Source: Thermoflexus hugenholtzii JAD2 (GTDB taxonomy: Bacteria > Chloroflexota > Anaerolineae > Thermoflexales > Thermoflexaceae). Taken from it: DNA of 64,000 nucleotides. The stretch covers positions 186,001 to 250,000 of the forward strand of contig NZ_FYEK01000044.1 in the NCBI RefSeq assembly GCF_900187885.1, read 5' to 3'. A program made the translations under genes and the position numbers. The notes beneath the pieces were generated by a model. The model was not told where the DNA came from. It did not search any database and worked only from the letters and a program-made list of their open reading frames with translations. Position 1 is the stretch's first letter, and the number at the start of each line of letters is the position of its first letter. Shown one piece after another: positions 1-64,000 of the stretch.

Positions 1-526
1 AATCCGCAGGGGCCGACTCCAGATCAGCGTTCTCCGCCACCCAGACCACGTGCTCCATCTCCTCGATTCGGTCCAGGACCTCTCCGGGCGTGCCCGGCAC
101 CGGGATGTCCGCATAGGTGGGATGACGCTGATGAGGGAAGGTCACCGCGTAATCGGGGAGCCGGGGCAGGATCCCCATGGCGATGTAAGCGTGGTGGAAG
201 AAGAAGACCTGATCTCCGGGTCGGGCCAGCTGGAAGGCCGGCATGAACCGGAACCCCATGGCCTCCCATGCGGACCAGTCCATCATCACCCGCTCCACCA
301 GGGCGCGCAGCTCGGCGAAGGAGGGGACCGCGGAGGTCCGCAGGCTGAGGATGAACCCCTCCCGCACTTCGGAGAGGTGGTCCAGGGCGTGGTGCAGGGT
401 GGCTTGGGCGTTTTCAGGGAGCGGCTCCCCCTGGATCCGTCGGGCGAGGGCCGCTTTGGTCTGTTCGGCCAGCCGCCCCAGCGTCTGGAGCGCCTGGAGG
501 CCTGCGCGCACGTCCCACAGGCGCAT
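1..526 (-). CDS. hypothetical protein, 3' end cut by window edge
   Basis: An open frame runs on the minus strand from ATG at 526-524 to the left edge without a stop, giving at least 175 residues. A good Shine-Dalgarno (GGAGGTG, complement of about 534-540) stands just upstream and fixes the start. The protein begins MRLWDVRAGLQAL, has a helical N-terminal third, and then aromatic-rich stretches such as QVFFFHHAYIAMG. No signal peptide or membrane segment is visible. I do not recognise the family. Its tail lies outside the window, so length and function are open. Confidence 0.7.
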   Translation of the reverse strand, partial: MRLWDVRAGLQALQTLGRLAEQTKAALARRIQGEPLPENAQATLHHALDHLSEVREGFILSLRTSAVPSFAELRALVERVMMDWSAWEAMGFRFMPAFQLARPGDQVFFFHHAYIAMGILPRLPDYAVTFPHQRHPTYADIPVPGTPGEVLDRIEEMEHVVWVAENADLESAPAD

Positions 527-582
527 CTGCCATCACCTCCTGAGCTCGACGCGCCAATCGATCGGTATCTGGCATGATGATC

Positions 583-999
583 TTACCCCTCCAGGAGGGC
601 ACGCGCCAGCCGCTCTAGTCCCCCCAGATCATCCAGCTCAAGCCACTGGAGCATCACCCGCTGGACCCCGGCCTCCCCCAGTCGCTCGACTTGCTCCCGA
701 AGCGCGGAGGGAGTTCCGATCAAGATCCCCCAAGCCCGCAGCGCTTCCTCCGGGCGTCCGACGAGCTTTCGCCGCACCTCCGCCGGATCCCGGCCGAAGA
801 TCAGGCCGGTCATCTCCGAGCGGCGCACTTCCTCGGGGCGCCAGCCTTCCCGGGCCAGGTATTCACATCCAGGCGCGCGTTGAGCTCCCGGAAGGGCACC
901 ACACATCTCGTGTTCGCGGACCCGTCGGCCTGCTTCCGAGGCCCAGGACCAGGCGCCCTCATGGTTCCCGGCGCCAACATTGACAGCCATTCGGCCCAC
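583..999 (-). pseudogene. C-terminal remnant of luciferase-like (LLM-class) oxidoreductase
   Basis: The minus-strand frame ending with TAA at 585-583 keeps a C-terminal half typical of LLM-class flavin/F420-dependent oxidoreductases: WRPEEVRRSEMTGLIFGRD, then ILIGTPSALREQVERLGEAG and VQRVMLQWLELDD. Upstream the frame has only scraps that recall the family's N-terminal part (VNVGAG, REHEM) in wrong spacing, and roughly the first two thirds of a usual 280-320 residue enzyme is missing. It therefore looks like an internally deleted, decaying gene. It might still make a short peptide, but no clean start with an SD is seen. Confidence 0.6.
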
Positions 1000-1081
1000 G
1001 ATTAATTTGAGGGGTGGAAATCGCTCTGAGGTTCAGATCTGAGCTGGGACAAGCGGGAAGAGGCCGGGAGCCGAACCGGTT

Positions 1082-1372
1082 TTCGCAGGAATGGCTTTCG
1101 CCGCGGCCCTTGCGCCGTCGAAGTCAAAGGATTCGGGGCGAAAGCCCCCTCCGTAAGAAATTCATTTCGGCATTCACGTTTGTAAGAGCGGCTTTAGCCG
1201 CGACCCTTTGCGTCATCGAAGACAGGGTTCGGGGCTACAGGAGGATCCGCATTTGCAGGAGCGGCTTTCGCCACAACCTTTGCGGGATCGAGAGGACAGG
1301 GTTCGGACTGTTGGGTGCGGCTTCCGCCGCGACCCTTGCGCCATTGAAGACAGAGGGCTCGGGGCGAAAGCC
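1082..1372. repeat. four imperfect ~58-bp repeats in the intergenic region upstream of htrA
   Basis: Four related units start near 1082, 1178, 1252 and 1311. Each has a short palindromic core of the form GCGGCTTTCGCCGC (variants GGCTTTAGCC, GGCTTCCGCC), then ACCCTTGCGCCATCGAAG-like sequence, then GACAGGGTTCGGGGC. Units 1 and 4 end in GGGGCGAAAGCC, which can pair with the core. The 1000-1503 gap holds no gene I can support. Shadow frames through it simply read the repeat. The layout resembles REP-type intergenic repeats; the role is unknown. Confidence 0.75.
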
Positions 1373-1503
1373 ATTCATTTCGACCGTCATCCCGTCGGTG
1401 CCGAGGCCTCGCCCGTTCCCGGGCGTTCGGATTGATTTTGAAAGCCGATCCCCTCGCGCCATCCGGGAAGCGCGGAGCGCGGGAAAGGTTGAGGTGAGGC
1501 CAA

Positions 1504-2445
1504 ATGACAACGCCCGAAGAGGAAGAGCTGGACGTTTACTCGCGGACGGTGATCCGGGCGGTGGAGCAGGTGGGCCCGGCGGTGGTGAGCATCCGACCGG
1601 CGGGATCGCCCCGGCGCCGCCCCGCGGTCGAGCTGATGGGCTCCGGCTTCTTCATCACCCCGGACGGCTACCTCCTGACCAACAGCCACGTGATCCGCCC
1701 CATCCGCCATCCGGAGATCACCCTGATCGACGGCCGCACGTTCCCGGCGCGGGTGATCGGGGAGGACCCCGTCACCGATCTGGCCGTGTTGCGGGTGGAG
1801 CACGAGGGGACGTTCCCAGCAGCCCGGCTGGGGGATTCCTCGCGCCTGCGGCTGGGACAGCTGGTGGTCGCCATCGGCAATCCCCTGGGCTTCCAGTTCA
1901 CGGTGTCCGCCGGGATCATCAGCGGCCTGGGCCGGGCGCTCCAGGGGCCTGGCGGGCGGATCATCGAGGACATCATCCAGACCGACGCGGCCCTCAACCC
2001 CGGCAACTCCGGCGGCCCCCTGGTGGACAGCCGGGGCCAGGTCATCGGCGTCTGCGTGGCCACCCTCCTCGGAGCGGAGAACATCGCCTTCGCCATCCCC
2101 AGCCACACCGCGGAATGGGTGGCGGCGCTGCTCATTAAAGAGGGGCGGATCCGTCGCGCTTACCTGGGGCTGGTGGTCCAGGTTCGCCCGATCTCCTGGC
2201 CTTCGGAGGCCGCAGGGCTGGAGATCGTGGAGGTGGACCGGAGGGGTCCCGCGGCCCGGGCCGGCCTCCAGGAAGGCGACATCCTGATCCGCGTGGGAGG
2301 ACAACCGGTGAGGAGCCTGGGAGAGCTCCATCGCTTCCTGGCCCACTGGCCTCCCGGGAGGCCCCTTGAGGTTCAGGTGCTGCGCCACAACCAGCTTCGC
2401 ATGTTCACCCTGATCCCCCAGGAGGCTCCCTCCCTTGGGTCCTGA
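1504..2445 (+). CDS. HtrA/Deg-family serine protease with C-terminal PDZ domain
   Basis: A 313-residue trypsin-like protease of the HtrA (S1C) family, expected to degrade misfolded or damaged proteins. The catalytic triad is visible: His62 in LTNSHVI, Asp92 in VTDLAVLRV, and Ser169 in NPGNSGGPLVD. A PDZ domain fills about residues 215-305 (AGLQEGDILIRVGGQPV). Unlike most family members it has no N-terminal signal or membrane anchor; it starts MTTPEEEELD. It may therefore be cytoplasmic or leave by another route. ATG 1504 follows GAGGTGAG. The PASTA kinase gene lies 100 bp downstream on the same strand, suggesting a shared envelope-stress role (inference). Confidence 0.93.
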   Translation: MTTPEEEELDVYSRTVIRAVEQVGPAVVSIRPAGSPRRRPAVELMGSGFFITPDGYLLTNSHVIRPIRHPEITLIDGRTFPARVIGEDPVTDLAVLRVEHEGTFPAARLGDSSRLRLGQLVVAIGNPLGFQFTVSAGIISGLGRALQGPGGRIIEDIIQTDAALNPGNSGGPLVDSRGQVIGVCVATLLGAENIAFAIPSHTAEWVAALLIKEGRIRRAYLGLVVQVRPISWPSEAAGLEIVEVDRRGPAARAGLQEGDILIRVGGQPVRSLGELHRFLAHWPPGRPLEVQVLRHNQLRMFTLIPQEAPSLGS

Positions 2446-2476
2446 GGGATCCCCCCGCCTTCCCGACGACGGCGCA

Positions 2477-2482
2477 TATAAT
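2477..2482 (+). promoter_or_regulatory. -10 box upstream of the PASTA kinase
   Basis: A perfect TATAAT lies about 70 bp before the kinase start, in the gap after htrA. No convincing -35 hexamer is visible at the expected spacing, so it is a -10 candidate only. Confidence 0.45.
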
Positions 2483-2550
2483 GGGAGCCAGGATGCGTCT
2501 GGGCTTGTGATGCCTGCGCACGTCCATCCCGGGCCTCTGTCGAGGTGAAG

Positions 2551-4401
2551 ATGGCGGAGAACCTGTTCGCCGGAAGGTATCGCATCCTGGGCACGCTGGG
2601 CCGCGGCGGGTTCGCGGTGGTCTACCGCGCCTTCGACACCGTCCTCCAGCGCCCGGTGGCCGTGAAGGTCCTCCGCGACGATCGCCTGCGGGATCCAGAG
2701 CTGCGCCGGCAGCTGGAGGCGGAAGCCCGCCTCCTGGCCAACCTCTCCCACCCCAACCTGGTGACCGTCTACGATTTCGGCTGGGAGAATGAGCAGCCCT
2801 ACTTTGTGATGGAATATGTGGACGGATGGGACCTCAAGACCCTCATCCGGCACGGGGCGCCCTTGGCCCTGGACCGCGCTCTGGAGCTGTTCCTGCAGAT
2901 CTGCGCCGCCGTGGGCTATGCCCACCGCAACCACATCGTCCACGGCGACCTCAAGCCCCAGAACATCCTGGTCTCCCGCTCCGGAGAGGTGAAGGTGGCG
3001 GACTTCGGGATCGCCGCTGTCCTGTGGTCCCGGGATCCCGATCGCACCACCTGGGCGACCCCGCAGTATCTTTCCCCAGAGCAGGCGGCCGGCGGCCCTC
3101 CCACGCCGGCCTCCGATGTGTATAGCCTGGGGCTCATCCTCTATGAGATGCTGACGGGCCGTCTGCCCTTCGAGGCCGGCACGCCGGCGGAGCTGATCCA
3201 GGCCCACCTGACGCAGCGGCCGCCTTCCCCCAAGGTCTTCAACCCGGCCTTACCGGAAGATGTGGCTGCGATCATCCTAACGTGCCTAGAGAAGGAGCCC
3301 GCCCGGCGCTATCGCAACGCGGACCAGCTGGCCCAGGTGCTCCTCCGCCGTCATCCGGCCGCCGCGCCGGCCCCTCCTCCGGAGCCAGCCCGGGAGGCGA
3401 CCACCCGGCCGATCCCCCCGGCGCCCGCCTTGCCGGAGGAGCGGGACTGGGTGCTCTGGCTCCTGGGGGTGCTGGCGGCCCTGGCCCTGCTGGGCCTGAT
3501 CCCCCTCTGGATCATGGTCTACCGGGCCTACCTGGGCAGCCCCTCCGGCCTTCCCACGCCCACCCCGCCCCCCACCATCGTCCCCACGGTTCAGGTCCCT
3601 GACCTGCGGGGGTTGGCCGTGGCGGAGGCGCAGGCCCGCGCCGCCGGGCTCGGCCTGGGGTTCACCGTCGTCCGGGAGGTGGAGGATCCCCAGCGGCCGG
3701 CCGGCGTGGTGATCGAGCAGGAGCCTCCCCCCGGGGCGAGCCTCCATCCCGGGGAGCCGATCCGGGTCACCATCAACCGGGGCGGCCCGACTTTCCCGGT
3801 GGTTAACGTGATCGGCTATACGCTGGACGACAACATCCTGAATGGCCTGCGCTCATATGGATGGGATGTGCGGGTGGAGCGGGTGTGGAGCCCGGAGCCG
3901 CCCGGGCGGATCCTGGAGCAGACGCCGCCGCCGGGGGCCTTGCTGGGGGTGGGCCAGCCCCTCACCCTCACCGTCAGCGCCGGGACGCGGGTGGAGATCG
4001 GGGCCAACTTCGCCAACTGGGTGATGCTGGACGCCGTGGATCTGCCGCAACGGACGTTCCGGCCTGGGGAAGTGGTGGCGGCGACGCTGGAGTGGCGCTC
4101 CCTGCAGCGGGTGGATCAGCCCCTGGTGATCTTCGTCCACCTCATCGGCCCGAACGGCCAGCTCATCGCCCAGCGGGACGCCCAGCCCAACCCGCCGATC
4201 CCGGCCTGGCAGCCCGGGCAGATCGTCCGCGATCCCCTGGCCCTGCCCATCCCAGGGAACGCCCCGCCCGGGACCTATCAGCTGCGCACCGGGCTTTACC
4301 CGGAGGGCAACCCGGCGGCCCGCGTCATCGTCCTCAGCCCGGGCTACTCCAGCGCGGTGAACAACAGCCTCCTGATCAGCGAGCTGATCGTCCGCCCGTG
4401 A
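2551..4401 (+). CDS. membrane Ser/Thr protein kinase with two PASTA domains and an Ig-like C-terminal domain
   Basis: A PknB/Stk-type kinase of about 616 residues. The kinase domain covers about 8-265 with glycine loop LGRGGFAVV, ATP-binding Lys39 in VAVKVL, catalytic HGDLKPQN (Asp133) and DFG at 151-153. The residue before the catalytic Asp is Gly, not the usual Arg, so this is a non-RD kinase. A Pro-rich linker and one membrane helix (about 299-324) follow. Outside the cell are two PASTA repeats (about 348-483), which in this family bind muropeptides, and a beta-rich domain (FVHLIGPNGQ...PPGTYQLRTGLYP) shared with the GT39-like protein at 51807. A GTG at 2545 is an alternative start; neither start has an ideal SD. 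Confidence 0.9.
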   Translation: MAENLFAGRYRILGTLGRGGFAVVYRAFDTVLQRPVAVKVLRDDRLRDPELRRQLEAEARLLANLSHPNLVTVYDFGWENEQPYFVMEYVDGWDLKTLIRHGAPLALDRALELFLQICAAVGYAHRNHIVHGDLKPQNILVSRSGEVKVADFGIAAVLWSRDPDRTTWATPQYLSPEQAAGGPPTPASDVYSLGLILYEMLTGRLPFEAGTPAELIQAHLTQRPPSPKVFNPALPEDVAAIILTCLEKEPARRYRNADQLAQVLLRRHPAAAPAPPPEPAREATTRPIPPAPALPEERDWVLWLLGVLAALALLGLIPLWIMVYRAYLGSPSGLPTPTPPPTIVPTVQVPDLRGLAVAEAQARAAGLGLGFTVVREVEDPQRPAGVVIEQEPPPGASLHPGEPIRVTINRGGPTFPVVNVIGYTLDDNILNGLRSYGWDVRVERVWSPEPPGRILEQTPPPGALLGVGQPLTLTVSAGTRVEIGANFANWVMLDAVDLPQRTFRPGEVVAATLEWRSLQRVDQPLVIFVHLIGPNGQLIAQRDAQPNPPIPAWQPGQIVRDPLALPIPGNAPPGTYQLRTGLYPEGNPAARVIVLSPGYSSAVNNSLLISELIVRP

Positions 4402-4408
4402 GGGGCCT

Positions 4409-6226
4409 TCACGGCTCCCCAGTGCCGACCTTGAAGACCGCCCGCCAGGGCTGGTAGCGGGTGAACACCCGGTCCTCATAGAGGATCTGGCCGTTCCGCT
4501 CCACCCGGCGCTTCACCAGCACGTCGGCCCCGTCCACCGCCCAGTCCACCTGAACGACGCGGCCCTTCGGCAGGGTGGGATCCACCTCGTAGATGTCCGG
4601 CCCGTGGGGGACGATGTTCGAGACGAAGGGGCCCTCAATGATCACCCGGCGGCCGTCGTCCGCCCCGTAGATCGTGAAGGTGAGGGTCCCCGCCTCGGGG
4701 TCCACCTTCGCCGTGATCAGGATGGGGGTCTCCCGATCGTTGCGGAACTTGAAATCGGCATAGGGGCTGAAGATGGCCGCGTCCAGCCCGGGCCCGAAGG
4801 TCCGCTCATACCAGCCGACCCGATAGGCGTGAGGCCAGCGCTCCACGATGGGAAAGCCCCCGAAGAAGGCGGCGCGGAACAGAGTGGTGGAAACCTGACA
4901 GAGCCCCCCACCCACGCCTCGGATCGTCCGCCCGTTGTAGATGATCAATGCCTCCTCAAAGCCGGCATCCACACTGACATCCCCCAGGTGGGCGTTGAAG
5001 GAGAACACTTCGCCGGGGGGGACGATCACGCCGTGCATGCGGGCGGCGCCCAACGTGATGTTCCGCACCCGAGGGGGTGGGGAGCCTTTGAAGTTCGTGA
5101 CGGCCTCCGCGATCCGCCCGGTGATCCCCAGCTCCTCCGCCGTGATGGTCTCCGGATAGCGCGGGGGGATCAGCGTGAGGGCGATGGGGACCTCTCGAGT
5201 GGGCCCGCGGAGGCTCTCCCGGATGCGGGCGATGGTCGTGGGGATGTCCACTCGGTATCCCCAGCGGGAGGGCGCGATGGGGATCAGGCGGCGCGAGCCT
5301 TCATCGAAAACGAAGCGGGCGTCCACGGGGTCCACCTGCAGGGTCTGCACGATGGGCGAGAGCCACTCCTGCAGGCGCTCCTCCTCCAGCCGGGCTTCCA
5401 GGTGGGGCGTAGGAGCCTCCACCCGCTCCAGGGCGATCATGCGGCCCAGCTCGGCGGGGGAGAGCTCCCATGGGCCGGTGGCGCTCAGGGGCAGCGTGAC
5501 CGTGAACGTGTCCGTCGGGACGAAGAGGCGAATCGGCCCCTCCAGCCATTGCGCCAGCTGCGTCCGCGCCGGCTCGACCTCCGTCAGGGAAGGGGGCACG
5601 GTCTCCACCGGGAGGGCGAGCGTCACAGGTTGCAATGCCGAGAGGGCCTCCAGCAGGCGCGCCCGCGTGGCGGTGCGATCCAGCCGGATCCCCGCCCGGG
5701 CGGGGAGCACCCGGACCTCTCCCTCCCGGATCTCCAGGGCGGCGTCCTGAGGGGGGCGATCGATGGCGGCGGCCAGGGCCTCGATCTGCGCCTCCAGGCG
5801 TTCGAGCTCCACCACCACCCGTGGCGCCACCCCATATCCGGCCCACCAGATCCACAGGCGATCCCAGACGTCGAGCCATCCGCGGCCGCGGCCGGCCCGC
5901 ATCGCCTCTTCCAGGGTGCCCGGGATATCCACAGAGGCGCCCAGGTCCGTCAGCGAGAGGGTCCGCTGGAGCCCGGGGCCCTGGAGGGTCAGGAAAGGAC
6001 GCTGGGGGTCCGGCAGGGTGGCCTGCCAGCGCGCCTGCGCCTCCGCTTCGGTGAGCCCGCCCACCGGCACGGCGCCGATGAACACCCCGGGCCAGATCCG
6101 CCCGGCGTAGATCCACTCCAGCGCCCCCGCCGTCACCAGCCCCAGCCCGAGGATCAGCAGGAGGACGGCGGCTGGGAAGATCGGGAAGGCGCGTGGGGTC
6201 CGAACGGAGGCCGCCTGCTCGGCCAT
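4409..6226 (-). CDS. VanW family protein with peptidoglycan-binding-like and G5-like domains
   Basis: A 605-residue envelope protein with one N-terminal membrane helix (about 14-40, PAAVLLLILGLGLVTAG) and the rest outside. The middle resembles the PG_binding_4 repeats that accompany VanW domains. The VanW domain lies in roughly the last 230 residues: SFNAHLGDVS, GVGGGLCQVSTTLFRAAFF and HAYRVGWYE. The extreme C-terminus (LPKGRVVQVDWAVDG...VKRRVERNG) looks like a G5 domain. The biochemical role of VanW is not established; context points to the cell wall. It is the last gene of a LysM-NUDIX-VanW operon, with one base between the NUDIX stop and this ATG. Confidence 0.9.
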   Translation of the reverse strand: MAEQAASVRTPRAFPIFPAAVLLLILGLGLVTAGALEWIYAGRIWPGVFIGAVPVGGLTEAEAQARWQATLPDPQRPFLTLQGPGLQRTLSLTDLGASVDIPGTLEEAMRAGRGRGWLDVWDRLWIWWAGYGVAPRVVVELERLEAQIEALAAAIDRPPQDAALEIREGEVRVLPARAGIRLDRTATRARLLEALSALQPVTLALPVETVPPSLTEVEPARTQLAQWLEGPIRLFVPTDTFTVTLPLSATGPWELSPAELGRMIALERVEAPTPHLEARLEEERLQEWLSPIVQTLQVDPVDARFVFDEGSRRLIPIAPSRWGYRVDIPTTIARIRESLRGPTREVPIALTLIPPRYPETITAEELGITGRIAEAVTNFKGSPPPRVRNITLGAARMHGVIVPPGEVFSFNAHLGDVSVDAGFEEALIIYNGRTIRGVGGGLCQVSTTLFRAAFFGGFPIVERWPHAYRVGWYERTFGPGLDAAIFSPYADFKFRNDRETPILITAKVDPEAGTLTFTIYGADDGRRVIIEGPFVSNIVPHGPDIYEVDPTLPKGRVVQVDWAVDGADVLVKRRVERNGQILYEDRVFTRYQPWRAVFKVGTGEP

Positions 6227-6227
6227 C

Positions 6228-6794
6228 TCAGACCCTCCCCAGCCGGCGGGCCGCCCAGGTCAGGGCCACGATGCTCTTGGCGTCCCGCAGGCGTCCATCC
6301 TCGATGGCCTCCCACAGATCCACCCAGCGCATGAGGACCACCTGGAGCACTTCATCGACCTCCGGATGGGCCGGGCCCGGCGTCAGATCGCGGGCGAGGA
6401 AGAGGACGATCTCCTCGGTGCTGTAGGCAGGCGTGGGCCAGATGGTCCCCAGCCGCTCCCATCGGGCGGCCTGATAGCCGGTCTCCTCCGCCAGTTCCCG
6501 ACGGGCGCACGTCAGCGGATCTTCCCCCGGCTCCAGGGTGCCGGCGGGGATCTCCAGCGAGATCTGACCCACCGCGTAACGGAACTGGCGGACCAGGACC
6601 ACGTGCTCGTCGTCCAGGACCGGCACGACGGCGACGGCGCCGCGATACTCCACCACCTCCCGCAGCGCCGTTCCCCCGGAGGGCAGGCGGACCTGATCCA
6701 CCCGCATGTTGAGGATCCGGCCCTCGTAGATCCTCCGACTCTCCAGCGGGACCTCGGCAGCGATCGGATCCATACGCTCTGGAGACGTCCCCAT
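6228..6794 (-). CDS. NUDIX hydrolase, ADP-ribose pyrophosphatase type
   Basis: A 188-residue NUDIX enzyme. The complete NUDIX box is present: GTLEPGEDPLTCARREL followed by AEETGY, matching Gx5Ex7REUxEExGU, the Mg2+-binding and catalytic helix. The upstream strands VAVVPVLDDEHVVLVRQFR and the SLEIPAG motif are typical of ADP-ribose/nucleoside-diphosphate-sugar pyrophosphatases, so hydrolysis of ADP-ribose to AMP and ribose-5-phosphate is likely. Exact substrate cannot be read from sequence. It sits between the LysM lipoprotein and VanW genes in one minus-strand operon with only a few bases between genes. Confidence 0.92.
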   Translation of the reverse strand: MGTSPERMDPIAAEVPLESRRIYEGRILNMRVDQVRLPSGGTALREVVEYRGAVAVVPVLDDEHVVLVRQFRYAVGQISLEIPAGTLEPGEDPLTCARRELAEETGYQAARWERLGTIWPTPAYSTEEIVLFLARDLTPGPAHPEVDEVLQVVLMRWVDLWEAIEDGRLRDAKSIVALTWAARRLGRV

Positions 6795-6797
6795 GGT

Positions 6798-7424
6798 TTA
6801 GGGGCTGGGGATGATCAGCCGCTGGCCGGGGTAGATCGCGTTCGGGTTGGTGATCCCGTTCCGGGCGGCGATCACCGTCCACAGCATGTTGAACTTCAGC
6901 CCGATGCGGAACAGGTTATCCCCGGGCTGGACGATGTAAACCCGCTCGCCCCCGGTGGGCGTCCCGGCAGCCGGCGCGGAGACCGGGATCACCAGCCGCT
7001 GACCGGGCACGATGAAGTCTGGGTTGATCAGGTTGTTCGCCCGGGCGATGGCCTCTACCGTGGTCCCATAGCGGAGGGCGATGCGGAACAATGTCTCCCC
7101 TGGCTGGACCACGTGGGTCACCTGGGCGGGCGGCGCGGCGGTGGGGGCCGGAGCGACCGGCGTGGGCGGAGGAAGCGGGGAGAAGAAGGGTGTGGGCGTG
7201 GGGGCACCTTCGGGCATGATGGGGGTGACCGGCAGGAGCGTCGGCGTGGGCGGCATTGCGGGCGCGGCCGTCGCGGTCGCCGTCGGCGCGCCGAAGAGCA
7301 GCTCCGGAGGGGTCGCCGTGGGCACGGGGCCGGAGCGGGAGCGCGTGGGGCGGCACGCGGTCAGGGCCACCAGCGTCGCCAGGCCCAGCCAGGGCAAAGC
7401 ACGACGCATACGCTTTCCAACCAT
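6798..7424 (-). CDS. lipoprotein with two LysM domains
   Basis: A 208-residue secreted protein. The N-terminus is a lipoprotein signal with lipobox LTAC, the Cys at residue 24. A long Pro/Thr/Ala linker (about 25-100) follows, and then two LysM modules: VVQPGETLFRIALRYGTT...VPGQRLVIP and IVQPGDNLFRIGLKF...YPGQRLIIP. LysM binds N-acetylglucosamine-containing glycans, so the protein should be lipid-anchored and hold peptidoglycan. No catalytic domain is present. ATG 7424 is preceded by AGGAGGCGCCC. First gene of the LysM-NUDIX-VanW operon. Confidence 0.92.
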   Translation of the reverse strand: MVGKRMRRALPWLGLATLVALTACRPTRSRSGPVPTATPPELLFGAPTATATAAPAMPPTPTLLPVTPIMPEGAPTPTPFFSPLPPPTPVAPAPTAAPPAQVTHVVQPGETLFRIALRYGTTVEAIARANNLINPDFIVPGQRLVIPVSAPAAGTPTGGERVYIVQPGDNLFRIGLKFNMLWTVIAARNGITNPNAIYPGQRLIIPSP

Positions 7425-7583
7425 GGGCGCCTCCTGCAGCTTCGCACTTCAGGATTCGCAGATCCGCCCCTCTCGCGGTGGACGGAATCCTCCGCGCGCG
7501 GATGGATCCGGGAGAGAACTTGTTGTTAAGAAGACTAACACGAGCAGGACGGGCAGGCAAGGGGGACGCCTCCTGCCCAGCGA

Positions 7584-7665
7584 CGGGTGTGTCCCGATTT
7601 TGTCGAGCCTGGCCGCCTTGTAGGACAACTGCGAGCAGTTGTCCTACGATTTTGGGACACACCCG
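7584..7665. mobile_element. palindrome inserted in the loop of another palindrome, with 8-bp duplication
   Basis: Outer arms CGGGTGTGTCCC (7584-7595) and GGGACACACCCG (7654-7665) are perfect complements. Inside, GTAGGACAACTGC (7620-7632) and GCAGTTGTCCTAC (7635-7647) form a second perfect 13-bp stem. The octamer CGATTTTG occurs twice, at 7595-7602 and 7647-7654, flanking 44 bp that hold the inner stem. Removing one octamer and the 44 bp leaves a perfect 12-bp stem with loop GATTTT. This is what a small palindromic element with an 8-bp target duplication would leave. No ORF lies inside. The rest of 7425-7879 shows no supported gene. Confidence 0.6.
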
Positions 7666-7879
7666 CGGCGACCGTTATCGAAGACGAGCGCTCCCTGACA
7701 GAGAGATCAAAGGGTTGTGTTCGAATCGAATACGTGGGCGGGGCGACAGCGAAACCGCTGTCCTGCCGCCCCGGAACGCCTGCGCAAGCCCCGTCTGGGT
7801 TGGAATGGAGGCGCAGGTTGCATGGAGGATTGTTTCCCATTACCATAAAGGGTGCTCACCCTGCACAAAGGGAGGACCC

Positions 7880-8761
7880 ATGGCGCGGGAGCCGGTGAAG
7901 CTGGCCATCATCGGGGGCAGCGGCCTCTATGAGATGGAAGCCCTGCGGGACGTGGAGGAGGTGCGGATCTCGACGCCCTTCGGGGATCCCAGCGACGCCA
8001 TCATCGTCGGGACGCTGGAGGGACGGCGGGTGGCCTTCCTCCCCCGCCACGGGCGTGGCCATCGGATCTCCCCCAGCGAGATCAACAGCCGCGCCAACAT
8101 CTACGCCCTGAAAACCCTTGGGGTGGAGCGGATCGTCGCCGTCAGCGCCTGCGGGAGCCTGCGCGAGGAGTTCGCCCCCGGCCACGTTGTGGTGCCCGAT
8201 CAGCTCATCGACGCCACCAAGGGCAAGCGCGCCTACTCCTTCTTCGGCAACGGCCTGGTGGTCCACATCTCGATGGCCGATCCCTTCTGCCCTCACCTGA
8301 GCGAATACGTCTATCAAGCCGTGAAAGCGGTGGGGGGCACCGTGCACAAGGGGGGGACGTTCATCACCATCGAGGGGCCGCGGTTCTCCACGAAGGCGGA
8401 GAGCCGGGTGTGGCGCCAGTGGGGGGCGGACATCATCGGCATGACCGCGGTGCCGGAGGCCCAGCTGGCCCGGGAGGCGGAGATCTGCTACGCGGCCATG
8501 GCCCACGTGACCGATTACGACGTGTGGCGGGAGGCCGAGGAGCCGGTGACCGCGGAGATGGTGATCCGGCGCCTGGCGGCCAACGTGGCCCTGGCCAAGG
8601 AAGCCATCCGGGTCTTGGCCCGGACGCTCCCGGAGGAACGGCCGTGCGCTTGCGGCAGCGCCCTCCAGCACGCCTTCGCCACCGACCTCTCCCTCGTCCC
8701 CGAACCCCTTAAGCGGGATCTCGCCCCCATCCTGGGGAAGTATCTCGCCCCGTCCGCCTGA
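7880..8761 (+). CDS. mtnP: S-methyl-5'-thioadenosine phosphorylase
   Basis: A 293-residue nucleoside phosphorylase that splits 5'-methylthioadenosine with phosphate into adenine and 5-methylthioribose-1-phosphate, feeding methionine salvage. Family motifs are GGSGLYEME near the N-terminus, LPRHGRGH, EINSRANIYALK, SACGSLRE, TIEGPRFSTKAES and MAHVTDYDVW. The Asp of TDYD is typical of MTA rather than inosine/guanosine phosphorylases. The frame is open far upstream, but that stretch overlaps the palindromes and is not protein-like. ATG 7880 has GGGAGG just before it and gives the usual family length. Confidence 0.95.
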   Translation: MAREPVKLAIIGGSGLYEMEALRDVEEVRISTPFGDPSDAIIVGTLEGRRVAFLPRHGRGHRISPSEINSRANIYALKTLGVERIVAVSACGSLREEFAPGHVVVPDQLIDATKGKRAYSFFGNGLVVHISMADPFCPHLSEYVYQAVKAVGGTVHKGGTFITIEGPRFSTKAESRVWRQWGADIIGMTAVPEAQLAREAEICYAAMAHVTDYDVWREAEEPVTAEMVIRRLAANVALAKEAIRVLARTLPEERPCACGSALQHAFATDLSLVPEPLKRDLAPILGKYLAPSA

Positions 8762-8777
8762 TCGGCCCGGAAACCGT

Positions 8778-8805
8778 GGGCCCGGCTCCGAAAAGAGCCG
8801 GGCCC
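8778..8805. terminator. bidirectional hairpin between mtnP and the L,D-transpeptidase gene
   Basis: GGGCCCGGCTC (8778-8788) pairs perfectly with GAGCCGGGCCC (8795-8805) across a CGAAAA loop, between the stops of two convergent genes. The T-tract is weak on both sides. Confidence 0.75.
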
Positions 8806-8811
8806 CTCACT

Positions 8812-9876
8812 TTAACGGTGCACCCACACGTAGGTGCCGGGGTTGTCGGGTGTGGCCCGCACCAGGGGTCGATCCCCATAAGGCTCCGCCCACTCGTAGA
8901 GCCAACGGGCGTCCCGCGGGGAAAGGTTCACACACCCGCGGCTTTGTGGAAACCCGAAGCGGTCATGCCAGTAGGTGCCGTGGAGGGCATATCCCTGGTA
9001 GAAGAACATGGTCCAGGGGACGTCCTCCAGATAGTAGTAGCCGAAGATGTTCCCATCCATTCGGGTCGCCCGCACCTTGACCTGGATCCGGTAGAGGCCG
9101 GTGACGGTAGGAGTCCGCGGCCGCCCGGAGGAGATCAAGGTGGCGAACACCAGGCGATCCCCTTCATAGGCCGCCAGGGTCTGCTCGGAAAGATTCACCT
9201 CAATCCATTTCACACCAGATGGGATCCCCTCCGGCCGCCGGGTGGGGAACACCAGGCCGACGGCCTGGGCCTTCACCCACTGATCCGGGCCGACTCGATA
9301 CCAGACCTGATCGCCGATCTCGCGGGTTTCCTCCACGGTAATGCGCGTGTAACGCGCTAACAACGGGGCCTGCGGATCAGGGGCCCGGCCGGGCGCTGTG
9401 GAAGGCCGCGTCGCCTGCACGATCCAGCCAAAGGGGCGCGAGGGCGGCTCGCTGAACACCACGCCCTGGAATGTGGAAGGCGCCCCGAAGGCCAGGTAGG
9501 CGGCGTCGATGTATTCGTCCGGGTTAATCTGATAGAACACCTTCCCGCCCGCCTCGACCCGCCCGTGCACGCTTACCCATACGTAGCCGGCCGGAAAGAC
9601 GCGGCGCGGTGCGCCTCCGTTGAGGGCTTCCTCTGGAGAGCGATAGGTCGGGGCGGGCGCCTTCACATAGGCATAGGTGTAGGGCACCAGGGGCTCGGCC
9701 TGCTTCACTCCACCCCCTCCGGGACGGCCTCCTTCCGAAGAGGGGCGGCCCGAGATCGAGGCCGGCGTCCGCGGGAGACGAGGTCGGGGGCAGAACTGCG
9801 GATCCCCATCCGGCGGCACGCAGTCCGCAATGGTTGGAAGCATCATACCCATGAACAACAAAATAAGGCCCCACAT
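8812..9876 (-). CDS. L,D-transpeptidase (YkuD domain)
   Basis: A 354-residue secreted enzyme expected to make 3-3 peptidoglycan crosslinks or attach proteins to the wall. The N-terminus MWGLILLFMGMMLPTIADC resembles a signal peptide, possibly with a lipobox. The YkuD catalytic domain is at the C-terminus (about 228-350): WIEVNLSEQTLAAYEGDRLV opens it, and the active site is HGTYWHDRFG followed by SRGCVNL, with the nucleophilic Cys. The middle, about 60-220, has two SH3-like beta stretches. ATG 9876 follows GGAGGAACC. It lies downstream of the ECF/anti-sigma pair on the same strand but probably has its own promoter. Confidence 0.93.
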   Translation of the reverse strand: MWGLILLFMGMMLPTIADCVPPDGDPQFCPRPRLPRTPASISGRPSSEGGRPGGGGVKQAEPLVPYTYAYVKAPAPTYRSPEEALNGGAPRRVFPAGYVWVSVHGRVEAGGKVFYQINPDEYIDAAYLAFGAPSTFQGVVFSEPPSRPFGWIVQATRPSTAPGRAPDPQAPLLARYTRITVEETREIGDQVWYRVGPDQWVKAQAVGLVFPTRRPEGIPSGVKWIEVNLSEQTLAAYEGDRLVFATLISSGRPRTPTVTGLYRIQVKVRATRMDGNIFGYYYLEDVPWTMFFYQGYALHGTYWHDRFGFPQSRGCVNLSPRDARWLYEWAEPYGDRPLVRATPDNPGTYVWVHR

Positions 9877-9937
9877 GGTTCCTCCCGGCGGGTCGGTTCA
9901 GGGCTTCCGGGCGCTACCCTCGGGTGATCCTCTCTAA

Positions 9938-9943
9938 ATTATA
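9938..9943 (-). promoter_or_regulatory. -10 box for the L,D-transpeptidase gene
   Basis: TATAAT on the minus strand (in context TTTATAATTT) overlaps the stop of the anti-sigma gene, about 62 bp before the L,D-transpeptidase ATG. It stands out in a GC-rich background. The -35 is not clear. Confidence 0.5.
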
Positions 9944-11072
9944 AACGTATTGAGGTGCCGGAAAGTTCCTGGACGCTATCCGGACGGAAAGGATACGGAT
10001 CTCCTCCGAAAACCGGATGCCGGGGCCGATGGTCGGAGAAATGGGCGTCCGGCATCCCGGAAGACCGGCGCGAAGGCACCTCGCTCCCGGAAAGATCAAG
10101 CGGGAACACCCATGGCCCGGGCAGCCGGAGAGGCTCGTCCTGTCCCCTGGGGTCCACACCGATCAATTCCAGGATGCGCAGGGCACCGGGAGCCGGCGCG
10201 GCCACGCCGGGCCTTGGGAAGAAGAAAACACGAAAGCACCCATCCCCCTCCTCCCGAACCGCTCCGCTATCCGGGAGCGGGCGCCAGACGCGCCGGGGGT
10301 CCGGCGGCGGGAAACAGATCCGCGCCCGCACGCCGGAGGGGGCGATCACCGCTCGCTCCATAGTCACGGCGACCCCGTTCGCCACCACGGTCCGCCGATC
10401 CTCCCGGATCACTCCGGGATGGACAGGGATGCGGAAATCGAAATCGAACGGTCCCCGCTCTTCCCGAATGCCGGATGGGAGGTCGATGACGAGGCGCAGG
10501 CGCAACCGGAGCCGCAAGGGGTCTGGAAGCGGCGCATAAGCCCAGCCCTCAAAGGACAAGATGGAAGCCTGTTCTCCGGGAGGCAACGCTATTCGCATCG
10601 CCTCCGAAGCGCCGATCAGCCCTTCTTCCATCTCCAGTGGAAATGAGCGCCCGGATTCGTCGGTCAGAAGGACCTCAGAGAGCGCAGCCCGCTGCCCGGG
10701 ATCCAGAGGACCCTGCACGCGATAGCCGATGCGGATGGCGTTCCAGTCCGCATAGGCCCATTCCAGAAGCACCCGATAGCCTCCCTGCTCTTGTTGCAGA
10801 TGCAGCGGCTGAACGGACAGCGCCCCCTCCGGGCCGTGGGACAGGACGAAGGATTTCCACAGGCTCCCGGCAGAGGCGACGGCCCCGATGGCCAGCGCCA
10901 CGAGGATCAGTGGAATTCCCCAGGCGGGCCATCCGCCGGACCTCCACCGGCGTGCTTTTCGGGAAGCGGGCGAAGCGATCCGCTCCCGGATAGCCGGCCA
11001 GAGATCCGGCGAGCGAGGGATTCCCTCCTCCGCGATTTCCCTTAACCATCGGGACAGCTCGCGTTCATCCAT
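9939..11072 (-). CDS. membrane-anchored anti-sigma-like protein
   Basis: A 377-residue protein with a cytoplasmic N-terminus (MDERELSRWLREIAEEGIPR, about 1-47), one membrane helix (IPLILVALAIGAVASAG, about 51-70) and a large extracellular beta-rich domain. This topology and the position directly after an ECF sigma gene, with an 8-bp overlap (the ATG precedes the sigma TGA), mark it as the probable anti-sigma factor. No zinc-type Hx3Cx2C motif is present. The last 45 or so residues (SRRSSGMPDAHF...) look unlike the rest and may be read-through past an old stop. Function is by context. Confidence 0.75.
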   Translation of the reverse strand: MDERELSRWLREIAEEGIPRSPDLWPAIRERIASPASRKARRWRSGGWPAWGIPLILVALAIGAVASAGSLWKSFVLSHGPEGALSVQPLHLQQEQGGYRVLLEWAYADWNAIRIGYRVQGPLDPGQRAALSEVLLTDESGRSFPLEMEEGLIGASEAMRIALPPGEQASILSFEGWAYAPLPDPLRLRLRLRLVIDLPSGIREERGPFDFDFRIPVHPGVIREDRRTVVANGVAVTMERAVIAPSGVRARICFPPPDPRRVWRPLPDSGAVREEGDGCFRVFFFPRPGVAAPAPGALRILELIGVDPRGQDEPLRLPGPWVFPLDLSGSEVPSRRSSGMPDAHFSDHRPRHPVFGGDPYPFRPDSVQELSGTSIRL

Positions 11073-11655
11073 GGTCCTCTCCCTTTCGGTCCGGCGCGTC
11101 TGGGGATCCAAGGATGCCTCGCAGGCGGATCCGCCCTTCATACAGGTAGTGCTTCACGGTGCCTGTGGTGCATCCCATGAGCTCGGCGATCTCCTTCTCC
11201 GGAAGCTCGTGATAGTAACGCAGCACGATGGCGGTCCGTTGGGTCGGGGAGAGGAGCCCCAGAGCCTGCCAGAGGCGTCTTCTTTGCTCCGCCTGCTCCG
11301 CCATCTGCTCTGGAGAGGGATGGGGATCCCCCCAGGTGGATTCCACAGGATCCTCTGTCTCCAAGAAGGAGGGGGAAGAGGCCGAAAGACGCCGATCCCG
11401 CCGCCCAGCCAGGCGCAGGGCCTCCCGGAGGACAAGGCGCAGGAGCCAGGGCCAGAAGGGACGTCGGGGGTCGAACCGATGACGGTGTTCCCAGGCGCGC
11501 AGAAAGGCGTTCTGCACCGCGTCCTCGGCGTCCATGCGATCCCGCAGGATCAGATAAGCGGTGCGAAGCGCGCGCAGCTCATACGCCCGGACCAGCGCCT
11601 CCAGCCCCTCCGGATCGCCCCGCTGCCACCGCTCGACGGCCTGGGCCTCATCCAT
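11065..11655 (-). CDS. ECF-type RNA polymerase sigma factor
   Basis: A 196-residue sigma-70 family factor of the extracytoplasmic-function class. Region 2 is at about 5-85 (YLILRDRMDAEDAVQNAFLR, then RPFWPWLLRLVLREAL), followed by an acidic linker, and region 4 at about 125-180 (LSPTQRTAIVLRYYHELPEK, EIAELMGCTTGTVKHYL) with the DNA-binding helix-turn-helix. The frame opens 17 residues earlier, but ATG 11655 has GGAGGG eight bases upstream and is the better start. Next comes the overlapping anti-sigma-like gene, so the two should be translationally coupled. Confidence 0.93.
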   Translation of the reverse strand: MDEAQAVERWQRGDPEGLEALVRAYELRALRTAYLILRDRMDAEDAVQNAFLRAWEHRHRFDPRRPFWPWLLRLVLREALRLAGRRDRRLSASSPSFLETEDPVESTWGDPHPSPEQMAEQAEQRRRLWQALGLLSPTQRTAIVLRYYHELPEKEIAELMGCTTGTVKHYLYEGRIRLRGILGSPDAPDRKGEDHG

Positions 11656-11693
11656 CCACCCATCCCTCCGGAGCACGCGGTGAGGTCCAATGT

Positions 11694-12518
11694 TCAGTAA
11701 CCCCACCGTGCGGAAGAGATCCGATCATTGAAACCATAAGTCGTCAGATCCGGGACACTCGCGGTGAAGGTGCGGCGATCCCCCCCATAGTTGATATGTT
11801 CAAAGTAAGTGCTGGCCCCTGCCCCGGAGGGGATCCAGATGGAGGAAGCAATGCCGTTAAAGTTGATGGCGCGGAAATCGTTGTAGTCATAGCACAACGC
11901 AAAGTTCCGGCATCCGTAATACGCGTGCTCCCACACCACCGCGTAATATGCGCAGGCCACCGGGACGACGGCTCCCTGGCGTCGCAGGGTTTCTACCGCC
12001 TCCGGATGAACGCCCGGCAGCTCCAGGCCGGTGGCCGCCGCGAGCTCCTCGTTGGTGCGGTAGCACGTCACGATGCCCGGGCCCCGCCCATCATGGCAAT
12101 GGGGTTCGATCCCCTGGGCCAGGAGCGCTTCAAAGGGAACCAGCTGCCCGTAATACCAGACTGGGACGTAAGGGAGGGAAGGCGCGGACGTCGAACCGGC
12201 GCTCATGGCGGCCCGGAGGGCGCGGACCTTCCCGGGATCTGTGTTCGGCAGGTCAAGCCCGGTCGCTGCGGCCAGCTCCTCGTTCGTGTCGTAGCACGTG
12301 ATCACCCCCGGGCCGGCGCCGTCATGGCACTTCGGCTCGACGCCTCGGGCGATCAGCTCCCCGAAGGGAACCAACCGCCCCTTATACCAGACCGGACGCG
12401 CCGGATCTCCCCAAGAAGGGCGCGTGGCCGCCCCTATGCCGAGAAGGGCCAGCGCTCCGGCTCCCAGGAGGACCAGGCCCAAGCCCGCAACTCGAAGCCC
12501 TTGCCGGATGCGGATCAT
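11694..12518 (-). CDS. secreted protein with tandem duplicated motif and beta/gamma-crystallin-like domain
   Basis: A 274-residue protein with an N-terminal signal or anchor helix (GLRVAGLGLVLLGAGALALL). Two near-identical about 50-residue units follow. The first contains PVWYKGRLVPFGELIARGVE and GVITCYDTNEELAAATGLDLP; the second PVWYYGQLVPFEALLAQGIE and GIVTCYRTNEELAAATGLELP. Each keeps a paired-Cys pattern (CHDG...TCY). The C-terminal about 85 residues (VVWEHAYYGCRNFALCYDY ... TTYGFNDRISSARW) resemble a beta/gamma-crystallin or peptidase inhibitor I36 fold. ATG 12518 has GAGGAGGTGG upstream. It lies 38 bp ahead of the ECF sigma gene. No enzyme motif; a surface stress or binding role is inference. 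Confidence 0.8.
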   Translation of the reverse strand: MIRIRQGLRVAGLGLVLLGAGALALLGIGAATRPSWGDPARPVWYKGRLVPFGELIARGVEPKCHDGAGPGVITCYDTNEELAAATGLDLPNTDPGKVRALRAAMSAGSTSAPSLPYVPVWYYGQLVPFEALLAQGIEPHCHDGRGPGIVTCYRTNEELAAATGLELPGVHPEAVETLRRQGAVVPVACAYYAVVWEHAYYGCRNFALCYDYNDFRAINFNGIASSIWIPSGAGASTYFEHINYGGDRRTFTASVPDLTTYGFNDRISSARWGY

Positions 12519-12649
12519 AATCCACCTCCTCGAGGATCGCTTCCACCATGGAATACCCGGCAAGGGCGGAAAAGGTGGGGGGGCGGGGTTAGGTCCTGCG
12601 GTTGGGCCTGCGTGCCGGATGCAGAGAAAAAGGAGCGCTTTCCGTGGCG

Positions 12650-13663
12650 TTAGCCTTCAAAGAGACGGGCCAGCTCGTCCCGGGGGAAAGGCTGGAGAGG
12701 GACCCGCCGGCCCTCCCGCTCGATCCATCGCCCTTCCTCCGGCGGCCGCAGCTCGCCGATCAGGGCGGCCGGGCGCCCGGCGGCGATCAGCGCCTCCCGG
12801 ATGGCCGGGGCGTCCTCCGGAGGGGCGGCGATCAGCAGGGAGCCCGAGGCCAGCAGCCCCCACGGATCCAGCCCGTAATGGGCGCACAGCGCCTGGGTCT
12901 CCGGATACACCGGCACGGCCTCGCCCTCCACCCGAAGGCCCAGGCCGGCGGCCTCCGCCAGCTCCCACAGCCCGGTGGTCAGTCCCCCCTCGGTGGGATC
13001 GTGCATGGCGTGCACCCGCCCGGCGCGCTGGGCGATCCGGGCGTCCTCCACCACGCTGATCCCAGGGGTGTAAAGGAAATCGGCGCATCGCTGGAGGAAT
13101 TCTTCTCCAAAGATCGGCAACAGCTCGGCGCGTTTCTCCCGGGCGATCACCGCCGTCCCCTCGATGGCGATGGGCTTGCTCAGGATCACCCGGTCGCCCG
13201 CCCGGGCCCCCCGCGGCGTGATCAGGCGTTCCGGCTCCACCTCCCCCAGCATAAAGCCGGCGAGGATCGGTCGATCCAGCCCGTAGGTGACTTCGCTGTG
13301 GCCCCCGATCAGGTTGATCCCCAGGGCCTCGCAGGCGGATCGCAGCTGCCCGAAGATCTCCTCCACCAGCGCCCGGTCCGTGCGCCCCTCCGGCAGGAGG
13401 AGGATGGCCAGCATCCAGCGGGGGACGGCGCCGGTGGTGGCGATGTCGTTGGCGTTGATCTGGACCGCGTACCAGCCGATGGCCTCGGTGGCGAAGGTGA
13501 TGGGGTCCGCCTTGACCACCAGGCATCGGTCCCCCATCTCGACCACGGCGGCATCCAGCCCCACCCCAGGCCCCAGACGCACCCGCGGGTCCGAGATGGG
13601 GTAATCCAGCAGGCGCCGCATCCATTCCAGCGGGAGCTTGCCAACGGGCAGGATCTCTGTCAT
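12650..13663 (-). CDS. AIR synthase-related protein (HypE/PurM superfamily)
   Basis: A 337-residue ATP-binding protein of the PurM/HypE/ThiL/SelD superfamily. N-terminal motifs are GPGVGLDAAVVEMG and VQINANDIATTGAVPRWM (Mg-ATP site); later ones are LIGGHSEVTYG, GDRVILSKPIAIEGTAVIA and HDPTEGGLTTGLWELA. It lacks the C-terminal PR(I)C tail HypE uses to carry carbamoyl, and the N-terminal Cys/Sec of SelD, so it is neither of those in strict form. The true substrate is unknown. ATG 13663 follows GGAGGTGAGGGGAAG. The upstream frame crosses the dispersed repeat at 13689 and is rejected as coding. Confidence 0.85.
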   Translation of the reverse strand: MTEILPVGKLPLEWMRRLLDYPISDPRVRLGPGVGLDAAVVEMGDRCLVVKADPITFATEAIGWYAVQINANDIATTGAVPRWMLAILLLPEGRTDRALVEEIFGQLRSACEALGINLIGGHSEVTYGLDRPILAGFMLGEVEPERLITPRGARAGDRVILSKPIAIEGTAVIAREKRAELLPIFGEEFLQRCADFLYTPGISVVEDARIAQRAGRVHAMHDPTEGGLTTGLWELAEAAGLGLRVEGEAVPVYPETQALCAHYGLDPWGLLASGSLLIAAPPEDAPAIREALIAAGRPAALIGELRPPEEGRWIEREGRRVPLQPFPRDELARLFEG

Positions 13664-13688
13664 CTTCCCCTCACCTCCCGGGATGGAT

Positions 13689-13830
13689 GTGTGCCGAATG
13701 AAATTCGGCCTGGAGAGGCCTTCGGCCAACGGTCGGCCTGCGCCGGCCGCCAAAACGCCGTCTGCGTCGGCGGAGGCCGACGCCCGGGGCGCAGCGCCCC
13801 AAAAGGCTGATTTCAATCGGCACCAAGACC
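13689..13830. repeat. dispersed hairpin-rich repeat, copy 1
   Basis: A hairpin-rich intergenic unit: AATGAAATTCGGCC, then AGGCCTTCGGCC, GGTCGGCCTGCGCC, a perfect stem GCGTCGGC-gga-GGCCGACGC (13764-13783), GGGGCGCAGCGCCCC (13786-13800) and TTTCAATCGGC. The 20-bp stem-loop recurs exactly at 31810-31829 with the same neighbouring blocks in the same order. Both copies lie just upstream of a minus-strand gene. No ORF is supported. Confidence 0.8.
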
Positions 13831-13860
13831 TTCCCCCATCCTCGGCATGTGCCGACCGTT

Positions 13861-14706
13861 TCAGGCCCCGAAGGCCTCATACCGTCGGATCCCCAGCCGC
13901 CAGAGCAACGTCACCAGGGAGACCGCTACCGCCAGCCAGAGGATCTGGGCCAGGAACCCCTGCGCGATGCGGTCCGGCGGGAGACGGCCCAGGAGCATCT
14001 CCAGGGGGAAGGAGAGCATCAGCGGGAAGGGCGTCCAGCTCAGGGCGCTCCGGATCCCCTCGGGCATCAGGGCCAGGGGGATCACATAACCGGATCCCAG
14101 CGCTTTGATGAAGAACCAGACCTCATGGAAAGCCACTGCCTGGGAGGTCCAGAAGGCGGTGAGGCCGATGGCATACTGGAAGAAGAACTCCAGCAACAGG
14201 GCGAGGAACGTCGCCAGGAGGACCCGGACGACGTTCACCGGGGCGAGATCCAATTGAGGGCCCGGATACAGATAGAGGGCCAGGGCGATGGGCGGGCCGA
14301 CCAGCAGGGCTTGCAGGGGGCGGGAGGCCAGGGTGCGCGCGAGGTCGTAATGCAGCGGATGGAGGGGACGGAGCAGCCGCGCGCTCAACCCCCCGGTCCG
14401 GATGTCTCGGTTGAGGTCCCACACGATCCAGACGCCCGTCATGCGGCGCAGGAAGATGGCCGCCAGATAATACCCCACAAAGGTCCCCGCGTCGAAGGAG
14501 CCGACGGGGCCCTCCTGCGCCATGGAGAGCCAGACGGCGAGCATCACCAGCGGCACCGCCCCCGATAGGATCCAGATCAGGATCTGGATCCGGTACTCCA
14601 GGGTGCGGGCCCAGTAAATGCGCAACAGCGTGGGATAGGCCCGCAGCGTGGCGGCCGCAGCGGCCCATCCTTCCGAGAGCGCGGTGGGGCGCGGGGAGCT
14701 GTTCAT
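13861..14706 (-). CDS. ABC-2 type transporter permease (DUF990-like)
   Basis: A 281-residue inner membrane permease with about six hydrophobic segments (IQILIWILSGAVPLVMLAVW, VLLATFLALLLEFFFQYAIG, LAQILWLAVAVSLVTLLW). It fits the COG3694/4587 group that works with NatA-like ATPases. The ATG overlaps the stop of the upstream ATPase gene by 4 bp (ATGA), showing translational coupling. Systems of this type usually have two different permease genes; only one is present here, so the exporter may be a homodimer in the membrane or the second gene lies elsewhere. Substrate unknown. The ORF open upstream of 14706 is out of frame with the ATPase and not coding. Confidence 0.88.
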   Translation of the reverse strand: MNSSPRPTALSEGWAAAAATLRAYPTLLRIYWARTLEYRIQILIWILSGAVPLVMLAVWLSMAQEGPVGSFDAGTFVGYYLAAIFLRRMTGVWIVWDLNRDIRTGGLSARLLRPLHPLHYDLARTLASRPLQALLVGPPIALALYLYPGPQLDLAPVNVVRVLLATFLALLLEFFFQYAIGLTAFWTSQAVAFHEVWFFIKALGSGYVIPLALMPEGIRSALSWTPFPLMLSFPLEMLLGRLPPDRIAQGFLAQILWLAVAVSLVTLLWRLGIRRYEAFGA

Positions 14707-15722
14707 TCCCCCTCCTCTTGCGAGCCCGATCCATAGGTATCTAACGCGGAGGCCTCCGCGAACACCCGCCGGATGACCTCCTCGACCGGTGGCTCCTCGA
14801 TGGCCAGGTCGGTGATCGGGAGGGCGGTCAGCATGGCCGCAGCGATCTCCGCCGTGCGGGCTCGCGGCACCCGCAGCTCGGCCCGGTGGGAGTTCAGGCT
14901 CAGCACCTCCCCATATGGGGAGAGCGCGCTGGCGGAGAGCGATTGGGCCATGGTCACCCGCACGATGCGGTAGGGCGTCACCCGTTCCGCCAGATCCTCC
15001 AGGTCCCCATCGTAAAGCAGGTGCCCTCGATGGATCACCAGCACCCGCCGGCAGAGGGCGGCCACGTCGGCCATGTAGTGGCTGGTCAGCAGCACCGTTG
15101 CCCCCGTGCGGCGGTTGTATTCCCGGATGAACTCTCGGATCCGGGCCTGCATGGTCACATCGAGGCCGATGGTGGGCTCGTCCAGGAACAGCACCTGCGG
15201 CCGGTGGAGGAGGGCGGCGGCCAGCTCGCACTTCATGCGCTCCCCCAGGCTGAGCTTGCGCACCTGCTTGGTGAGCAACCCCTCCAGATCCAGCAGCTCG
15301 GCCAGCTCATCCAACGTGCGTCGGAACTCCGCCTCCGGGATCCCGTAGACCGCCTGGTTGAGCAAGAAGGTTTCAATGGCCGGCAGGTCCCACAGCAACT
15401 GTTGCTTCTGGCCCATCACCAGCGTGATCCGGCGCAGGAAGGCCCGCTCCCGACGCTGGGGGATGAACCCCAGCACCCGGACCTCGCCGGCGGTGGGGTG
15501 TAGCAGTCCTGCCAGGACCTTCAGGGTGGTGGTCTTGCCGGCGCCGTTCGGCCCCAGGAAACCCACGATCTCCCCGGGATCGATGGTGAACGAGATGTCC
15601 TCCACCGCCCGGACCACCCGATACTGCCGACGGAAGAAAGAGCGCACGGAGCCCATCAGCCCGGGGGCCTTGTGATGGACGGTGTAGTATTTATGAAGGT
15701 GACGGACCTCAATGGCATGCAT
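14703..15722 (-). CDS. ABC transporter ATP-binding protein (NatA/COG4586-like)
   Basis: A 339-residue ATPase that energises the permease encoded next. Walker A is GPNGAGKTTT, the signature is LSLGERMKCELA, and Walker B is VLFLDEPTIGLD followed by the H-loop LLTSHYMADV. It carries the N-terminal insertion VHHKAPGLMGSVRSFFRRQY before the first strand that is typical of the COG4586 subgroup, plus a C-terminal regulatory tail. The pair probably exports a lipid, drug or polysaccharide; the sequence does not tell which. Confidence 0.93.
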   Translation of the reverse strand: MHAIEVRHLHKYYTVHHKAPGLMGSVRSFFRRQYRVVRAVEDISFTIDPGEIVGFLGPNGAGKTTTLKVLAGLLHPTAGEVRVLGFIPQRRERAFLRRITLVMGQKQQLLWDLPAIETFLLNQAVYGIPEAEFRRTLDELAELLDLEGLLTKQVRKLSLGERMKCELAAALLHRPQVLFLDEPTIGLDVTMQARIREFIREYNRRTGATVLLTSHYMADVAALCRRVLVIHRGHLLYDGDLEDLAERVTPYRIVRVTMAQSLSASALSPYGEVLSLNSHRAELRVPRARTAEIAAAMLTALPITDLAIEEPPVEEVIRRVFAEASALDTYGSGSQEEGE

Positions 15723-15743
15723 GGGATCGATCCAGGCATCGCG

Positions 15744-16247
15744 TCACGGGTTCTGGCCGGGATCCTCCGGCGGGGGGGACGCGGCCGGGGCGCGCGGTTT
15801 GCCTTCCTCCAGGAAGAGGAGCAACAGCACCATCCCGACCACGATGGCGCTGTCGGCCAGGTTGAAGACCGGCCAGAACTTGAAGTCCAGGAAGTCAGTG
15901 ACGAAGCCGAAGCGCAGCCGATCGAGCAGGTTCCCGAAAGCCCCGCCCAGCTGCAGGCCCAGGGCGATCTGAACCGGCCAGCGGGCGGTGGCGAGCTGTC
16001 GGGTGTAGAGCAACAGGAAGGCGATGACCACCACGGCCACGGCGACCAGGACGGAGCCCCACTCCCGGAACAGGCCGAAGGCGATCCCCGTGTTGGTCAC
16101 GTGGGTGAAGGTGAAATAGCGGGCCAGGGCCGGGATGGGCGCCCACGATTCATACAGGGCCAGGTTCTCCCGAACCCAGGCCTTGCTCCCCTGATCGGCG
16201 GCGAAGGTCAGGATCGCCACCGCCCATAACAACCCGCGTCGCCCCAT
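15744..16247 (-). CDS. lspA: lipoprotein signal peptidase (signal peptidase II)
   Basis: A 167-residue membrane aspartyl protease that removes the signal peptide from prolipoproteins after diacylglyceryl addition. Four membrane helices are visible. Conserved blocks are ADQGSKAWV, NTGIAFGLF, GGAFGNLLDRLRFGFVTDF and FNLADSAI; the Asp in FVTDF and in LADS form the catalytic dyad. The Pro-rich tail is short. Length is normal. Client lipoproteins in this window include the LysM protein, PstS and the DUF5666 lipoprotein. Confidence 0.96.
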   Translation of the reverse strand: MGRRGLLWAVAILTFAADQGSKAWVRENLALYESWAPIPALARYFTFTHVTNTGIAFGLFREWGSVLVAVAVVVIAFLLLYTRQLATARWPVQIALGLQLGGAFGNLLDRLRFGFVTDFLDFKFWPVFNLADSAIVVGMVLLLLFLEEGKPRAPAASPPPEDPGQNP

Positions 16248-16479
16248 CCGAAATCCTCCTCCGCGCGCTGCATGGTTCCACTCAAGCCCCGAACGTCTGC
16301 CTCAGGGATCGAAGCCGCCCTCGCCGGGCGCGGGCAGGGCCCCAATCCGGGGAAGCGTCCACGGATCTCGATGCGGAGGCATCGATCCGATCTCCGAAGA
16401 CCTTCGCACGCGCTCCTGCCCGCACGTTCGGGCTCCTGTTCGCGGACGGCCCCCGTCGCGCATCCCTCCCGCGTCCGGC

Positions 16480-16818
16480 TTACCGCTCCCGACGGGCCTG
16501 GCATTCCAAGCAGAAGGCGGCGAAGGGGAGGGCCTTCAGCCGGGCGACCTCAATCGGCCGGCCGCAGTCCTGGCAGATCCCATACGTGCCCTCCTCCATC
16601 CGTCGCAGGGCGGCTTCCACCTCGCGCAGGCGGGCCTCCAGGTGGCGACGCAGGGTCACCCGGGTCGCCTGATCCATCACATCGGTGGCATCATCGGCCA
16701 TATGATCATGGTAGCCGATGCCCTCCGGCGCCCGGGCATCCAGGCGCGCCAGCTCCTCCCGCAAGCGGCTCCGCTCCTCCTCCAGCGCTTGACGCAGGGA
16801 CTCAAAAGGGATCGTCAT
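16480..16818 (-). CDS. DksA/TraR-type C4 zinc finger protein
   Basis: A 112-residue protein with an N-terminal coiled coil (FESLRQALEEERSRLREELA, about 5-80) and a C-terminal zinc finger: CQDCGRPIEVARLKALPFAA then FCLEC, a four-Cys CxxC...CxxC site. DksA-type proteins bind the secondary channel of RNA polymerase and work with ppGpp; shorter homologues in Gram-positive-type bacteria are less well understood. ATG 16818 follows AAAGGGGCGG; the eight upstream codons are probably leader. lspA lies 230 bp downstream on the same strand. Confidence 0.88.
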   Translation of the reverse strand: MTIPFESLRQALEEERSRLREELARLDARAPEGIGYHDHMADDATDVMDQATRVTLRRHLEARLREVEAALRRMEEGTYGICQDCGRPIEVARLKALPFAAFCLECQARRER

Positions 16819-17167
16819 CGGCCGCCCCTTTCTGTGCCACACAAGCCTGAGGATCAGACTTCTGGGATGCCTCGAAGGAGTTCGAATCCCAGAAAATTGT
16901 AAAACAAAACGGTGGATATGGATGCCAGGGAGCGGACCGCTGGATCGCCTGGATCAGATCCGTGCATGGCCCTACGAAGCCGAAGGACCTGCGGGGGAAA
17001 CCGGTGGGCTCCCCCCAGGATGGCGGCTGTGGTTTCTCCCTCCAGAGCGAAGGCGTCGATGTCAAAAAGATTTAACGATCCTTTTAAGAAACTGGGAAGG
17101 TCCCTTCACCCCGCTTTGGGGGGACGCCGGTAAGATGAGGGTGGAATCTCGGAGAAGGAGGCTGCAT
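16819..17167. other. intergenic region with a strong compound hairpin
   Basis: No gene is supported in these 349 bp. A compound hairpin lies at 16860-16894: TTCTGGGAT (16860-16868) pairs with ATCCCAGAA (16886-16894), and inside it TCGAA pairs with TTCGA. On the minus strand it sits in the leader of the DksA-like gene. On + the segment GGAGTTCGAATCCC also resembles a tRNA T-arm, though no full tRNA fits. The remainder has only weak AT-rich patches near 16895-16915 and 17060-17095. Confidence 0.5.
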
Positions 17168-17341
17168 ATGGAGACAGTGGTGCAGATCGATGAGCGGCTC
17201 CGGCAGCTCCGGGAGGAGCTCACCCGGATGGTGCGCAACGGGGAGGATGAGGAGGGGCTCCGCTTGCGACGCATGCTGGCGGAGCTGGAGCGCCTGGAGG
17301 CGCTGCGTCGGGAGCTGCGGGCGTGGCGCCAGGCGGCATGA
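17168..17341 (+). CDS. small coiled-coil protein
   Basis: A 57-residue, very charged helical protein (METVVQIDERLRQLREEL, then ELERLEALRRELRAWRQ) with heptad-like Leu spacing, so a coiled coil. ATG 17168 is preceded by AAGGAGG. No family recognised. The next small gene starts 34 bp downstream in the same direction, and the two are probably cotranscribed. Confidence 0.6.
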   Translation: METVVQIDERLRQLREELTRMVRNGEDEEGLRLRRMLAELERLEALRRELRAWRQAA

Positions 17342-17375
17342 TCGGTTCCGATCGCCGATGACCCGGGAGGGAAAG

Positions 17376-17711
17376 ATGCGCCCCTCGGTAGCGGAGGAGT
17401 TCGCGGAGTGCCTGCCGGCGTGGAGCCGGCTGCAGCACCGGCCGGAGGGCCTGCAGCCCGGCTATGCGGATCTGGCCGATCTGCTGTTCGCCCTGGACTC
17501 CGGCTGGGAGATCGATCCGCCGGTTTATGCCTATCAGGAGACAGGCTGGCGTCCTTACTACCATATCCTTCTCAAGCGCGAGGGGCGCTACGTGCTGCTG
17601 AGCCTGCCGGACACGGAGGCCCTCCGCGCGTTCCTGAAGGAGAACGGGATCCGCGTGGAGGTGCGCTCCACGGGCTCTCCAGCGCGCCGGGGGAAGCGAG
17701 ATTCGAGGTAG
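17376..17711 (+). CDS. hypothetical protein
   Basis: A 111-residue soluble protein starting MRPSVAEEFAECLPAWSRLQ. ATG 17376 has GGGAGG at ideal distance; an ATG 18 bp earlier lacks one. The middle alternates aromatic and acidic residues (VYAYQETGWRPYYHILLKRE) and the C-terminus is basic. No membrane segment or known motif. It lies between the coiled-coil gene and the pst locus; function unknown. Confidence 0.65.
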   Translation: MRPSVAEEFAECLPAWSRLQHRPEGLQPGYADLADLLFALDSGWEIDPPVYAYQETGWRPYYHILLKREGRYVLLSLPDTEALRAFLKENGIRVEVRSTGSPARRGKRDSR

Positions 17712-17834
17712 ATCTCCTCTCGCCGGGCCGGGTCGTCGCGCCGCGCATGCGGAGAAGCGATGGCTTGGCGCGGGGAGAAGAGGCGCCCGAACTCCCTCCC
17801 CGATCCACCACATCTAACTGATGGGAGGTGTGTG

Positions 17835-18920
17835 ATGAAATGGCGTTCTGTTCTCAGCAAGGCTGCGGCTTTGCTGGTGATCGCGGCGGTGGCGTGTCAG
17901 GCGGCGCCCACCCCTGCCCCGACGGCTCCTTCTCAAGCCCAAGCTCCCAGCCCGACCGCTCCTGCCCCAGCCCAGGCTCCTACCCCCACTCAGGGGCCTG
18001 CCCGCCTGAGCGGCGAGATTAAGATCGATGGATCCTCCACCGTCTACCCGATCACGGAGGCGGTCGCGGAGGAGTTCCAGAAGGCCAACCCCGACGTGAA
18101 GGTGGTGGTGGGGATCTCCGGCACCGGCGGGGGTTTCAAGAAGTTCTGCAACGGGGAGACGGACATCTCGAACGCTTCGCGTCCCATCGTGCAGAAGGAG
18201 ATCGACACCTGCGCCCAGAACGGCATTGAATATATCGAGCTCCCGGTGGCCTATGACGCCCTCTCAGTGGTGGTCAACCCCCAGAACGACTGGGCCGCTT
18301 GCATGACCGTGGCGGAGTTGAAGAAGATCTGGGAGCCGGATGCCCAGGGGAAGATCACCCGCTGGAACCAGGTGCGGCCGGAGTGGCCGGACGCCCCCCT
18401 CAACCTCTACGGCGCGGGCACGGACAGTGGGACCTTCGACTATTTCACCGAGGCCATCGTGGGCAAGGCCAAGTCGAGCCGGGGCGACTACACCGCCAGC
18501 GAGGACGACAACGTCCTGGTGCAGGGGGTGGCCAACGATCAATACGCCCTGGGGTATTTCGGCCTCGCCTACTACTTCGAGAACCAGGACAAACTGAAGG
18601 CGGTTGCCATTGACAACGGGAAGGGCTGTGTGCTCCCCTCGGAGGAGACGGTGCGGGATGGAACTTACCAGCCCCTCTCCCGCCCCCTCTTCATCTACGT
18701 GAACCGCAAGGCCGTGGATCGCCCGGAGGTGGAGGCTTTCGTTCGGTTCTACCTCGAAAAGGGCCCCGCCCTGGTCAAGCAGGTCGGATACGTCCCGTTG
18801 CCGGATACGGTTTACCAGCTGGCCCTGAAGCGCTTCGAGGCTCGCAAGGTGGGGACCTTGTTTAAGGGCGAGCCCCCGGTGGGGCTGTCGATCGAGGACC
18901 TGTTGAAAGTGGAGCAGTGA
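17835..18920 (+). CDS. pstS: phosphate ABC transporter, substrate-binding lipoprotein
   Basis: A 361-residue lipoprotein that captures inorganic phosphate outside the cell for PstCAB. It has a lipoprotein signal with lipobox AVAC, a Pro/Thr/Ala linker to about residue 55, then the PstS fold. Phosphate-contact motifs are [39 protein letters not shown] and [12 protein letters not shown]. The ATG has GGGAGGTGTGTG before it. It opens the pstS-C-A-B-(arsC-phoU) operon; a hairpin separates it from pstC. Confidence 0.96.
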
Positions 18921-18976
18921 AGCCTTCCGGAGGTCCGGGAACGGCCCGGATTGCCTATACTTGATAGAGGGTATGG

Positions 18977-19004
18977 GGGGCGGCGTCCCCAAAGGCGCCG
19001 CCCC
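18977..19004 (+). promoter_or_regulatory. intercistronic hairpin between pstS and pstC
   Basis: GGGGCGGCG (18977-18985) pairs with CGCCGCCCC (18996-19004). No T-tract follows, so it is more likely an RNA-stabilising or attenuating stem that keeps PstS in excess over the membrane parts (inference). Confidence 0.5.
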
Positions 19005-19037
19005 TCGCACGATCCTCCGCTCGTGGAGCCAAGATCG

Positions 19038-19985
19038 ATGGGATTGACCGCTCGCTCGGTAGTGGAGATCTCTACGGCCCGTCTCCAGAGGGGCATGGCG
19101 GCCCGCTGGCGGGAATGGGGGGAGCTGGCCGTCCAGGCCCTTCTGTTCTTCGCGGCCATGGTCTCCGTCTTCACCACCATCGGCATCGTCGCCGTCCTCC
19201 TGGTGGAGGCCCTCCCCTTCTTCCAGCAGGTCTCTCTGAAGGAGTTCCTGCTGGATCCCCAGTGGACGCCGCTGTTCGCCCAGAAACATTTCGGGATCAT
19301 GCCGCTGGTGGCGGGAACGTTCCTCACCTCGGCGGTGGCCGTGGCCCTGGCTATGCCGGTGGGGCTGCTGAGCGCGATCTACCTTAGCGAATACGCCTCG
19401 CCGCGAGTCCGGGCTGTCTTAAAGCCCGCCCTGGAGATCCTGGCCGGCATCCCCACCGTGGTCTACGGATACTTCGCGTTGCTCACCGTCACGCCCCTTC
19501 TGAAGCGGATCATCCCGGATCTGGAGACCTTCAACGCCCTCAGCGCCGGCCTGACCATGGGCGTGATGATCATCCCCCTGATCTCCTCCCTGAGCGAGGA
19601 CGCCCTGTATGCGGTCCCTTCTTCGCTGCGGGAGGCGGCCTACGCCCTGGGCGCCACGCGCCTGGAGGTGGCGGTGCGCGTGGTGATCCCGGCAGCCCTC
19701 TCCGGGATCGTGGCCTCGTTCATCCTGGCGGCCTCCCGCGCCGTCGGGGAGACGATGATTGTGGCCATCGCCGCCGGGCAGCGACCGACGCTGACCCTGG
19801 ATCCCCGGCGGGCGATCGAGACGATGACCGCTTATATCGTCCAGGTCAGCCTGGGGGACACCCCTCACGGCACCCTGGAGTTCCGCACGATCTTCGCGGT
19901 GGGCCTGGTGCTTTTCCTGATCACCCTGGTTCTGAACCTGATTGCCATACGGATCATCGAGCGCTATCGGGAGGTTTATCGGTAG
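19038..19985 (+). CDS. pstC: phosphate ABC transporter, permease PstC
   Basis: A 315-residue membrane protein with six membrane helices, one half of the phosphate channel. The coupling loop to PstB is recognisable ([20 protein letters not shown], then [20 protein letters not shown] and [13 protein letters not shown]). ATG 19038 is preferred over the upstream ATG at 18951, which would read through the intercistronic hairpin. pstA starts 15 bp after the stop. Confidence 0.95.
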
Positions 19986-20000
19986 GCCGGAGGTGCGCGC

Positions 20001-20858
20001 ATGGGACATCGGCAACGGCGGGAGCTGTTAGGGAAGCTGTTCGAGGGGATCGCGCTGGCAGCCACGGTCTTCGGCTTGCTGGTCCTCGCCTTCCTGCTGC
20101 TCGACGTGGCCCGCCGGGGGCTGGGGGTGCTCTCCTGGTCCTTCCTCACTTCCTATCCCTCCCGGTTCCCGGAGCAGGCGGGGATCCGCTCCGCGCTGCT
20201 GGGGACCGTCTGGGTCATCCCGCTGACGGCGCTCTTCGCGGTGCCCCTGGGGGTGGCCGCCGCCATCTACCTGGAGGAATACGCGCCCCGCAACCGGCTG
20301 ACCCGGCTCATCGAGCTGAACATCAACAACCTGGCCGGCGTGCCTTCGATCATTTACGGCCTGCTGGGGCTGGAGCTGTTCGTCCGGGCGATGCGGCTGG
20401 AGCGCAGCATCCTGGCCGGCGCCCTCACCCTCAGCCTGCTCATCCTGCCCATCCTGATCACCGCCTCCCGGGAGGCGCTGCGGGCGGTTCCGATGAGCCT
20501 GCGGGAGGCCGCCTTCGCCCTGGGGGCCACCCGCTGGCAGGTGATTCGCCATCAGGTGCTGCCGGTGGCCTTCCCCGGCATCCTCACCGGGATGATCCTG
20601 GCCCTCTCCCGGGCCATCGGGGAGACGGCCCCGCTGATCACCATCGGGGCCTTGACCTTCATCGCCTTCGATCCTAAGAGCCCCTTCGATAAGTTCACGG
20701 TGCTCCCGATCCAGATCTTCAACTGGGTCTCTCGACCCCAGGCGGGCTTCCACGCCCGCGCAGCGGGGGCCATCCTGGTGTTGCTGGCGGCTTTGCTGTC
20801 GATGAACGGGCTGGCCATTTACCTCCGCTATCGCTCGCAGCGGCGCTATCAGTGGTGA
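20001..20858 (+). CDS. pstA: phosphate ABC transporter, permease PstA
   Basis: A 285-residue membrane protein, the second half of the phosphate channel. Six hydrophobic segments; conserved signatures [33 protein letters not shown] and [17 protein letters not shown] are those of PstA. ATG 20001 follows GGAGGTGCGCGC. It ends 10 bp before pstB. Confidence 0.95.
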
Positions 20859-20868
20859 GGGGGAACAT

Positions 20869-21642
20869 ATGGAGGAGATCGTCCTGGAGACGCAGAACCT
20901 CACCGTCTACTACGACGGCCGTCCGGCCATCGAGGGGATCTCCATGAAGATCCCCCGCCGGCGGATCACGGCGATCATCGGACCCTCCGGGTGCGGCAAA
21001 AGCACCCTGCTGCGTTGCTTCAACCGGATGAACGACCTCATCCCCTCCGCCCGCGTGACCGGCCGGGTCCTGTTTGAGGGCCTTGACCTCTACAGCTCGG
21101 ATGTGGATGTGGTGGAGGTGCGGCGGCGCATCGGGATGGTCTTCCAGAAGCCGAATCCCTTCCCCAAGAGCATTTATGAGAACGTGGCCTTCGGCCCGCG
21201 CATCCAAGGAATCCGGGACCGGCGCAAGCTGGATGAGATCGTGGAGCGCTGTCTGCGGGCGGCGGCCCTGTGGGACGAGGTCAAGGACAAGCTGCACCAG
21301 AACGCCCTGACCCTCTCCGGCGGCCAGCAGCAGCGCCTGTGCATCGCCCGGGCCCTGGCCACCGAACCCGAGGTGCTGCTGATGGACGAGCCGGCCTCCG
21401 CCTTGGACCCCATCGCCACCATGAAGATCGAGGATCTGATGCGGGAGCTGGCCCGGGAATACACCATCGTGATCGTCACCCACAACATGCAGCAGGCCGC
21501 CCGGGTGAGCGATTACACGGCCTTCATGCTGGCCGGGGAGGATCGGGTAGGACGGCTCATCGAGTTCGGGCCCACCCAGCAGATCTTCACCCGCCCGCGG
21601 GATCGACGCACGGAGGACTACATCACCGGACGGTTCGGATGA
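20869..21642 (+). CDS. pstB: phosphate ABC transporter, ATPase PstB
   Basis: A 257-residue ATPase driving phosphate import. Walker [11 protein letters not shown]-loop [19 protein letters not shown] (diagnostic of PstB), signature [16 protein letters not shown], Walker [14 protein letters not shown] and H-loop IVTHNMQQA are all intact. Start ATG follows GAGGGGGAACAT. The next ORF begins 9 bp downstream. Confidence 0.97.
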
Positions 21643-21651
21643 GGAGGGTGG

Positions 21652-22821
21652 ATGAGCTCGCGGAAGCCGCGCGTGCTGGTGCTGTGCACCGGGAACGCTG
21701 CCCGCAGCCAGATGGCGGAGGGGCTGATCCGCGCCGCCCTGGGGGACCGGGTGGAGGTCTTCTCCGCCGGGACCCATCCGGCCGGCTACGTGCACCCGAT
21801 GGCCATCCAAGTGATGCGGGAGATCGGGATCGACATCTCCGGCCAGCGCAGCAAATCGCTGTCCGAGTTCATCGGACAACCCTTCGATCTGGTCCTCACG
21901 GTCTGCGACGATGCGGCCGAGGAGTGCCCCGTCTGGCCCGGCCAGGGCGAGCGGATGCACATCGGTTATCCCGACCCCGGCCGGCGGGCCTGGGACGAGG
22001 AAGGGATGCTGGAGGAGTTCCGCGAGGTCCGGGATCGGATGCGGGAGGAGCTGCTCCCGGCCCTGCGGCGCTGGCTGGAGCGATGGGAGCCGGAGCAGAG
22101 GATGCTTGACCGGGCGCCGGCCGGGGATTACCATACGGGCGCCAGGTCCGGGAAGGAGGGGCTGATGCAGGCGCGAGTGATGCTGGAGCGCGATCTGAGC
22201 GCTATCCGTCAGGATGTGCTGCGGCTGGGGGGGATGGTGGAGCAGGCCATCGATCGCTGCATCGAAGCCCTGAAGCGGCTGGACGTGGGGATGGCCCGGG
22301 AGATCATCGCCTTCGATGAGGAGATCAACCGGATGCGCTATCAGATCGAAGAGGCATGCCTGGAAACCATCGCCACCCAGCAGCCGATGGCCAGCGATCT
22401 GCGGGCCATCATCGCCGCCATGTTCTGCGCCACCAACCTGGAGCGCATGGGCGATCACGCCAAGAGCATCGCCAAGCTCACCATCGAGATGGCCGACGAA
22501 CCCCTGCTCAAGCCGCTCATCGACATCCCCCGCATGGCCCAGATCGCCAAGGAGATGTTGCGGCAGGTCCTGGAAGCCTATGTGGAGCAGGATGCGGAGA
22601 AGGCCCGCGCGGCCGTGGCCCGGGACGACGAGGTGGACGCGCTGGACGAGCAGGTCTACCGGGAGCTGATCACGTATATGATGCAGGACCCGCGGACGAT
22701 CTTCCGGGCCACCCGCCTGCTCTGGATCTCCCACAACCTGGAGCGCATCGCGGACCGGGTGACCAACATCGCAGAGCGGGTGATCTTCATGGTCACCGGG
22801 GAGCTGCAGGAGCTGAACTGA
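21652..22821 (+). CDS. fused arsenate reductase-like (ArsC) domain and PhoU domain
   Basis: One 389-residue ORF joins two proteins. Residues 1-140 are a low-molecular-weight phosphatase/thioredoxin-type ArsC domain: VLVLCTGNAARSQMAEG with nucleophile Cys12, then TVCDDAAEECPVWPG with Cys85 and Cys92, the spacing of the redox pair. Residues 172-389 are a full PhoU (MQARVMLERDLSAIRQDVLR, FCATNLERMGDHAKSIAKL, WISHNLERIADRVTNIAER), the regulator of Pst. Residues 145-171 (MLDRAPAGDYHTGARSGKEG) look like translated intergenic DNA: they encode a promoter-like motif and an AAGGAGG just before ATG 22165 (Met172). So PhoU may also be made alone. Either a true fusion or two genes that lost the stop between them. 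Confidence 0.88.
   Translation: MSSRKPRVLVLCTGNAARSQMAEGLIRAALGDRVEVFSAGTHPAGYVHPMAIQVMREIGIDISGQRSKSLSEFIGQPFDLVLTVCDDAAEECPVWPGQGERMHIGYPDPGRRAWDEEGMLEEFREVRDRMREELLPALRRWLERWEPEQRMLDRAPAGDYHTGARSGKEGLMQARVMLERDLSAIRQDVLRLGGMVEQAIDRCIEALKRLDVGMAREIIAFDEEINRMRYQIEEACLETIATQQPMASDLRAIIAAMFCATNLERMGDHAKSIAKLTIEMADEPLLKPLIDIPRMAQIAKEMLRQVLEAYVEQDAEKARAAVARDDEVDALDEQVYRELITYMMQDPRTIFRATRLLWISHNLERIADRVTNIAERVIFMVTGELQELN
22106..22134 (+). promoter_or_regulatory. promoter-like motif inside the arsC-phoU ORF
   Basis: TTGACC (22106-22111), a 17-base spacer and TACCAT (22129-22134) precede an AAGGAGG Shine-Dalgarno (22152-22158) and ATG 22165. Together they could start a separate phoU message and protein from within the longer ORF. 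Confidence 0.5.
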
Positions 22822-22921
22822 GCCCGGGCGAGGCAAGGGGTATAAGACAGGCGTTCTCCCTGAAAGACGAGCCAGGAGCGCTTATCTTCCGAAGGCGTTC
22901 TCTCGGGAACGCATTACGCGC

Positions 22922-23536
22922 ATGGCCTTCCGCCGGCCTCAGGGGACCCGGAGAGCGGTTGCCGGGGAGAGCAAGCGGAGTGGAATCCGCCCCCGGCGTT
23001 TCCCTTTTTTGTTGTATCAGCGGCTGGCTCGCATGTATCGAGGCCCCGCGTGGTGGATCGCGCTCCTGGCCCTCGGGCTGTATTATCTCCCCCTGATCGC
23101 TGAGGTCGATTATCCCTGGCCTCCGGAACAGGACGCCCTGTTGCTGATCCTGGCGGGAGCCGCCCTGGGGGTCTGGCTGGTCCCGGAGATCGGCAGCCGG
23201 CTCTCCGGGGTGGAGCCCCGCCCGGAGGCCCTGATCTTCCGGGCCCCCTTCTTCGCGCTCCGGGTCTCCTACCGTCGGATCCGCGCCACCCGCCCCACCC
23301 GTTTCTCGGAGATCTTCCCACGCCTCCCCTTTCGCCACCGACGGTGGGTGGAGCCTTTTTACGACCACACGGTGCTGGTGATCGAGACCGCCGGCTACCC
23401 CATCCCCACCCGTTGGATCCGCTGGCTGCTGGGCCCTTATCTCTGCCTGCCTGAGGGCACCGGCTTCGTCTGCCTGGTCTCCGATTGGATGGCCCTGAGC
23501 CGGACGATCGATCACTACCGGGAGCAGCATCGCTAA
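22922..23536 (+). CDS. hypothetical membrane protein
   Basis: A protein of up to 204 residues with two hydrophobic segments (WWIALLALGLYYLPLIA and DALLLILAGAALGVWLVP) followed by a soluble part that looks like a bacterial PH-like/DUF304 fold (ALIFRAPFFALRVSYRRIRA ... DHTVLVIETAGY). Start is uncertain: ATG 22922 has no SD, and ATG 23033 (MYRGPAWW) would give a shorter protein that starts right at the first helix. Family not recognised. Confidence 0.65.
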   Translation: MAFRRPQGTRRAVAGESKRSGIRPRRFPFLLYQRLARMYRGPAWWIALLALGLYYLPLIAEVDYPWPPEQDALLLILAGAALGVWLVPEIGSRLSGVEPRPEALIFRAPFFALRVSYRRIRATRPTRFSEIFPRLPFRHRRWVEPFYDHTVLVIETAGYPIPTRWIRWLLGPYLCLPEGTGFVCLVSDWMALSRTIDHYREQHR

Positions 23537-23582
23537 AATGGAAGGTGGAGAATCCACCTCTCTCCTCGAGGAGCGCAAAGGG

Positions 23583-24935
23583 ATGTCGGTCGAAAAGGAA
23601 GAGCATGCCCTTCGCCGGGATGCCCTGCAGATCCTGCACGCGGCCCTGGGCGCGGTGGACCCGAGCGCTGCGGTCCGCCGGCACGTCCGCCGGGAGGGGA
23701 ACCAGCTCCTCATCGGGGGGGAGCGCTTCGACCTGGAGCGCTACCGTCACGTGTTCGTGCTGGCCTTGGGCAAGGCCGCCTACCCGATGGCCTATGCCCT
23801 GCAGGTGCTGCTGGGCAGCCGCCTCGATCGGGGAGTCCTGGTGACCAAATACGGGCACCTGGCCGCCGCCCTCGACGAGCGCTGGACGGTGGTCGAAGCC
23901 GGGCATCCGGTCCCAGACGAGAACAGCGTGCGGGGCGCCCAGGCCCTGGCTGCCCTAGCCGAACAAGCCGGGCCGGAGGACCTGATCCTCTGCGCCCTCA
24001 GCGGGGGAGGCTCCGCCCTGGCCACGTGGCCGGTGGAGGGCCTCAGCCTGAGCGATCTCCAGGCGGTGACGGACCTGCTGTTGCGGGCGGGGGCCACCAT
24101 CCACGAGCTGAACGCCGTGCGCAAGCATCTGGATCGGATCAAGGGGGGAGGGCTGGCCCGGTTCGCCTACCCGGCCACCGTGGTGACCCTGGTGCTCTCC
24201 GACGTCGTGGGCGATGATCTCTCGGTGATCGCCTCGGGACCTATGGCCGCCGATCCGTCGACCTTCCAGGATGCCTGGCGGGTGCTGAACCGCTACGGCC
24301 TGCTCGAGCGCGTCCCCCTGCCGGTGCGCCTTCACCTGGAGGCCGGGCTCCACGGGCGGATCCCTGAAACCCCGAAGCCCGGCGATGAGATCTTCCAGCG
24401 GGTGTTCCATCACATCATCGCCAGCAACCGCCTGGCCGCCCGCGCCGCTCTGGAGGAAGCGGCCCGCCTGGGCTATCATCCGCTTCTGCTCTCCACGTTC
24501 ATGGAAGGGGAGGCCCGCGAGGTCGCTCGGGTGATCGCCGCCATCGCCAAGGAGATCGCCGCCACGGACCAACCGGTCCCCCGCCCGGCCTGTGTCGTCT
24601 GGGGCGGCGAGACCACGGTCACCGTGCGCGGGAGCGGTCGGGGCGGACGGAACCAGGAGCTGGTGCTGGCAGCGGCCATCGCCCTGCAGGGCTGGCCGGA
24701 TTGCGTGGTGGCCTCCATGGGGACCGATGGGATCGATGGACCGACGGACGCGGCCGGCGCCCTGGCGGACGGCGAGAGTGTGCACCGGGCTTACCTCCTG
24801 GGCCTGGACGCGATGGCTCATCTGCATGCCAACGATGCCTACGCCTTCTTCGAGGCTCTGGGGGATCTGATCCGCACCGGGCCGACGGGGACCAACGTGA
24901 ACGACATCGGGGTGTTGCTGGTGGGCCCGAAGTGA
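23583..24935 (+). CDS. glycerate 2-kinase (MOFRL family)
   Basis: A 450-residue kinase that phosphorylates D-glycerate with ATP, normally to 2-phosphoglycerate, in serine, glyoxylate or sugar-acid breakdown. The N-terminal domain has LGKAAYPMAYALQ, EAGHPVPDENSVRGA, LCALSGGGSAL and ELNAVRKHLDRIKGGGLA; the C-terminal MOFRL domain has VWGGETTVTVRGSGRGGRNQ and MGTDGIDGPTDAAGA. ATG 23583 follows GAGGAG; the frame is open for 15 codons further upstream, without an SD. Stands alone between a membrane protein and mobB. Confidence 0.93.
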   Translation: MSVEKEEHALRRDALQILHAALGAVDPSAAVRRHVRREGNQLLIGGERFDLERYRHVFVLALGKAAYPMAYALQVLLGSRLDRGVLVTKYGHLAAALDERWTVVEAGHPVPDENSVRGAQALAALAEQAGPEDLILCALSGGGSALATWPVEGLSLSDLQAVTDLLLRAGATIHELNAVRKHLDRIKGGGLARFAYPATVVTLVLSDVVGDDLSVIASGPMAADPSTFQDAWRVLNRYGLLERVPLPVRLHLEAGLHGRIPETPKPGDEIFQRVFHHIIASNRLAARAALEEAARLGYHPLLLSTFMEGEAREVARVIAAIAKEIAATDQPVPRPACVVWGGETTVTVRGSGRGGRNQELVLAAAIALQGWPDCVVASMGTDGIDGPTDAAGALADGESVHRAYLLGLDAMAHLHANDAYAFFEALGDLIRTGPTGTNVNDIGVLLVGPK

Positions 24936-24983
24936 GCCGGGGCGCTGTTCCCCTCCTTCGGATCAAAACGTGGGAGATCCGCC

Positions 24984-25502
24984 ATGCGCCGTGCTTCTCC
25001 TCCCTGGATCTGCATCGTCGGAAGATCGGGCGCGGGAAAGACAACGGTCCTCGAGGGATTGGTGCGGATCTTCCGGGGATGGGGGCTCCGGGTGGGGACG
25101 ATCAAGCATGATCCCCACGGGGAGATGGAGTGGGATCAGGTCGGGAAGGACACGTGGCGGCATCGGGAGGCCGGAGCGGACCTGGTCATCGGCGTGACGC
25201 CGCGCTGGCTCTGGATCTCCCGGCGCCTCGAGTGCCCCCTCACCCTGCGTGACCTCGTTCAGGAGCTCCAGGGGGTGGATGTGATCCTCGTGGAAGGCTT
25301 CCACACGGAAGCCGCCCCCAAGGTGGAGGTGATGCGTTCGGAGACAGGGCTGGAGCCGGTGACCCAGCCAGGGGAGCGCTGGGCGATCGTATCGGATGTG
25401 CCCCTTGAGCTGGGGGCCCCCTGCTTCCGGTTTGGGGAGCTGGAGGAGCTGGCGCGGTTCCTGGCCCGGCGCCTGGGGTTGCCGGGAGCAACTCCCCGTT
25501 GA
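24984..25502 (+). CDS. mobB: molybdopterin-guanine dinucleotide biosynthesis protein MobB
   Basis: A 172-residue GTP-binding adapter in molybdenum cofactor maturation. P-loop GRSGAGKTTVLEGL, then TIKHDPHG, DTWRHREAGADLVIG and VDVILVEGFHTEAAPKVEV, all characteristic of MobB. Length is normal. moeA, another Moco gene, lies at 34704, so the pathway is split across the window. Confidence 0.95.
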   Translation: MRRASPPWICIVGRSGAGKTTVLEGLVRIFRGWGLRVGTIKHDPHGEMEWDQVGKDTWRHREAGADLVIGVTPRWLWISRRLECPLTLRDLVQELQGVDVILVEGFHTEAAPKVEVMRSETGLEPVTQPGERWAIVSDVPLELGAPCFRFGELEELARFLARRLGLPGATPR

Positions 25503-25526
25503 GGATGCGCCGTCCCCCTCATAGCC

Positions 25527-26565
25527 GTGAAGACGGCGCTCCGAGGCACGTTCGGGCCCCTCGTCTCTCCATCGACGGGCAGGAGCACGCTTTTTCTGGG
25601 AGGCGATGGAGAACCTCCACGGTTCAGGAACCTGCGCGCAGGGGGTCGTGATGTCCGTGCTTCCTCATTCACCCGCAGGGTCTCGGTGTGGCTGGTTTTA
25701 TCCCTGCTGTCCACCACATGGCCCCTGCCCTTCAGACCTTCTGGGATCCCCTCAACGGCAACGATGGGCTCGGCGGCTTTCACCTCTCCCCTCTCCACAC
25801 CGATGCCGTTCCCTTCGCCTTCGGTGCTCACCAGCCCCCTTCCCGCCCCGCCCGCGTCAGCACCGACCCTCGGCCTGACCGTGTGGACCGAGCCGGTGGG
25901 TGTCGCGCTGGGCGAGACCGTCACCTCAACGTTGAGGCTGGAGGACCCTGCGGATCCCATCTCCTGGCCGCTCGTGGCCCTTTTCCGATACGAGGAGGCC
26001 GCGAAGCGCTGGGAGCGGCTCCTCACCATCCGCCGCTGGGAAGGAGAGGACCTAGTGCTCACAGCGAAGGTTGAGGAAGAGGAAGAAGGAACCTTCGCCG
26101 TGGCCCTGTCCACTCAATCCGACATCGGCAACTATGCGCAGCCCTGACAACCGACGGTGCGCGACTTTCAGGACGACCGTCACCGGGCAGAGTCCATATC
26201 TTACCGGCGCGGCCTACAACGCGCTGGGCCGGCCGCTGCAGCAGAACTGGGGGAACGGCCGCGTCACCGCCTACGCCTACCACCTGCAGAGCGCGCGGCT
26301 GGTGCAACTGATGGTCTCCGGCAACCTTCTGGACCTGCGTTACGGCTATGACCGGGTGGGGACATCACCGCCATCACTGACACGGCGAACGGCGGCCAGG
26401 TGCAGACTTTTGGGTATGACGCCTGCGACCGGCTGGTGTGGGCGCGCACCCGTGCGGCGGGCAACGGGCAATACAGCGAAACCTACGGCTATGACCGGAT
26501 GGGGAACATCGTCACGCGGACGGTGGGCAGCCAGACGATCACGTATACCTATGGCTGTCCGCCGA
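25527..26565 (+). pseudogene. decayed RHS/YD-repeat protein gene
   Basis: Three remnants of one large secreted RHS protein lie in order. First, 25527-26147 is an N-terminal part: a hydrophobic segment (VSVWLVLSLLSTTWPLP), a Pro-rich linker and a beta domain (LGLTVWTEPVGVALGETVTS) ending at a stop. Then from about 26170 the frame reads RHS repeats (PYLTGAAYNALGRPLQQNWG, LLDLRYGYDRVG). A one-base loss near 26358 shifts frame; the other frame continues with TDTANGG, FGYDACDRLVWAR and ETYGYDRMGNIVTRT. The homology ends abruptly near 26555. The long middle and the variable tip are gone. RHS proteins usually deliver toxins or sit on the surface; this one is dead. Confidence 0.8.
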
Positions 26566-26694
26566 TGATCGCCCCCACCCTGCCGTCGACGTTGCCGCAG
26601 TCGATCTTGCCGGCGAGGAGGGGTATGAGCCGAAACCGGCAGATCCGAGGGCTCCGAAGTCACTCTATGAACTCCACGATCCGTGCCCTCAGCC

Positions 26695-26723
26695 TTGACA
26701 GAGTGCGCGGATTGTGCTATCGT
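26695..26723 (+). promoter_or_regulatory. strong sigma-70 type promoter
   Basis: Consensus TTGACA (26695-26700), exactly 17 bases, then TATCGT (26718-26723). It points toward tRNA-Arg but lies 256 bp upstream, with a weak terminator in between, so it may drive a separate short RNA. Confidence 0.65.
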
Positions 26724-26728
26724 AGAGC

Positions 26729-26939
26729 CAGCCCGGTGAGCAGTCCATATCATTTTACGCTACGGCAGGATTCATCGATGGCTCAGCCGGAGCATCCCCG
26801 ATTCACCGCTTCCGAGCCAGGGCTCGACTTCCTGCAGAGGCGAGCCGTTTCTTCCCATCGGTTCTCCACGGTTTCTCTAAAGAGAGCACGCTGACTTCGG
26901 CGCCGGCCGGTCCGTAGGGGTATCCCCTGGGACTTTTTT
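26729..26939 (+). ncRNA. candidate short transcript between RHS remnant and tRNA-Arg
   Basis: Bounded by the promoter at 26695 and by a short stem AGGGG-tat-CCCCT (26916-26928) followed by six T (26934-26939). The transcript would be about 210 nt. It contains a possible 38-codon ORF at 26778-26894 (MAQPEHPRFTASEPGLDFLQ), with a weak AGGA upstream and no recognisable family. Call rests only on promoter plus terminator-like signal. Confidence 0.3.
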
Positions 26940-26978
26940 CCTATCCCGGTTGGGTGGATTTTTCTTTACACTAAGATC

Positions 26979-27054
26979 GCCCCCTTAGCTCAAAGGGAAA
27001 GAGCGGCCGCCTTCTAAGCGGCGTGTCCGGGTTCGAATCCCGGAGGGGGCGCCA
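26979..27054 (+). tRNA. tRNA-Arg (anticodon TCT)
   Basis: A complete 76-base cloverleaf including the encoded CCA. Acceptor GCCCCCT pairs with AGGGGGC; the D stem is GCTC/GAGC; the anticodon stem GCCGC/GCGGC holds loop CTTCTAA (anticodon TCT, Arg AGA codons); the T stem is CCGGG/CCCGG with TTCGAAT. Confidence 0.97.
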
Positions 27055-27060
27055 TCCCGG

Positions 27061-27104
27061 CGCAGAGGGCTGGGAAAGCAAACGGCCCTCTGCGCGCTTT
27101 TTTT
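27061..27104 (+). terminator. rho-independent terminator of tRNA-Arg
   Basis: CGCAGAGGGC (27061-27070) pairs with GCCCTCTGCG (27085-27094), followed by a run of seven T at 27098-27104. Confidence 0.92.
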
Positions 27105-27145
27105 GAAAAGCCCTGTGTTCCGGGCGGAGGAGGGATGAGCGGAAC

Positions 27146-28129
27146 TTACCCGGGGGGCATCTCCACGGCGCGGCGGGCTGCCCGCAGGTTGACTTCAGGA
27201 GCGTGGATAGGGACCACACAACCGGTGCCCAGGATGAAGCGCCGGCCTCCGGTCTGGGCGATGGCCTCCCGGGCCTCTGCGATCACCCGCTCCGGCGTCC
27301 CCCGCACCAGCGTGCTCACCCGGGAGAGCCCTCCGAGCACCGCCCCAGGGACCTTCCGCTGCGCCTCCGCCAGGGCCGGCGGGGTCTCCCGATCATGCCA
27401 GTTCCAGACCGCCACCGGATAATCCACGAACAAGTCGAACATCACCGCCTCGCCGTGCAGGTGGAGGAGATTCAGCCAGGCCCCGCCCGCTTCCCTCAGG
27501 ATCGCCTGATCATACGGACAGCCGAAACGCCGGTATTCCTCGGGCGAGAGCAGCAGATACGAGGCGTGCTGCACGGCGTAGAAGATCCCATCCACCCCCC
27601 GTGCGAGGGCAGCCCGGACGAAGCGACGGGTGCTCTCGGTGATCGTCTCCAGTCCCCTCTCCAGGGCCTTCGGGGCCTGGCGCAGATGCAGCAGCAGCCG
27701 CTGGGAGCCGGCCAGGTTCTTCGCCTGAGCCAGGGGGCTGAACACGGTGACCACCAGGGGAACTTCGGGGAGGGCCTGCCGGATGCGGGCCACCGCTTCA
27801 AGATGCTCCCCGAGGACCCCCCGCTCGGGATCCAGCACGGGCAACCTTGTCCAGTCCTCGGGATCCTGAACCGGGTGCTGGATGTAGCGCCGGGTTCCTT
27901 CGGTATCCCCTTCCCAGACGTCCTCCGCCCCCCAATCCCGGACGCAGTAGCTGGAGGCGGGGGTGATCTTGACGAAGTCGAAATCGAAGCGCTGCTGGAA
28001 TTCCACCACTGCGTCGGCGAAGGCCTGGGGATCCTGATCCGCCACCGGGAAGTGGCGCCAGAGGGCCACCGGCGGGCGGTCCACCGGCTCGCCCCGCAGG
28101 GCCGCCTGGAGACGTTCACGCTTCTCCAT
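27146..28129 (-). CDS. uroporphyrinogen decarboxylase family protein
   Basis: A 327-residue protein with the URO-D TIM-barrel fold: MEKRERLQAALRGEPVDRPP at the start, LLHLRQAPKALERGLETITE, GVDGIFYAVQHASYLLLSPE and FILGTGCVVPIHAPEVNLRA at the end. True HemE has an N-terminal RQAGR motif, absent here, so this is a paralogue of the kind found among methyltransferase-like or uncharacterised URO-D proteins. Substrate unknown. Its start overlaps by 14 bp the end of the upstream TPR gene on the same strand, so they form a small operon. Confidence 0.88.
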   Translation of the reverse strand: MEKRERLQAALRGEPVDRPPVALWRHFPVADQDPQAFADAVVEFQQRFDFDFVKITPASSYCVRDWGAEDVWEGDTEGTRRYIQHPVQDPEDWTRLPVLDPERGVLGEHLEAVARIRQALPEVPLVVTVFSPLAQAKNLAGSQRLLLHLRQAPKALERGLETITESTRRFVRAALARGVDGIFYAVQHASYLLLSPEEYRRFGCPYDQAILREAGGAWLNLLHLHGEAVMFDLFVDYPVAVWNWHDRETPPALAEAQRKVPGAVLGGLSRVSTLVRGTPERVIAEAREAIAQTGGRRFILGTGCVVPIHAPEVNLRAARRAVEMPPG

Positions 28130-28415
28130 TGGATCCTCGCAGCCACTGGAGATGAGCCTGGGTCAGGCGGGAGAGGATCTGGGCCTTGCCCCGGTCCTCC
28201 ACCGTGGGAAGCAAGGTAAGGACCTTCTCGAAGGCCGCGATGGCGGTCTCCTTGCGGCCCGCCGCCTTCGCGGCCAGGCCCAGGCCGTAATAGGCGTCGA
28301 TGGCGTTCCCATCCACCTCGATGGCCTTGCGGAATTCCTCGATGGCCTGTTCATACTGGCGCTGGGCGTGGAGCTCCCACCCCCGATCGATATGTGCCGC
28401 CGCGCGCTCCGACAT
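28116..28415 (-). CDS. small TPR-repeat protein
   Basis: A 99-residue all-helical protein with two to three tetratricopeptide repeats (AAHIDRGWELHAQRQYEQAI, DAYYGLGLAAKAAGRKETAI, AFEKVLTLLP), a protein-protein interaction scaffold. ATG 28415 follows GGAGGAAAACGGG; the 13 upstream codons of the open frame are probably leader. Overlaps the URO-D gene downstream. Confidence 0.8.
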   Translation of the reverse strand: MSERAAAHIDRGWELHAQRQYEQAIEEFRKAIEVDGNAIDAYYGLGLAAKAAGRKETAIAAFEKVLTLLPTVEDRGKAQILSRLTQAHLQWLRGSNGEA

Positions 28416-28507
28416 CCCGTTTTCCTCCAGAGGGCTCTGGATGATCCACCGCATCTATGGGGATTATAGCGGATCCGGAGAGGGAATAACCAGGGGCTGG
28501 AGGGTGA

Positions 28508-28513
28508 TATAAT
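28508..28513 (+). promoter_or_regulatory. extended -10 promoter for the phosphoribosyltransferase gene
   Basis: TGATATAAT: a perfect TATAAT with the extended TG one base upstream, 31 bp before the ATG at 28545. The -35 is weak, which is usual for extended -10 promoters. Confidence 0.75.
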
Positions 28514-28544
28514 ATCCCCGGCATCTTGGGAGGAGGTGGACCCG

Positions 28545-29120
28545 ATGGGCCCGAAGCGCGAGACCTACACGGTGGAGATCGCCGGCTTGGTCCGGCATCT
28601 CCCGCTGTTCGAGATCGCCCCCGGCGTGCGCATCGCCATCTTCAACATGCTCGGGGACACGGAGGTGGTCCTGGCGGCGGCTAAAGAGCTGGCCCGGCGG
28701 ATCCCCAAGGAGGCCGAGGTGATCGTCACCCCGGAGGCGAAGGCCATCCCTCTCGCCTATCAGCTTTCCATTGAGACCGGCCTCCCCTACGTGATCCTGC
28801 GCAAAAGCTACAAGCCCTACATGGGCGAGGCCCTGAGCGCCGAGACCCTCTCCATCACCACCGGCCAGCCCCAGACCCTCTATCTGGATGAGAAGGATAT
28901 CGAGCTGGTCCGCGGCCGGAAGGTGGTGCTGGTGGACGATGTGATCTCCACGGGCTCCACCCTCCAGGCGATGCGCCTGCTGATGAACAAGGCGGGCGCC
29001 ATCGTGATCGCCGAGGCCGCCGTGTTCACGGAGGGGGAGCGAGCGAAGTGGCGGCATATCATCGCCCTGGGCCATCTGCCCATCTTCACCGCCAATTCCA
29101 AGAATGCGAAGAAAGAATGA
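28545..29120 (+). CDS. phosphoribosyltransferase, adenine/xanthine PRTase-like
   Basis: A 191-residue type I PRTase. The PRPP-binding loop is VVLVDDVISTGSTLQAM (two acidic residues then STGST). Upstream IVTPEAKAIPLAYQLSIETG and YVILRKSYKPYMG are the pattern of adenine/xanthine PRTases and of PurR-like relatives, so it should join a purine base to PRPP; the exact base is not certain. AGGAGG lies 8 bases before ATG 28545; the GTG at 28536 overlaps the SD and is rejected. Confidence 0.87.
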   Translation: MGPKRETYTVEIAGLVRHLPLFEIAPGVRIAIFNMLGDTEVVLAAAKELARRIPKEAEVIVTPEAKAIPLAYQLSIETGLPYVILRKSYKPYMGEALSAETLSITTGQPQTLYLDEKDIELVRGRKVVLVDDVISTGSTLQAMRLLMNKAGAIVIAEAAVFTEGERAKWRHIIALGHLPIFTANSKNAKKE

Positions 29121-29147
29121 TTCCACGCTGTCTGTAAGGGGGAGCCG

Positions 29148-29531
29148 ATGCTGTTCATCCGATACCGTTACGTGCGCGTCTTCATCGCCTTTCTCGCCCT
29201 TCTGTGGCTGGGGATCTGGCTTGCGCTCCGGCCCCAGGGCCCGGCCCTCATCGGCATCGGGCTGGTCCTGATCATGACCGGGCTGGCCCTCATCGTCCCG
29301 CCCGGGGTTTACGCCTGGCTGATCACCCCGACCTGCCCGCAGTGCGGAGGCCGGCTCCGTTGGTCAGCGATCCAGCCGGACGACCATGACCCCTATGTGG
29401 AGGAGCTTCGGGTAACCTGCGCGCGATGCGGCTGGGGCCGCCTGGAATTCCGGAACCTCGTAGGGCCTCTCGTGGCCGGGCCGGCGTATCCGGAGCCGGG
29501 CATGGCGGAGGGCCGCGGGGCGGGGCGCTGA
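29148..29531 (+). CDS. membrane protein with zinc-ribbon-like domain
   Basis: A 127-residue protein with two membrane helices (VFIAFLALLWLGIWLAL and ALIGIGLVLIMTGLALIVPP) followed by two CxxC knuckles, CPQCGG and CARCGW, about 37 residues apart, likely binding a metal. Family unknown. It starts 27 bp after the PRTase stop with GGGGGAGCCG upstream, so it is probably cotranscribed with it. Confidence 0.75.
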   Translation: MLFIRYRYVRVFIAFLALLWLGIWLALRPQGPALIGIGLVLIMTGLALIVPPGVYAWLITPTCPQCGGRLRWSAIQPDDHDPYVEELRVTCARCGWGRLEFRNLVGPLVAGPAYPEPGMAEGRGAGR

Positions 29532-29560
29532 AGCCTCCCGTCCCTGGACCGCGGCGTTGC

Positions 29561-29598
29561 CCCCGGGGAGGGAGGGCCGCTCTCTTCTCTCCCCGGGG
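29561..29598 (+). terminator. possible terminator upstream of the antiporter gene
   Basis: CCCCGGGGAG (29561-29570) pairs with CTCCCCGGGG (29589-29598) over an 18-base loop, followed by CTTCTTTG. Could end the PRTase transcript or act in the antiporter leader. Confidence 0.4.
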
Positions 29599-29637
29599 CT
29601 TCTTTGAGCTGGGCGGGCGCCTGGTGCGGAGAGGGAA

Positions 29638-30759
29638 ATGATCCTGATCGAGCTGGGAGCGATCTTCCTAGGCCTGGCTTTGATCCACCGCCTGGCGCAT
29701 CGCCTCGCCTTCTCCCCCATCCCCCTCGTCCTGCTCGTCGGCCTGGCCTTCGGCGAAGGGGGTCTCCTCGCCCTCCGGTTGAGCGAGCCCTTCGTCCGGA
29801 CCACCGCGGAGATCGGCGCCCTCCTCCTGCTGTTCATGCTGGGCCTGGAATACAGCGGTCGGGAGTTGCGGGATGCGCTCCTGGCTCACTTCTCGGACAG
29901 CCTCGTGGATGCCTTCCTGAACTTCACGCCGGGCTTTCTGTTGGCGCTGGCGCTGGGGTGGGGGTTGCCTCTGGCCCTCTTGATGGGCGGGGTGACCTTC
30001 GTCACCTCCTCCGGCATCCTCGCCCATCTGATCGACGAGCTGGGATGGGAAGGCCGTGCGGAGGCGCGCGTGGCTGTCTCCCTCTCGATCCTGGAGGACC
30101 TGTTGATCGCTCTCCTGCTGCCGCCGGTGATGGTGCTCTTTTTTCGAACCGGCGAGGCGGCCATCGGGCCGCTGGCGCTGTCCCTCCTCTTGTCCGTCGC
30201 CGCCATGGGGACCGCCATTCGCTACGGCCAAGTCCTCAGCCGGGCCATCGATCACGAGAACGAGACAGTGCTTCTGCTTTCCCTGTTCGGGCTGGTGCTG
30301 CTGGCGGGAGGGATCGCCCTGGCCCTTCAGATCCCGGCGGCCGTGGGGGCCTTCCTTTTGGGGATCGCGATCTCGGACCCGGTGAAAGAGCGGGCCCGGC
30401 GGCTGATCGGGCCGGTGCGGGACCTGTCCGCCACGGTTTTCTTTCTCACCCTGGGCCTACGCACGGATCCGGGGCTGCTCCTCCCCGTCCTGCCTCTGGC
30501 GGTCCTCCTCGCACTGGCCACCGGGCTGACCAAGGGACTCACGGGATGGATCGCGGCCCATCGGGCGGGGATCCGGGGATGGGCGCGCGGTCGGGCAGGG
30601 GCGCTCCTGATCGCGCGGGGGGAGCTCTCCGGGGTGATCGCCGGGCTGGTGGGCCTGACTCTGCCCACCGTGACCTTTGTTCCTCTTGTCACCGCATATG
30701 TGCTCCTCAGCACGCTCCTGGGGCCGCTGGTGGTCCACTGGTTGCCCCGGGAGGGATAG
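29638..30759 (+). CDS. cation:proton antiporter (CPA2 / KefB-like membrane domain)
   Basis: A 373-residue membrane protein with about 11-12 hydrophobic segments and almost no soluble part. CPA2 features: ALLLLFMLGLEYSGRELRDA, GVTFVTSSGILAHLIDELG, SLSILEDLLIALLL and IPAAVGAFLLGIAISD. It should exchange Na+ or K+ for H+. It lacks the C-terminal TrkA-N/RCK domains of regulated Kef channels. ATG 29638 has GGAGAGGGAA. It converges with arginase, four bases apart. Confidence 0.9.
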   Translation: MILIELGAIFLGLALIHRLAHRLAFSPIPLVLLVGLAFGEGGLLALRLSEPFVRTTAEIGALLLLFMLGLEYSGRELRDALLAHFSDSLVDAFLNFTPGFLLALALGWGLPLALLMGGVTFVTSSGILAHLIDELGWEGRAEARVAVSLSILEDLLIALLLPPVMVLFFRTGEAAIGPLALSLLLSVAAMGTAIRYGQVLSRAIDHENETVLLLSLFGLVLLAGGIALALQIPAAVGAFLLGIAISDPVKERARRLIGPVRDLSATVFFLTLGLRTDPGLLLPVLPLAVLLALATGLTKGLTGWIAAHRAGIRGWARGRAGALLIARGELSGVIAGLVGLTLPTVTFVPLVTAYVLLSTLLGPLVVHWLPREG

Positions 30760-30763
30760 CGCG

Positions 30764-31663
30764 CTACAGGATCTGCTGACCCAGCAGGGAGGCGAGCAGC
30801 TCCACGGCCAGCTCGGCGGTGCGATTGCGCTCGTCCAGGATCGGGTTGATCTCCACCACGTCCACCGAGCCCACCCGGCCGCTATCTGCCAGGATCTCCA
30901 TCATCAGATGGGCCTCGCGATAGGTCAGCCCGCCGGGCACCGGCGTGCCCACCCCGGGCGCCACCTGGGGATCCAGGACGTCGAGGTCCAGGCTGACGTG
31001 GAGGCGCGGCCACGCCTTCAGTCGGGTGAGGGCCTGCCGGACCACCGTGGCGATCCCCAGCTCGTCGATCTCCCGCATGGTGAAGACCAGCATTCCGCTC
31101 TCCGCCATGGCCCGGCGCTCCTCGGGATCCAGGGAACGCACCCCGATGAGGACGATCTGTTCGGGCCGGAGCTTGGGCTCCGGCCCACCGATCTGGATCA
31201 GGCGGGGGTGGCCCCGGCCGACCAGATGGGCCAGCGGCATGCCGTGGATGTTGCCGGAGGGCGAGGTCTCCGGCGTGTTGAAATCCCCATGGGCGTCGAT
31301 CCACAACACGCCGGTCGGTCCCGCCGCAGCGATGACCCCGGCGATCGTCCCCATGGCGATGGAATGATCCCCTCCCAGGATGATCGGGAAGCGCCCATCC
31401 GCCACCGTCTCCCGCACCGCCTGGAACACCCGTTCACAGGCTTCAGCCACTGCCTCCAGGTGGCGCATCCCGCCAGGGCCGACGGCGCGCACCTCCTCCG
31501 GGACCGGCACGATGATGTTTCCTCCGTCCTCCACCTGGTAACCCAGGCCCTCCAGGCGGGCCTGCAGACCAGCGTAGCGGACGGCGCTGGGCCCCATGTC
31601 CACGCCGCGCCGCCCCTGCCCCAGGTCCATCGGCACGCCCAGGATGCGGACCACGCGTCGCAT
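30764..31663 (-). CDS. rocF: arginase
   Basis: A 299-residue ureohydrolase converting arginine to ornithine and urea with a binuclear Mn centre. Metal-binding motifs are [32 protein letters not shown] and [20 protein letters not shown], in the order and spacing of true arginases (the SPSGN loop favours arginase over agmatinase). ATG 31663 follows GGAGGGAAG; upstream frame crosses the dispersed repeat and is not coding. Confidence 0.95.
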
Positions 31664-31689
31664 CTTCCCTCCGTATCGTTCCCGTGATC

Positions 31690-31960
31690 GTGTCAAATGA
31701 ATTCGGCCGCAGGAGGCCACCGGCCGACTCAGCTTGCGGGTCGAATGAATTCGACCCCCACAGGTCTTCGGCCCGCGGTCGGCCTGCGCCAACCGGGAAG
31801 GTGTCTTTTGCGTCGGCGGAGGCCGACGCTGGGCGGGCAGCGCCCTGGGAGGCCGGTTTCAATCGGCGTGAGAAGGCACCGACCGAAAAACGTCCTTTGT
31901 GTCGGCGAAGGCCAGCGCTGGGTGCGGAGCGCCTGGGAAGGCCCATCCCAATCAGCGCAA
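31690..31960. repeat. dispersed hairpin-rich repeat, copy 2 (with a degenerate second unit)
   Basis: Begins AATGAATTCGGCCGCAGGAG, repeats the start as AATGAATTCGACC at 31744, then GGTCTTCGGCCCGCGGTCGG, the exact stem-loop GCGTCGGC-gga-GGCCGACGC (31810-31829), GGGCGGGCAGCGCCC and TTTCAATCGGC. A decayed second unit follows at about 31899-31958 (GTGTCGGCGAAGGCCAGCGC...). It matches 13689-13830 block by block. It fills the 325-bp gap between arginase and the HAD phosphatase; no gene is supported here. Confidence 0.8.
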
Positions 31961-31988
31961 GGAGCCAGACAGATCGTTACGCCGCTCT

Positions 31989-32657
31989 TCAATAGAAGCG
32001 CTCGATGGGCCATCCCCGCCGGCGGGCCAGCCGGCGCAACCGGAGATCGGGGTTCACCGCCACCGGATGGCCGACCCGCAGCAGAAGAGGGAGATCCGTA
32101 TAGCTATCCGTGTAGAAATAGCTGCGGGAGAGATCGACGCCTTTCTCTGCCGCGTAGCGCTCGGCCCAGTAGACTTTCCCCGGGCCGTAGCACGGGGGCT
32201 CCACTACCCGGCCCGTGAGGCGTCCGTCCACCACCTCCAGGCGAGTGCAGAGATAATCGGGGATCCCCAGGGCCTCCGCCAGGGGGCGGACCACGTATTC
32301 GGTGGCGGCGGAGATCAGGGCCACCCGGTGCCCCTGGCGGCGATGGGCCTCGATCCGCTCCACGGCCCCGGGAGCGATATACGGCCGCACCCACTCCTCG
32401 AACCAACGCCGGGTCTCCTCCCGGAAGGCGCCCTCATCGGCGCCGGCGATCATCGCCGTGAGGCGGGCACTGGCCCGGGGGAACTCCAGCAACCCCAAAT
32501 AATACCGCAGCGCCAGCCACAGGAATGTCCACCAGAGCGCTCCGGTCATCCGGCCGCTGCGGCGCAGATAGCGCACCCACTGCCTCCCCGAGCTCACCGA
32601 GAGCACCGTGTGGTCCACATCGAAGAACGCCGCGATCTCCCCGCCTTCCGGTTCCAT
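31989..32657 (-). CDS. HAD-IB family hydrolase (phosphoserine phosphatase-like)
   Basis: A 222-residue phosphatase of the HAD IB subfamily. Motif I is AAFFDVDHTVLSV with the nucleophilic Asp, a helical cap follows (RMTGALWWTFLWLALRYYLG), motif II is RVALISAATEYVV and motifs III/IV are GKVYWAERY and YFYTDSYTDLPLL. Such proteins dephosphorylate serine-phosphate, phospholipid precursors or related small molecules; substrate is not decided by sequence. ATG 32657 follows GGAGGCGAGCGGG. Confidence 0.88.
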   Translation of the reverse strand: MEPEGGEIAAFFDVDHTVLSVSSGRQWVRYLRRSGRMTGALWWTFLWLALRYYLGLLEFPRASARLTAMIAGADEGAFREETRRWFEEWVRPYIAPGAVERIEAHRRQGHRVALISAATEYVVRPLAEALGIPDYLCTRLEVVDGRLTGRVVEPPCYGPGKVYWAERYAAEKGVDLSRSYFYTDSYTDLPLLLRVGHPVAVNPDLRLRRLARRRGWPIERFY

Positions 32658-32702
32658 CCCGCTCGCCTCCCCGCCGCTTCGCCCCAGGGTCCCCTGAACA
32701 AA

Positions 32703-32732
32703 GATCGGACGGAGGATCCTCTCCGTCCGATC
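32703..32732 (-). terminator. terminator downstream of fabF
   Basis: GATCGGACGGAG (32703-32714) and CTCCGTCCGATC (32721-32732) form a perfect 12-bp stem with a 6-base loop. On the minus strand it is followed by TTTGTT. Confidence 0.75.
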
Positions 32733-32763
32733 CGTTTCGAGATGTAGGGACGCGGTGATCTCA

Positions 32764-34011
32764 TCACGCGCCTTCCCAGCGCTTGAGCACCAGCACGCTG
32801 TTGTGGCCGCCGAACCCGAAGGCGTTGGTGATGGCGATGCGCACCTCTTTGCGGCGGGCCTGATTGGGGACGTAGTCCAGGTCGCACTCCGGATCCGGGT
32901 TCTGCAGGTTGATGGTAGGGGGGATGATTCCCTCGCGGATGGCCATGACACAGAAGATGGCCTCCAGGGCTCCCGTGGCCCCGATCATGTGGCCGGTCAT
33001 GGATTTGGTGGCGCTGACCGGGATCTCGTAGGCCCGCTCGCCGAAGACCGTCTTGATGGCCAGGGTCTCGGTTTTGTCGTTGAGGGGCGTCCCGGTGCCG
33101 TGGGCGTTGATGTAATCCACCTCCTCCGGGCGGATCCCGGCTTTGCGCAGGGCCTTGGCCATCGCCCGGGCCGCCCCCGCCCCGTTTTCATCGGGGGCGA
33201 TGGGATGGTAAGCATCGGAGGTCGCCCCGTAGCCGATGATCTCGGCCAGGGGTTCGGCCCCCCGGGCCAGGGCGAACTCCAAGTCCTCCAGCACCAGGAC
33301 CGCCGCGCCCTCTCCCATCACCGTGCCGTCCCGATCCCGGTCGAAGGGGCGGCACGCCCCGGCGGGGTCGTCGTTGCGGCGGGACATGGCCCCGATGCGG
33401 TCGAAGGCGGCGATGCCGATGAAAGTGATGCTGGCCTCGGCGCCCCCGGCGATGCAGACCCGGCAATCTCCGCTGCGGATCAGCTCGTAGGCGATGCCGA
33501 TGGCGTCCGCCCCGGCGGCGCAGGCGGAGACCGTGGCGAAGTTGGGGCCTCGGGCCCCCAGCTCGATGGCGATCTGGGCGGAGGCGCCGTCCGTGATCAC
33601 CATGGGGATGACGAAGGGATGGAGCAGGCGGGGGCTCTTGTGCAGGGCCGTCTCCACCCCATCGGCGAAGGTTTGGGCCCCGCCGATGGCTGAGCCGATG
33701 ATCACCCCTACCTCATCGGCGATCTCCTCGGTGATCCGCAGCCCAGCCTGGCGCACCGCCTCCTGGGTGGCGACCACTGCGAACTGCTCGAACCGGTCCC
33801 GCCGCCGGGCCTCCCGGGCGTCCATATAATTCAATGGGTCGAACCCCTTGACCTCGGCGGCGATGCGCACGTTCAGACCGGAGGCGTCGAAGAGGGTGAT
33901 CGGCCCCACGCCGGAGCGGCCGGCGACGGCGTTGGCCCACGTGGTGGGCACATCCAGCCCCAGCGGCGTGATGGCCCCCATCCCAGTGATCACCACACGA
34001 CGGGGCCGCAT
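32764..34011 (-). CDS. fabF: 3-oxoacyl-ACP synthase II
   Basis: A 415-residue condensing enzyme that elongates fatty acids by joining malonyl-ACP to acyl-ACP. The Cys-His-His active site is visible: VSACAAGADAIG, INAHGTGTPLNDKTE and ATKSMTGHMIGATGA. Gatekeeper and C-terminal GFGGHNSVL are normal. ATG 34011 has GGAGGAGACGA before it and is preferred over a start 27 bases upstream. efp ends 34 bp upstream on the same strand, so both can be read from the efp promoter. Confidence 0.96.
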   Translation of the reverse strand: MRPRRVVITGMGAITPLGLDVPTTWANAVAGRSGVGPITLFDASGLNVRIAAEVKGFDPLNYMDAREARRRDRFEQFAVVATQEAVRQAGLRITEEIADEVGVIIGSAIGGAQTFADGVETALHKSPRLLHPFVIPMVITDGASAQIAIELGARGPNFATVSACAAGADAIGIAYELIRSGDCRVCIAGGAEASITFIGIAAFDRIGAMSRRNDDPAGACRPFDRDRDGTVMGEGAAVLVLEDLEFALARGAEPLAEIIGYGATSDAYHPIAPDENGAGAARAMAKALRKAGIRPEEVDYINAHGTGTPLNDKTETLAIKTVFGERAYEIPVSATKSMTGHMIGATGALEAIFCVMAIREGIIPPTINLQNPDPECDLDYVPNQARRKEVRIAITNAFGFGGHNSVLVLKRWEGA

Positions 34012-34045
34012 TCGTCTCCTCCTGTGATCAGGTTCCATGATGGAT

Positions 34046-34606
34046 TTAACCCACGCGGGTCACGTATTCCCCGGTGCGGGTGTCGACCCGGACGATGTCG
34101 CCCTCGTTGACGAAGAGGGGGACCCGGAGGCGATAGCCGGTCTCCAGCACCACCCATTTGTCGGCACCCGAGGCGGTATCGCCTTTCACCCCTGGCTCCG
34201 CCTCCACCACCCGCAGGTCCACCGTCACCGGCAGCTCCACCCCCAGGGGCTCGCCCTCGTATTCCCGCAGGATCAGGGTGATCCCCTCCTTCAGGAAGTT
34301 CACCGCCTCCCCCAGCCGCTCGGCCGGCACCGGGATCTGCTCATAGGTCCGGGTGTCCATCATATAGTAGAGATCGCCGTCCCGATACAGGAACTGCACC
34401 TCCCGGTTCTCCACCCGGATGTCCTGCACCCGATCGCCCGAGAGGAACGTCTTGTCGATGATGGCCCCAGTGCGCAGGTTGCGCAGCTTGGTGCGGATGA
34501 AGGCGTTCCCCCGGCCGGGCTTGTGATGCTGATACTCCAGCACCTCATAGATCTGACCGTCCAGGATGAAGGTCGTCCCCTTCCGCAGGTCATTCACATC
34601 GATCAT
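34046..34606 (-). CDS. efp: translation elongation factor P
   Basis: A 186-residue EF-P that rescues ribosomes stalled at polyproline. Three beta domains of normal length; the signature near the C-terminus (LRVPLFVNEGDIVRVDTRTG) is intact. The tip of domain I, which reaches the peptidyl-transferase centre, reads HHKPGRGNAF: Arg32 stands where E. coli EF-P has the lysylated Lys34. Arg at the tip is rhamnosylated by EarP in some bacteria, but no earP is seen in this window. ATG follows GGAGGGAACCGAAG. Confidence 0.96.
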   Translation of the reverse strand: MIDVNDLRKGTTFILDGQIYEVLEYQHHKPGRGNAFIRTKLRNLRTGAIIDKTFLSGDRVQDIRVENREVQFLYRDGDLYYMMDTRTYEQIPVPAERLGEAVNFLKEGITLILREYEGEPLGVELPVTVDLRVVEAEPGVKGDTASGADKWVVLETGYRLRVPLFVNEGDIVRVDTRTGEYVTRVG

Positions 34607-34653
34607 CTTCGGTTCCCTCCCGCCGAAGCTCCCTGAATTCCCACTCCGGAGGC

Positions 34654-34682
34654 ATTATAGAAAATGGAAAACCGACCGTCAA
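34654..34682 (-). promoter_or_regulatory. canonical promoter of efp-fabF
   Basis: On the minus strand TTGACG (34682-34677), a 17-base spacer and a perfect TATAAT (34659-34654), 48 bp before the efp ATG. Confidence 0.85.
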
Positions 34683-34703
34683 TGACCCGGCCTGGAGGGA
34701 TCG

Positions 34704-35933
34704 ATGCCGGAGTTCTTCACGGTTCTCCCGCCCGATCAGGCGCTGGAGCGGCTGCGCGCTCATCTGAGCCCTTTGCCGGCCGAGATCCTCCCGCTCTCCG
34801 AGGCCCTCGGTCGAGCCCTGGCCCAACCCGTCGTCGCCCCCGAGCCCCTGCCTGCGTTCCCGCGGAGCGCGATGGACGGCTATGCGGTGCGGGCGGCCGA
34901 CACCTTTGGGGCCACCGAGGGCCTGCCGGCCTACCTGCGGGTGATCGGCGAGGTGCCCATGGGACAGGCCCCGGGGTTCGCCATCGGCCCGGGAGAGGCC
35001 GCCCTGATCCACACCGGGGGGATGTTGCCGGAGGGAGCCGACGCGGTGGTCATGCTGGAGCGGACCCAGCGGCTGGATGCGGAGACCATCGAAGTGTTGC
35101 GGCCGGTGGCCCCAGGGGAGAACGTCATCGCCATCGGCGAGGACATCCGGCAGGGGGAGATCGCCTTCCCGGCGGGCCATCGCCTGCGTCCCCAGGATCT
35201 GGGGGCCCTGGCTGCCCTGGGGGTGGCCCGCGTGCCGGTGGCCCGCTGCCCCCGGGTGGCCATCCTGGGCAGCGGCGATGAGATCGTGCCGCCTGACCAG
35301 CGGCCCCAGCCCGGCCAGGTGCGGGATGTCAACACATTCTCCCTGATCGGCCTGATCCGCCAGCACGGCGGGGAGCCCCTCCCCTGGGGGATCGCCCCGG
35401 ATCGCCTGGAGGTCCTGGAGGCGATGGCCCGGGAGGCCTTTGAGGCCGCCGATGTCCTGGTCTTCACTGCCGGGAGCTCCGTGAGCACGCGGGACCTCAC
35501 CGCGACGGTCATCGAGCGCCTGGGCCCGCCGGGGATCCTGGCCCACGGCCTGGCCATCCGCCCCGGCAAACCCACCCTGGTGGCCTTCTGCGCCGGCAAG
35601 CCGGTGCTGGGCCTGCCCGGGAACCCGGTCTCCGCCTTCGTGGTCGCTCGGATGCTCCTGGTCCCCCTTCTCTATCTCCTTCAGGGCGTGGAGCCGCCCC
35701 CGCCGCGCCGTCAGCCTGCCCGCCTGTCCCACAACATCCCCTCCGCCCCCGGGCGCATCGATTGGGTGCCCGCCCGCCTCGTCCCTCGAGGGGATGGCCT
35801 CTGGGCCGAGCCGGTGTTCGGCAAGAGCAACCTGATCTTCACCCTGGCCCGCTCCGACGGCCTGGTGATGGTCCCCCTGGATCTCAACGGCCTGCAGGCC
35901 GGAGACCCGGTGGACGTGTGGCTCTGGGAGTGA
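34704..35933 (+). CDS. moeA: molybdopterin molybdenumtransferase
   Basis: A 409-residue enzyme that inserts molybdate into adenylated molybdopterin. Conserved blocks: LPAFPRSAMDGYAVRA, IHTGGMLPEGADAVVMLE, AGENVIAIGEDI-like segment VAPGENVIAIGEDIRQG, RVAILGSGDEIV, VNTFSLIGLI, VFTAGSSVSTRDLT and VLGLPGNPVSAFV. GGAGGG precedes ATG 34704. It is transcribed away from efp and ends 4 bp from the convergent tryptophanase gene. Confidence 0.95.
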   Translation: MPEFFTVLPPDQALERLRAHLSPLPAEILPLSEALGRALAQPVVAPEPLPAFPRSAMDGYAVRAADTFGATEGLPAYLRVIGEVPMGQAPGFAIGPGEAALIHTGGMLPEGADAVVMLERTQRLDAETIEVLRPVAPGENVIAIGEDIRQGEIAFPAGHRLRPQDLGALAALGVARVPVARCPRVAILGSGDEIVPPDQRPQPGQVRDVNTFSLIGLIRQHGGEPLPWGIAPDRLEVLEAMAREAFEAADVLVFTAGSSVSTRDLTATVIERLGPPGILAHGLAIRPGKPTLVAFCAGKPVLGLPGNPVSAFVVARMLLVPLLYLLQGVEPPPPRRQPARLSHNIPSAPGRIDWVPARLVPRGDGLWAEPVFGKSNLIFTLARSDGLVMVPLDLNGLQAGDPVDVWLWE

Positions 35934-35937
35934 GGGG

Positions 35938-37335
35938 TCAGGCCGCCTCGTCCAGCTCTCCCAGGGGCTCGAAGCGAGCGAGGAAGTGCCGGAGCAACCT
36001 CGGCGCCTCCACGATGCGGAAGCCCCGGATGCGCTCCCGTCGGGCGTAGACCCGGGCGCACACTTCGACCACGTAATCCAGATGGCTCTGGGTGTAAACC
36101 CGGCGAGGGATCGCCAGGCGCACCAGCTCTAATCGGGGATAGATCATCTCACTGGTGCGGGGATCCTCCTGGGCCAGCATCACGCTGCCGATCTCGACCC
36201 CACGGATGCCCCCCTCCAGATACAGATGGACCGCCAGGGCGTGGCCCGGGTATTCCTTCTGGGGGATATGAGGGAGGAAACGTCGCGCGTCCAGATACAC
36301 GGCATGGCCCCCGGGCGGCACCACGATGGGGATCCCCGCCTGCCGGAGGGACTCCGCCAGATAACTCACCTGGCCGACGCGATAGGCCAGATACGCCTCA
36401 TCGAGGGCTTCCTGCAACCCGATGGCGATGGCCTCCAGATCGCGGCCGGCCAGGCCGCCGTAGGTCGGAAAGCCCTCCCGCAGTACCAGCTGGGCGCAGA
36501 GGGCTTCATAGAGGTCACGATCCTTCAGGGCGATGAACCCGCCGATGTTGGCCAGGCCGTCCTTCTTGGCGCTCATCAGACAGCCGTCAGCGTATCCGAA
36601 GAGCTCCCGGGCGATCTCCCGCAACGGGCGGCCTGCATATCCCGGCTCCCGCATCCGGATGAAATAGACGTTCTCCGCATAGCGGGCCACGTCCAGATAC
36701 AGCCCCTTCCCGTATCGCCGGGCGATCGCCGCCACGGCCCGCACGTTCTCCATGGAGACCGGCTGCCCGCCCACGGTGTTGTTGGTCAGGGTGAGCATCA
36801 CGAAGGGGATGTTCTCCGGCCCGACCTGCTCGAAGAAGGCTTCCAGCTTCGCCGGGTCCATGTTGCCCTTGAAGGGGTGCTCCAGGGTCGGGTCGTAAGC
36901 CTCCTCGATGACCAGATCCACCGGCTCCGCCGGCCGGGCCAGCAGGTTGGCCCGGGTGGTGTCGAAGTGATTGTTGCTGGGGACCTTCTGGCCCGGGCGG
37001 ACGGCGACCGCGAAGAAGAGGTGCTCCGCGGCCCGGCCCTGATGGACCGGCACCACATACGGGTAGCCGGTGATCTCCTGGATTGTCTCCTGGAACCGGT
37101 GGAAGCTGCGGGCTCCGGCGTAGGATTCATCCCCCTGCATCATCGCCGCCCACTGCCGGTCGCTCATCGCCCCGGTCCCCGAATCCGTGAGCAGGTCGAT
37201 GTAGACGTCCTCCGCCCGCAGGCGGAACAGGTTGTATCCGGCCTCCTCCAGACGCCGCCGACGCTCCTCCCGCGGGAGGAGCCGGATGGGCTCCACCATC
37301 TTGATGCGAAACGGCTCCGGTGGATGGATCGGCAT
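35938..37335 (-). CDS. tnaA: tryptophanase (PLP-dependent beta-eliminating lyase)
   Basis: A 465-residue PLP enzyme that splits tryptophan into indole, pyruvate and ammonia. Family signatures: [55 protein letters not shown] with the PLP lysine, and [13 protein letters not shown]. Tyrosine phenol-lyase is the close alternative, but two diagnostic sites favour tryptophanase: VEIGS where phenol-lyases have MERG with a substrate-binding Arg, and LLRHFLARF with His where phenol-lyases have Phe. No tnaC-like leader is seen. ATG 37335 follows GGAGGTTTCCCC. Confidence 0.9.
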
Positions 37336-37357
37336 GGGGAAACCTCCAACGATAAAG

Positions 37358-38275
37358 TTAAGCGCTGGCCCCCTCCCGGGAGACGATGGTGATGCCGGAG
37401 AGGATCAACCCGCCCCCGAGGAGCTTGATCCAGCCTGGTATTTCCCCCAGGATCAGGTAGGCCAGGATGGTGGAGCCGATGGGCTCGCCCAAGGTGGTCA
37501 CGGTGACCACCGCCGTCGGCAGGTAGCGGAGGGCCCAGTTGAAGGAAGAATGTCCGATCAGCTGGGGGAAGATCGCTACCAGGCTCAGCCAGACGTAAGT
37601 CATGGGCGTGTAGCCGAGCACCGGGAGGCGGGCGGCGGCCACGATCAGGAGGCAAACCACGGCCGCCGTCCCGTAGACAATGGCGATATAGACCGGGAGG
37701 GAGAAGCGGCCACGCACCCGACGCCCGATCATGAAATAGCCGGCCACCATGACCGCTCCCGCCAGGGCGAGGAGGTTGCCGATCAGGGATCGGCTCCCTC
37801 CCAGCTCGCAGCGCAGGGGGGATCCCGTGCAGGCGTCGCTCAGGCCCACCATCCCGCTCCCCACCAGGGCCAGCAAGATCCCCAGGGCCGTGCGAAGGGA
37901 GATGGCCTCCCGAAGGAAGAGGGGGGCCGCGATGGCCACGAACACCGGGGAGAGGCTCACCAGCACCACCGAGCTGGCCACCGTCGTGTATTCCAGGGAG
38001 GTGATCCAGGTCACGAAATGCAGGGCCAGGAAGACCCCGGAGAGCAGCATCCAGAGCAGATCGCTGCGGCCGATCCGCTTCCATTCGTGCCCGTAGCGCC
38101 CGATGGCCACGGGCAGGATCAGCAAGGTGGCCAGGGTCAGGCGATAGGCGGCGATGACCAGGGAGGAGGCCTCGCGCTGGGCGAAGCGGATGAAGATCGA
38201 GGCCATGGAGACCGCCAGGATGCCCAAGGCCAGGACCAGATAGGGCGGAACGGGGGGGCTTTCCCGATGCGACAT
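37358..38275 (-). CDS. EamA/DMT family transporter
   Basis: A 305-residue membrane protein with ten hydrophobic segments arranged as two EamA repeats ([20 protein letters not shown] in the first, [20 protein letters not shown] in the second). DMT proteins export metabolites, often amino acids. It stands 22 bp upstream of tnaA on the same strand, so a role in moving tryptophan or its products is possible but only inferred. A short insertion with two Cys ([16 protein letters not shown]) lies between the halves. Confidence 0.88.
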
Positions 38276-38422
38276 CACCTCCCTCCCAGAAAAGATCGGC
38301 TTCCTGGATCGCTTCTCGTCCCCTCCTCCGGCGGCGGGGCTTCCACGATGCCATGTCTCGGCCCCGGCCCGGGTGGTGCGCTGGAGGGAGGAGAGCGGCG
38401 CAGCGCTCACCGCCCTTCGGTT

Positions 38423-38428
38423 TATAAT
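38423..38428 (+). promoter_or_regulatory. -10 box upstream of the P-loop kinase gene
   Basis: TATAAT in the context GGTTTATAATTC, 59 bp before ATG 38487; -35 not clear. Confidence 0.5.
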
Positions 38429-38486
38429 TCTGACCAGAGGTCCTGACAAATCGCCCGTGGCGGTTCCGGCGCGAGGATCAGATCAT

Positions 38487-39269
38487 ATGGAGGATCGAAG
38501 GCTTGCGCAGCCGGAGAGGCCCGCATCCGGCATCCCCGGACGGAGCCCGGAGCGGGAGCGCGGCGCGGGCGGGCCCTCGCCTTATCCCCTGACCCGAGAG
38601 GAGGCGGAGGCGATGGCCCGACGGGCCGCCCAGGCCTTAGACATCCGTCCGATCCCCACGCCGCATCCACGCCTGATCCTGATGGTCGGCCTGCCCGGGA
38701 CCGGGAAGTCCACCCTGGCCCGCCGCCTGGCCGCTGCCCTGCCGGCTCCCATCGTGGAGTCCGACCGGGTGCGCCGCGTCCTCTTCAAGTGGCCCCGCCA
38801 CTCCCTTCAGGAGAGCCGGCGGGTTCATCAGGTATGTCGGGTGCTCCTCGAGCAGCTGCTGCGCCAGGGTTCCTCCGCCATCTTCGACGCCACCAACCTC
38901 ATCGAAGCGCATCGCGCCCTGGTCTATCAGATCGCCGACCGCCTCCGCATCCCCCTGATCATCCTCCTCGTCACCGCGCCTCCGGAGGTGGTCCGGGATC
39001 GCCTGGAGGGGCGGCTCCGCCATCGGGATCCGACGGACGCCAGCGAGGCCACCTGGCCGGTCTACGAGCGGATGCGCCGGCAGATGGAGCCCATCGGGCG
39101 CCCCTATCTGGAGGTGGACACCTCCCGAGATCTGGAGGCCCTCCTGCCGGATCTGGTGCAGGCCATCCGCCAGCCTGTGTGGCCCCTTCCCGGTCTTCCC
39201 TCCGTGCCTCGTTCGCCGGCGGAGGAGGGACAGGGCCCGAGCAACCCATCCCTGGAGGGATCGCGATGA
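38487..39269 (+). CDS. P-loop kinase (AAA_33 / zeta-toxin-like)
   Basis: A protein of up to 260 residues. Walker A is VGLPGTGKSTLARRLA; the pattern ESDRVRRVLF, SAIFDATNLIEAHRALV and LLVTAPPEVVRDRL matches COG0645-type predicted kinases that phosphorylate small molecules. Residues 1-40 are low-complexity. A second start, ATG 38613 (MARRAAQALD), has GAGGAGGCGGAGGCG upstream and would remove that tail, so the real start may be there. The stop overlaps the ATG of the next gene (ATGA), showing coupling. Confidence 0.82.
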   Translation: MEDRRLAQPERPASGIPGRSPERERGAGGPSPYPLTREEAEAMARRAAQALDIRPIPTPHPRLILMVGLPGTGKSTLARRLAAALPAPIVESDRVRRVLFKWPRHSLQESRRVHQVCRVLLEQLLRQGSSAIFDATNLIEAHRALVYQIADRLRIPLIILLVTAPPEVVRDRLEGRLRHRDPTDASEATWPVYERMRRQMEPIGRPYLEVDTSRDLEALLPDLVQAIRQPVWPLPGLPSVPRSPAEEGQGPSNPSLEGSR

Positions 39270-39853
39270 AGCCGGAGGAGGAGCTGACCTTCGTCCGTGA
39301 GGGGATGGCCGCGATGGAGGACTACCTGAGCTCGGATCTGGTCTACTGGACGCTCCGCCCCTTCTCCGCCACGTTCCCTGCCTTCAGCGTGGGGGGGCTG
39401 CTGGAGAGCCTGCGTCGTCTGGAGGCCCGCCGGGAGGAGTTGCCGCCTGGGGCTCAGGCGGAGCTGGGGGCCATGAAGAGCCAGCTGGAGCGCGTGCGGG
39501 AGGTCCATCCGGATCGATATCGTCGGAAGGTCGAGCGGGAGCTCAGCAGCCGTCTGGACGCCTGGTCCTGGTATCTGGAGGACTATGAGGAGCGGCCGGA
39601 GGAGGCGGCCGTTAGCTATCCCGCTCAGGTCCACATCCGCGTGAAGATCGATCTGTTGCTGGAGGAAGCCGAACGGCTGGGGTTAGAGGTCCAGCCGGCC
39701 CGGCGCCGGGTGGAGGCCCTGGATCAACGTCTGCGTCGTCACTGGGTGCCCGGCCCCTTCCTGTGGGAGGAGGCGTTGCAACGCGCCTTCCCCCGGGAGC
39801 GCTTCTGGTGGCTGTATGGCCGGCTGCAGGGTCGGGAGGCCGTCGGGGGGTGA
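39266..39853 (+). CDS. conserved hypothetical protein coupled to the P-loop kinase
   Basis: A 195-residue soluble, helix-rich protein (MKPEEELTFVREGMAAMEDY ... YRRKVERELSSRLDAWSWYLED ... QRAFPRERFWWLYG). No signal peptide, membrane helix or catalytic motif recognised. The ATG overlaps the kinase stop by 4 bp, and GGAGGG lies upstream, so the two products probably act together. The promoter of the mini-ORF cassette begins 5 bp after its stop. Confidence 0.7.
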   Translation: MKPEEELTFVREGMAAMEDYLSSDLVYWTLRPFSATFPAFSVGGLLESLRRLEARREELPPGAQAELGAMKSQLERVREVHPDRYRRKVERELSSRLDAWSWYLEDYEERPEEAAVSYPAQVHIRVKIDLLLEEAERLGLEVQPARRRVEALDQRLRRHWVPGPFLWEEALQRAFPRERFWWLYGRLQGREAVGG

Positions 39854-39857
39854 GGAA

Positions 39858-39886
39858 TTGACAGCGTCCCGGATCGCGGGCATGAT
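39858..39886 (+). promoter_or_regulatory. promoter of the hairpin-switch mini-ORF
   Basis: Consensus TTGACA (39858-39863), exactly 17 bases, then CATGAT (39881-39886). Transcription would start near 39893. Confidence 0.7.
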
Positions 39887-39954
39887 CCTCAATGTTCCGG
39901 GCGCCCCCGCCGATGGCGAGTGCGGCGCCTCCGGATGTGCCATCCCACCGGAAA

Positions 39955-40050
39955 GGAGGTGATGCGACATGGACGAAAAACGTCGGACAGACCTGAGGGA
40001 GGCGGGCCGTCGCATCACCTCCGGTGAGGACCGATAAGCGACGGCCCGCC
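39955..40050 (+). promoter_or_regulatory. mutually exclusive RNA hairpins controlling a perfect Shine-Dalgarno
   Basis: Segment A, GGAGGTGATGCGAC (39955-39968), contains the SD. Segment B at 40001-40022 carries two overlapping complements: GTCGCATCACCTCC (40009-40022) pairs 14/14 with A, while GGCGGGCCGTCG (40001-40012) pairs 12/12 with segment C, CGACGGCCCGCC (40039-40050). The two pairings share 40009-40012 and cannot both form in full. A:B hides the SD; B:C frees it. The upstream AAAGGAGGTGAT also matches the 16S rRNA 3' tail complement over 12 bases. Confidence 0.7.
39969..40037 (+). CDS. 22-residue mini-ORF
   Basis: ATG GAC ... CGA TAA encodes MDEKRRTDLREAGRRITSGE plus DR, a very charged peptide. 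The SD AAAGGAGGTGATG is the best in the window, 5-6 bases from the ATG. The ORF spans segment B of the hairpin switch and stops just before segment C, so a ribosome on it would cover B. No family recognised. It could be a leader peptide, an antitoxin-like or regulatory peptide, or simply the reader of the switch; translation is inference. Confidence 0.5.
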   Translation: MDEKRRTDLREAGRRITSGEDR

Positions 40051-40054
40051 GGAA

Positions 40055-40093
40055 GGGGCCGCCCCCGGCGTCGGGAGGCGGCCCCTTCGTTTT
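40055..40093 (+). terminator. terminator of the mini-ORF cassette
   Basis: GGGGCCGCC (40055-40063) pairs with GGCGGCCCC (40077-40085), followed by TTCGTTTT. It ends the plus-strand unit before the convergent sigA gene. Confidence 0.8.
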
Positions 40094-40127
40094 CAGTAAA
40101 GAAGCCATTCGCAGAGGAGGAGACTCG

Positions 40128-40161
40128 CAAAAAATCGGGGCGCCGTCGCACGGCGCCCCGA
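40128..40161 (-). terminator. rho-independent terminator of sigA
   Basis: TCGGGGCGCCGT (40135-40146) and ACGGCGCCCCGA (40150-40161) form a perfect 12-bp stem with a 3-base loop. On the minus strand six T follow directly (40134-40129). Confidence 0.95.
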
Positions 40162-40189
40162 CATCGGATTGCGGGAAGGCGACATCGAC

Positions 40190-41398
40190 TCAGGTCAGGA
40201 ACTCCCGGAGCTGGCGGCTGCGACGGGGGTGGCGGAGCCGGCGCAGGGCGCGCCCCTCAATCTGGCGGATGCGCTCCCGGGTCAGCCCGAACTTCTTGCC
40301 CACCTCTTCCAGGGTGTAGCAGCGACCGTTCACCAGGCCGAACCGCAGCCGCAGGATGCGGGCCTCCCGCGGGCTGAGGGTGGAGAGGATCTCCTCGATC
40401 TTCTCCCGGAGCAGGTTCTGATAAGCGATCTGGTTAGGAGAGGGGGAGGATTCGTCCTCGATGAAGTAGCCCAGCTCGTCCTCCTCGTCCTCCCCCACCG
40501 GGTTCTCCAGGCTCAGGGGCTGCCAGGAGACCCGGAACATCCACTCCACCTTGCGGGGATCCACGCCCAGCTCGGCGGCGATCTCCTCCACGGTGGGCTT
40601 ACGGCCCAGGCTCTGCTCCAGCTCGTGGGCCACCCGATACAGTTTGCGGATGCGATCGCTCATGTGGACGGGGACGCGGATGGTGCGGCTCTGGTCGGCG
40701 ATGGCCCGGGTGATGGTCTGGCGGATCCACCAGGTGGCGTAGGTGCTGAAGCGGTAGCCGCGCCGGTAATCGAACTTCTCCACCGCCTTCATCAGGCCCA
40801 AGTTGCCCTCCTGGATGAGGTCCAGGAAGGGGACCCCGCGGCCCATGTATTTCTTGGCGATGCTCACCACCAGGCGGGTGTTGGCCTTGATCAGGTGCTC
40901 TCGGGCTTTGCGGCCCTCCTCCACCAGCTTCTCCAGCCGCGCCCGTTGCTGAGGGGTTAGCCGCCGCGCCTCGCGCAACCGCCGGGCGGCCTGTTGCCCG
41001 CGGAACACCTGCCGGGCCAGCCGCACCTCCTCCTCGCTGGTCAGCAGGGGGACACGGGCCATCTCCTTCAGGTAGAGGCCGACCGTGTCATCCACATCGA
41101 TGTCTGCCAGATCGTCATCCTCCCCCAGGACCACATCGCTGGTCTCGAAATGCTCTTCGCTCTCCTCTTCCTCTTCTTCTTCGATCTCCCGGAGGAACCG
41201 CTCCTCTTCCTCGATGTTGATCCGGGTGTCGTCGTAGAGCTCGATGCCCGCTTCCTGCAGCCAGAGGCAGATCTCATCCAGCTCCTCGGGGGATTCCTCC
41301 GCCTCCGGATAGATCTCCAAGATGTCCGTGACGGTGAGATAGCCCTGTCGCTCCGCCAGGGACAGCAGCTCGCCGATTACTTCGTCGAAGCTCGCCAT
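40190..41398 (-). CDS. rpoD: primary sigma factor of RNA polymerase (sigma-70/SigA)
   Basis: A 402-residue group 1 sigma factor. Region 1.1 (about 1-60, [20 protein letters not shown]), an acidic stretch ([13 protein letters not shown]), region 1.2 ([20 protein letters not shown]), region 2 ([40 protein letters not shown]), region 3 and region 4 ([31 protein letters not shown]) are all present, as needed for -10 and -35 recognition. ATG 41398 follows GGAGAGGAGCGACG. Cotranscribed with the upstream DUF177 gene. The TTGACA/TATAAT promoters in this window are its expected targets. Confidence 0.96.
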
Positions 41399-41459
41399 CG
41401 TCGCTCCTCTCCGCACCCAGAGATCTCGAAACGCTCCTTCCCGCTCCCAACGGCCCCCT

Positions 41460-41966
41460 TCACTCCCCCTGCAGGCGGAATGCGGCCAGAGCCGCCCATC
41501 GCGGGTCCGGCTCCCGAACACATCCGCATTCCCCCTCATTCAGGTTCTGCCCACACTCCGGGCACAGCCCACGACAATCCGGCCGGCAGAGCACCCGCAA
41601 CGGGGTGTTCAGCAGGATGTGCTCCCGTAGCGGCGCCGTCAGGAACAGATAACCATCATCGGTCACCGCATAAAACGTCTCCCCCGGGATGTCCACGGGG
41701 GAGAGGAAAAAAGCCTCCTCGAACTCGAAGGTCATCGGGAAGGCAACCGGTTCCAGGCAGCGGGCGCACTGGGTGTGGATCTGCGTGGCGATGGTGCCGG
41801 AGGCCAGGAGCCGACGGTCGGAGCGGACCAGCTCGATCTCCCCGCGCAGATAATCCACCTCCACCCCATATCCCAAATCCCCCGGTCCCTCCTCCAGGGC
41901 CAGCACCATGCGGCTGCCCACCGGCGCGCTCACCAGCGCGCCCACCCGATAGCGCAACATTTTCAT
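41460..41966 (-). CDS. DUF177 / YceD family protein
   Basis: A 168-residue member of the YceD (DUF177) family linked to 23S rRNA or large-subunit maturation. [20 protein letters not shown] is the family core; the C-terminus has [20 protein letters not shown] followed by CGC, a Cys cluster that probably binds zinc. DUF177 normally sits next to rpmF (ribosomal protein L32); here the neighbour is sigA and no rpmF is seen within the window. ATG 41966 follows GGGGAGGGCCCC. Confidence 0.88.
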
Positions 41967-42043
41967 GGGGCCCTCCCCGGACAGGCCATCGACCGGTTGG
42001 CCTGCATCCGTTTTGGGGCAGGTTGGCAAAACCTGCTGCGCTG

Positions 42044-42073
42044 ATTATAGCACAGCGCCGATCCCCCCGTCAA
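42044..42073 (-). promoter_or_regulatory. promoter of the DUF177-sigA unit
   Basis: On the minus strand TTGACG (42073-42068), 18 bases, then perfect TATAAT (42049-42044), about 78 bp before the DUF177 ATG. Confidence 0.82.
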
Positions 42074-42074
42074 G

Positions 42075-42238
42075 CACCACACGGATCCCGTTGAAACCCA
42101 TTCCCTGGAATGAAATTACAAATCAGATATATCGATTGTTTTAATGGAAAATGGAAGAGATTTAGATCACCATTATCGGCCAGATATATCGCAGGCCTGG
42201 GACTGGGGTGGACAAAAGATGGATGGGAGGGATGGAGC
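42075..42238. other. AT-rich intergenic patch with an 11-bp direct repeat
   Basis: About 160 bp between the DUF177 promoter and the stop of the cNMP/PH gene. Positions 42110-42195 are clearly AT-rich against the GC-rich background. CAGATATATCG occurs at 42124-42134 and again at 42181-42191. No gene or terminator is recognised; it may be the scar of an insertion. Confidence 0.5.
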
Positions 42239-43930
42239 TTAGGGGGCGTGGGGGCCGGGTCCGATGCCCGGGGGGCCGAAGCGGAGGCGATCGTAAGCGG
42301 CGAGGGTGTCCACGATATGGCGGCGCTGGCGAGCGGCCTCCTCTTCCTGGAGCCGGCGGCGGTAGGCTTCCATCCGCCGGGTGATTTCCTGCTGCACCTG
42401 TCGGGGCTTCCCAACGTAACGCAGGTGGAAATCCCCACCGGGGACCCGAACCAGCACATGTCCGTAGCCGAGGATGCGGGCCAAGAGGGAGGGGATCGTA
42501 TACTCCACGCTCTGAATGCGGTTCAGGCTGGCCGTCTGCGTTTCCTCCCGCATGAGGGCCGGCAGGCGCTGGGAGAGGATCAGCTGGCTGGGGGTCAGGA
42601 TGTATTCGTCGTTCCGCCAGTTCTCGTAGCGCCACCACCACCAGACCCCCAGCAGGATCCCAATCAGGATCAGTGCCCCCCAGCGGATCCCTGGCTCGAT
42701 GCGATCGACCGGCCACACGTGGTGAAGGTGGAGCAGCCAGCCCAGGATCCACAGCCCGGTCGCCAGGGGCGGCCCCCAGAGCAGGGAGCGGATCAGGGCC
42801 ACCCAGTGCTTGCGGTAGATGATCCGATCCCCGACTTCCTCACGGATCGGAGGAAGGAGATAGCGGAGCACCGCCCGCAGGATCAGGAGGAGGCGGCCCC
42901 ACCAGCCCGGGGGGGGCTCCGGCGTCGGGGCAGGCTCCGCTTCCGCCGGCGGGAGCTCCAGCCCCAGGCGGCGGCGCAGCTCCCGCTGCAAGCGGTAGCG
43001 CTGGCGGGCCTGCTGCAGCGCCCGCAGTCGGTCCAGTTGCTCGTAGATCAGCCGACGGATCTCCTCCGGCTGCGGGAGGTTCGCGAAGCTCACCCGACCG
43101 GTGAAGGCATCTACCTCGATGTCCCCGAAGTCCAGAAGATAAGGGCTGGCCAGCGGGGTGCGCCGCAGGATCTGCACCCCCTGCACCTGGTCCAGCGGCA
43201 TGTCCTGCCGGGCCTCCGGGCCCGGGAACACGTAAAGCCAGCGCTCCCGCTCGATGTGGACGATACGATGGGTGGTGAGGATATACTGGTCGTCCCACCA
43301 GTTCCACACCTGGGCGCCCAGGAAGACCAGAGGGATCGCGTTGAGGAAGAGAACAGGCCACCAGCCCAGCTGGGCGACCAGGAAGGTCGTGAGGACGATG
43401 AAGACCAGCAGCAAGGCCAGGGGAGGGAGGAGAACCGGGATCAGACTGATCCAGTGGCGATGGATGGCCGCCAGCACCTGCTCGTCAGGCTCCAGCCAGG
43501 GGAAGCGAGGCGCCCGCAGACGGGCTTCCACATCCGGTGGGATCTCCAGGCGGTGGATGAGGCCCGGCCGCTCGGCGAGGAGGGCTTCGAACGCCGCTCG
43601 CTCCAGCAACCAGCCTTCCACCCGGGTGATGGCCATCGCCGTCACGTCCCGGGGCTCATCCAGGAAGAGGGCGTGGGCCCCGACGCCCTCCCCCGGCTGA
43701 AGATGGCGGACCAGGCGCTCAACGCCGTCGGCGTCGATGCGCAGCAGGGCCAAGCGCCCGGCGCGCAGGATGAAATAGGCCGGGAACCGTTCCCCCTCAA
43801 TGAACAGCTCCTCTCCGGGGTTTAGGGTTCGGGTCTGAAACCGCGCCGCCAGCTGATCGAGCTCCTCCGGATCCAGCCGGCGGAAGAGGGGTTGCGCCGC
43901 CAGCGCCGCCCGCAGCGCCGGATCCACCAT
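42239..43930 (-). CDS. cNMP-binding membrane protein with two bacterial PH domains
   Basis: A 563-residue protein. Residues 1-125 are a cyclic-nucleotide-binding domain (FRRLDPEELDQLAARFQTRT, LNPGEELFIEGERFPAYFIL, LQPGEGVGAHALFLDEPRDV), though the phosphate-binding arginine motif of cAMP receptors is not obvious. Two helices (IPVLLPPLALLLVFIVLTTF, WPVLFLNAIPLVFLGAQV) lead into a PH-like DUF304 domain (WDDQYILTTHRIVHIERERW). After a helical linker the unit recurs: helices at about 385-440 and WRNDEYILTPSQLILSQRLP. So the membrane/PH part is an internal duplication. Role unknown; could sense a ligand and signal at the membrane. Confidence 0.82.
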   Translation of the reverse strand: MVDPALRAALAAQPLFRRLDPEELDQLAARFQTRTLNPGEELFIEGERFPAYFILRAGRLALLRIDADGVERLVRHLQPGEGVGAHALFLDEPRDVTAMAITRVEGWLLERAAFEALLAERPGLIHRLEIPPDVEARLRAPRFPWLEPDEQVLAAIHRHWISLIPVLLPPLALLLVFIVLTTFLVAQLGWWPVLFLNAIPLVFLGAQVWNWWDDQYILTTHRIVHIERERWLYVFPGPEARQDMPLDQVQGVQILRRTPLASPYLLDFGDIEVDAFTGRVSFANLPQPEEIRRLIYEQLDRLRALQQARQRYRLQRELRRRLGLELPPAEAEPAPTPEPPPGWWGRLLLILRAVLRYLLPPIREEVGDRIIYRKHWVALIRSLLWGPPLATGLWILGWLLHLHHVWPVDRIEPGIRWGALILIGILLGVWWWWRYENWRNDEYILTPSQLILSQRLPALMREETQTASLNRIQSVEYTIPSLLARILGYGHVLVRVPGGDFHLRYVGKPRQVQQEITRRMEAYRRRLQEEEAARQRRHIVDTLAAYDRLRFGPPGIGPGPHAP

Positions 43931-44015
43931 CCCACCCCCTGCCGGTCAGCAGGAAAATCCGGTCTTTACTATAGTAATCCCGGCCTGAATGCTCGGGAAG
44001 CCGAAGGCGCGCGCT

Positions 44016-45359
44016 TCATGGGGCGCCTTGGGATATACCCTCGAGGGCCATGGCGGCCCAGCAGCCCTGCCGGTGGTCCTCCAGGATCATCCGGGCAACG
44101 CGACGGCCCATCTCCACCGCGTAGTTCGTCCCCCGATCCCACGGATACACCTGGCTCATGCTGGCGAAGTAAAGCCCGGGCAGTGGGGCTCGCAGATCCG
44201 GGATCATCCGGGAGTAGTTCACCGGCACCACCGGCTGGGCATAAGGCTCCCGGAAGACCCAGTAGCGCCGCACCCACTCCGGTCGGAAAGCCGGGTTGAA
44301 ACGCGGCAGAGCGGGCAGGAACGTGCGCAACAGCTCCTCGGGCGACATGGAGAAATACGGGTGATCCGGCGGGAGGTAATCCCCGCAATACACCAGGTGC
44401 TCTCCGCCGTAATGTTCGGGGGGGATGTAATTCGTGTGCTCCACCAGGGCCAGGAAGGGAAACCCCGCCCGCTTGGGGAGGTTGATCCAGTAAACGCCCT
44501 GGGTGAGTGGGCGCGCAAGGGCTAAGATGAGGACCACCGCCCCCAGGGAGCGCAAGGCGAGCAGCTGGCTCACATACCCGGCGGGCAACGTGGGGACGAG
44601 GCGGACCAGCAGGCGGGGGGAGGTGGTGACCAGAGCCGCGTCATACGTGCCCGGGCCATCCGCGGCCTCCACCCGCCATCCGGCCGCCTCCGGCTCTAAG
44701 CGGAACACGGGGGTGCTCAGGCGGATCTCCCCACCCTGGGCGCGGACCCGGTCGGCCAGGGCGTCGAAGAAGGCCTGAAAGCCCCCCTCGAAGGTGCCCA
44801 GCCGCGGGCTGCGCTTGTGGATCCGCGCCCAGAACCAGGCCATGTTGATCTCCGCATACGCCTCCCCGAACTTGCCCTCGAGAAGGGGCTGCCAGATCTG
44901 CTCGTAAGCCCGGCGCCCCATATACCGGGGGAGCCACTCGTGAGCCGTCACCCGCTCCAGGGGTTCCCAGCGCGGAGTCAGCCGCAGATAGGCGATCACG
45001 AGCCCCATCCGCAGCTTCTCCAGGAGGGAGAGACCGGGGAAGCGCAGCACGGCCAGCGGGCTGTCGAAGGGATACGGGCGCTCGTTATACCAGACGGCGG
45101 TGACCGGCCGGGGGAATCGCACCCGGTGGCTCAGGCCCAGCTCCCGGATCAGCCTCAGGATCTCGGTATCTGACGCGAACCAGTGATGATAGAAGCGCTC
45201 CAGGGACCAGGACCAGCCCTCCGCGCGGAAGCCGGAGGCCAGCCCGCCGGGCTGGGGCGCGGCCTCATACACCACCACCCGGGCCCCTGCCCGGGTCAGG
45301 TCATAGGCAGCGGCCAAGCCCGCCGCGCCCGCTCCCACAATGGCCACACGCAACGTCAT
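44016..45359 (-). CDS. FAD-dependent oxidoreductase (protoporphyrinogen oxidase/phytoene desaturase-like)
   Basis: A 447-residue flavoprotein. The N-terminal dinucleotide fold is VAIVGAGAAGLAAAYDLTRA with VVVYEAAPQPGGLASGF next, and the C-terminal FAD motif is LPGLYFASMSQVYPWDRGTN. Middle segments (PYPFDSPLAVLRFPGLSLLE, YMGRRAYEQIWQPLLEGKFG) match the amine-oxidase/UDP-galactopyranose mutase-like group often found near sugar or lipid genes. Exact substrate unknown. ATG 45359 has GGTGGAGCGG upstream. It diverges from the TPR gene at 45448. Confidence 0.87.
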   Translation of the reverse strand: MTLRVAIVGAGAAGLAAAYDLTRAGARVVVYEAAPQPGGLASGFRAEGWSWSLERFYHHWFASDTEILRLIRELGLSHRVRFPRPVTAVWYNERPYPFDSPLAVLRFPGLSLLEKLRMGLVIAYLRLTPRWEPLERVTAHEWLPRYMGRRAYEQIWQPLLEGKFGEAYAEINMAWFWARIHKRSPRLGTFEGGFQAFFDALADRVRAQGGEIRLSTPVFRLEPEAAGWRVEAADGPGTYDAALVTTSPRLLVRLVPTLPAGYVSQLLALRSLGAVVLILALARPLTQGVYWINLPKRAGFPFLALVEHTNYIPPEHYGGEHLVYCGDYLPPDHPYFSMSPEELLRTFLPALPRFNPAFRPEWVRRYWVFREPYAQPVVPVNYSRMIPDLRAPLPGLYFASMSQVYPWDRGTNYAVEMGRRVARMILEDHRQGCWAAMALEGISQGAP

Positions 45360-45447
45360 CTTCCGCTCCACCGGAAGGATGCCCGCTGTTCCCCACGTAT
45401 TCGCGCTATATTGTAACCCGGGCCGTGTTCCCCTTGGATGAACTGGA

Positions 45448-46863
45448 ATGGAAGAGGCGATCGAATCCGGAGAGTCTGACCGCAACGGATGGGCATCCAT
45501 GGCACGAATGCGACGCGTCGGCGCGATGGGGCTGCTCCTCCTCAGCGGGCTCCTGCTCGCCCTGGACCCCTCCGGCATCCCGGCGGCGCGGTGGCTGCGG
45601 GAGGGAGATACCCTCTGGGCAGAGGGACGGGTGCTTTCCGCCCAAAAGGCCTATCAGAGGGCCCTGACCCTTCGCTCCGCTGACCCGGCCCTCTGGCATC
45701 GCATCGCCCAGCTGCATATGGCTTTGGGGGAGCTGGAGGAAGCGGAGGCCGCCTGGGCCCGGGCGGCGACGCAGGGGGATCCCTGGGCGGCGCGTGGTCG
45801 GGCGGAGCTGGCGACCCGCCGCGGGGATTGGGATGAAGCCCGACGACGCTGGAAGGACTGGGCGCGTCGCCATCCCGAGGACCAGGAGGCGTATGCGCGC
45901 TGGGCGGAGGCCGCGCTGGCCCTGGGCGACGAAGCGGAGGCTCGGGCCGCCTGGGAAACCGGGCTTGCGCATCACCCCGAGGGTCCATTGTTCCGATTCC
46001 GGCTGGGCCTCCTGCGGGGCGCGGAGGACCCGAGGGCTGCCCAGGTGCTGCTCAAGGACCTCCCCTCCCCTCTCCGAAGCTGGGCGGAGATGCTCCCGGA
46101 TCCCGCCCAGCCGTCGACCCTGCGGCGATGGGGGCTTGCCCTAGTCGGGGGGCGTTACTGGGGGGAAGCCCGAGGGGCCCTCGCCCGCTGGCTGGAGCAG
46201 GATCCGAGGGATCCGGTTGCCATGGCCGCTATGGGCTATGTCCTGGGACGGCTGGGGCAGGAAGGGGAGTCGTGGTTGCAACGGGCCCTCGCAGGGGCCG
46301 AAGCCCCGCCGGAGGCCCATTACTTCGCCGGCCTTTACCTGCTGGAGCGAGGGCGCTACGCCGAGGCCCAGGAGCGCTTCGCCGCCGCTTACCAGCAGGA
46401 TCCCCATCCCCTTTACGCGCTGGAGCGGGGACGCGCGGCCATGCTGGCCGGCGATCTTCTCACCGCCGAGCGCTGGCTTCGCCAGGCAGCGGCGGACGCC
46501 CCGGGGAACGTCGAGGTCTGGAACGCCCTGGCCGCGCTTTACCTGGGTCATCAAATCGGGCTGGGGAAGGGGATCGAGGCGGCTCTGGAGCTTCTGCGGC
46601 GGGATCCCCGGCGGGTGGAGGGCTACGAGTGGCTGGGATGGGCGCGTTACCTTCAGGGGAACTTCGCCGAGGCGGAGCGGCTGCTGCAGCAGGCCGTGGG
46701 GATGGATCCAGAGCGCGCCTCGGCCCATTACCGGCTGGGCGTGGTGATGGCGGCGGAGGGGCGATGGGCCGAAGCCCGTCGTCTCCTGGAGCGAACGGTG
46801 CTCCTGGATCCGACGGGGGATTTCGGCGGCCGCGCCATCCGGATGCTTCACCGGATCCCGTAG
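45448..46863 (+). CDS. large TPR-repeat protein with N-terminal membrane segment
   Basis: A protein of up to 471 residues. A hydrophobic N-terminal segment (VGAMGLLLLSGLLLALDPSG) probably exports or anchors it, and the rest is a run of roughly ten tetratricopeptide repeats (AQKAYQRALTLRSADPALWH, AEERF-like AEAQERFAAAYQQDPHPLYA, AERLLQQAVGMDPERASAHY). TPR arrays bind partner proteins. ATG 45499 (MARMRRVG) is a more compact alternative start. Partner unknown. Confidence 0.82.
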   Translation: MEEAIESGESDRNGWASMARMRRVGAMGLLLLSGLLLALDPSGIPAARWLREGDTLWAEGRVLSAQKAYQRALTLRSADPALWHRIAQLHMALGELEEAEAAWARAATQGDPWAARGRAELATRRGDWDEARRRWKDWARRHPEDQEAYARWAEAALALGDEAEARAAWETGLAHHPEGPLFRFRLGLLRGAEDPRAAQVLLKDLPSPLRSWAEMLPDPAQPSTLRRWGLALVGGRYWGEARGALARWLEQDPRDPVAMAAMGYVLGRLGQEGESWLQRALAGAEAPPEAHYFAGLYLLERGRYAEAQERFAAAYQQDPHPLYALERGRAAMLAGDLLTAERWLRQAAADAPGNVEVWNALAALYLGHQIGLGKGIEAALELLRRDPRRVEGYEWLGWARYLQGNFAEAERLLQQAVGMDPERASAHYRLGVVMAAEGRWAEARRLLERTVLLDPTGDFGGRAIRMLHRIP

Positions 46864-46874
46864 CGGGCGGGCCT

Positions 46875-47168
46875 TCAGCGGCGCCGCGCCCGGCGGCGGG
46901 TAGGTCGCAGGGCGAGCCGGAGGGCCCGCAGCCCGCGGTCCAGGGCTTCCGAGTCCAGGGTATAGAACGTCCTGCGGCCGGCCTCGCGGGCGCGCACCAG
47001 GCCGACCCCTTGCAGGATCCGGAGATGGTGAGAGACGGTGGGCTGGGAGAGGCCCAGGGCCTGCACCAGATCTCGCACACACAGCTCCCGTCCCCACAGC
47101 AGCCTCAGGATCTGCTGTCGACGGGAGTCGGCCAGGGCCTGGGCGAAACGAACCGGATCGCCGCTCAT
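46875..47168 (-). CDS. ArsR-family transcriptional regulator
   Basis: A 97-residue winged-helix repressor. The HTH is QILRLLWGRELCVRDLVQAL, GLSQPTVSHHLRIL, followed by the wing GLVRAREAGRRTFYTL. One Cys in ELCV stands where ArsR/SmtB metal sensors place ELCVCD; the second Cys is replaced by Arg, so metal sensing is doubtful. ATG 47168 follows GGGAGGGTCG. It is the last gene of a five-gene minus-strand cluster, 10 bp after the glycosyltransferase. Confidence 0.9.
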   Translation of the reverse strand: MSGDPVRFAQALADSRRQQILRLLWGRELCVRDLVQALGLSQPTVSHHLRILQGVGLVRAREAGRRTFYTLDSEALDRGLRALRLALRPTRRRARRR

Positions 47169-47178
47169 CGACCCTCCC

Positions 47179-47922
47179 TTACCGGAGGTTCTCCCGGGCG
47201 ATGGGCCGCAGATCCCGATAGCGCCAGCGGAGCTCCCACACCCGCAGGGCCGCCTCGATCTTGATCCGCCAGTCCATCTTAGAGCGCCCGACCCGCCGAT
47301 CTTCAAAGAAGATGGGAATCTCGCACACCCGGTAGCCCAGGCGCTGGGCGATGTAGGCCATCTCCACCTGGAAGATATAGCCGGTGGATCGAACACGGTC
47401 CAGGGGCATGCGCGCCAGGGCATCCCGGCGCCAGCATTTGAAGCCCGCCGTCGCGTCCCGGACCTTGAGGCCCAGGACCGCGCGGGCGTAGAAGTTCCCC
47501 CAGCGGCTCAGCCAGTAGCGGCCGGGCCCCCAGCGCGGATCCACCCGTCCCCCCGGCACGTAACGGGAGCCCACCACGACGTGACAGTCGGGCATCCGTT
47601 CTAACATCTGAGGGATGGCCGCGGGCGGGTGAGAGAGGTCGGCGTCCATCTGCACGATGGCCTCGGCGTCGGTCTCGAGGGCGAGGCGGAAGCCTTCCCG
47701 ATACGCCGGCCCCAGCCCGCGAGGCCCGTCCCGATGGCACACCAGGAGGCGGCCGGGATGTGCTCGGGCCAGCGCCTCGGCCACCTCCCCCGTCCCATCC
47801 GGCGACCGGTCGTCCACCACCAGGATGCGCAGGTCCGGCAGCCCCAGGTCCAGCAGGGCCCGGACCAGCTGGGGGAGGTTCTCCGCTTCGTTATACGTGG
47901 GGACCACGACGATGGTTCTCAT
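47179..47922 (-). CDS. polyprenol monophosphomannose synthase-like glycosyltransferase (GT2)
   Basis: A 247-residue GT2 enzyme of the dolichol/polyprenol-phosphate mannosyltransferase group: IVVVPTYNEAENLPQLVRAL, LVVDDRSPDGTGEVAEAL, VQMDADLSHPP (metal-binding DxD), DATAGFKCWRRDAL and IPIFFEDRRVGRSKM. No C-terminal membrane helices, so it is the short soluble form. It should make polyprenyl-phospho-sugar donors, the substrate class used by GT39-like enzymes such as the protein at 51807 (inference). Its ATG overlaps the ubiX stop by 4 bp. Confidence 0.93.
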   Translation of the reverse strand: MRTIVVVPTYNEAENLPQLVRALLDLGLPDLRILVVDDRSPDGTGEVAEALARAHPGRLLVCHRDGPRGLGPAYREGFRLALETDAEAIVQMDADLSHPPAAIPQMLERMPDCHVVVGSRYVPGGRVDPRWGPGRYWLSRWGNFYARAVLGLKVRDATAGFKCWRRDALARMPLDRVRSTGYIFQVEMAYIAQRLGYRVCEIPIFFEDRRVGRSKMDWRIKIEAALRVWELRWRYRDLRPIARENLR

Positions 47923-48488
47923 GAGCTCTCCTTCCAGCGGGTGTAGAGATCGTTCTCGATCCCCAGGCGCAGGAGCACCCGCCCCACGGTCTGATCGATC
48001 AGGTCCTGGAGGGTGCGGGGCCGCCCGTAGAAGGCGGGGACGGGAGGCATGATCACCGCCCCCATCCGCGCCGCCCGCCGCATCAGGTCCAGATGGCCCA
48101 GATGCAGAGGGGTCTCCCGCACCACCAGGACCAGGGGACGGCCCTCCTTCAGGGTGACGTCGGCCGCCCGGCTCATCAGGTCCGCTGTGTAGCCGCTGAC
48201 GATGGCCCCCAGCGTCTTGATGGAGCAGGGGATGATCACCATCCCCATGGTCCGAAAGGAGCCGGAGGCGATGGCGGCCCCGATGTCATGGAAAGGATAA
48301 ACCACATCCGCCAGCTCCAGGACCTGGCGGACCGTGTAGTCGGTCTCCTCCACAATCGTCCGGCGGGCGGCGGGGCTGAGGACGAGGTGGGTCTCGATCT
48401 CCGGGTTGGAGCGGAGCACTTCCAGCAGGCGGATCCCGTAGATCACCCCACTGGCCCCGCTGATCCCCACGATCAGTCGTTGCGCCAT
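47919..48488 (-). CDS. ubiX: flavin prenyltransferase UbiX
   Basis: A 189-residue enzyme that attaches a dimethylallyl group to FMN, giving prenylated FMN for UbiD-type decarboxylases. Signatures: LIVGISGASGVIYGIRLLEV, IIPCSIKTLGAIVSGY, LVVRETPLHLGHLDLMRRAA and VIMPPVPAFYGRP. No ubiD is seen in this window. It overlaps the GT2 gene, and 50 bp separate it from the BtuF-like gene upstream. Confidence 0.95.
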   Translation of the reverse strand: MAQRLIVGISGASGVIYGIRLLEVLRSNPEIETHLVLSPAARRTIVEETDYTVRQVLELADVVYPFHDIGAAIASGSFRTMGMVIIPCSIKTLGAIVSGYTADLMSRAADVTLKEGRPLVLVVRETPLHLGHLDLMRRAARMGAVIMPPVPAFYGRPRTLQDLIDQTVGRVLLRLGIENDLYTRWKESS

Positions 48489-48538
48489 CCAGTTTCATCT
48501 CCTTCTCGGCTATGGATGTTCCATCGCCTGAGCTCGCC

Positions 48539-49432
48539 TCAATCGGCCAGCGCTTGCGGCAGGATCCGCAGGGCGTGTCGCAGGCGGGTGCCGTGCCAGA
48601 AGAGCAGACTCCCCTCGATCCAGCGCACCCGGCCCGCGCGCCCGGCGGGCGTGTCCGCGAACAGCGCCCGCACCCATCCGGTGTCCTCGGGCCGGAACGG
48701 GTAGGGCTCGTCGGGGAGGAGGATCAGCTCGGGCTCTGCTGCCCGGATTTCTTCCGTGGAGAGGCGCGGGTAGCGATGGTCCCGGTCGGCCGGGCGGGCG
48801 GGCAGGGCGGGATTGAGGTCCGCTGACAGCGGGTAGCGTCGCCGTCGGCGGGCGAAGACGTTCTCGCCCCCGCACAGGACGAGCAGGTCGTGGGCGTAGG
48901 TCTCCGCGTTGAAAGTCATCCACGGATCCCTCCAGATGGGGCAGAAGACCCGGGGACGCCGGGCCGGCCCGGCGCGGCACCGCTCGGCGTAGAGCGCTTC
49001 GATCTCCTCCAGGACCGGCGGCGCGCGAAGCTCGAAGATCCCGGCCAGCCAGCGGATCAGGGCGATGGCTTCCCTCACCGAGCGGGGGAACGAGACGGCC
49101 ACCGGGATCCCCCCAGCCGCGAGGGCGAGGGCGTCTGATCGCCGGTTCTCCTCCACGTTGACGAACACCACGTCCGGGCACAGCGCTTGGATGCGGGCGA
49201 GGTCCGGGTTTTTCGTCCCCCCCACGGAGGGGATCGATTGGGCCTCAGGCGGGTGGCGGCAGTAATCCGTGCGTCCCACCACCCGATCCCCCAGCCCCAG
49301 CTCGAACAGCGTCTCCGTGAGGCTGGGCACCAGGGAGACAATACGCTGGAGCGGACGGTCGGGCCGGAAGGGCCGTCCTTCCAGATCCCAGATTGGGGGG
49401 GAGGACGTTTCGAGCATCTCGGTTCCGCTCAT
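48539..49432 (-). CDS. cobalamin/metal-chelate binding protein (BtuF/helical-backbone receptor) without signal peptide
   Basis: A 297-residue protein with the helical-backbone metal receptor fold: PLQRIVSLVPSLTETLFELG, VVGRTDYCRHPPEAQSIPSV, GGTKNPDLARIQALCPDVVF and PRLSTEEIRAAEPELILLPD. Proteins of this fold normally bind vitamin B12 or haem outside the cell; this one lacks a signal peptide (MSGTEMLETSSPP), so it may be cytoplasmic. No partner ABC genes are adjacent. The ATG overlaps the stop of the S51-like gene by 4 bp. Confidence 0.87.
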   Translation of the reverse strand: MSGTEMLETSSPPIWDLEGRPFRPDRPLQRIVSLVPSLTETLFELGLGDRVVGRTDYCRHPPEAQSIPSVGGTKNPDLARIQALCPDVVFVNVEENRRSDALALAAGGIPVAVSFPRSVREAIALIRWLAGIFELRAPPVLEEIEALYAERCRAGPARRPRVFCPIWRDPWMTFNAETYAHDLLVLCGGENVFARRRRRYPLSADLNPALPARPADRDHRYPRLSTEEIRAAEPELILLPDEPYPFRPEDTGWVRALFADTPAGRAGRVRWIEGSLLFWHGTRLRHALRILPQALAD

Positions 49433-50094
49433 CCGGGATGCAGCCAGCGGGCACCGAAGATCACCGTGATCTCGCCGGCGCCCCAGCGCTCGATCTGGTC
49501 GTGGGGGCCCAGGGCCAGGGCGGCTCCTTCGGCCAGGCCGATGCCGTAGGCGAAGGGACGCCGATGGAGGGCGGCCTGAAGGGCGCGGGCGGCTTCGGGC
49601 GTGTAGTGGCTGACCACAAAGGCGCCGGGGAGCCAGCCCCAGGCGCCGAGGGTTTCCTCCCGGCCGGACCGCAGCACCCATGTCCCCATCGCTTCGGCGC
49701 CGGCCCCTATCCCGACCAGCACGGCCCCGGCGTGATAGGCGGTGAGCATCGCCTGGAGGGCTGGCGTGTCGAAGAACGTCTCCAGCAGGCGGCGGATGTC
49801 TCCGTCGGCGATCAGGATCAGGCGGGCCTCCAGCAGCATGCGAGTGTGGGCGGTCTGGAAGGCCTCCTCCCGGGAGCGTAGGGTGAGCACCCGGCATGGG
49901 GGGCCTCCCCACGCGCGATACCGGTGCTCATAGGCGCGGGCGGTCTCCGGCGTCTCCGCCGCCGCCACCACCACCGCCAGCCCGGGAGCGCTCCGGGCCA
50001 GGGCCATCCGATGCACCTCCTCAGCCTCCTCCCCGCCGCACAGCACCAGCCAGCCGGATCCGCTCCGCCACCGCAAAGGCCCTTTCTGTCCCAT
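49429..50094 (-). CDS. peptidase S51/cyanophycinase-like protein, probably inactive
   Basis: A 221-residue class-I glutamine-amidotransferase-like fold resembling cyanophycinase/peptidase E (LVLCGGEEAEEVHRMALARS, RLILIADGDIRRLLETFFDT). In the nucleophile elbow the family has G-x-S-A-G-A; here it reads GIGAGAEAMG, so the serine is Gly130. The catalytic His equivalent may be in FVVSHYTPE. It could be a binding or regulatory relative of the protease. First gene of the S51-BtuF-UbiX-GT2-ArsR cluster, and divergent from gntR. Confidence 0.72.
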   Translation of the reverse strand: MGQKGPLRWRSGSGWLVLCGGEEAEEVHRMALARSAPGLAVVVAAAETPETARAYEHRYRAWGGPPCRVLTLRSREEAFQTAHTRMLLEARLILIADGDIRRLLETFFDTPALQAMLTAYHAGAVLVGIGAGAEAMGTWVLRSGREETLGAWGWLPGAFVVSHYTPEAARALQAALHRRPFAYGIGLAEGAALALGPHDQIERWGAGEITVIFGARWLHPG

Positions 50095-50163
50095 CCGGTT
50101 CCCCTTCGCTCACGATCTCTTAGTATTTTGACACAGCCGGAGGTCATGCGGCCTCTCGTGGAA

Positions 50164-50206
50164 GGGAGCGCTCCCAGTTGTGTGCTTCCCGCCGATTTGG
50201 CATAAT
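50164..50206 (+). promoter_or_regulatory. candidate operator and promoter of the gntR-SIS unit
   Basis: A perfect 12-bp palindrome GGGAGCGCTCCC (50164-50175) sits directly before TTGTGT (50178-50183), 17 bases and CATAAT (50201-50206). The palindrome is a candidate GntR self-control site. Promoter is moderate. Confidence 0.45.
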
Positions 50207-50238
50207 CCGGTATAGACAATCCATGCAGGGCTGGAGCG

Positions 50239-51024
50239 ATGGGCCGCGCGGAAGCGGAGCGGGAGGCGCTGAAGCGGTTCCTGTTGCAGGAGCCGCTGGA
50301 TCGGGACGGGCCGGTTCCCCTTCACGAGCAGATCCGGGAGCGTTTGGTGCGGGCGATCCAGGCGGCGCACATCCCGGTTCATCGCCGGCTGCCTTCGGAG
50401 CGCCTGCTGGCGGAGTGGTTCGGGGTCAACCGTCTGACGGTGCGTCAGGCGGTGCAGGAGCTGATCCGCCAGGGGTATCTTTACGCCCGGCCGGGGAAGG
50501 GGACCTTCGTCGCGCAGGTTCGGGTGCATCAACCCCTTCAGTGGTTGACCAGCTTCACGGAGGACATGGCCGCGCGGGGGATGAAGGCCTCCAGTCGGGT
50601 GCTGGGCCAGCGGGTTCTCCCGGCCCCTCCGGAGGTGGCCCAGCGTCTGGGGATTGAGGTAGGAGCGGAGGTGGTGCAGCTGGAGCGGTTGCGGCCGGCG
50701 GATGGGGGGCCCATGGCGCTGGAGACCGCGTATCTTCCCCACGCGCGGTGCCCGGGGTTGCTCTCCTTCGATTTCTCTCGGCTTTCGCTCTATGAGGTGT
50801 TGCGGAAGCATTATGGGCTACGTCTGGACCGTGCGGAGCAGGTGATCCGGGTGGTGGTTCTCTCCGCCCGGGAGGCGCGCTGGTTCGGGCTGCCCGCGGG
50901 CTCGCCGGCTTTCCTCTTCGAACGGGTCACCTTTCTGGAGAGCGGTGAGGCCATCGAGTTCGTGCGATCCCTCTACCGAGGAGATCGCTATGCGTTCCAG
51001 GTCCATCTTTTTACCCCGAAGTGA
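50239..51024 (+). CDS. GntR/HutC-family transcriptional regulator with UTRA domain
   Basis: A 261-residue regulator. The N-terminal winged helix (about 25-95) has PLHEQIRERLVRAIQAAHIP, RLPSERLLAEWFGVNRLTVR and QAVQELIRQGYLYARPGKGT; the C-terminal UTRA domain (about 110-255) binds a small effector, often a sugar phosphate (FERVTFLESGEAIEFVRSLY). The SIS-domain gene begins 16 bp downstream, supporting amino-sugar or sugar-phosphate sensing (inference). Confidence 0.93.
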   Translation: MGRAEAEREALKRFLLQEPLDRDGPVPLHEQIRERLVRAIQAAHIPVHRRLPSERLLAEWFGVNRLTVRQAVQELIRQGYLYARPGKGTFVAQVRVHQPLQWLTSFTEDMAARGMKASSRVLGQRVLPAPPEVAQRLGIEVGAEVVQLERLRPADGGPMALETAYLPHARCPGLLSFDFSRLSLYEVLRKHYGLRLDRAEQVIRVVVLSAREARWFGLPAGSPAFLFERVTFLESGEAIEFVRSLYRGDRYAFQVHLFTPK

Positions 51025-51040
51025 CCCGGGAGGGAGCGGG

Positions 51041-51748
51041 ATGAGCTGGGTTTTGTATCGCGAGGTTGTGATGGATCAGCTCCAGCAGGCCTTTGAGGTG
51101 AACCGGGAGTCGATCCCGGCGGCGGCGGAGCGCATCGCCCGGGCGGTGGCGGAGGATCGGATCGTGCACGTCTTCGGCAGCGGCCACTCCCAGCTGGTCG
51201 CCCTGGATGTGGTGGGCCGGGCTGGGGGTTTTGCGAACGTCAATCCCCTCTTCGATCCGCTCTTCGGGCGGGCGGAACGGGTGGAGCAGTTCGCCGCGGC
51301 TCTCCTGTCCGCGCACCGCTTCCAGCCCGGGGATGTGCTCATTGTGATCTCCCATTCCGGCCGCAACCCGGCCCCGGTGGAGGTGGCCCTCCAGGGTCGC
51401 GCCCAGGGCCTTCCGGTGATCGCCGTGACCGCCGTCGCCTTCAGCCGCTCGTTGCCCTCGCGGCATTCCTCCGGCCGGCGCCTCTTCGAGCTCGCGGACG
51501 TGGTCCTGGACACCCTGGGGGCTCCGGGGGATGCGGCCGTGGCCCTGGGGCCGGAGCTCTCCGCGGGGCCCACCTCCACTGTGGTGGGGGCGGCGCTGCT
51601 CCAGGCGGTGATGGTGGAGGCCGCAGCCCGCCTCCTCGCCATGGGAATCCGCCCGCCCCTCTTCCGATCCGGGAACGTGGAGGGGGCGGACGCGCAGAAT
51701 CACGCCCTCCGGCTGCGTTACCATGGGCGGGTGTTCCCCCTGATCTGA
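51041..51748 (+). CDS. SIS-domain sugar-phosphate protein (UPF0309-like)
   Basis: A 235-residue SIS protein: VHVFGSGHSQLVALDVVGRA, GDVLIVISHSGRNPAPVEVA and GLPVIAVTAVAFSRSLPSRH form the sugar-phosphate binding site. Members of this group isomerise or bind phosphorylated sugars such as N-acetylglucosamine derivatives. ATG 51041 follows GGGAGGGAGCGGG. Cotranscribed with the GntR regulator. Confidence 0.88.
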   Translation: MSWVLYREVVMDQLQQAFEVNRESIPAAAERIARAVAEDRIVHVFGSGHSQLVALDVVGRAGGFANVNPLFDPLFGRAERVEQFAAALLSAHRFQPGDVLIVISHSGRNPAPVEVALQGRAQGLPVIAVTAVAFSRSLPSRHSSGRRLFELADVVLDTLGAPGDAAVALGPELSAGPTSTVVGAALLQAVMVEAAARLLAMGIRPPLFRSGNVEGADAQNHALRLRYHGRVFPLI

Positions 51749-51769
51749 GGCCCCGCCGGCCTTCGTGGA

Positions 51770-51775
51770 TATAAT
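51770..51775 (+). promoter_or_regulatory. -10 box upstream of the GT39-like gene
   Basis: TATAAT (GTGGATATAATCCC) 31 bp before ATG 51807. It shows that the GTG at 51765, which would place the promoter inside the gene, is not the start. Confidence 0.6.
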
Positions 51776-51806
51776 CCCTCCGGGATCTCCCATCGGGGTT
51801 TTGCGC

Positions 51807-54566
51807 ATGCGACGGCATATGTGGCCTGGGGTCCGATCCTGGGCCATGGGTGGGATGGGGTTGTTGCTTCTGCTGGCCTTCGGCCTCCGGCTTTATCGGC
51901 TGGGGGAGCCCTCTCTGTGGGGCGATGAGGGGCTGAGCCTCTACCGGGCCCGGGCATCCTGGGAGGAGCTCCTGCGCGGCCGCATTGTGCTGCGGGGCTT
52001 ACAGCCGATTGAGACCATCGACAATCATCCGCCCCTTTATTTCGCGGTCCTGAAGGCTTGGGTGGGCCTGGCCGGTGACAGCGAGTTCGCCCTCCGCTTT
52101 CCCTCCGTGTTCGCGTCGATCCTGCTGATCCCGCTGGCCTGGGCGACCGGGAGGCGTTTGAGGGAGCCCGCGGCGGCGTGGGCGGGGGCGGCCTTGACGG
52201 CGGCCTCCCCACTTTACCTCTGGTATGCCCAGGAAGCGCGGATGTATACCCTGCTGGCCCTGGAGAGCGGGCTCCTGCTCTTCCTGTTGCTTCCCTCCAG
52301 ACATGGCACGTCCCTGGGCCTCCGCCGGCAGATTGCGGCCCTCGTGACGCTGCTCGCGATGATCCTGACCCATTACACCGCGTTCCTCCTGGTCCCGGCC
52401 CTCGGGCTCTGGGCCCTGGGCCAGCCCCGGCGGGATCTGCCCCGGCTCCTCGCAGGATTTGGAATCATGGTCGTTCTCATGCTACCATTCACATATTTAG
52501 CAGCCCATCAATGGGTGGAAGGCAAATATTTTGTGCCAAGTTTTTCTGATTTTTATGCAATCTTATTTGATGTTTTTAGAGCATCTATTTTAGGTTTTGA
52601 AATACCGGATTATGGAACACTAAATGTCCTATTACTATTAATCTGGATCGTAATTATGGTAATTGGATTGATAAATTTGGTGAAAATTTGGAGATTAGGT
52701 ATCTATATTTTATTTTTGATTGTTTTGCCGATTGCGGAGATATATTTGATGGCCTATATCAGGCCAATTTATCAGACTGTTCGTCATCTTTTCTTCGTAA
52801 TTCCTTTTGTTTATTTTGTTTGTTCGAAAGGATTTTTCGCAATTTCTAAATTATTAAAGGGTTTTTCTTATGCGATTTATATGTCGATCTTGGGCGGGAT
52901 GTTTTTGAACAATTGGCATTATTTGGCAAATTCTTATCCCTCCAGACAGAGTCTGCGAGAGGCTTTGGTATGGATAAATCAGAATGCGAGCCCAGAAGAT
53001 GTGTTGGTTTTGCAGGATCTTGCACTTACTCCTTTAGCAGATTATTATTATCAAGGAACAGCCAAGCTGTTCTTAATTGGACAACAAGGAGAAGGACAGG
53101 AGGCGCTAATCCACCGGCTGGAGGGCTGGCCCCGGCCCATCGAGCGGATCTGGCTGGTCACGGGCCTCTCCTCAGAGGATCTCGCCCGGCCGGAGCAGGC
53201 CCTCTACCACTGGCTGGGCCGCCGGGGCCGCTATCTGAGCCAGGAGGTCTTCCCCAGCCGCAATGTCTGGATCCGCGTGCTGGTTTACGATTTTTCCTCC
53301 CCGGGTTGCGCGCCCTCGCCCCGGACCTCTCCGACAGGCGTGGGGTTCGGAGCGTATTTCCGGCTCCGTGGCTTTGAGGTGGAGCCCTCAAGTCCCTTCC
53401 TGCGGGCGCGGTTTTTCTGGGAGAAAGGGAGCGCCTCTTCGTTGAACCTGTGGTTGGGGATCCAGCTGGTCGATGAGGCCGGCACCGTCTGGGTGCGGGA
53501 GGTCCAGCCCATCTGGCCGTCGTATCCCCCGGATCGGTGGCCGGAGGGGGAACCGGTTTGCCAGCAGGTCCGCCTGCGGCTGCCGCCCGGTCTTCCTCCC
53601 GGCCGCTATCGACTGCGGGTGGAGGCCTTCGACCTCGACCGGCGAATCCCGGCGGATGGGGGCCCGGTCTGGGAGTCGCCCTTCTTCGCCCTGGAGGGCT
53701 ACACGGAGCGCTTTTCCCTCTCCCCCATTGCTCGCTCCGCGGGAGGCCTGCAGCTGCTTTCGGCCCAGCCGGAGGTGGGCCCGCCTTACTTCCCCGGCCT
53801 GGGGATCCCGCTCTGGCTACGCTGGCAGGCGGAGGCCTCCCCACCGGTGGCGCGGATGATGGCGTTGTTCTGGCAGCAGGGAGGGGAGCGCCGGCTGCTG
53901 TTGCGAGGGCAGCTGGGGCCTTCCTCCTTCCCCGCAGATCGCTGGCGGGCCGGCCAGGTGGTGGCCCAACGGATCTGGGTCCCTTTGCCCCCGGATCTGC
54001 GGGGCTACGGGCAGATCCGGCTGGCTCTCTATGACGAGGCGGGCCGGGAGCTTCCCTGGGACGCCTTTTGGCCGTTTTACCGTCGAGGCTATCCGGTCCT
54101 CTCGGTGAGCCTCTCGTCATGGCCGGTCCGCCGCAAACCCATCCCGCTGGCTCGAGAGGGGGGAGCATGCTTTGTGGAGACGGTCTGTCTGGATCGCTAC
54201 GAGATCCAACCTGAAGGGGTTGCCCCCGGTGGGATCGTGGAGGTCCGTCTGGCCTGGCATGTGCGACGCCGGCCCGAGCGTCCAGGGGTGGTGTTCGTCC
54301 ACCTGACCCAGAGGCCGGATCAGGCGCCGTGGGCGACGGGGGATGGGCCGCCGCAGGGAGGCCAGCGCCCCATCGTGACCTGGGAGCCGGGGGAATATGT
54401 GGAGGACATCCACACGCTACGGATCCCGGAGGATCTCCCAGCCGGCCGATATGCGATCTTCGTAGGCTGGTATTCGGAGGAGGGACGTTGGATGGCGGTG
54501 GATCCTTCGGGGGCTCGCTATCGGATGGATGCCGTGCCGCTGGGGGAGATCGAGGTGCGGCCATAA
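51807..54566 (+). CDS. GT39-like membrane glycosyltransferase with extracellular beta domains
   Basis: A 919-residue protein. The first half is a polytopic GT-C enzyme of the ArnT/PMT (GT39) type: SLWGDEGLSLYR carries the Asp-Glu of the first outer loop and YLWYAQEARMYTLLALE the Arg region, with about ten membrane helices to residue 390. These use polyprenyl-phosphate sugars to glycosylate proteins or lipids outside. The second half (about 500-919) is three beta-sandwich-like repeats (VFVHLTQRPDQAPW ... LPAGRYAIFVGWYSEEGRWM), the same kind as in the PASTA kinase. Residues about 225-430 are encoded by unusually AT-rich DNA (see 52480-53095). Confidence 0.85.
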   Translation: MRRHMWPGVRSWAMGGMGLLLLLAFGLRLYRLGEPSLWGDEGLSLYRARASWEELLRGRIVLRGLQPIETIDNHPPLYFAVLKAWVGLAGDSEFALRFPSVFASILLIPLAWATGRRLREPAAAWAGAALTAASPLYLWYAQEARMYTLLALESGLLLFLLLPSRHGTSLGLRRQIAALVTLLAMILTHYTAFLLVPALGLWALGQPRRDLPRLLAGFGIMVVLMLPFTYLAAHQWVEGKYFVPSFSDFYAILFDVFRASILGFEIPDYGTLNVLLLLIWIVIMVIGLINLVKIWRLGIYILFLIVLPIAEIYLMAYIRPIYQTVRHLFFVIPFVYFVCSKGFFAISKLLKGFSYAIYMSILGGMFLNNWHYLANSYPSRQSLREALVWINQNASPEDVLVLQDLALTPLADYYYQGTAKLFLIGQQGEGQEALIHRLEGWPRPIERIWLVTGLSSEDLARPEQALYHWLGRRGRYLSQEVFPSRNVWIRVLVYDFSSPGCAPSPRTSPTGVGFGAYFRLRGFEVEPSSPFLRARFFWEKGSASSLNLWLGIQLVDEAGTVWVREVQPIWPSYPPDRWPEGEPVCQQVRLRLPPGLPPGRYRLRVEAFDLDRRIPADGGPVWESPFFALEGYTERFSLSPIARSAGGLQLLSAQPEVGPPYFPGLGIPLWLRWQAEASPPVARMMALFWQQGGERRLLLRGQLGPSSFPADRWRAGQVVAQRIWVPLPPDLRGYGQIRLALYDEAGRELPWDAFWPFYRRGYPVLSVSLSSWPVRRKPIPLAREGGACFVETVCLDRYEIQPEGVAPGGIVEVRLAWHVRRRPERPGVVFVHLTQRPDQAPWATGDGPPQGGQRPIVTWEPGEYVEDIHTLRIPEDLPAGRYAIFVGWYSEEGRWMAVDPSGARYRMDAVPLGEIEVRP
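52480..53095 (+). other. AT-rich mosaic segment inside the GT39-like gene
   Basis: From about 52480 to 53095 codons switch to AT-ending forms (TTT, ATT, AAT, TTA), while the gene on both sides is strongly GC-rich. The reading frame is intact through both borders. The segment encodes the last membrane helices and the start of the outer loop. It looks like DNA from a low-GC donor joined in frame by recombination. Confidence 0.8.
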
Positions 54567-54572
54567 ACCAAG

Positions 54573-54599
54573 AGGCGGGCGGATCAACCGCCCGCCTCC
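54573..54599. terminator. bidirectional terminator between the GT39-like gene and ftsH
   Basis: GAGGCGGGCGG (54573-54583) pairs with CCGCCCGCCTC (54589-54599) over ATCAA, between convergent genes. On + it is followed by CGCGAGTTTTG. Confidence 0.8.
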
Positions 54600-54621
54600 G
54601 CGAGTTTTGCCGGCCGTTTCG

Positions 54622-57879
<3,258 letters not shown>

Positions 57880-58280
57880 ACGCAGCCTCCTGCCCTTCGA
57901 TTCCCACCCCTGATTATATCACGCAAATCCTCCGGTCAGGGCTTTCCGGTTTCTCCGAACGCGGGATGGATCTGGATGCTGGGGGATCGGGTTGATGGTC
58001 CACAGATTCCAGGCATGCATGCCAGCCGGTGGGGGCGACCTGCCATCGCCCCTGTTTCCTCGGGATCAGGCGGTCTGGAAGGCTCGGCGCTGGGGCCGTT
58101 CGGGCAAGCCGTGAGGGGGAGGGTTGAGGACGACCGGGCCTTCCCGATAGACCTGGTGGGCTCCACCTCTGGGAGGTGTTCCACGGAATCATCCGGATAG
58201 GGACGCCCCTGAGGTCTCTTCCCGGCCCCGGATTTTCGGCAAGTCGCCTGCCAGGGCGTTTCGCAGGTATCATGCACAGG
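57880..58280. other. intergenic region between tRNA-Leu and ftsH
   Basis: About 400 bp without a supported gene. It has small stems, for example GGGGCGA/TCGCCCC near 58033-58053, CCACCTC/GAGGTG near 58164-58179 and GCATGCATGC near 58013. None matches a structured RNA I can name. ORFs here read over the tRNA and are not credible. Confidence 0.5.
57913..57918 (-). promoter_or_regulatory. extended -10 promoter of ftsH
   Basis: Minus strand TGATATAAT: perfect TATAAT with extended TG, 34 bp before the ftsH ATG. The -35 is weak. Confidence 0.7.
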
Positions 58281-58364
58281 TGCCGGGGGCGGGAGTCGAA
58301 CCCGCACGGCCTTGCGGCCACCTGATTTTGAGTCAGGCGCGTCTTCCTGTTCCGCCACCCCGGC
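58281..58364 (-). tRNA. tRNA-Leu (anticodon CAA)
   Basis: An 84-base type II tRNA on the minus strand. Acceptor GCCGGGG/CCCCGGC, anticodon stem CCTGA/TCAGG with loop CTCAAAA (anticodon CAA, Leu TTG codon), a long variable arm GTGGCCGCAAGGCCGT and T-loop GTTCGAC. CCA is not encoded (the next bases are CCT). Confidence 0.95.
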
Positions 58365-58394
58365 GCGCCGATTTCATTCTACGGGGAGCTCTCC

Positions 58395-59156
58395 ATGGGT
58401 GTCAAGATGCGCGAGACGCCGATCCCCCGGAGCATCCTCTTGTTGACCTTCGGGCTCTGGCTGTATGTGGGCGGCGGCCTCCTCGCCCCCCTGCTGGAGG
58501 GGATCCCACACGTCCTCCGGGTCAGCCCCCCGGTCCAGACCGGCCTTCACGCCCTCGCCACCGCCCTCTATACGCTGTATTCCTTCACCTGCCATCAGCT
58601 TCCCCAGCGGTCCTTCTTCCTCTTCGGGGAGCAGCCCGCCTACACGCTGGAGGAGCTCCGGGCCCGGGTGGGATCCGAGCGCCTGCCCGGCGATCCGTGG
58701 CCCCGCGCCTTCATCGGAGATCCCTCCGTCGGCTGGAAGACGGCCCTATGCCAGCGGGATCTGGCCATCTACGGCGCCATGGCCCTGACCGCCACTGCGA
58801 TGATCCTCCGCCGGCGCCCCGGACGCCCCCTCCCGCTCTGGCTCTTCCTCACAGTGGGCCTGCTCCCCATCGCCCTGGACGGCGGCTCCCAGCTGCTCTC
58901 CTACATCCTGGCGATGATCGGGCCCTTCTCGCCCCGCGAGAGCACCCCCCTGCTCCGCCTCCTCACGGGCGCCCTGTTCGGAACCACCTTCGTCGGAACC
59001 TTCTTCCCGCGCCTCTGGCGGCTGGAATGGGCCGCTCAGGAGGACGCCTCTTCATCTACTCCAGAAACTCCAGGAACGGATTCGCTGCCCGCTCCTGGCC
59101 GATTGTGGTCGGCGGCCCGTGCCCCGGATACACCCGCGTCTCATCGGGAAGGGTGA
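58395..59156 (+). CDS. DUF2085 membrane protein
   Basis: A 253-residue protein with about five hydrophobic segments. The DUF2085 hallmarks are YSFTCHQLPQRSFFLFGEQ and KTALCQRDLAIYGAMAL, two conserved Cys/His sites that may bind a metal. Function unknown. The last 33 codons overlap, on the opposite strand, the end of the metallo-hydrolase gene by 101 bp; residues after about 220 (EDASSSTPETPGTDSLP) look non-family, so an earlier stop may have been lost. Confidence 0.85.
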   Translation: MGVKMRETPIPRSILLLTFGLWLYVGGGLLAPLLEGIPHVLRVSPPVQTGLHALATALYTLYSFTCHQLPQRSFFLFGEQPAYTLEELRARVGSERLPGDPWPRAFIGDPSVGWKTALCQRDLAIYGAMALTATAMILRRRPGRPLPLWLFLTVGLLPIALDGGSQLLSYILAMIGPFSPRESTPLLRLLTGALFGTTFVGTFFPRLWRLEWAAQEDASSSTPETPGTDSLPAPGRLWSAARAPDTPASHREG

Positions 59157-59703
59157 GCAGCTTCTCCCGGATGCTCCGCATCAGCGTCTCGTAATCCCCT
59201 CCGGGCAGATCCGTGCGGCCGATGCCCCGGGCGAACAGCACGTCCCCGTCCAGGACCACCCCGGCCTGCGCTTCATACAGGGAGATGTGCCCAGGGGTGT
59301 GGCCCGGCGTCCACAGCACCTGAAACTGCAGCTTCCCCACCTCCAAGACCTCACCATCCTGGAGCTCGAGATCCGGCGGCGGGCTGGGTGGAAGGGGGAT
59401 CGACCACCAATCGGCCCCGCCCTTCGCCTCCAGCAGGGGTCGGTCCGCCGGATGCAAGGCCAGAGGCGCCCCGGTGGCCTCCACCACCGCCGCATTTGCC
59501 CCGATGTGATCCCAGTGGGCATGGGTGTTCACCACATACCGCACCCGCAGATCCAGCGCCCGCACCATGGCGAGGATCTGTCGGGCATCCCACCCGGGAT
59601 CTATGATCAACGCCTCCCGGGTCTCTGAGCAGAAGACGATATAACAGTTCGTGGCCAGGGGCCCCAGGGTCAGGATCCGCATCTGCAGGGTGGATGCCGG
59701 CAT
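59056..59703 (-). CDS. MBL-fold metallo-hydrolase (glyoxalase II-like)
   Basis: A 215-residue hydrolase. The zinc motif is THAHWDHIG (HxHxDH), with later ligands in LWTPGHTPGHISL, VVLDGDVLFARGIGRTDLPG and VYPGHGPPTTIGQE, the arrangement of the hydroxyacylglutathione hydrolase-like group. Thioester or related hydrolysis is likely; substrate not decided. ATG 59703 follows GGGAGGCCCTT. It lies just downstream of the two-component system on the same strand (18 bp after the kinase stop). Confidence 0.92.
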   Translation of the reverse strand: MPASTLQMRILTLGPLATNCYIVFCSETREALIIDPGWDARQILAMVRALDLRVRYVVNTHAHWDHIGANAAVVEATGAPLALHPADRPLLEAKGGADWWSIPLPPSPPPDLELQDGEVLEVGKLQFQVLWTPGHTPGHISLYEAQAGVVLDGDVLFARGIGRTDLPGGDYETLMRSIREKLLTLPDETRVYPGHGPPTTIGQERAANPFLEFLE

Positions 59704-59721
59704 AAGGGCCTCCCGCTGCTT

Positions 59722-60852
59722 TCAGGAATCCGTAACGGCGGGGAGCGTGAACACGAACCGCGCGCCCCGACCGGGTTCGCTGAAGGCCTGGATGCGGCCG
59801 CCGTGGGCCTCCACGGCATGGCGGGCGATGGCCAGACCTAATCCGCTGCCGCCGCCCCCGCGGTGCCGCTCCCCCCGGTAGAACCGTTCGAAGATGCGGG
59901 GAAGCTCCTCCGGTGGGATGCCCGGCCCGGTGTCCGCCACCTCGATGGCCACCCACTCCCCCTCCGGCCAAGCCCGCACCCGGATCTCCCCACCAGGCGG
60001 GGTGAACCGGATGGCGTTGTCCAGCAGGTTCCCCAGCGCCCGGCTCGCCCACCCGGGATCCGCCCACACCCGGAGCCCCTCCGGGATCTCCAGCGTCACC
60101 TTCAGCCCACGGGCCTGATAGAGCGGAGCGAAGCGCTCCACCTCGCCCCGGACCCAGGCGCTCACCTCCAGCGCCTCGTAGGCCATCGGCCACTCCCCCG
60201 CCTCCAGCCGGGCCAGATCCAGTAGGGTGTGCACCAGCCGGATCAGCCGGTCGACCTCTCCGATCAGACGCTGCCAGGGTGGCGGCAACGGATCCGGAGG
60301 TCGGAGCTCGTCCAGCAGCAGGCGGATAGTGGTGAGTGGCGTCCGGAGGTCATGAGCCACGTTGGCAGTGAGCTCCCGACGCGCCCGCTCTGCCTCGCGC
60401 TGCTGGGTGATATCCAGCAGGGCCAGCCCATAGCCACCCGGCCATTCCCAGGCTGTCGCCTGCCACCAGCGCCCCCGCCAGCGCAGCTCCTGGATGCTGA
60501 TCCCCTCTCCTTCAGAGGGAGCCGGAGGAGGGATCAGCGCGTCCAGCTCAGGGGACTGGGTGGCTTCCAGGAGGGTGCGGCCCGGCCGCGCGCCGAGGCG
60601 CTCCATCGCGGGACGGTTGGCCCACCGGATGCGCCGCTCCCGATCCAGCAGGAGCAGGGCCTCCGTCCCGCCCTGGGCCAGGGCCTCCAGATCGGCGCGG
60701 AAACGGAGCGCCTCCGTCGTTTCCTCCTGTAGCCGCCATCGGGCCTCCCGGAGGGCAGTTTCCGCCCGCTGCCACCGCCGGTAGACGAAGCCCAGGCCCC
60801 CCAGGGCGAGCAGCGCGAGGAGCGCCAGAGACGCCAGAGAGATCTCCAGCAT
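59722..60852 (-). CDS. sensor histidine kinase
   Basis: A 376-residue kinase with one N-terminal membrane helix (ASLALLALLALGGLGFVY), a coiled coil, a PAS domain (about 52-150, TEALLLLDRERRIRWANRPA), a HisKA dimer domain with phospho-acceptor His167 in NVAHDLRTPLTTIRLLLDEL, and the HATPase domain with N box GNLLDNAIRFTP, G1 VADTGPGIP and G2 GGGSGLGLAIA. The short extracellular part suggests intracellular or membrane sensing through PAS, as in PhoR-type kinases. It starts two bases after the stop of the response regulator gene. Confidence 0.94.
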   Translation of the reverse strand: MLEISLASLALLALLALGGLGFVYRRWQRAETALREARWRLQEETTEALRFRADLEALAQGGTEALLLLDRERRIRWANRPAMERLGARPGRTLLEATQSPELDALIPPPAPSEGEGISIQELRWRGRWWQATAWEWPGGYGLALLDITQQREAERARRELTANVAHDLRTPLTTIRLLLDELRPPDPLPPPWQRLIGEVDRLIRLVHTLLDLARLEAGEWPMAYEALEVSAWVRGEVERFAPLYQARGLKVTLEIPEGLRVWADPGWASRALGNLLDNAIRFTPPGGEIRVRAWPEGEWVAIEVADTGPGIPPEELPRIFERFYRGERHRGGGGSGLGLAIARHAVEAHGGRIQAFSEPGRGARFVFTLPAVTDS

Positions 60853-60854
60853 CC

Positions 60855-61523
60855 CTATCCCTCGAATCGATATCCGATCCCCCGCACGGTGACGATCCGC
60901 CGCGGACGCGCAGGGTCTTCCTCGATCTTCTCCCGAAGCCAGCGGATGTGGGTGTCCACCGTCCGGGTGTCCACCGGGTGCTCCAGGCCCCACACCCGCT
61001 CCAGGAGGAAGGCCCGGCTCAGGACACGGCCCCGGTGCTGGATCAGGGTGGCCAGGAGATCGAACTCCTTCATCGTGAGACGGAGCTCCTGGCCGCCCCG
61101 GAAGGCCTTGCGGGACAGCAGGTCCAGGGTGAGATCTCCCGCGGTCAGGGTGGTGGCCGGGCGTCCCCGCGCGCGCCGCAGAAGGGCCCGGATGCGGGCG
61201 AGTAGCTCTCCCATATGAAAGGGCTTCACTACGTAATCGTCCGCTCCCATCTCCAGACCGACGACGCGATCCACCGGCCCGCTGCGGGCGGTGAGCACCA
61301 GGATGGGCACATCGCTCTCCTTCCGTAGGATCCGACAGATCGAGAGGCCATCCAGGGTGGGAAGCATCAGGTCCAGGATGATCAGATCCGGTTGGGTTGT
61401 GCGAGCCAGCTCCAGGGCCTCCCCGCCATCTCCAGTGGCGATCACCTCGAAGCCCTCCCGCCGCAGCGCCTCGCTCAGGGTCTCCCGCAGGGACGCATCA
61501 TCCTCCACCAGCAACAACCGCAT
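60855..61523 (-). CDS. OmpR/PhoB-family response regulator
   Basis: A 222-residue DNA-binding regulator. Receiver domain 1-118: acidic pocket VEDD, phospho-acceptor Asp51 in [12 protein letters not shown], Thr/Ala in VLTARSG and Lys100 in YVVKPF. Winged-helix output domain 130-222 ([49 protein letters not shown]). ATG 61523 follows GGAGAGGAGAAG; an ATG six codons upstream is possible. Pairs with the kinase downstream; targets unknown. Confidence 0.95.
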
Positions 61524-61653
61524 CTTCTCCTCTCCGCACATCTTCACATCCAGCGGGATCGTCCTCCATTTCCTTTCCGTATGTTGCCACGCGCATAGGG
61601 GCCCGTCAAACAGCCCAATGGGCGTCGAGAGAGCGCGCGGGGTCCAAAAGATC

Positions 61654-61684
61654 GGCGGGGGCTGAGCCCGGCCCAGCCCCCGCC
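61654..61684 (-). terminator. terminator after the DUF5666 lipoprotein gene
   Basis: GGCGGGGGCTG (61654-61664) and CAGCCCCCGCC (61674-61684) form an 11-bp stem; on the minus strand GATCTTTTGG follows. Confidence 0.8.
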
Positions 61685-61708
61685 ACGGCGGAGAACCGGT
61701 GCGGGGAT

Positions 61709-62317
61709 TCACGGCTCTGTCTCGATCACGATCACGGTGTCCGCCACCAGGGAGCCATCGGGCTGCTCGAACCCGGAGAGATAAACCGAGGAGCCGGGCT
61801 TTGGATCCCCGATCACCTCCGTGGTAGGAAGGACGAACACCCGGCGTCCATCGATCTGATAGCCATCCGTCCGCACCTGCTCCAGCGTGCTCTCCCACTC
61901 CCGCTCCGCGCCCGGGCGGCGCAGGACCTCCAGGACCTCTGCCTCGATCGAGCCGTCCGGGCGAGCGATCCCGACCACCGTCACGTAGACCCCGACCGGC
62001 AGCGGGCCCTCCGCGTCCGCTTCCGGGCTTACATGCACCCGATGACCGTCCACCTGATAGCCTCCCGGGATGACCGCGGTGATCCGGCCCTCCAGCGTCA
62101 TCGCCTCCCCGGAGGGCTCCTCGATGGGGGACGGGCGCGGCGGCGAGGCCGGAGGGCGCGCCACCGTCCCCTGACCTCCCGTCCGGCCGGGTGGCGGCGC
62201 GGTCGGCCGGCTTCCTTCCGGGAGCCGCTCTCCCGGGATGCCCCGGGCGCAAGCGGAGAACAGGATCCCGATGGAGAACAGAAGCATCCATATCCATAGG
62301 GGGAACGCTCGGCTCAC
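61709..62317 (-). CDS. lipoprotein with two DUF5666-like repeats
   Basis: A 202-residue protein. The start is a GTG at 62317 with AAGGAGGGTAAG upstream. Signal [16 protein letters not shown] has a lipobox (Cys at about 23). After a Pro-rich linker come two similar beta modules: [31 protein letters not shown], then [20 protein letters not shown], each closing on a [20 protein letters not shown]-type strand. Function unknown; such small barrel repeats are common in this phylum. Next upstream is a second DUF5666 gene. Confidence 0.8.
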
Positions 62318-62352
62318 CTTACCCTCCTTGCCCTCTGGATTGTGGAGATCCC

Positions 62353-62377
62353 GGGGGTGTGGCGCCGCCACACCCCC
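62353..62377. promoter_or_regulatory. hairpin between the two DUF5666 genes
   Basis: GGGGGTGTGGC (62353-62363) pairs with GCCACACCCCC (62367-62377) over a three-base loop. No T-tract; likely a processing or attenuation stem in the intercistronic gap. Confidence 0.5.
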
Positions 62378-62407
62378 GCCACGAGGGCCTGCTGCTGATG
62401 CCCGGGG

Positions 62408-63295
62408 TCACGGCCGCCGGGTGGGGGCAGGGCCCTTGCCAGGGCCTTTTTCGGGACCCTGAGTAGGCTTCGGGGCCCGCGGCGAGCGGGCGACCACCAG
62501 CCGGGCCAGCCAGCTCCCATCGGGCTGGCCCACCACCCACACGGTGATGGCATCCCCCACCTGCAAGTCCCCCAGGGTAGCATGGGGACGGCCGGGGATC
62601 CGGATGCGCGTGTGCTCATCGGTCCTCACAGAGACCGTCTCACCGCTTCGGGTTTGGATGATCAGGGTGGTCCCTTCGATCCCCTGGAGGGTGCCCTGGA
62701 AGAGATGGCGTGGGCGATGGGAGACGACCCGTCCGGCCAGGAACGTGCCCTGGACGAAGTGCCCGATCACGGTGACCGGATACCCCGCCCCCAGGTCCGA
62801 CCAGGTGGGCGAGAGCACACCGGTCACATGCAGGCGGGTGTGCTCCGTCCACTCCACCGGGATCACCTCCCCCGCCCGGGTCTTCACCTCCATCCGCCGG
62901 GCCGAGACATCAATGCCCTGGATGGTCCCGTGGCGGACCTGGGTGGGCCCGCGGACGATCACCCAGTGCGCCTCCAGGGCGCGGCCTTCCTCGATCCAGC
63001 GGCCGTGTACGGTGGCGGAATCCCCCACCCGCACGTCGCTCAGGTCCGCGCGCACGAAGCCGGGGACGCGAAAGCGGGTCCCTTCGGTGATCCGAACCTC
63101 CAGATCGCCCCAGCGCTCCGTCTGAAGGGTGAATCCGTTCGCCCGAATGGCCGTAAGGGTCCCGCGGACCGTCGCCGGCCGGGTGGGGGCGGGGGTCGAC
63201 GTGGGGGTGGGTTCCTGGGCCCAGGCCGCCCCCATGGGGGCCAGCAACACGGCCAGCACTGTCAGCGCCATCAGCCCGATCCATAGCCGACGCAT
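62408..63295 (-). CDS. secreted protein with three DUF5666-like repeats
   Basis: A 295-residue protein with signal peptide MRRLWIGLMALTVLAVLLAP ending at AWAQ, a short Thr/Pro linker and three DUF5666-type beta modules (ATVRGTLTAIRANGFTLQTE, VRHGTIQGIDVSARRMEVKT, LFQGTLQGIEGTTLIIQTRS), each followed by a DVRVGDSATVHGRW- or DLQVGDAITVWVVG-like strand. The C-terminus is Lys/Pro-rich. Probably a binding protein of the cell surface; function unknown. Divergent from the Rrf2 gene. Confidence 0.82.
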   Translation of the reverse strand: MRRLWIGLMALTVLAVLLAPMGAAWAQEPTPTSTPAPTRPATVRGTLTAIRANGFTLQTERWGDLEVRITEGTRFRVPGFVRADLSDVRVGDSATVHGRWIEEGRALEAHWVIVRGPTQVRHGTIQGIDVSARRMEVKTRAGEVIPVEWTEHTRLHVTGVLSPTWSDLGAGYPVTVIGHFVQGTFLAGRVVSHRPRHLFQGTLQGIEGTTLIIQTRSGETVSVRTDEHTRIRIPGRPHATLGDLQVGDAITVWVVGQPDGSWLARLVVARSPRAPKPTQGPEKGPGKGPAPTRRP

Positions 63296-63515
63296 CGCGC
63301 ACCTCCTTGGCCTTACGGGTTGGGGAGCCCCATTCGCGCTCCCGTCATGAATAACGGGCGAGGAGGGCGTGGGTTATGGGCGCCGAACCCGAAGGCCCGG
63401 AAAGGGACCTGCCAGATGTCATAGAGAGAACGTGAGGGAGGGCACTACCCGGAGGGTGTCGGGTTGGAAAAATGGATCATGCGGATCTGAAAACTCTACA
63501 AAGCCGGGGGTGGGG

Positions 63516-64000
63516 ATGGAGATCAGTCGGCGGGCGGATTACGCGATGCGGGTGATCCTGGATCTGGCGATGTTGCCGCCGGGGATGCGGGCCCGGGCCC
63601 GGGACATCGCGCGGCGGCAGGCCATCCCATACGCCTTTTTGCAGAAGATCATCCGGGATCTGTGCGCGGCGGGGTTTGTGGAGGCCAGCCGGGGGCGTCG
63701 AGGAGGGGTCCGCCTGGCGCGTCCGGCCGAGTCCATCACGCTGTTGGAGGTCCTCGAGGCCATGGAAGGCCCCATCCGCCTCAACCGCTGCTCCCGGGAG
63801 CCCCATCTCTGCCCGCGCTACAGCTTTTGCGCCATCCATCCGATCTGGGCCCAGGCGCAGGCGTATCTGGAGCGCCTTCTGGGCTCCACCACTTTCGCTC
63901 AGGTGGCGGAGCGCGGGCGTCAGATCCGGGCGGCCCAGGCCCGCAATGGGGCCAGCGCTCCGGCGGTGCCGGCGCTCCGGTCGCCGATCCCCACCCCGTG
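63516..64000 (+). CDS. Rrf2-family transcriptional regulator, 3' end cut by window edge
   Basis: The frame from ATG 63516 is open to the window end (161 residues seen). The winged helix MEISRRADYAMRVILDLAML, RDIARRQAIPYAFLQKIIRD and VEASRGRRGGVRLARPAESI is typical of Rrf2/IscR regulators. Three Cys follow with spacing Cx6Cx5C (CSREPHLCPRYSFC), close to IscR's Cx5Cx5C, so an Fe-S cluster sensor is likely. The C-terminal tail (ASAPAVPALRSP) is low-complexity. GGGGGTGGGG upstream acts as a weak SD. Confidence 0.88.
   Translation, partial: MEISRRADYAMRVILDLAMLPPGMRARARDIARRQAIPYAFLQKIIRDLCAAGFVEASRGRRGGVRLARPAESITLLEVLEAMEGPIRLNRCSREPHLCPRYSFCAIHPIWAQAQAYLERLLGSTTFAQVAERGRQIRAAQARNGASAPAVPALRSPIPTP

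Follow-up and report, generated by a model that had tools for sequence, protein, structure and literature searches.

What would a small RNA do that carries the parts of a translational switch and has no gene behind it on its own strand to regulate? The question is raised by a self-contained small transcription unit on the plus strand of a 3.2-Mb Thermoflexus (Chloroflexota) genome (G000), at 39858–40093 of the 64,000-nucleotide stretch of DNA that was analysed as a whole (the window, to which all coordinates refer unless stated). An ORF ends at 39853, just before the unit, and after it comes a convergent rpoD-type sigma gene (40190–41539, minus strand; Pfam Sigma70 regions 1.1–4), which has a strong terminator of its own at 40134–40162 on the minus strand.

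Anatomy of the Thermoflexus unit

A sigma-70-type promoter opens the unit (39858–39886): TTGACA (39858–39863) and CATGAT (39881–39886), 17 nt apart, agree with the consensus at 10 of 12 positions, are conserved in the genus, and form the sole site of this type in 1.2 kb, where 0.1 would be expected in a consensus scan; a consensus scan of the Thermoflexus locus found no antisense promoter over the unit. The transcript, expected to start near 39893, would begin with a G+C-rich, lineage-specific hairpin (39896–39934; counterpart GCGCAGGC...GCCTGCGC in other Thermoflexus), followed by a conserved motif, GCCATCCCACC (39938–39948), that is near-invariant in Anaerolineae and Caldilineae members and that, by partition function, is able to pair weakly with the Shine-Dalgarno sequence (SD) in the full-length RNA. 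The SD, GAAAGGAGGTGAT (39951–39963), is extended, being the exact complement of 13 nt at the 3' end of the genome's own 16S rRNA, GGATCACCTCCTTTC. It leads into a mini-ORF of 22 codons, MDEKRRTDLREAGRRITSGEDR (39969–40037), with its ATG at 39969 and its TAA stop at 40035–40037, and the unit closes with an intrinsic terminator (40053–40093) made of a stem-loop at 40053–40088 and a T run at 40090–40093. Promoter, extended SD, mini-ORF and terminator had all been described by a first-pass annotation of this DNA, and all are present.

Two pairings meet in the mini-ORF. Its anti-SD-like segment B3', GTCGCATCACCTCC (40009–40022), is complementary at 14 of 14 positions to segment A (39955–39968) in the SD region, as the annotation had said, and its segment B5' (40001–40013) pairs at 13 of 13 positions with segment C (40038–40050), which starts directly after the stop codon; the annotation had recognized this second pairing as well but had counted it as 12 of 12, leaving out one available pair. 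It had also held that the two pairings overlap by four bases and hence compete. Four to five bases are indeed shared at this locus, but the helices cross and might also coexist, as an H-type pseudoknot of about 10 + 13 bp that is possible in the Thermoflexus lineage. The minimum-free-energy fold shows a third alternative, in which upstream CCAUCCCACC is paired onto the SD.

The predicted 201-nt transcript has a more stable fold than 200 of 200 dinucleotide shuffles (z = −4.8), and in the window sequence, complementarity between the ORF interior and each of A and C lies at the floor of 200 shuffles (p = 0.005 each). Given this floor and the retention of the pairings in seven same-genus genomes and phylum-wide, they do not result from chance. 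As to other identities, tmRNA was rejected, since ARAGORN finds none in the window and a separate tmRNA is present in the genome; 6S RNA gave no match in this genome, in a search that comes up empty in 9 of 14 control genomes as well.

Recurrence and genomic setting across Chloroflexota

The element occurs once in its genome, and seven of the eight other genomes of the genus carry it without loss of SD, ORF, terminator or either pairing (the matches include Candidatus Thermoflexus sinensis, tengchongensis and japonica), the promoter also being kept wherever enough upstream sequence is available. Two more distant DNA matches (L017 and L018) preserve the whole scheme in other sequence and with other peptides. 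A pattern scan across 84,980 species (AAAGGAGGTGATG, 20–50 nt, TCACCTC) returned 62 stretches, 39 of them from Chloroflexota; 38 of these 39 have full or near-full architecture, with a hairpin and an ORF ending just beyond B, the hairpin being weak in L044 and L098. Because this first scan demanded those letters, the strict conservation of GATG and TCACCTC is partly ascertainment. Viral contigs gave no pattern match. Only one of the other 23 stretches has the same order of parts: a Bacteriovoracaceae contig (L058), on whose minus strand an SD, a 15-codon ORF, a B:C hairpin and a terminator follow in order around its positions 3649–3791, holds a possible member outside Chloroflexota.

Covariance and sequence models were built for Anaerolineae, Caldilineae and Thermoflexus (R1), for Chloroflexia-like members (R2) and, as a sequence model only, for Dehalococcoidia-like and other members (R3). 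They match 167, 83 and 117, respectively, of the same 400 sampled Chloroflexota genomes, and their union reaches at least 194 of the 400 at E ≤ 1e-4, a lower bound for some families that is based on rough model E-values. A family with Ktedonobacteria-sized genomes (f61) scores 3e-5 to 5e-4, and the element is clearly present there on reading; matches at L168, L188 and L256 proved false and were set aside, and one at L173 is doubtful. Occurring in Anaerolineae, Caldilineae, Dehalococcoidia and many other families, the element is, as judged from sequence, an RNA gene of roughly 200 bases across most Chloroflexota lineages. What recurs is a unit of promoter, SD of 12–14 nt matching the 16S tail, ORF of 13–26 codons, two alternative helices and terminator, normally in one copy per genome (a genome with two divergent copies, L165 and L166 in G357, is an exception). 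The GGNGGTG of the SD is invariant in 95 of 95 members, and promoter-like sequence lies upstream of 52 of the 95, against 3.2 expected from shuffles. Just upstream of the SD, GC(C/T)ATCCCA is near-invariant in Anaerolineae and Caldilineae (39938–39946 in the window; columns 7–15 of alignment A1), and Chloroflexia-like members have CAGGC/G at that place; a complement to GC(C/T)ATCCCA was sought in the window genome's 16S and none was found.

The A–B–C–terminator pattern that the annotation had proposed to look for in relatives therefore recurs phylum-wide, with compensatory changes in B:C. Relatives lacking both pairings or the mini-ORF, the outcome it had named as counting against its reading, are not what the searches returned: homologues throughout the phylum retain pairings, mini-ORF and terminator, so that this objection falls away. 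Its central proposal, a free-standing RNA of regulatory type with two competing folds and a mini-ORF, is thus supported by the comparison of sequences.

The downstream gene is convergent at 34 of 57 loci and on the same strand at 23, and among the loci compared no neighbour family is common to the whole phylum, the neighbours being functionally unrelated. This lack of a common neighbour, together with a mostly convergent downstream gene, argues for a free-standing gene rather than a leader and bears out the annotation's remark that no regulated gene follows. The annotation had nevertheless compared the architecture to an attenuator, and the anatomy is like that of leader-peptide attenuators, with rpoD lying convergently downstream; the unit might on that account attenuate or antiterminate transcription of a gene past the terminator, or control the neighbouring rpoD through antisense read-through. 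However, the terminator contains no sequence from A, B or C and shares none with either helix, no gene follows consistently, and the neighbour varies by lineage. Regulation of this kind is very improbable, being largely refuted by context. In a Herpetosiphon-like genome (L133, 4001–4356), the element points towards the end of an rRNA operon, with a 5S-like sequence at 4243–4356 on the minus strand and LSU and SSU beyond.

Co-evolution and predicted folding order of the two pairings

Both predicted pairings co-evolve, B:C by compensatory changes and SD:B by a partner-swap test. In 18 sequences, compensatory change is found at 11 of 12 B:C pairs, a score that none of 500 shuffles reaches and that collapses when the registers are slid, and a second lineage set of 16 likewise gives 0/500 on the covariation score; compensatory changes support the terminator helix as well. 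Classic covariation for A:B is limited because A is pinned by the 16S. Nonetheless, 98.8% of cells are paired across 16 Chloroflexia-like sequences, with changes in B being nearly all G-U-compatible, and Anaerolineaceae-like members have GGAGGAGG as their SD and CCTCCTC in B. The partner-swap test set, for each A-tail, a lineage's own B against the B of other lineages (37 lineages): native A-tail:B partners reach −15.0 versus −12.2 kcal/mol (z = −7.7; 0/20000 permutations), B:C gives z = −14.4 (0/20000), and the controls A:C and 5'UTR:B are negative. Against dinucleotide shuffles, A:B is significant in 26 of 41 lineages and B:C in 32 of 41; A:B is weak in some lineages, and the other 15 of 41 are not significant singly.

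The extent to which the helices overlap bears on whether they compete or cooperate. If they cooperated, the element would be a structural RNA in which A:B3' and B5':C form together, as an H-type pseudoknot that has the ribosome or a protein as its ligand. In most members of the Thermoflexus/Caldilineae type the overlap is just 2–6 bases and the loops look long enough, so a pseudoknot is possible in the Thermoflexus type; it is hardly so in the Chloroflexia type, most members of which use the same B bases to pair with A and C (overlap 6–13), such that both helices cannot form in full. We consider a pseudoknotted binding RNA of this kind quite improbable. Competition between the predicted helices, on the other hand, is the common denominator across types.

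Partition functions, calculated with pseudoknots ignored for RNA truncated at the stop codon, before C has been made, and for the full RNA, suggest an order for this competition. SD:B pairing lies above 0.5 in 37 of 41 lineages before C and in 6 of 41 in the full RNA, and in the window RNA, A:B stands at 0.91 (37 °C) and 0.84 (70 °C) before C is made and at 0.05 and 0.03, respectively, afterwards. In 69 of 90 cases, B:C is stronger than A:B. The SD of the full-length RNA is "free" in a relative sense, because in many members it is still partly paired with upstream sequence (median 0.35).

The same calculations speak to a possible role in trans. B contains ATCACCTCC, identical to the 16S anti-SD, and many Gram-positive small RNAs use C-rich anti-SD loops; B could in principle pair with the SDs of other mRNAs, with A or C serving only to mask it. 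In the computed states, however, B is mostly covered by A or C, and across lineages it drifts in step with the A-tail and C inside the RNA. The conserved segments A and B pair with each other, and in the window genome the exact motif is at no other gene's SD: other exact copies of AAGGAGGTGATG were looked for there, and none is at a start site, making B unlikely as a trans anti-SD in that genome and its own SD the best target. We regard a trans-acting small RNA as improbable.

The mini-ORF, its likely output, and known systems

Start codons in the 95 extracted members (ATG in 79, GTG in 13, TTG in 3) are located shortly after the SD, the mini-ORF has a median of 17 codons, and the stop codon is usually at the foot of C. 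The first in-frame stop is 13–26 codons past the start in every one of 41 representative lineages, compared with 5 and 1 lineages in the other frames, a contrast that is partly circular since starts were picked with ORF length in mind. Together with the strong SD, this conservation of start and stop would fit a micro-peptide gene, in which the peptide of 13–26 residues is the product and the switch merely autoregulates or delays its translation; M-D/S-S-S is also a common beginning of the peptides, and ..EV.. or ..VASPR.. closes them in several lineages. But B is read as RITS (..ITS..), ASP or HL in different lineages, that is, in three frames, and the peptides, which are charged, can be aligned only inside one class. 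Changes within the genus are mostly non-synonymous (4 of 5 coding changes in Thermoflexus), and the early Ser is nearly always AGT, a preference at the level of bases and not of residues. The differing frames through B, non-synonymous changes and base-level codon preference together imply that the limits of translation are kept and the peptide is not. A peptide as conserved product, which the annotation had allowed for, is accordingly not borne out, and we think a micro-peptide gene rather unlikely.

Two further features of the mini-ORF were seen. Codons 2–5 have a strong family-wide preference for NNT, chiefly AGT (GAT AGT AGT CGT), while the amino acids vary; a complement to the AGT-rich codons was sought in the window genome's 16S, and none was found. 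A second SD-like sequence, GGAGGTG, lies inside the mini-ORF 8–14 nt before the stop in L138, L139, L144, L174, L182, L187, L190, L042 and others and is conserved in alignment A3; its possible partners in some lineages are B3' and a CCTCC just after it, and it might hold the terminating ribosome.

The reading that we prefer, and to which we give about half of our confidence, is a stand-alone gene for a translated, fold-switching RNA across Chloroflexota, with ribosome engagement as the likeliest output. RNA polymerase would make the SD (A) first and then the mini-ORF with its anti-SD middle (B), which would fold back onto the SD and seal A before C exists; upon transcription of C, B would switch partner to C, and the SD would be freed, or left loosely covered, at termination. 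A ribosome landing early on A, or translating the mini-ORF, would hold B off A and would halt at the stop codon at the foot of C, after which B:C would re-form. Via its own stability, or by holding ribosomes, such an RNA might sense or tune free small-subunit or translation capacity. Since selection keeps the ribosome site, the start and stop, and the competing pairings, and not the peptide or a downstream gene, we infer a probable output in ribosome engagement, in RNA life-time, or in both. In a more specific version, which we put forward tentatively, the element would act throughout the phylum as a housekeeping RNA that gauges or buffers how many small ribosomal subunits are free: during its synthesis the transcript would briefly offer a full-length SD, capture by a 30S subunit would vie with B, and the outcome would set the fate of the RNA, with neither protein product nor target gene.

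A small RNA gene that is conserved through a deep bacterial phylum, usually single-copy and missing from Rfam is a rarity, and this one retains SD, start, stop and both competing pairings but has let the peptide go. It would serve as a self-contained model for a nascent RNA controlling ribosome access to itself. For annotation it amounts to a new family, and it can be tested in culture, in Chloroflexus, Roseiflexus, Herpetosiphon or Thermoflexus.

In Rfam 15, nothing matches the Thermoflexus element over gathering score, nor the five other loci scanned, and relaxed thresholds yield only weak chance matches at the element; Chloroflexi-1 (RF01698), a motif described from Chloroflexus in the accessible text of PMC2864571, gave no match in these scans either. 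In the openly accessible literature searched, including the accessible text of papers on candidate structured RNAs (PMC2864571 among them), no description of the element was found. Leader-peptide attenuators and uORF switches (the ermC and cat leaders, and uORF motifs such as ilvB, for which see the accessible part of PMC11109978) share with it a promoter, an SD, a short ORF, exclusive hairpins that a ribosome would redirect, and a terminator. Unlike them, the element is without a consistent downstream same-strand gene to regulate, its terminator is not among the alternative hairpins (B and C exclude the terminator arms), and the part that is switched is the mini-ORF's own SD, not the SD of a main ORF.

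SgrS, SR1 and RNAIII are dual-function small RNAs with a small ORF. RNAs of this kind (surveyed in PMC5521070) are short independent transcripts with a promoter, a terminator and a small ORF, as the element is predicted to be. They conserve the peptide and/or the mRNA seed; in the element the peptide is not kept, and what is seen to be conserved is the SD, the limits of the ORF and the scheme of pairing. In hok-type mRNAs of type I toxin-antitoxin systems, the SD is sealed in one fold and freed on completion or processing of the RNA, and the element would resemble them in this respect; in contrast to these, its peptide is charged and unconserved rather than a hydrophobic toxin, no antisense RNA was seen, and it is chromosomal and in single copy phylum-wide. 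The yfr6-like or downstream-peptide motif of cyanobacteria, as presented in the accessible text of PMC2864571, is a structured 5' UTR before a conserved short coding sequence; going by that text, yfr6-like RNAs are similar in being phylum-wide small RNAs with a short ORF on their own transcript, and differ in that the element's structure extends through the ORF and its peptide is unconserved. The element resembles parts of SD switches, leader peptides and small translated RNAs but fails one defining feature of each, and it appears to be a stand-alone, ribosome-gated RNA switch of a type not previously described.
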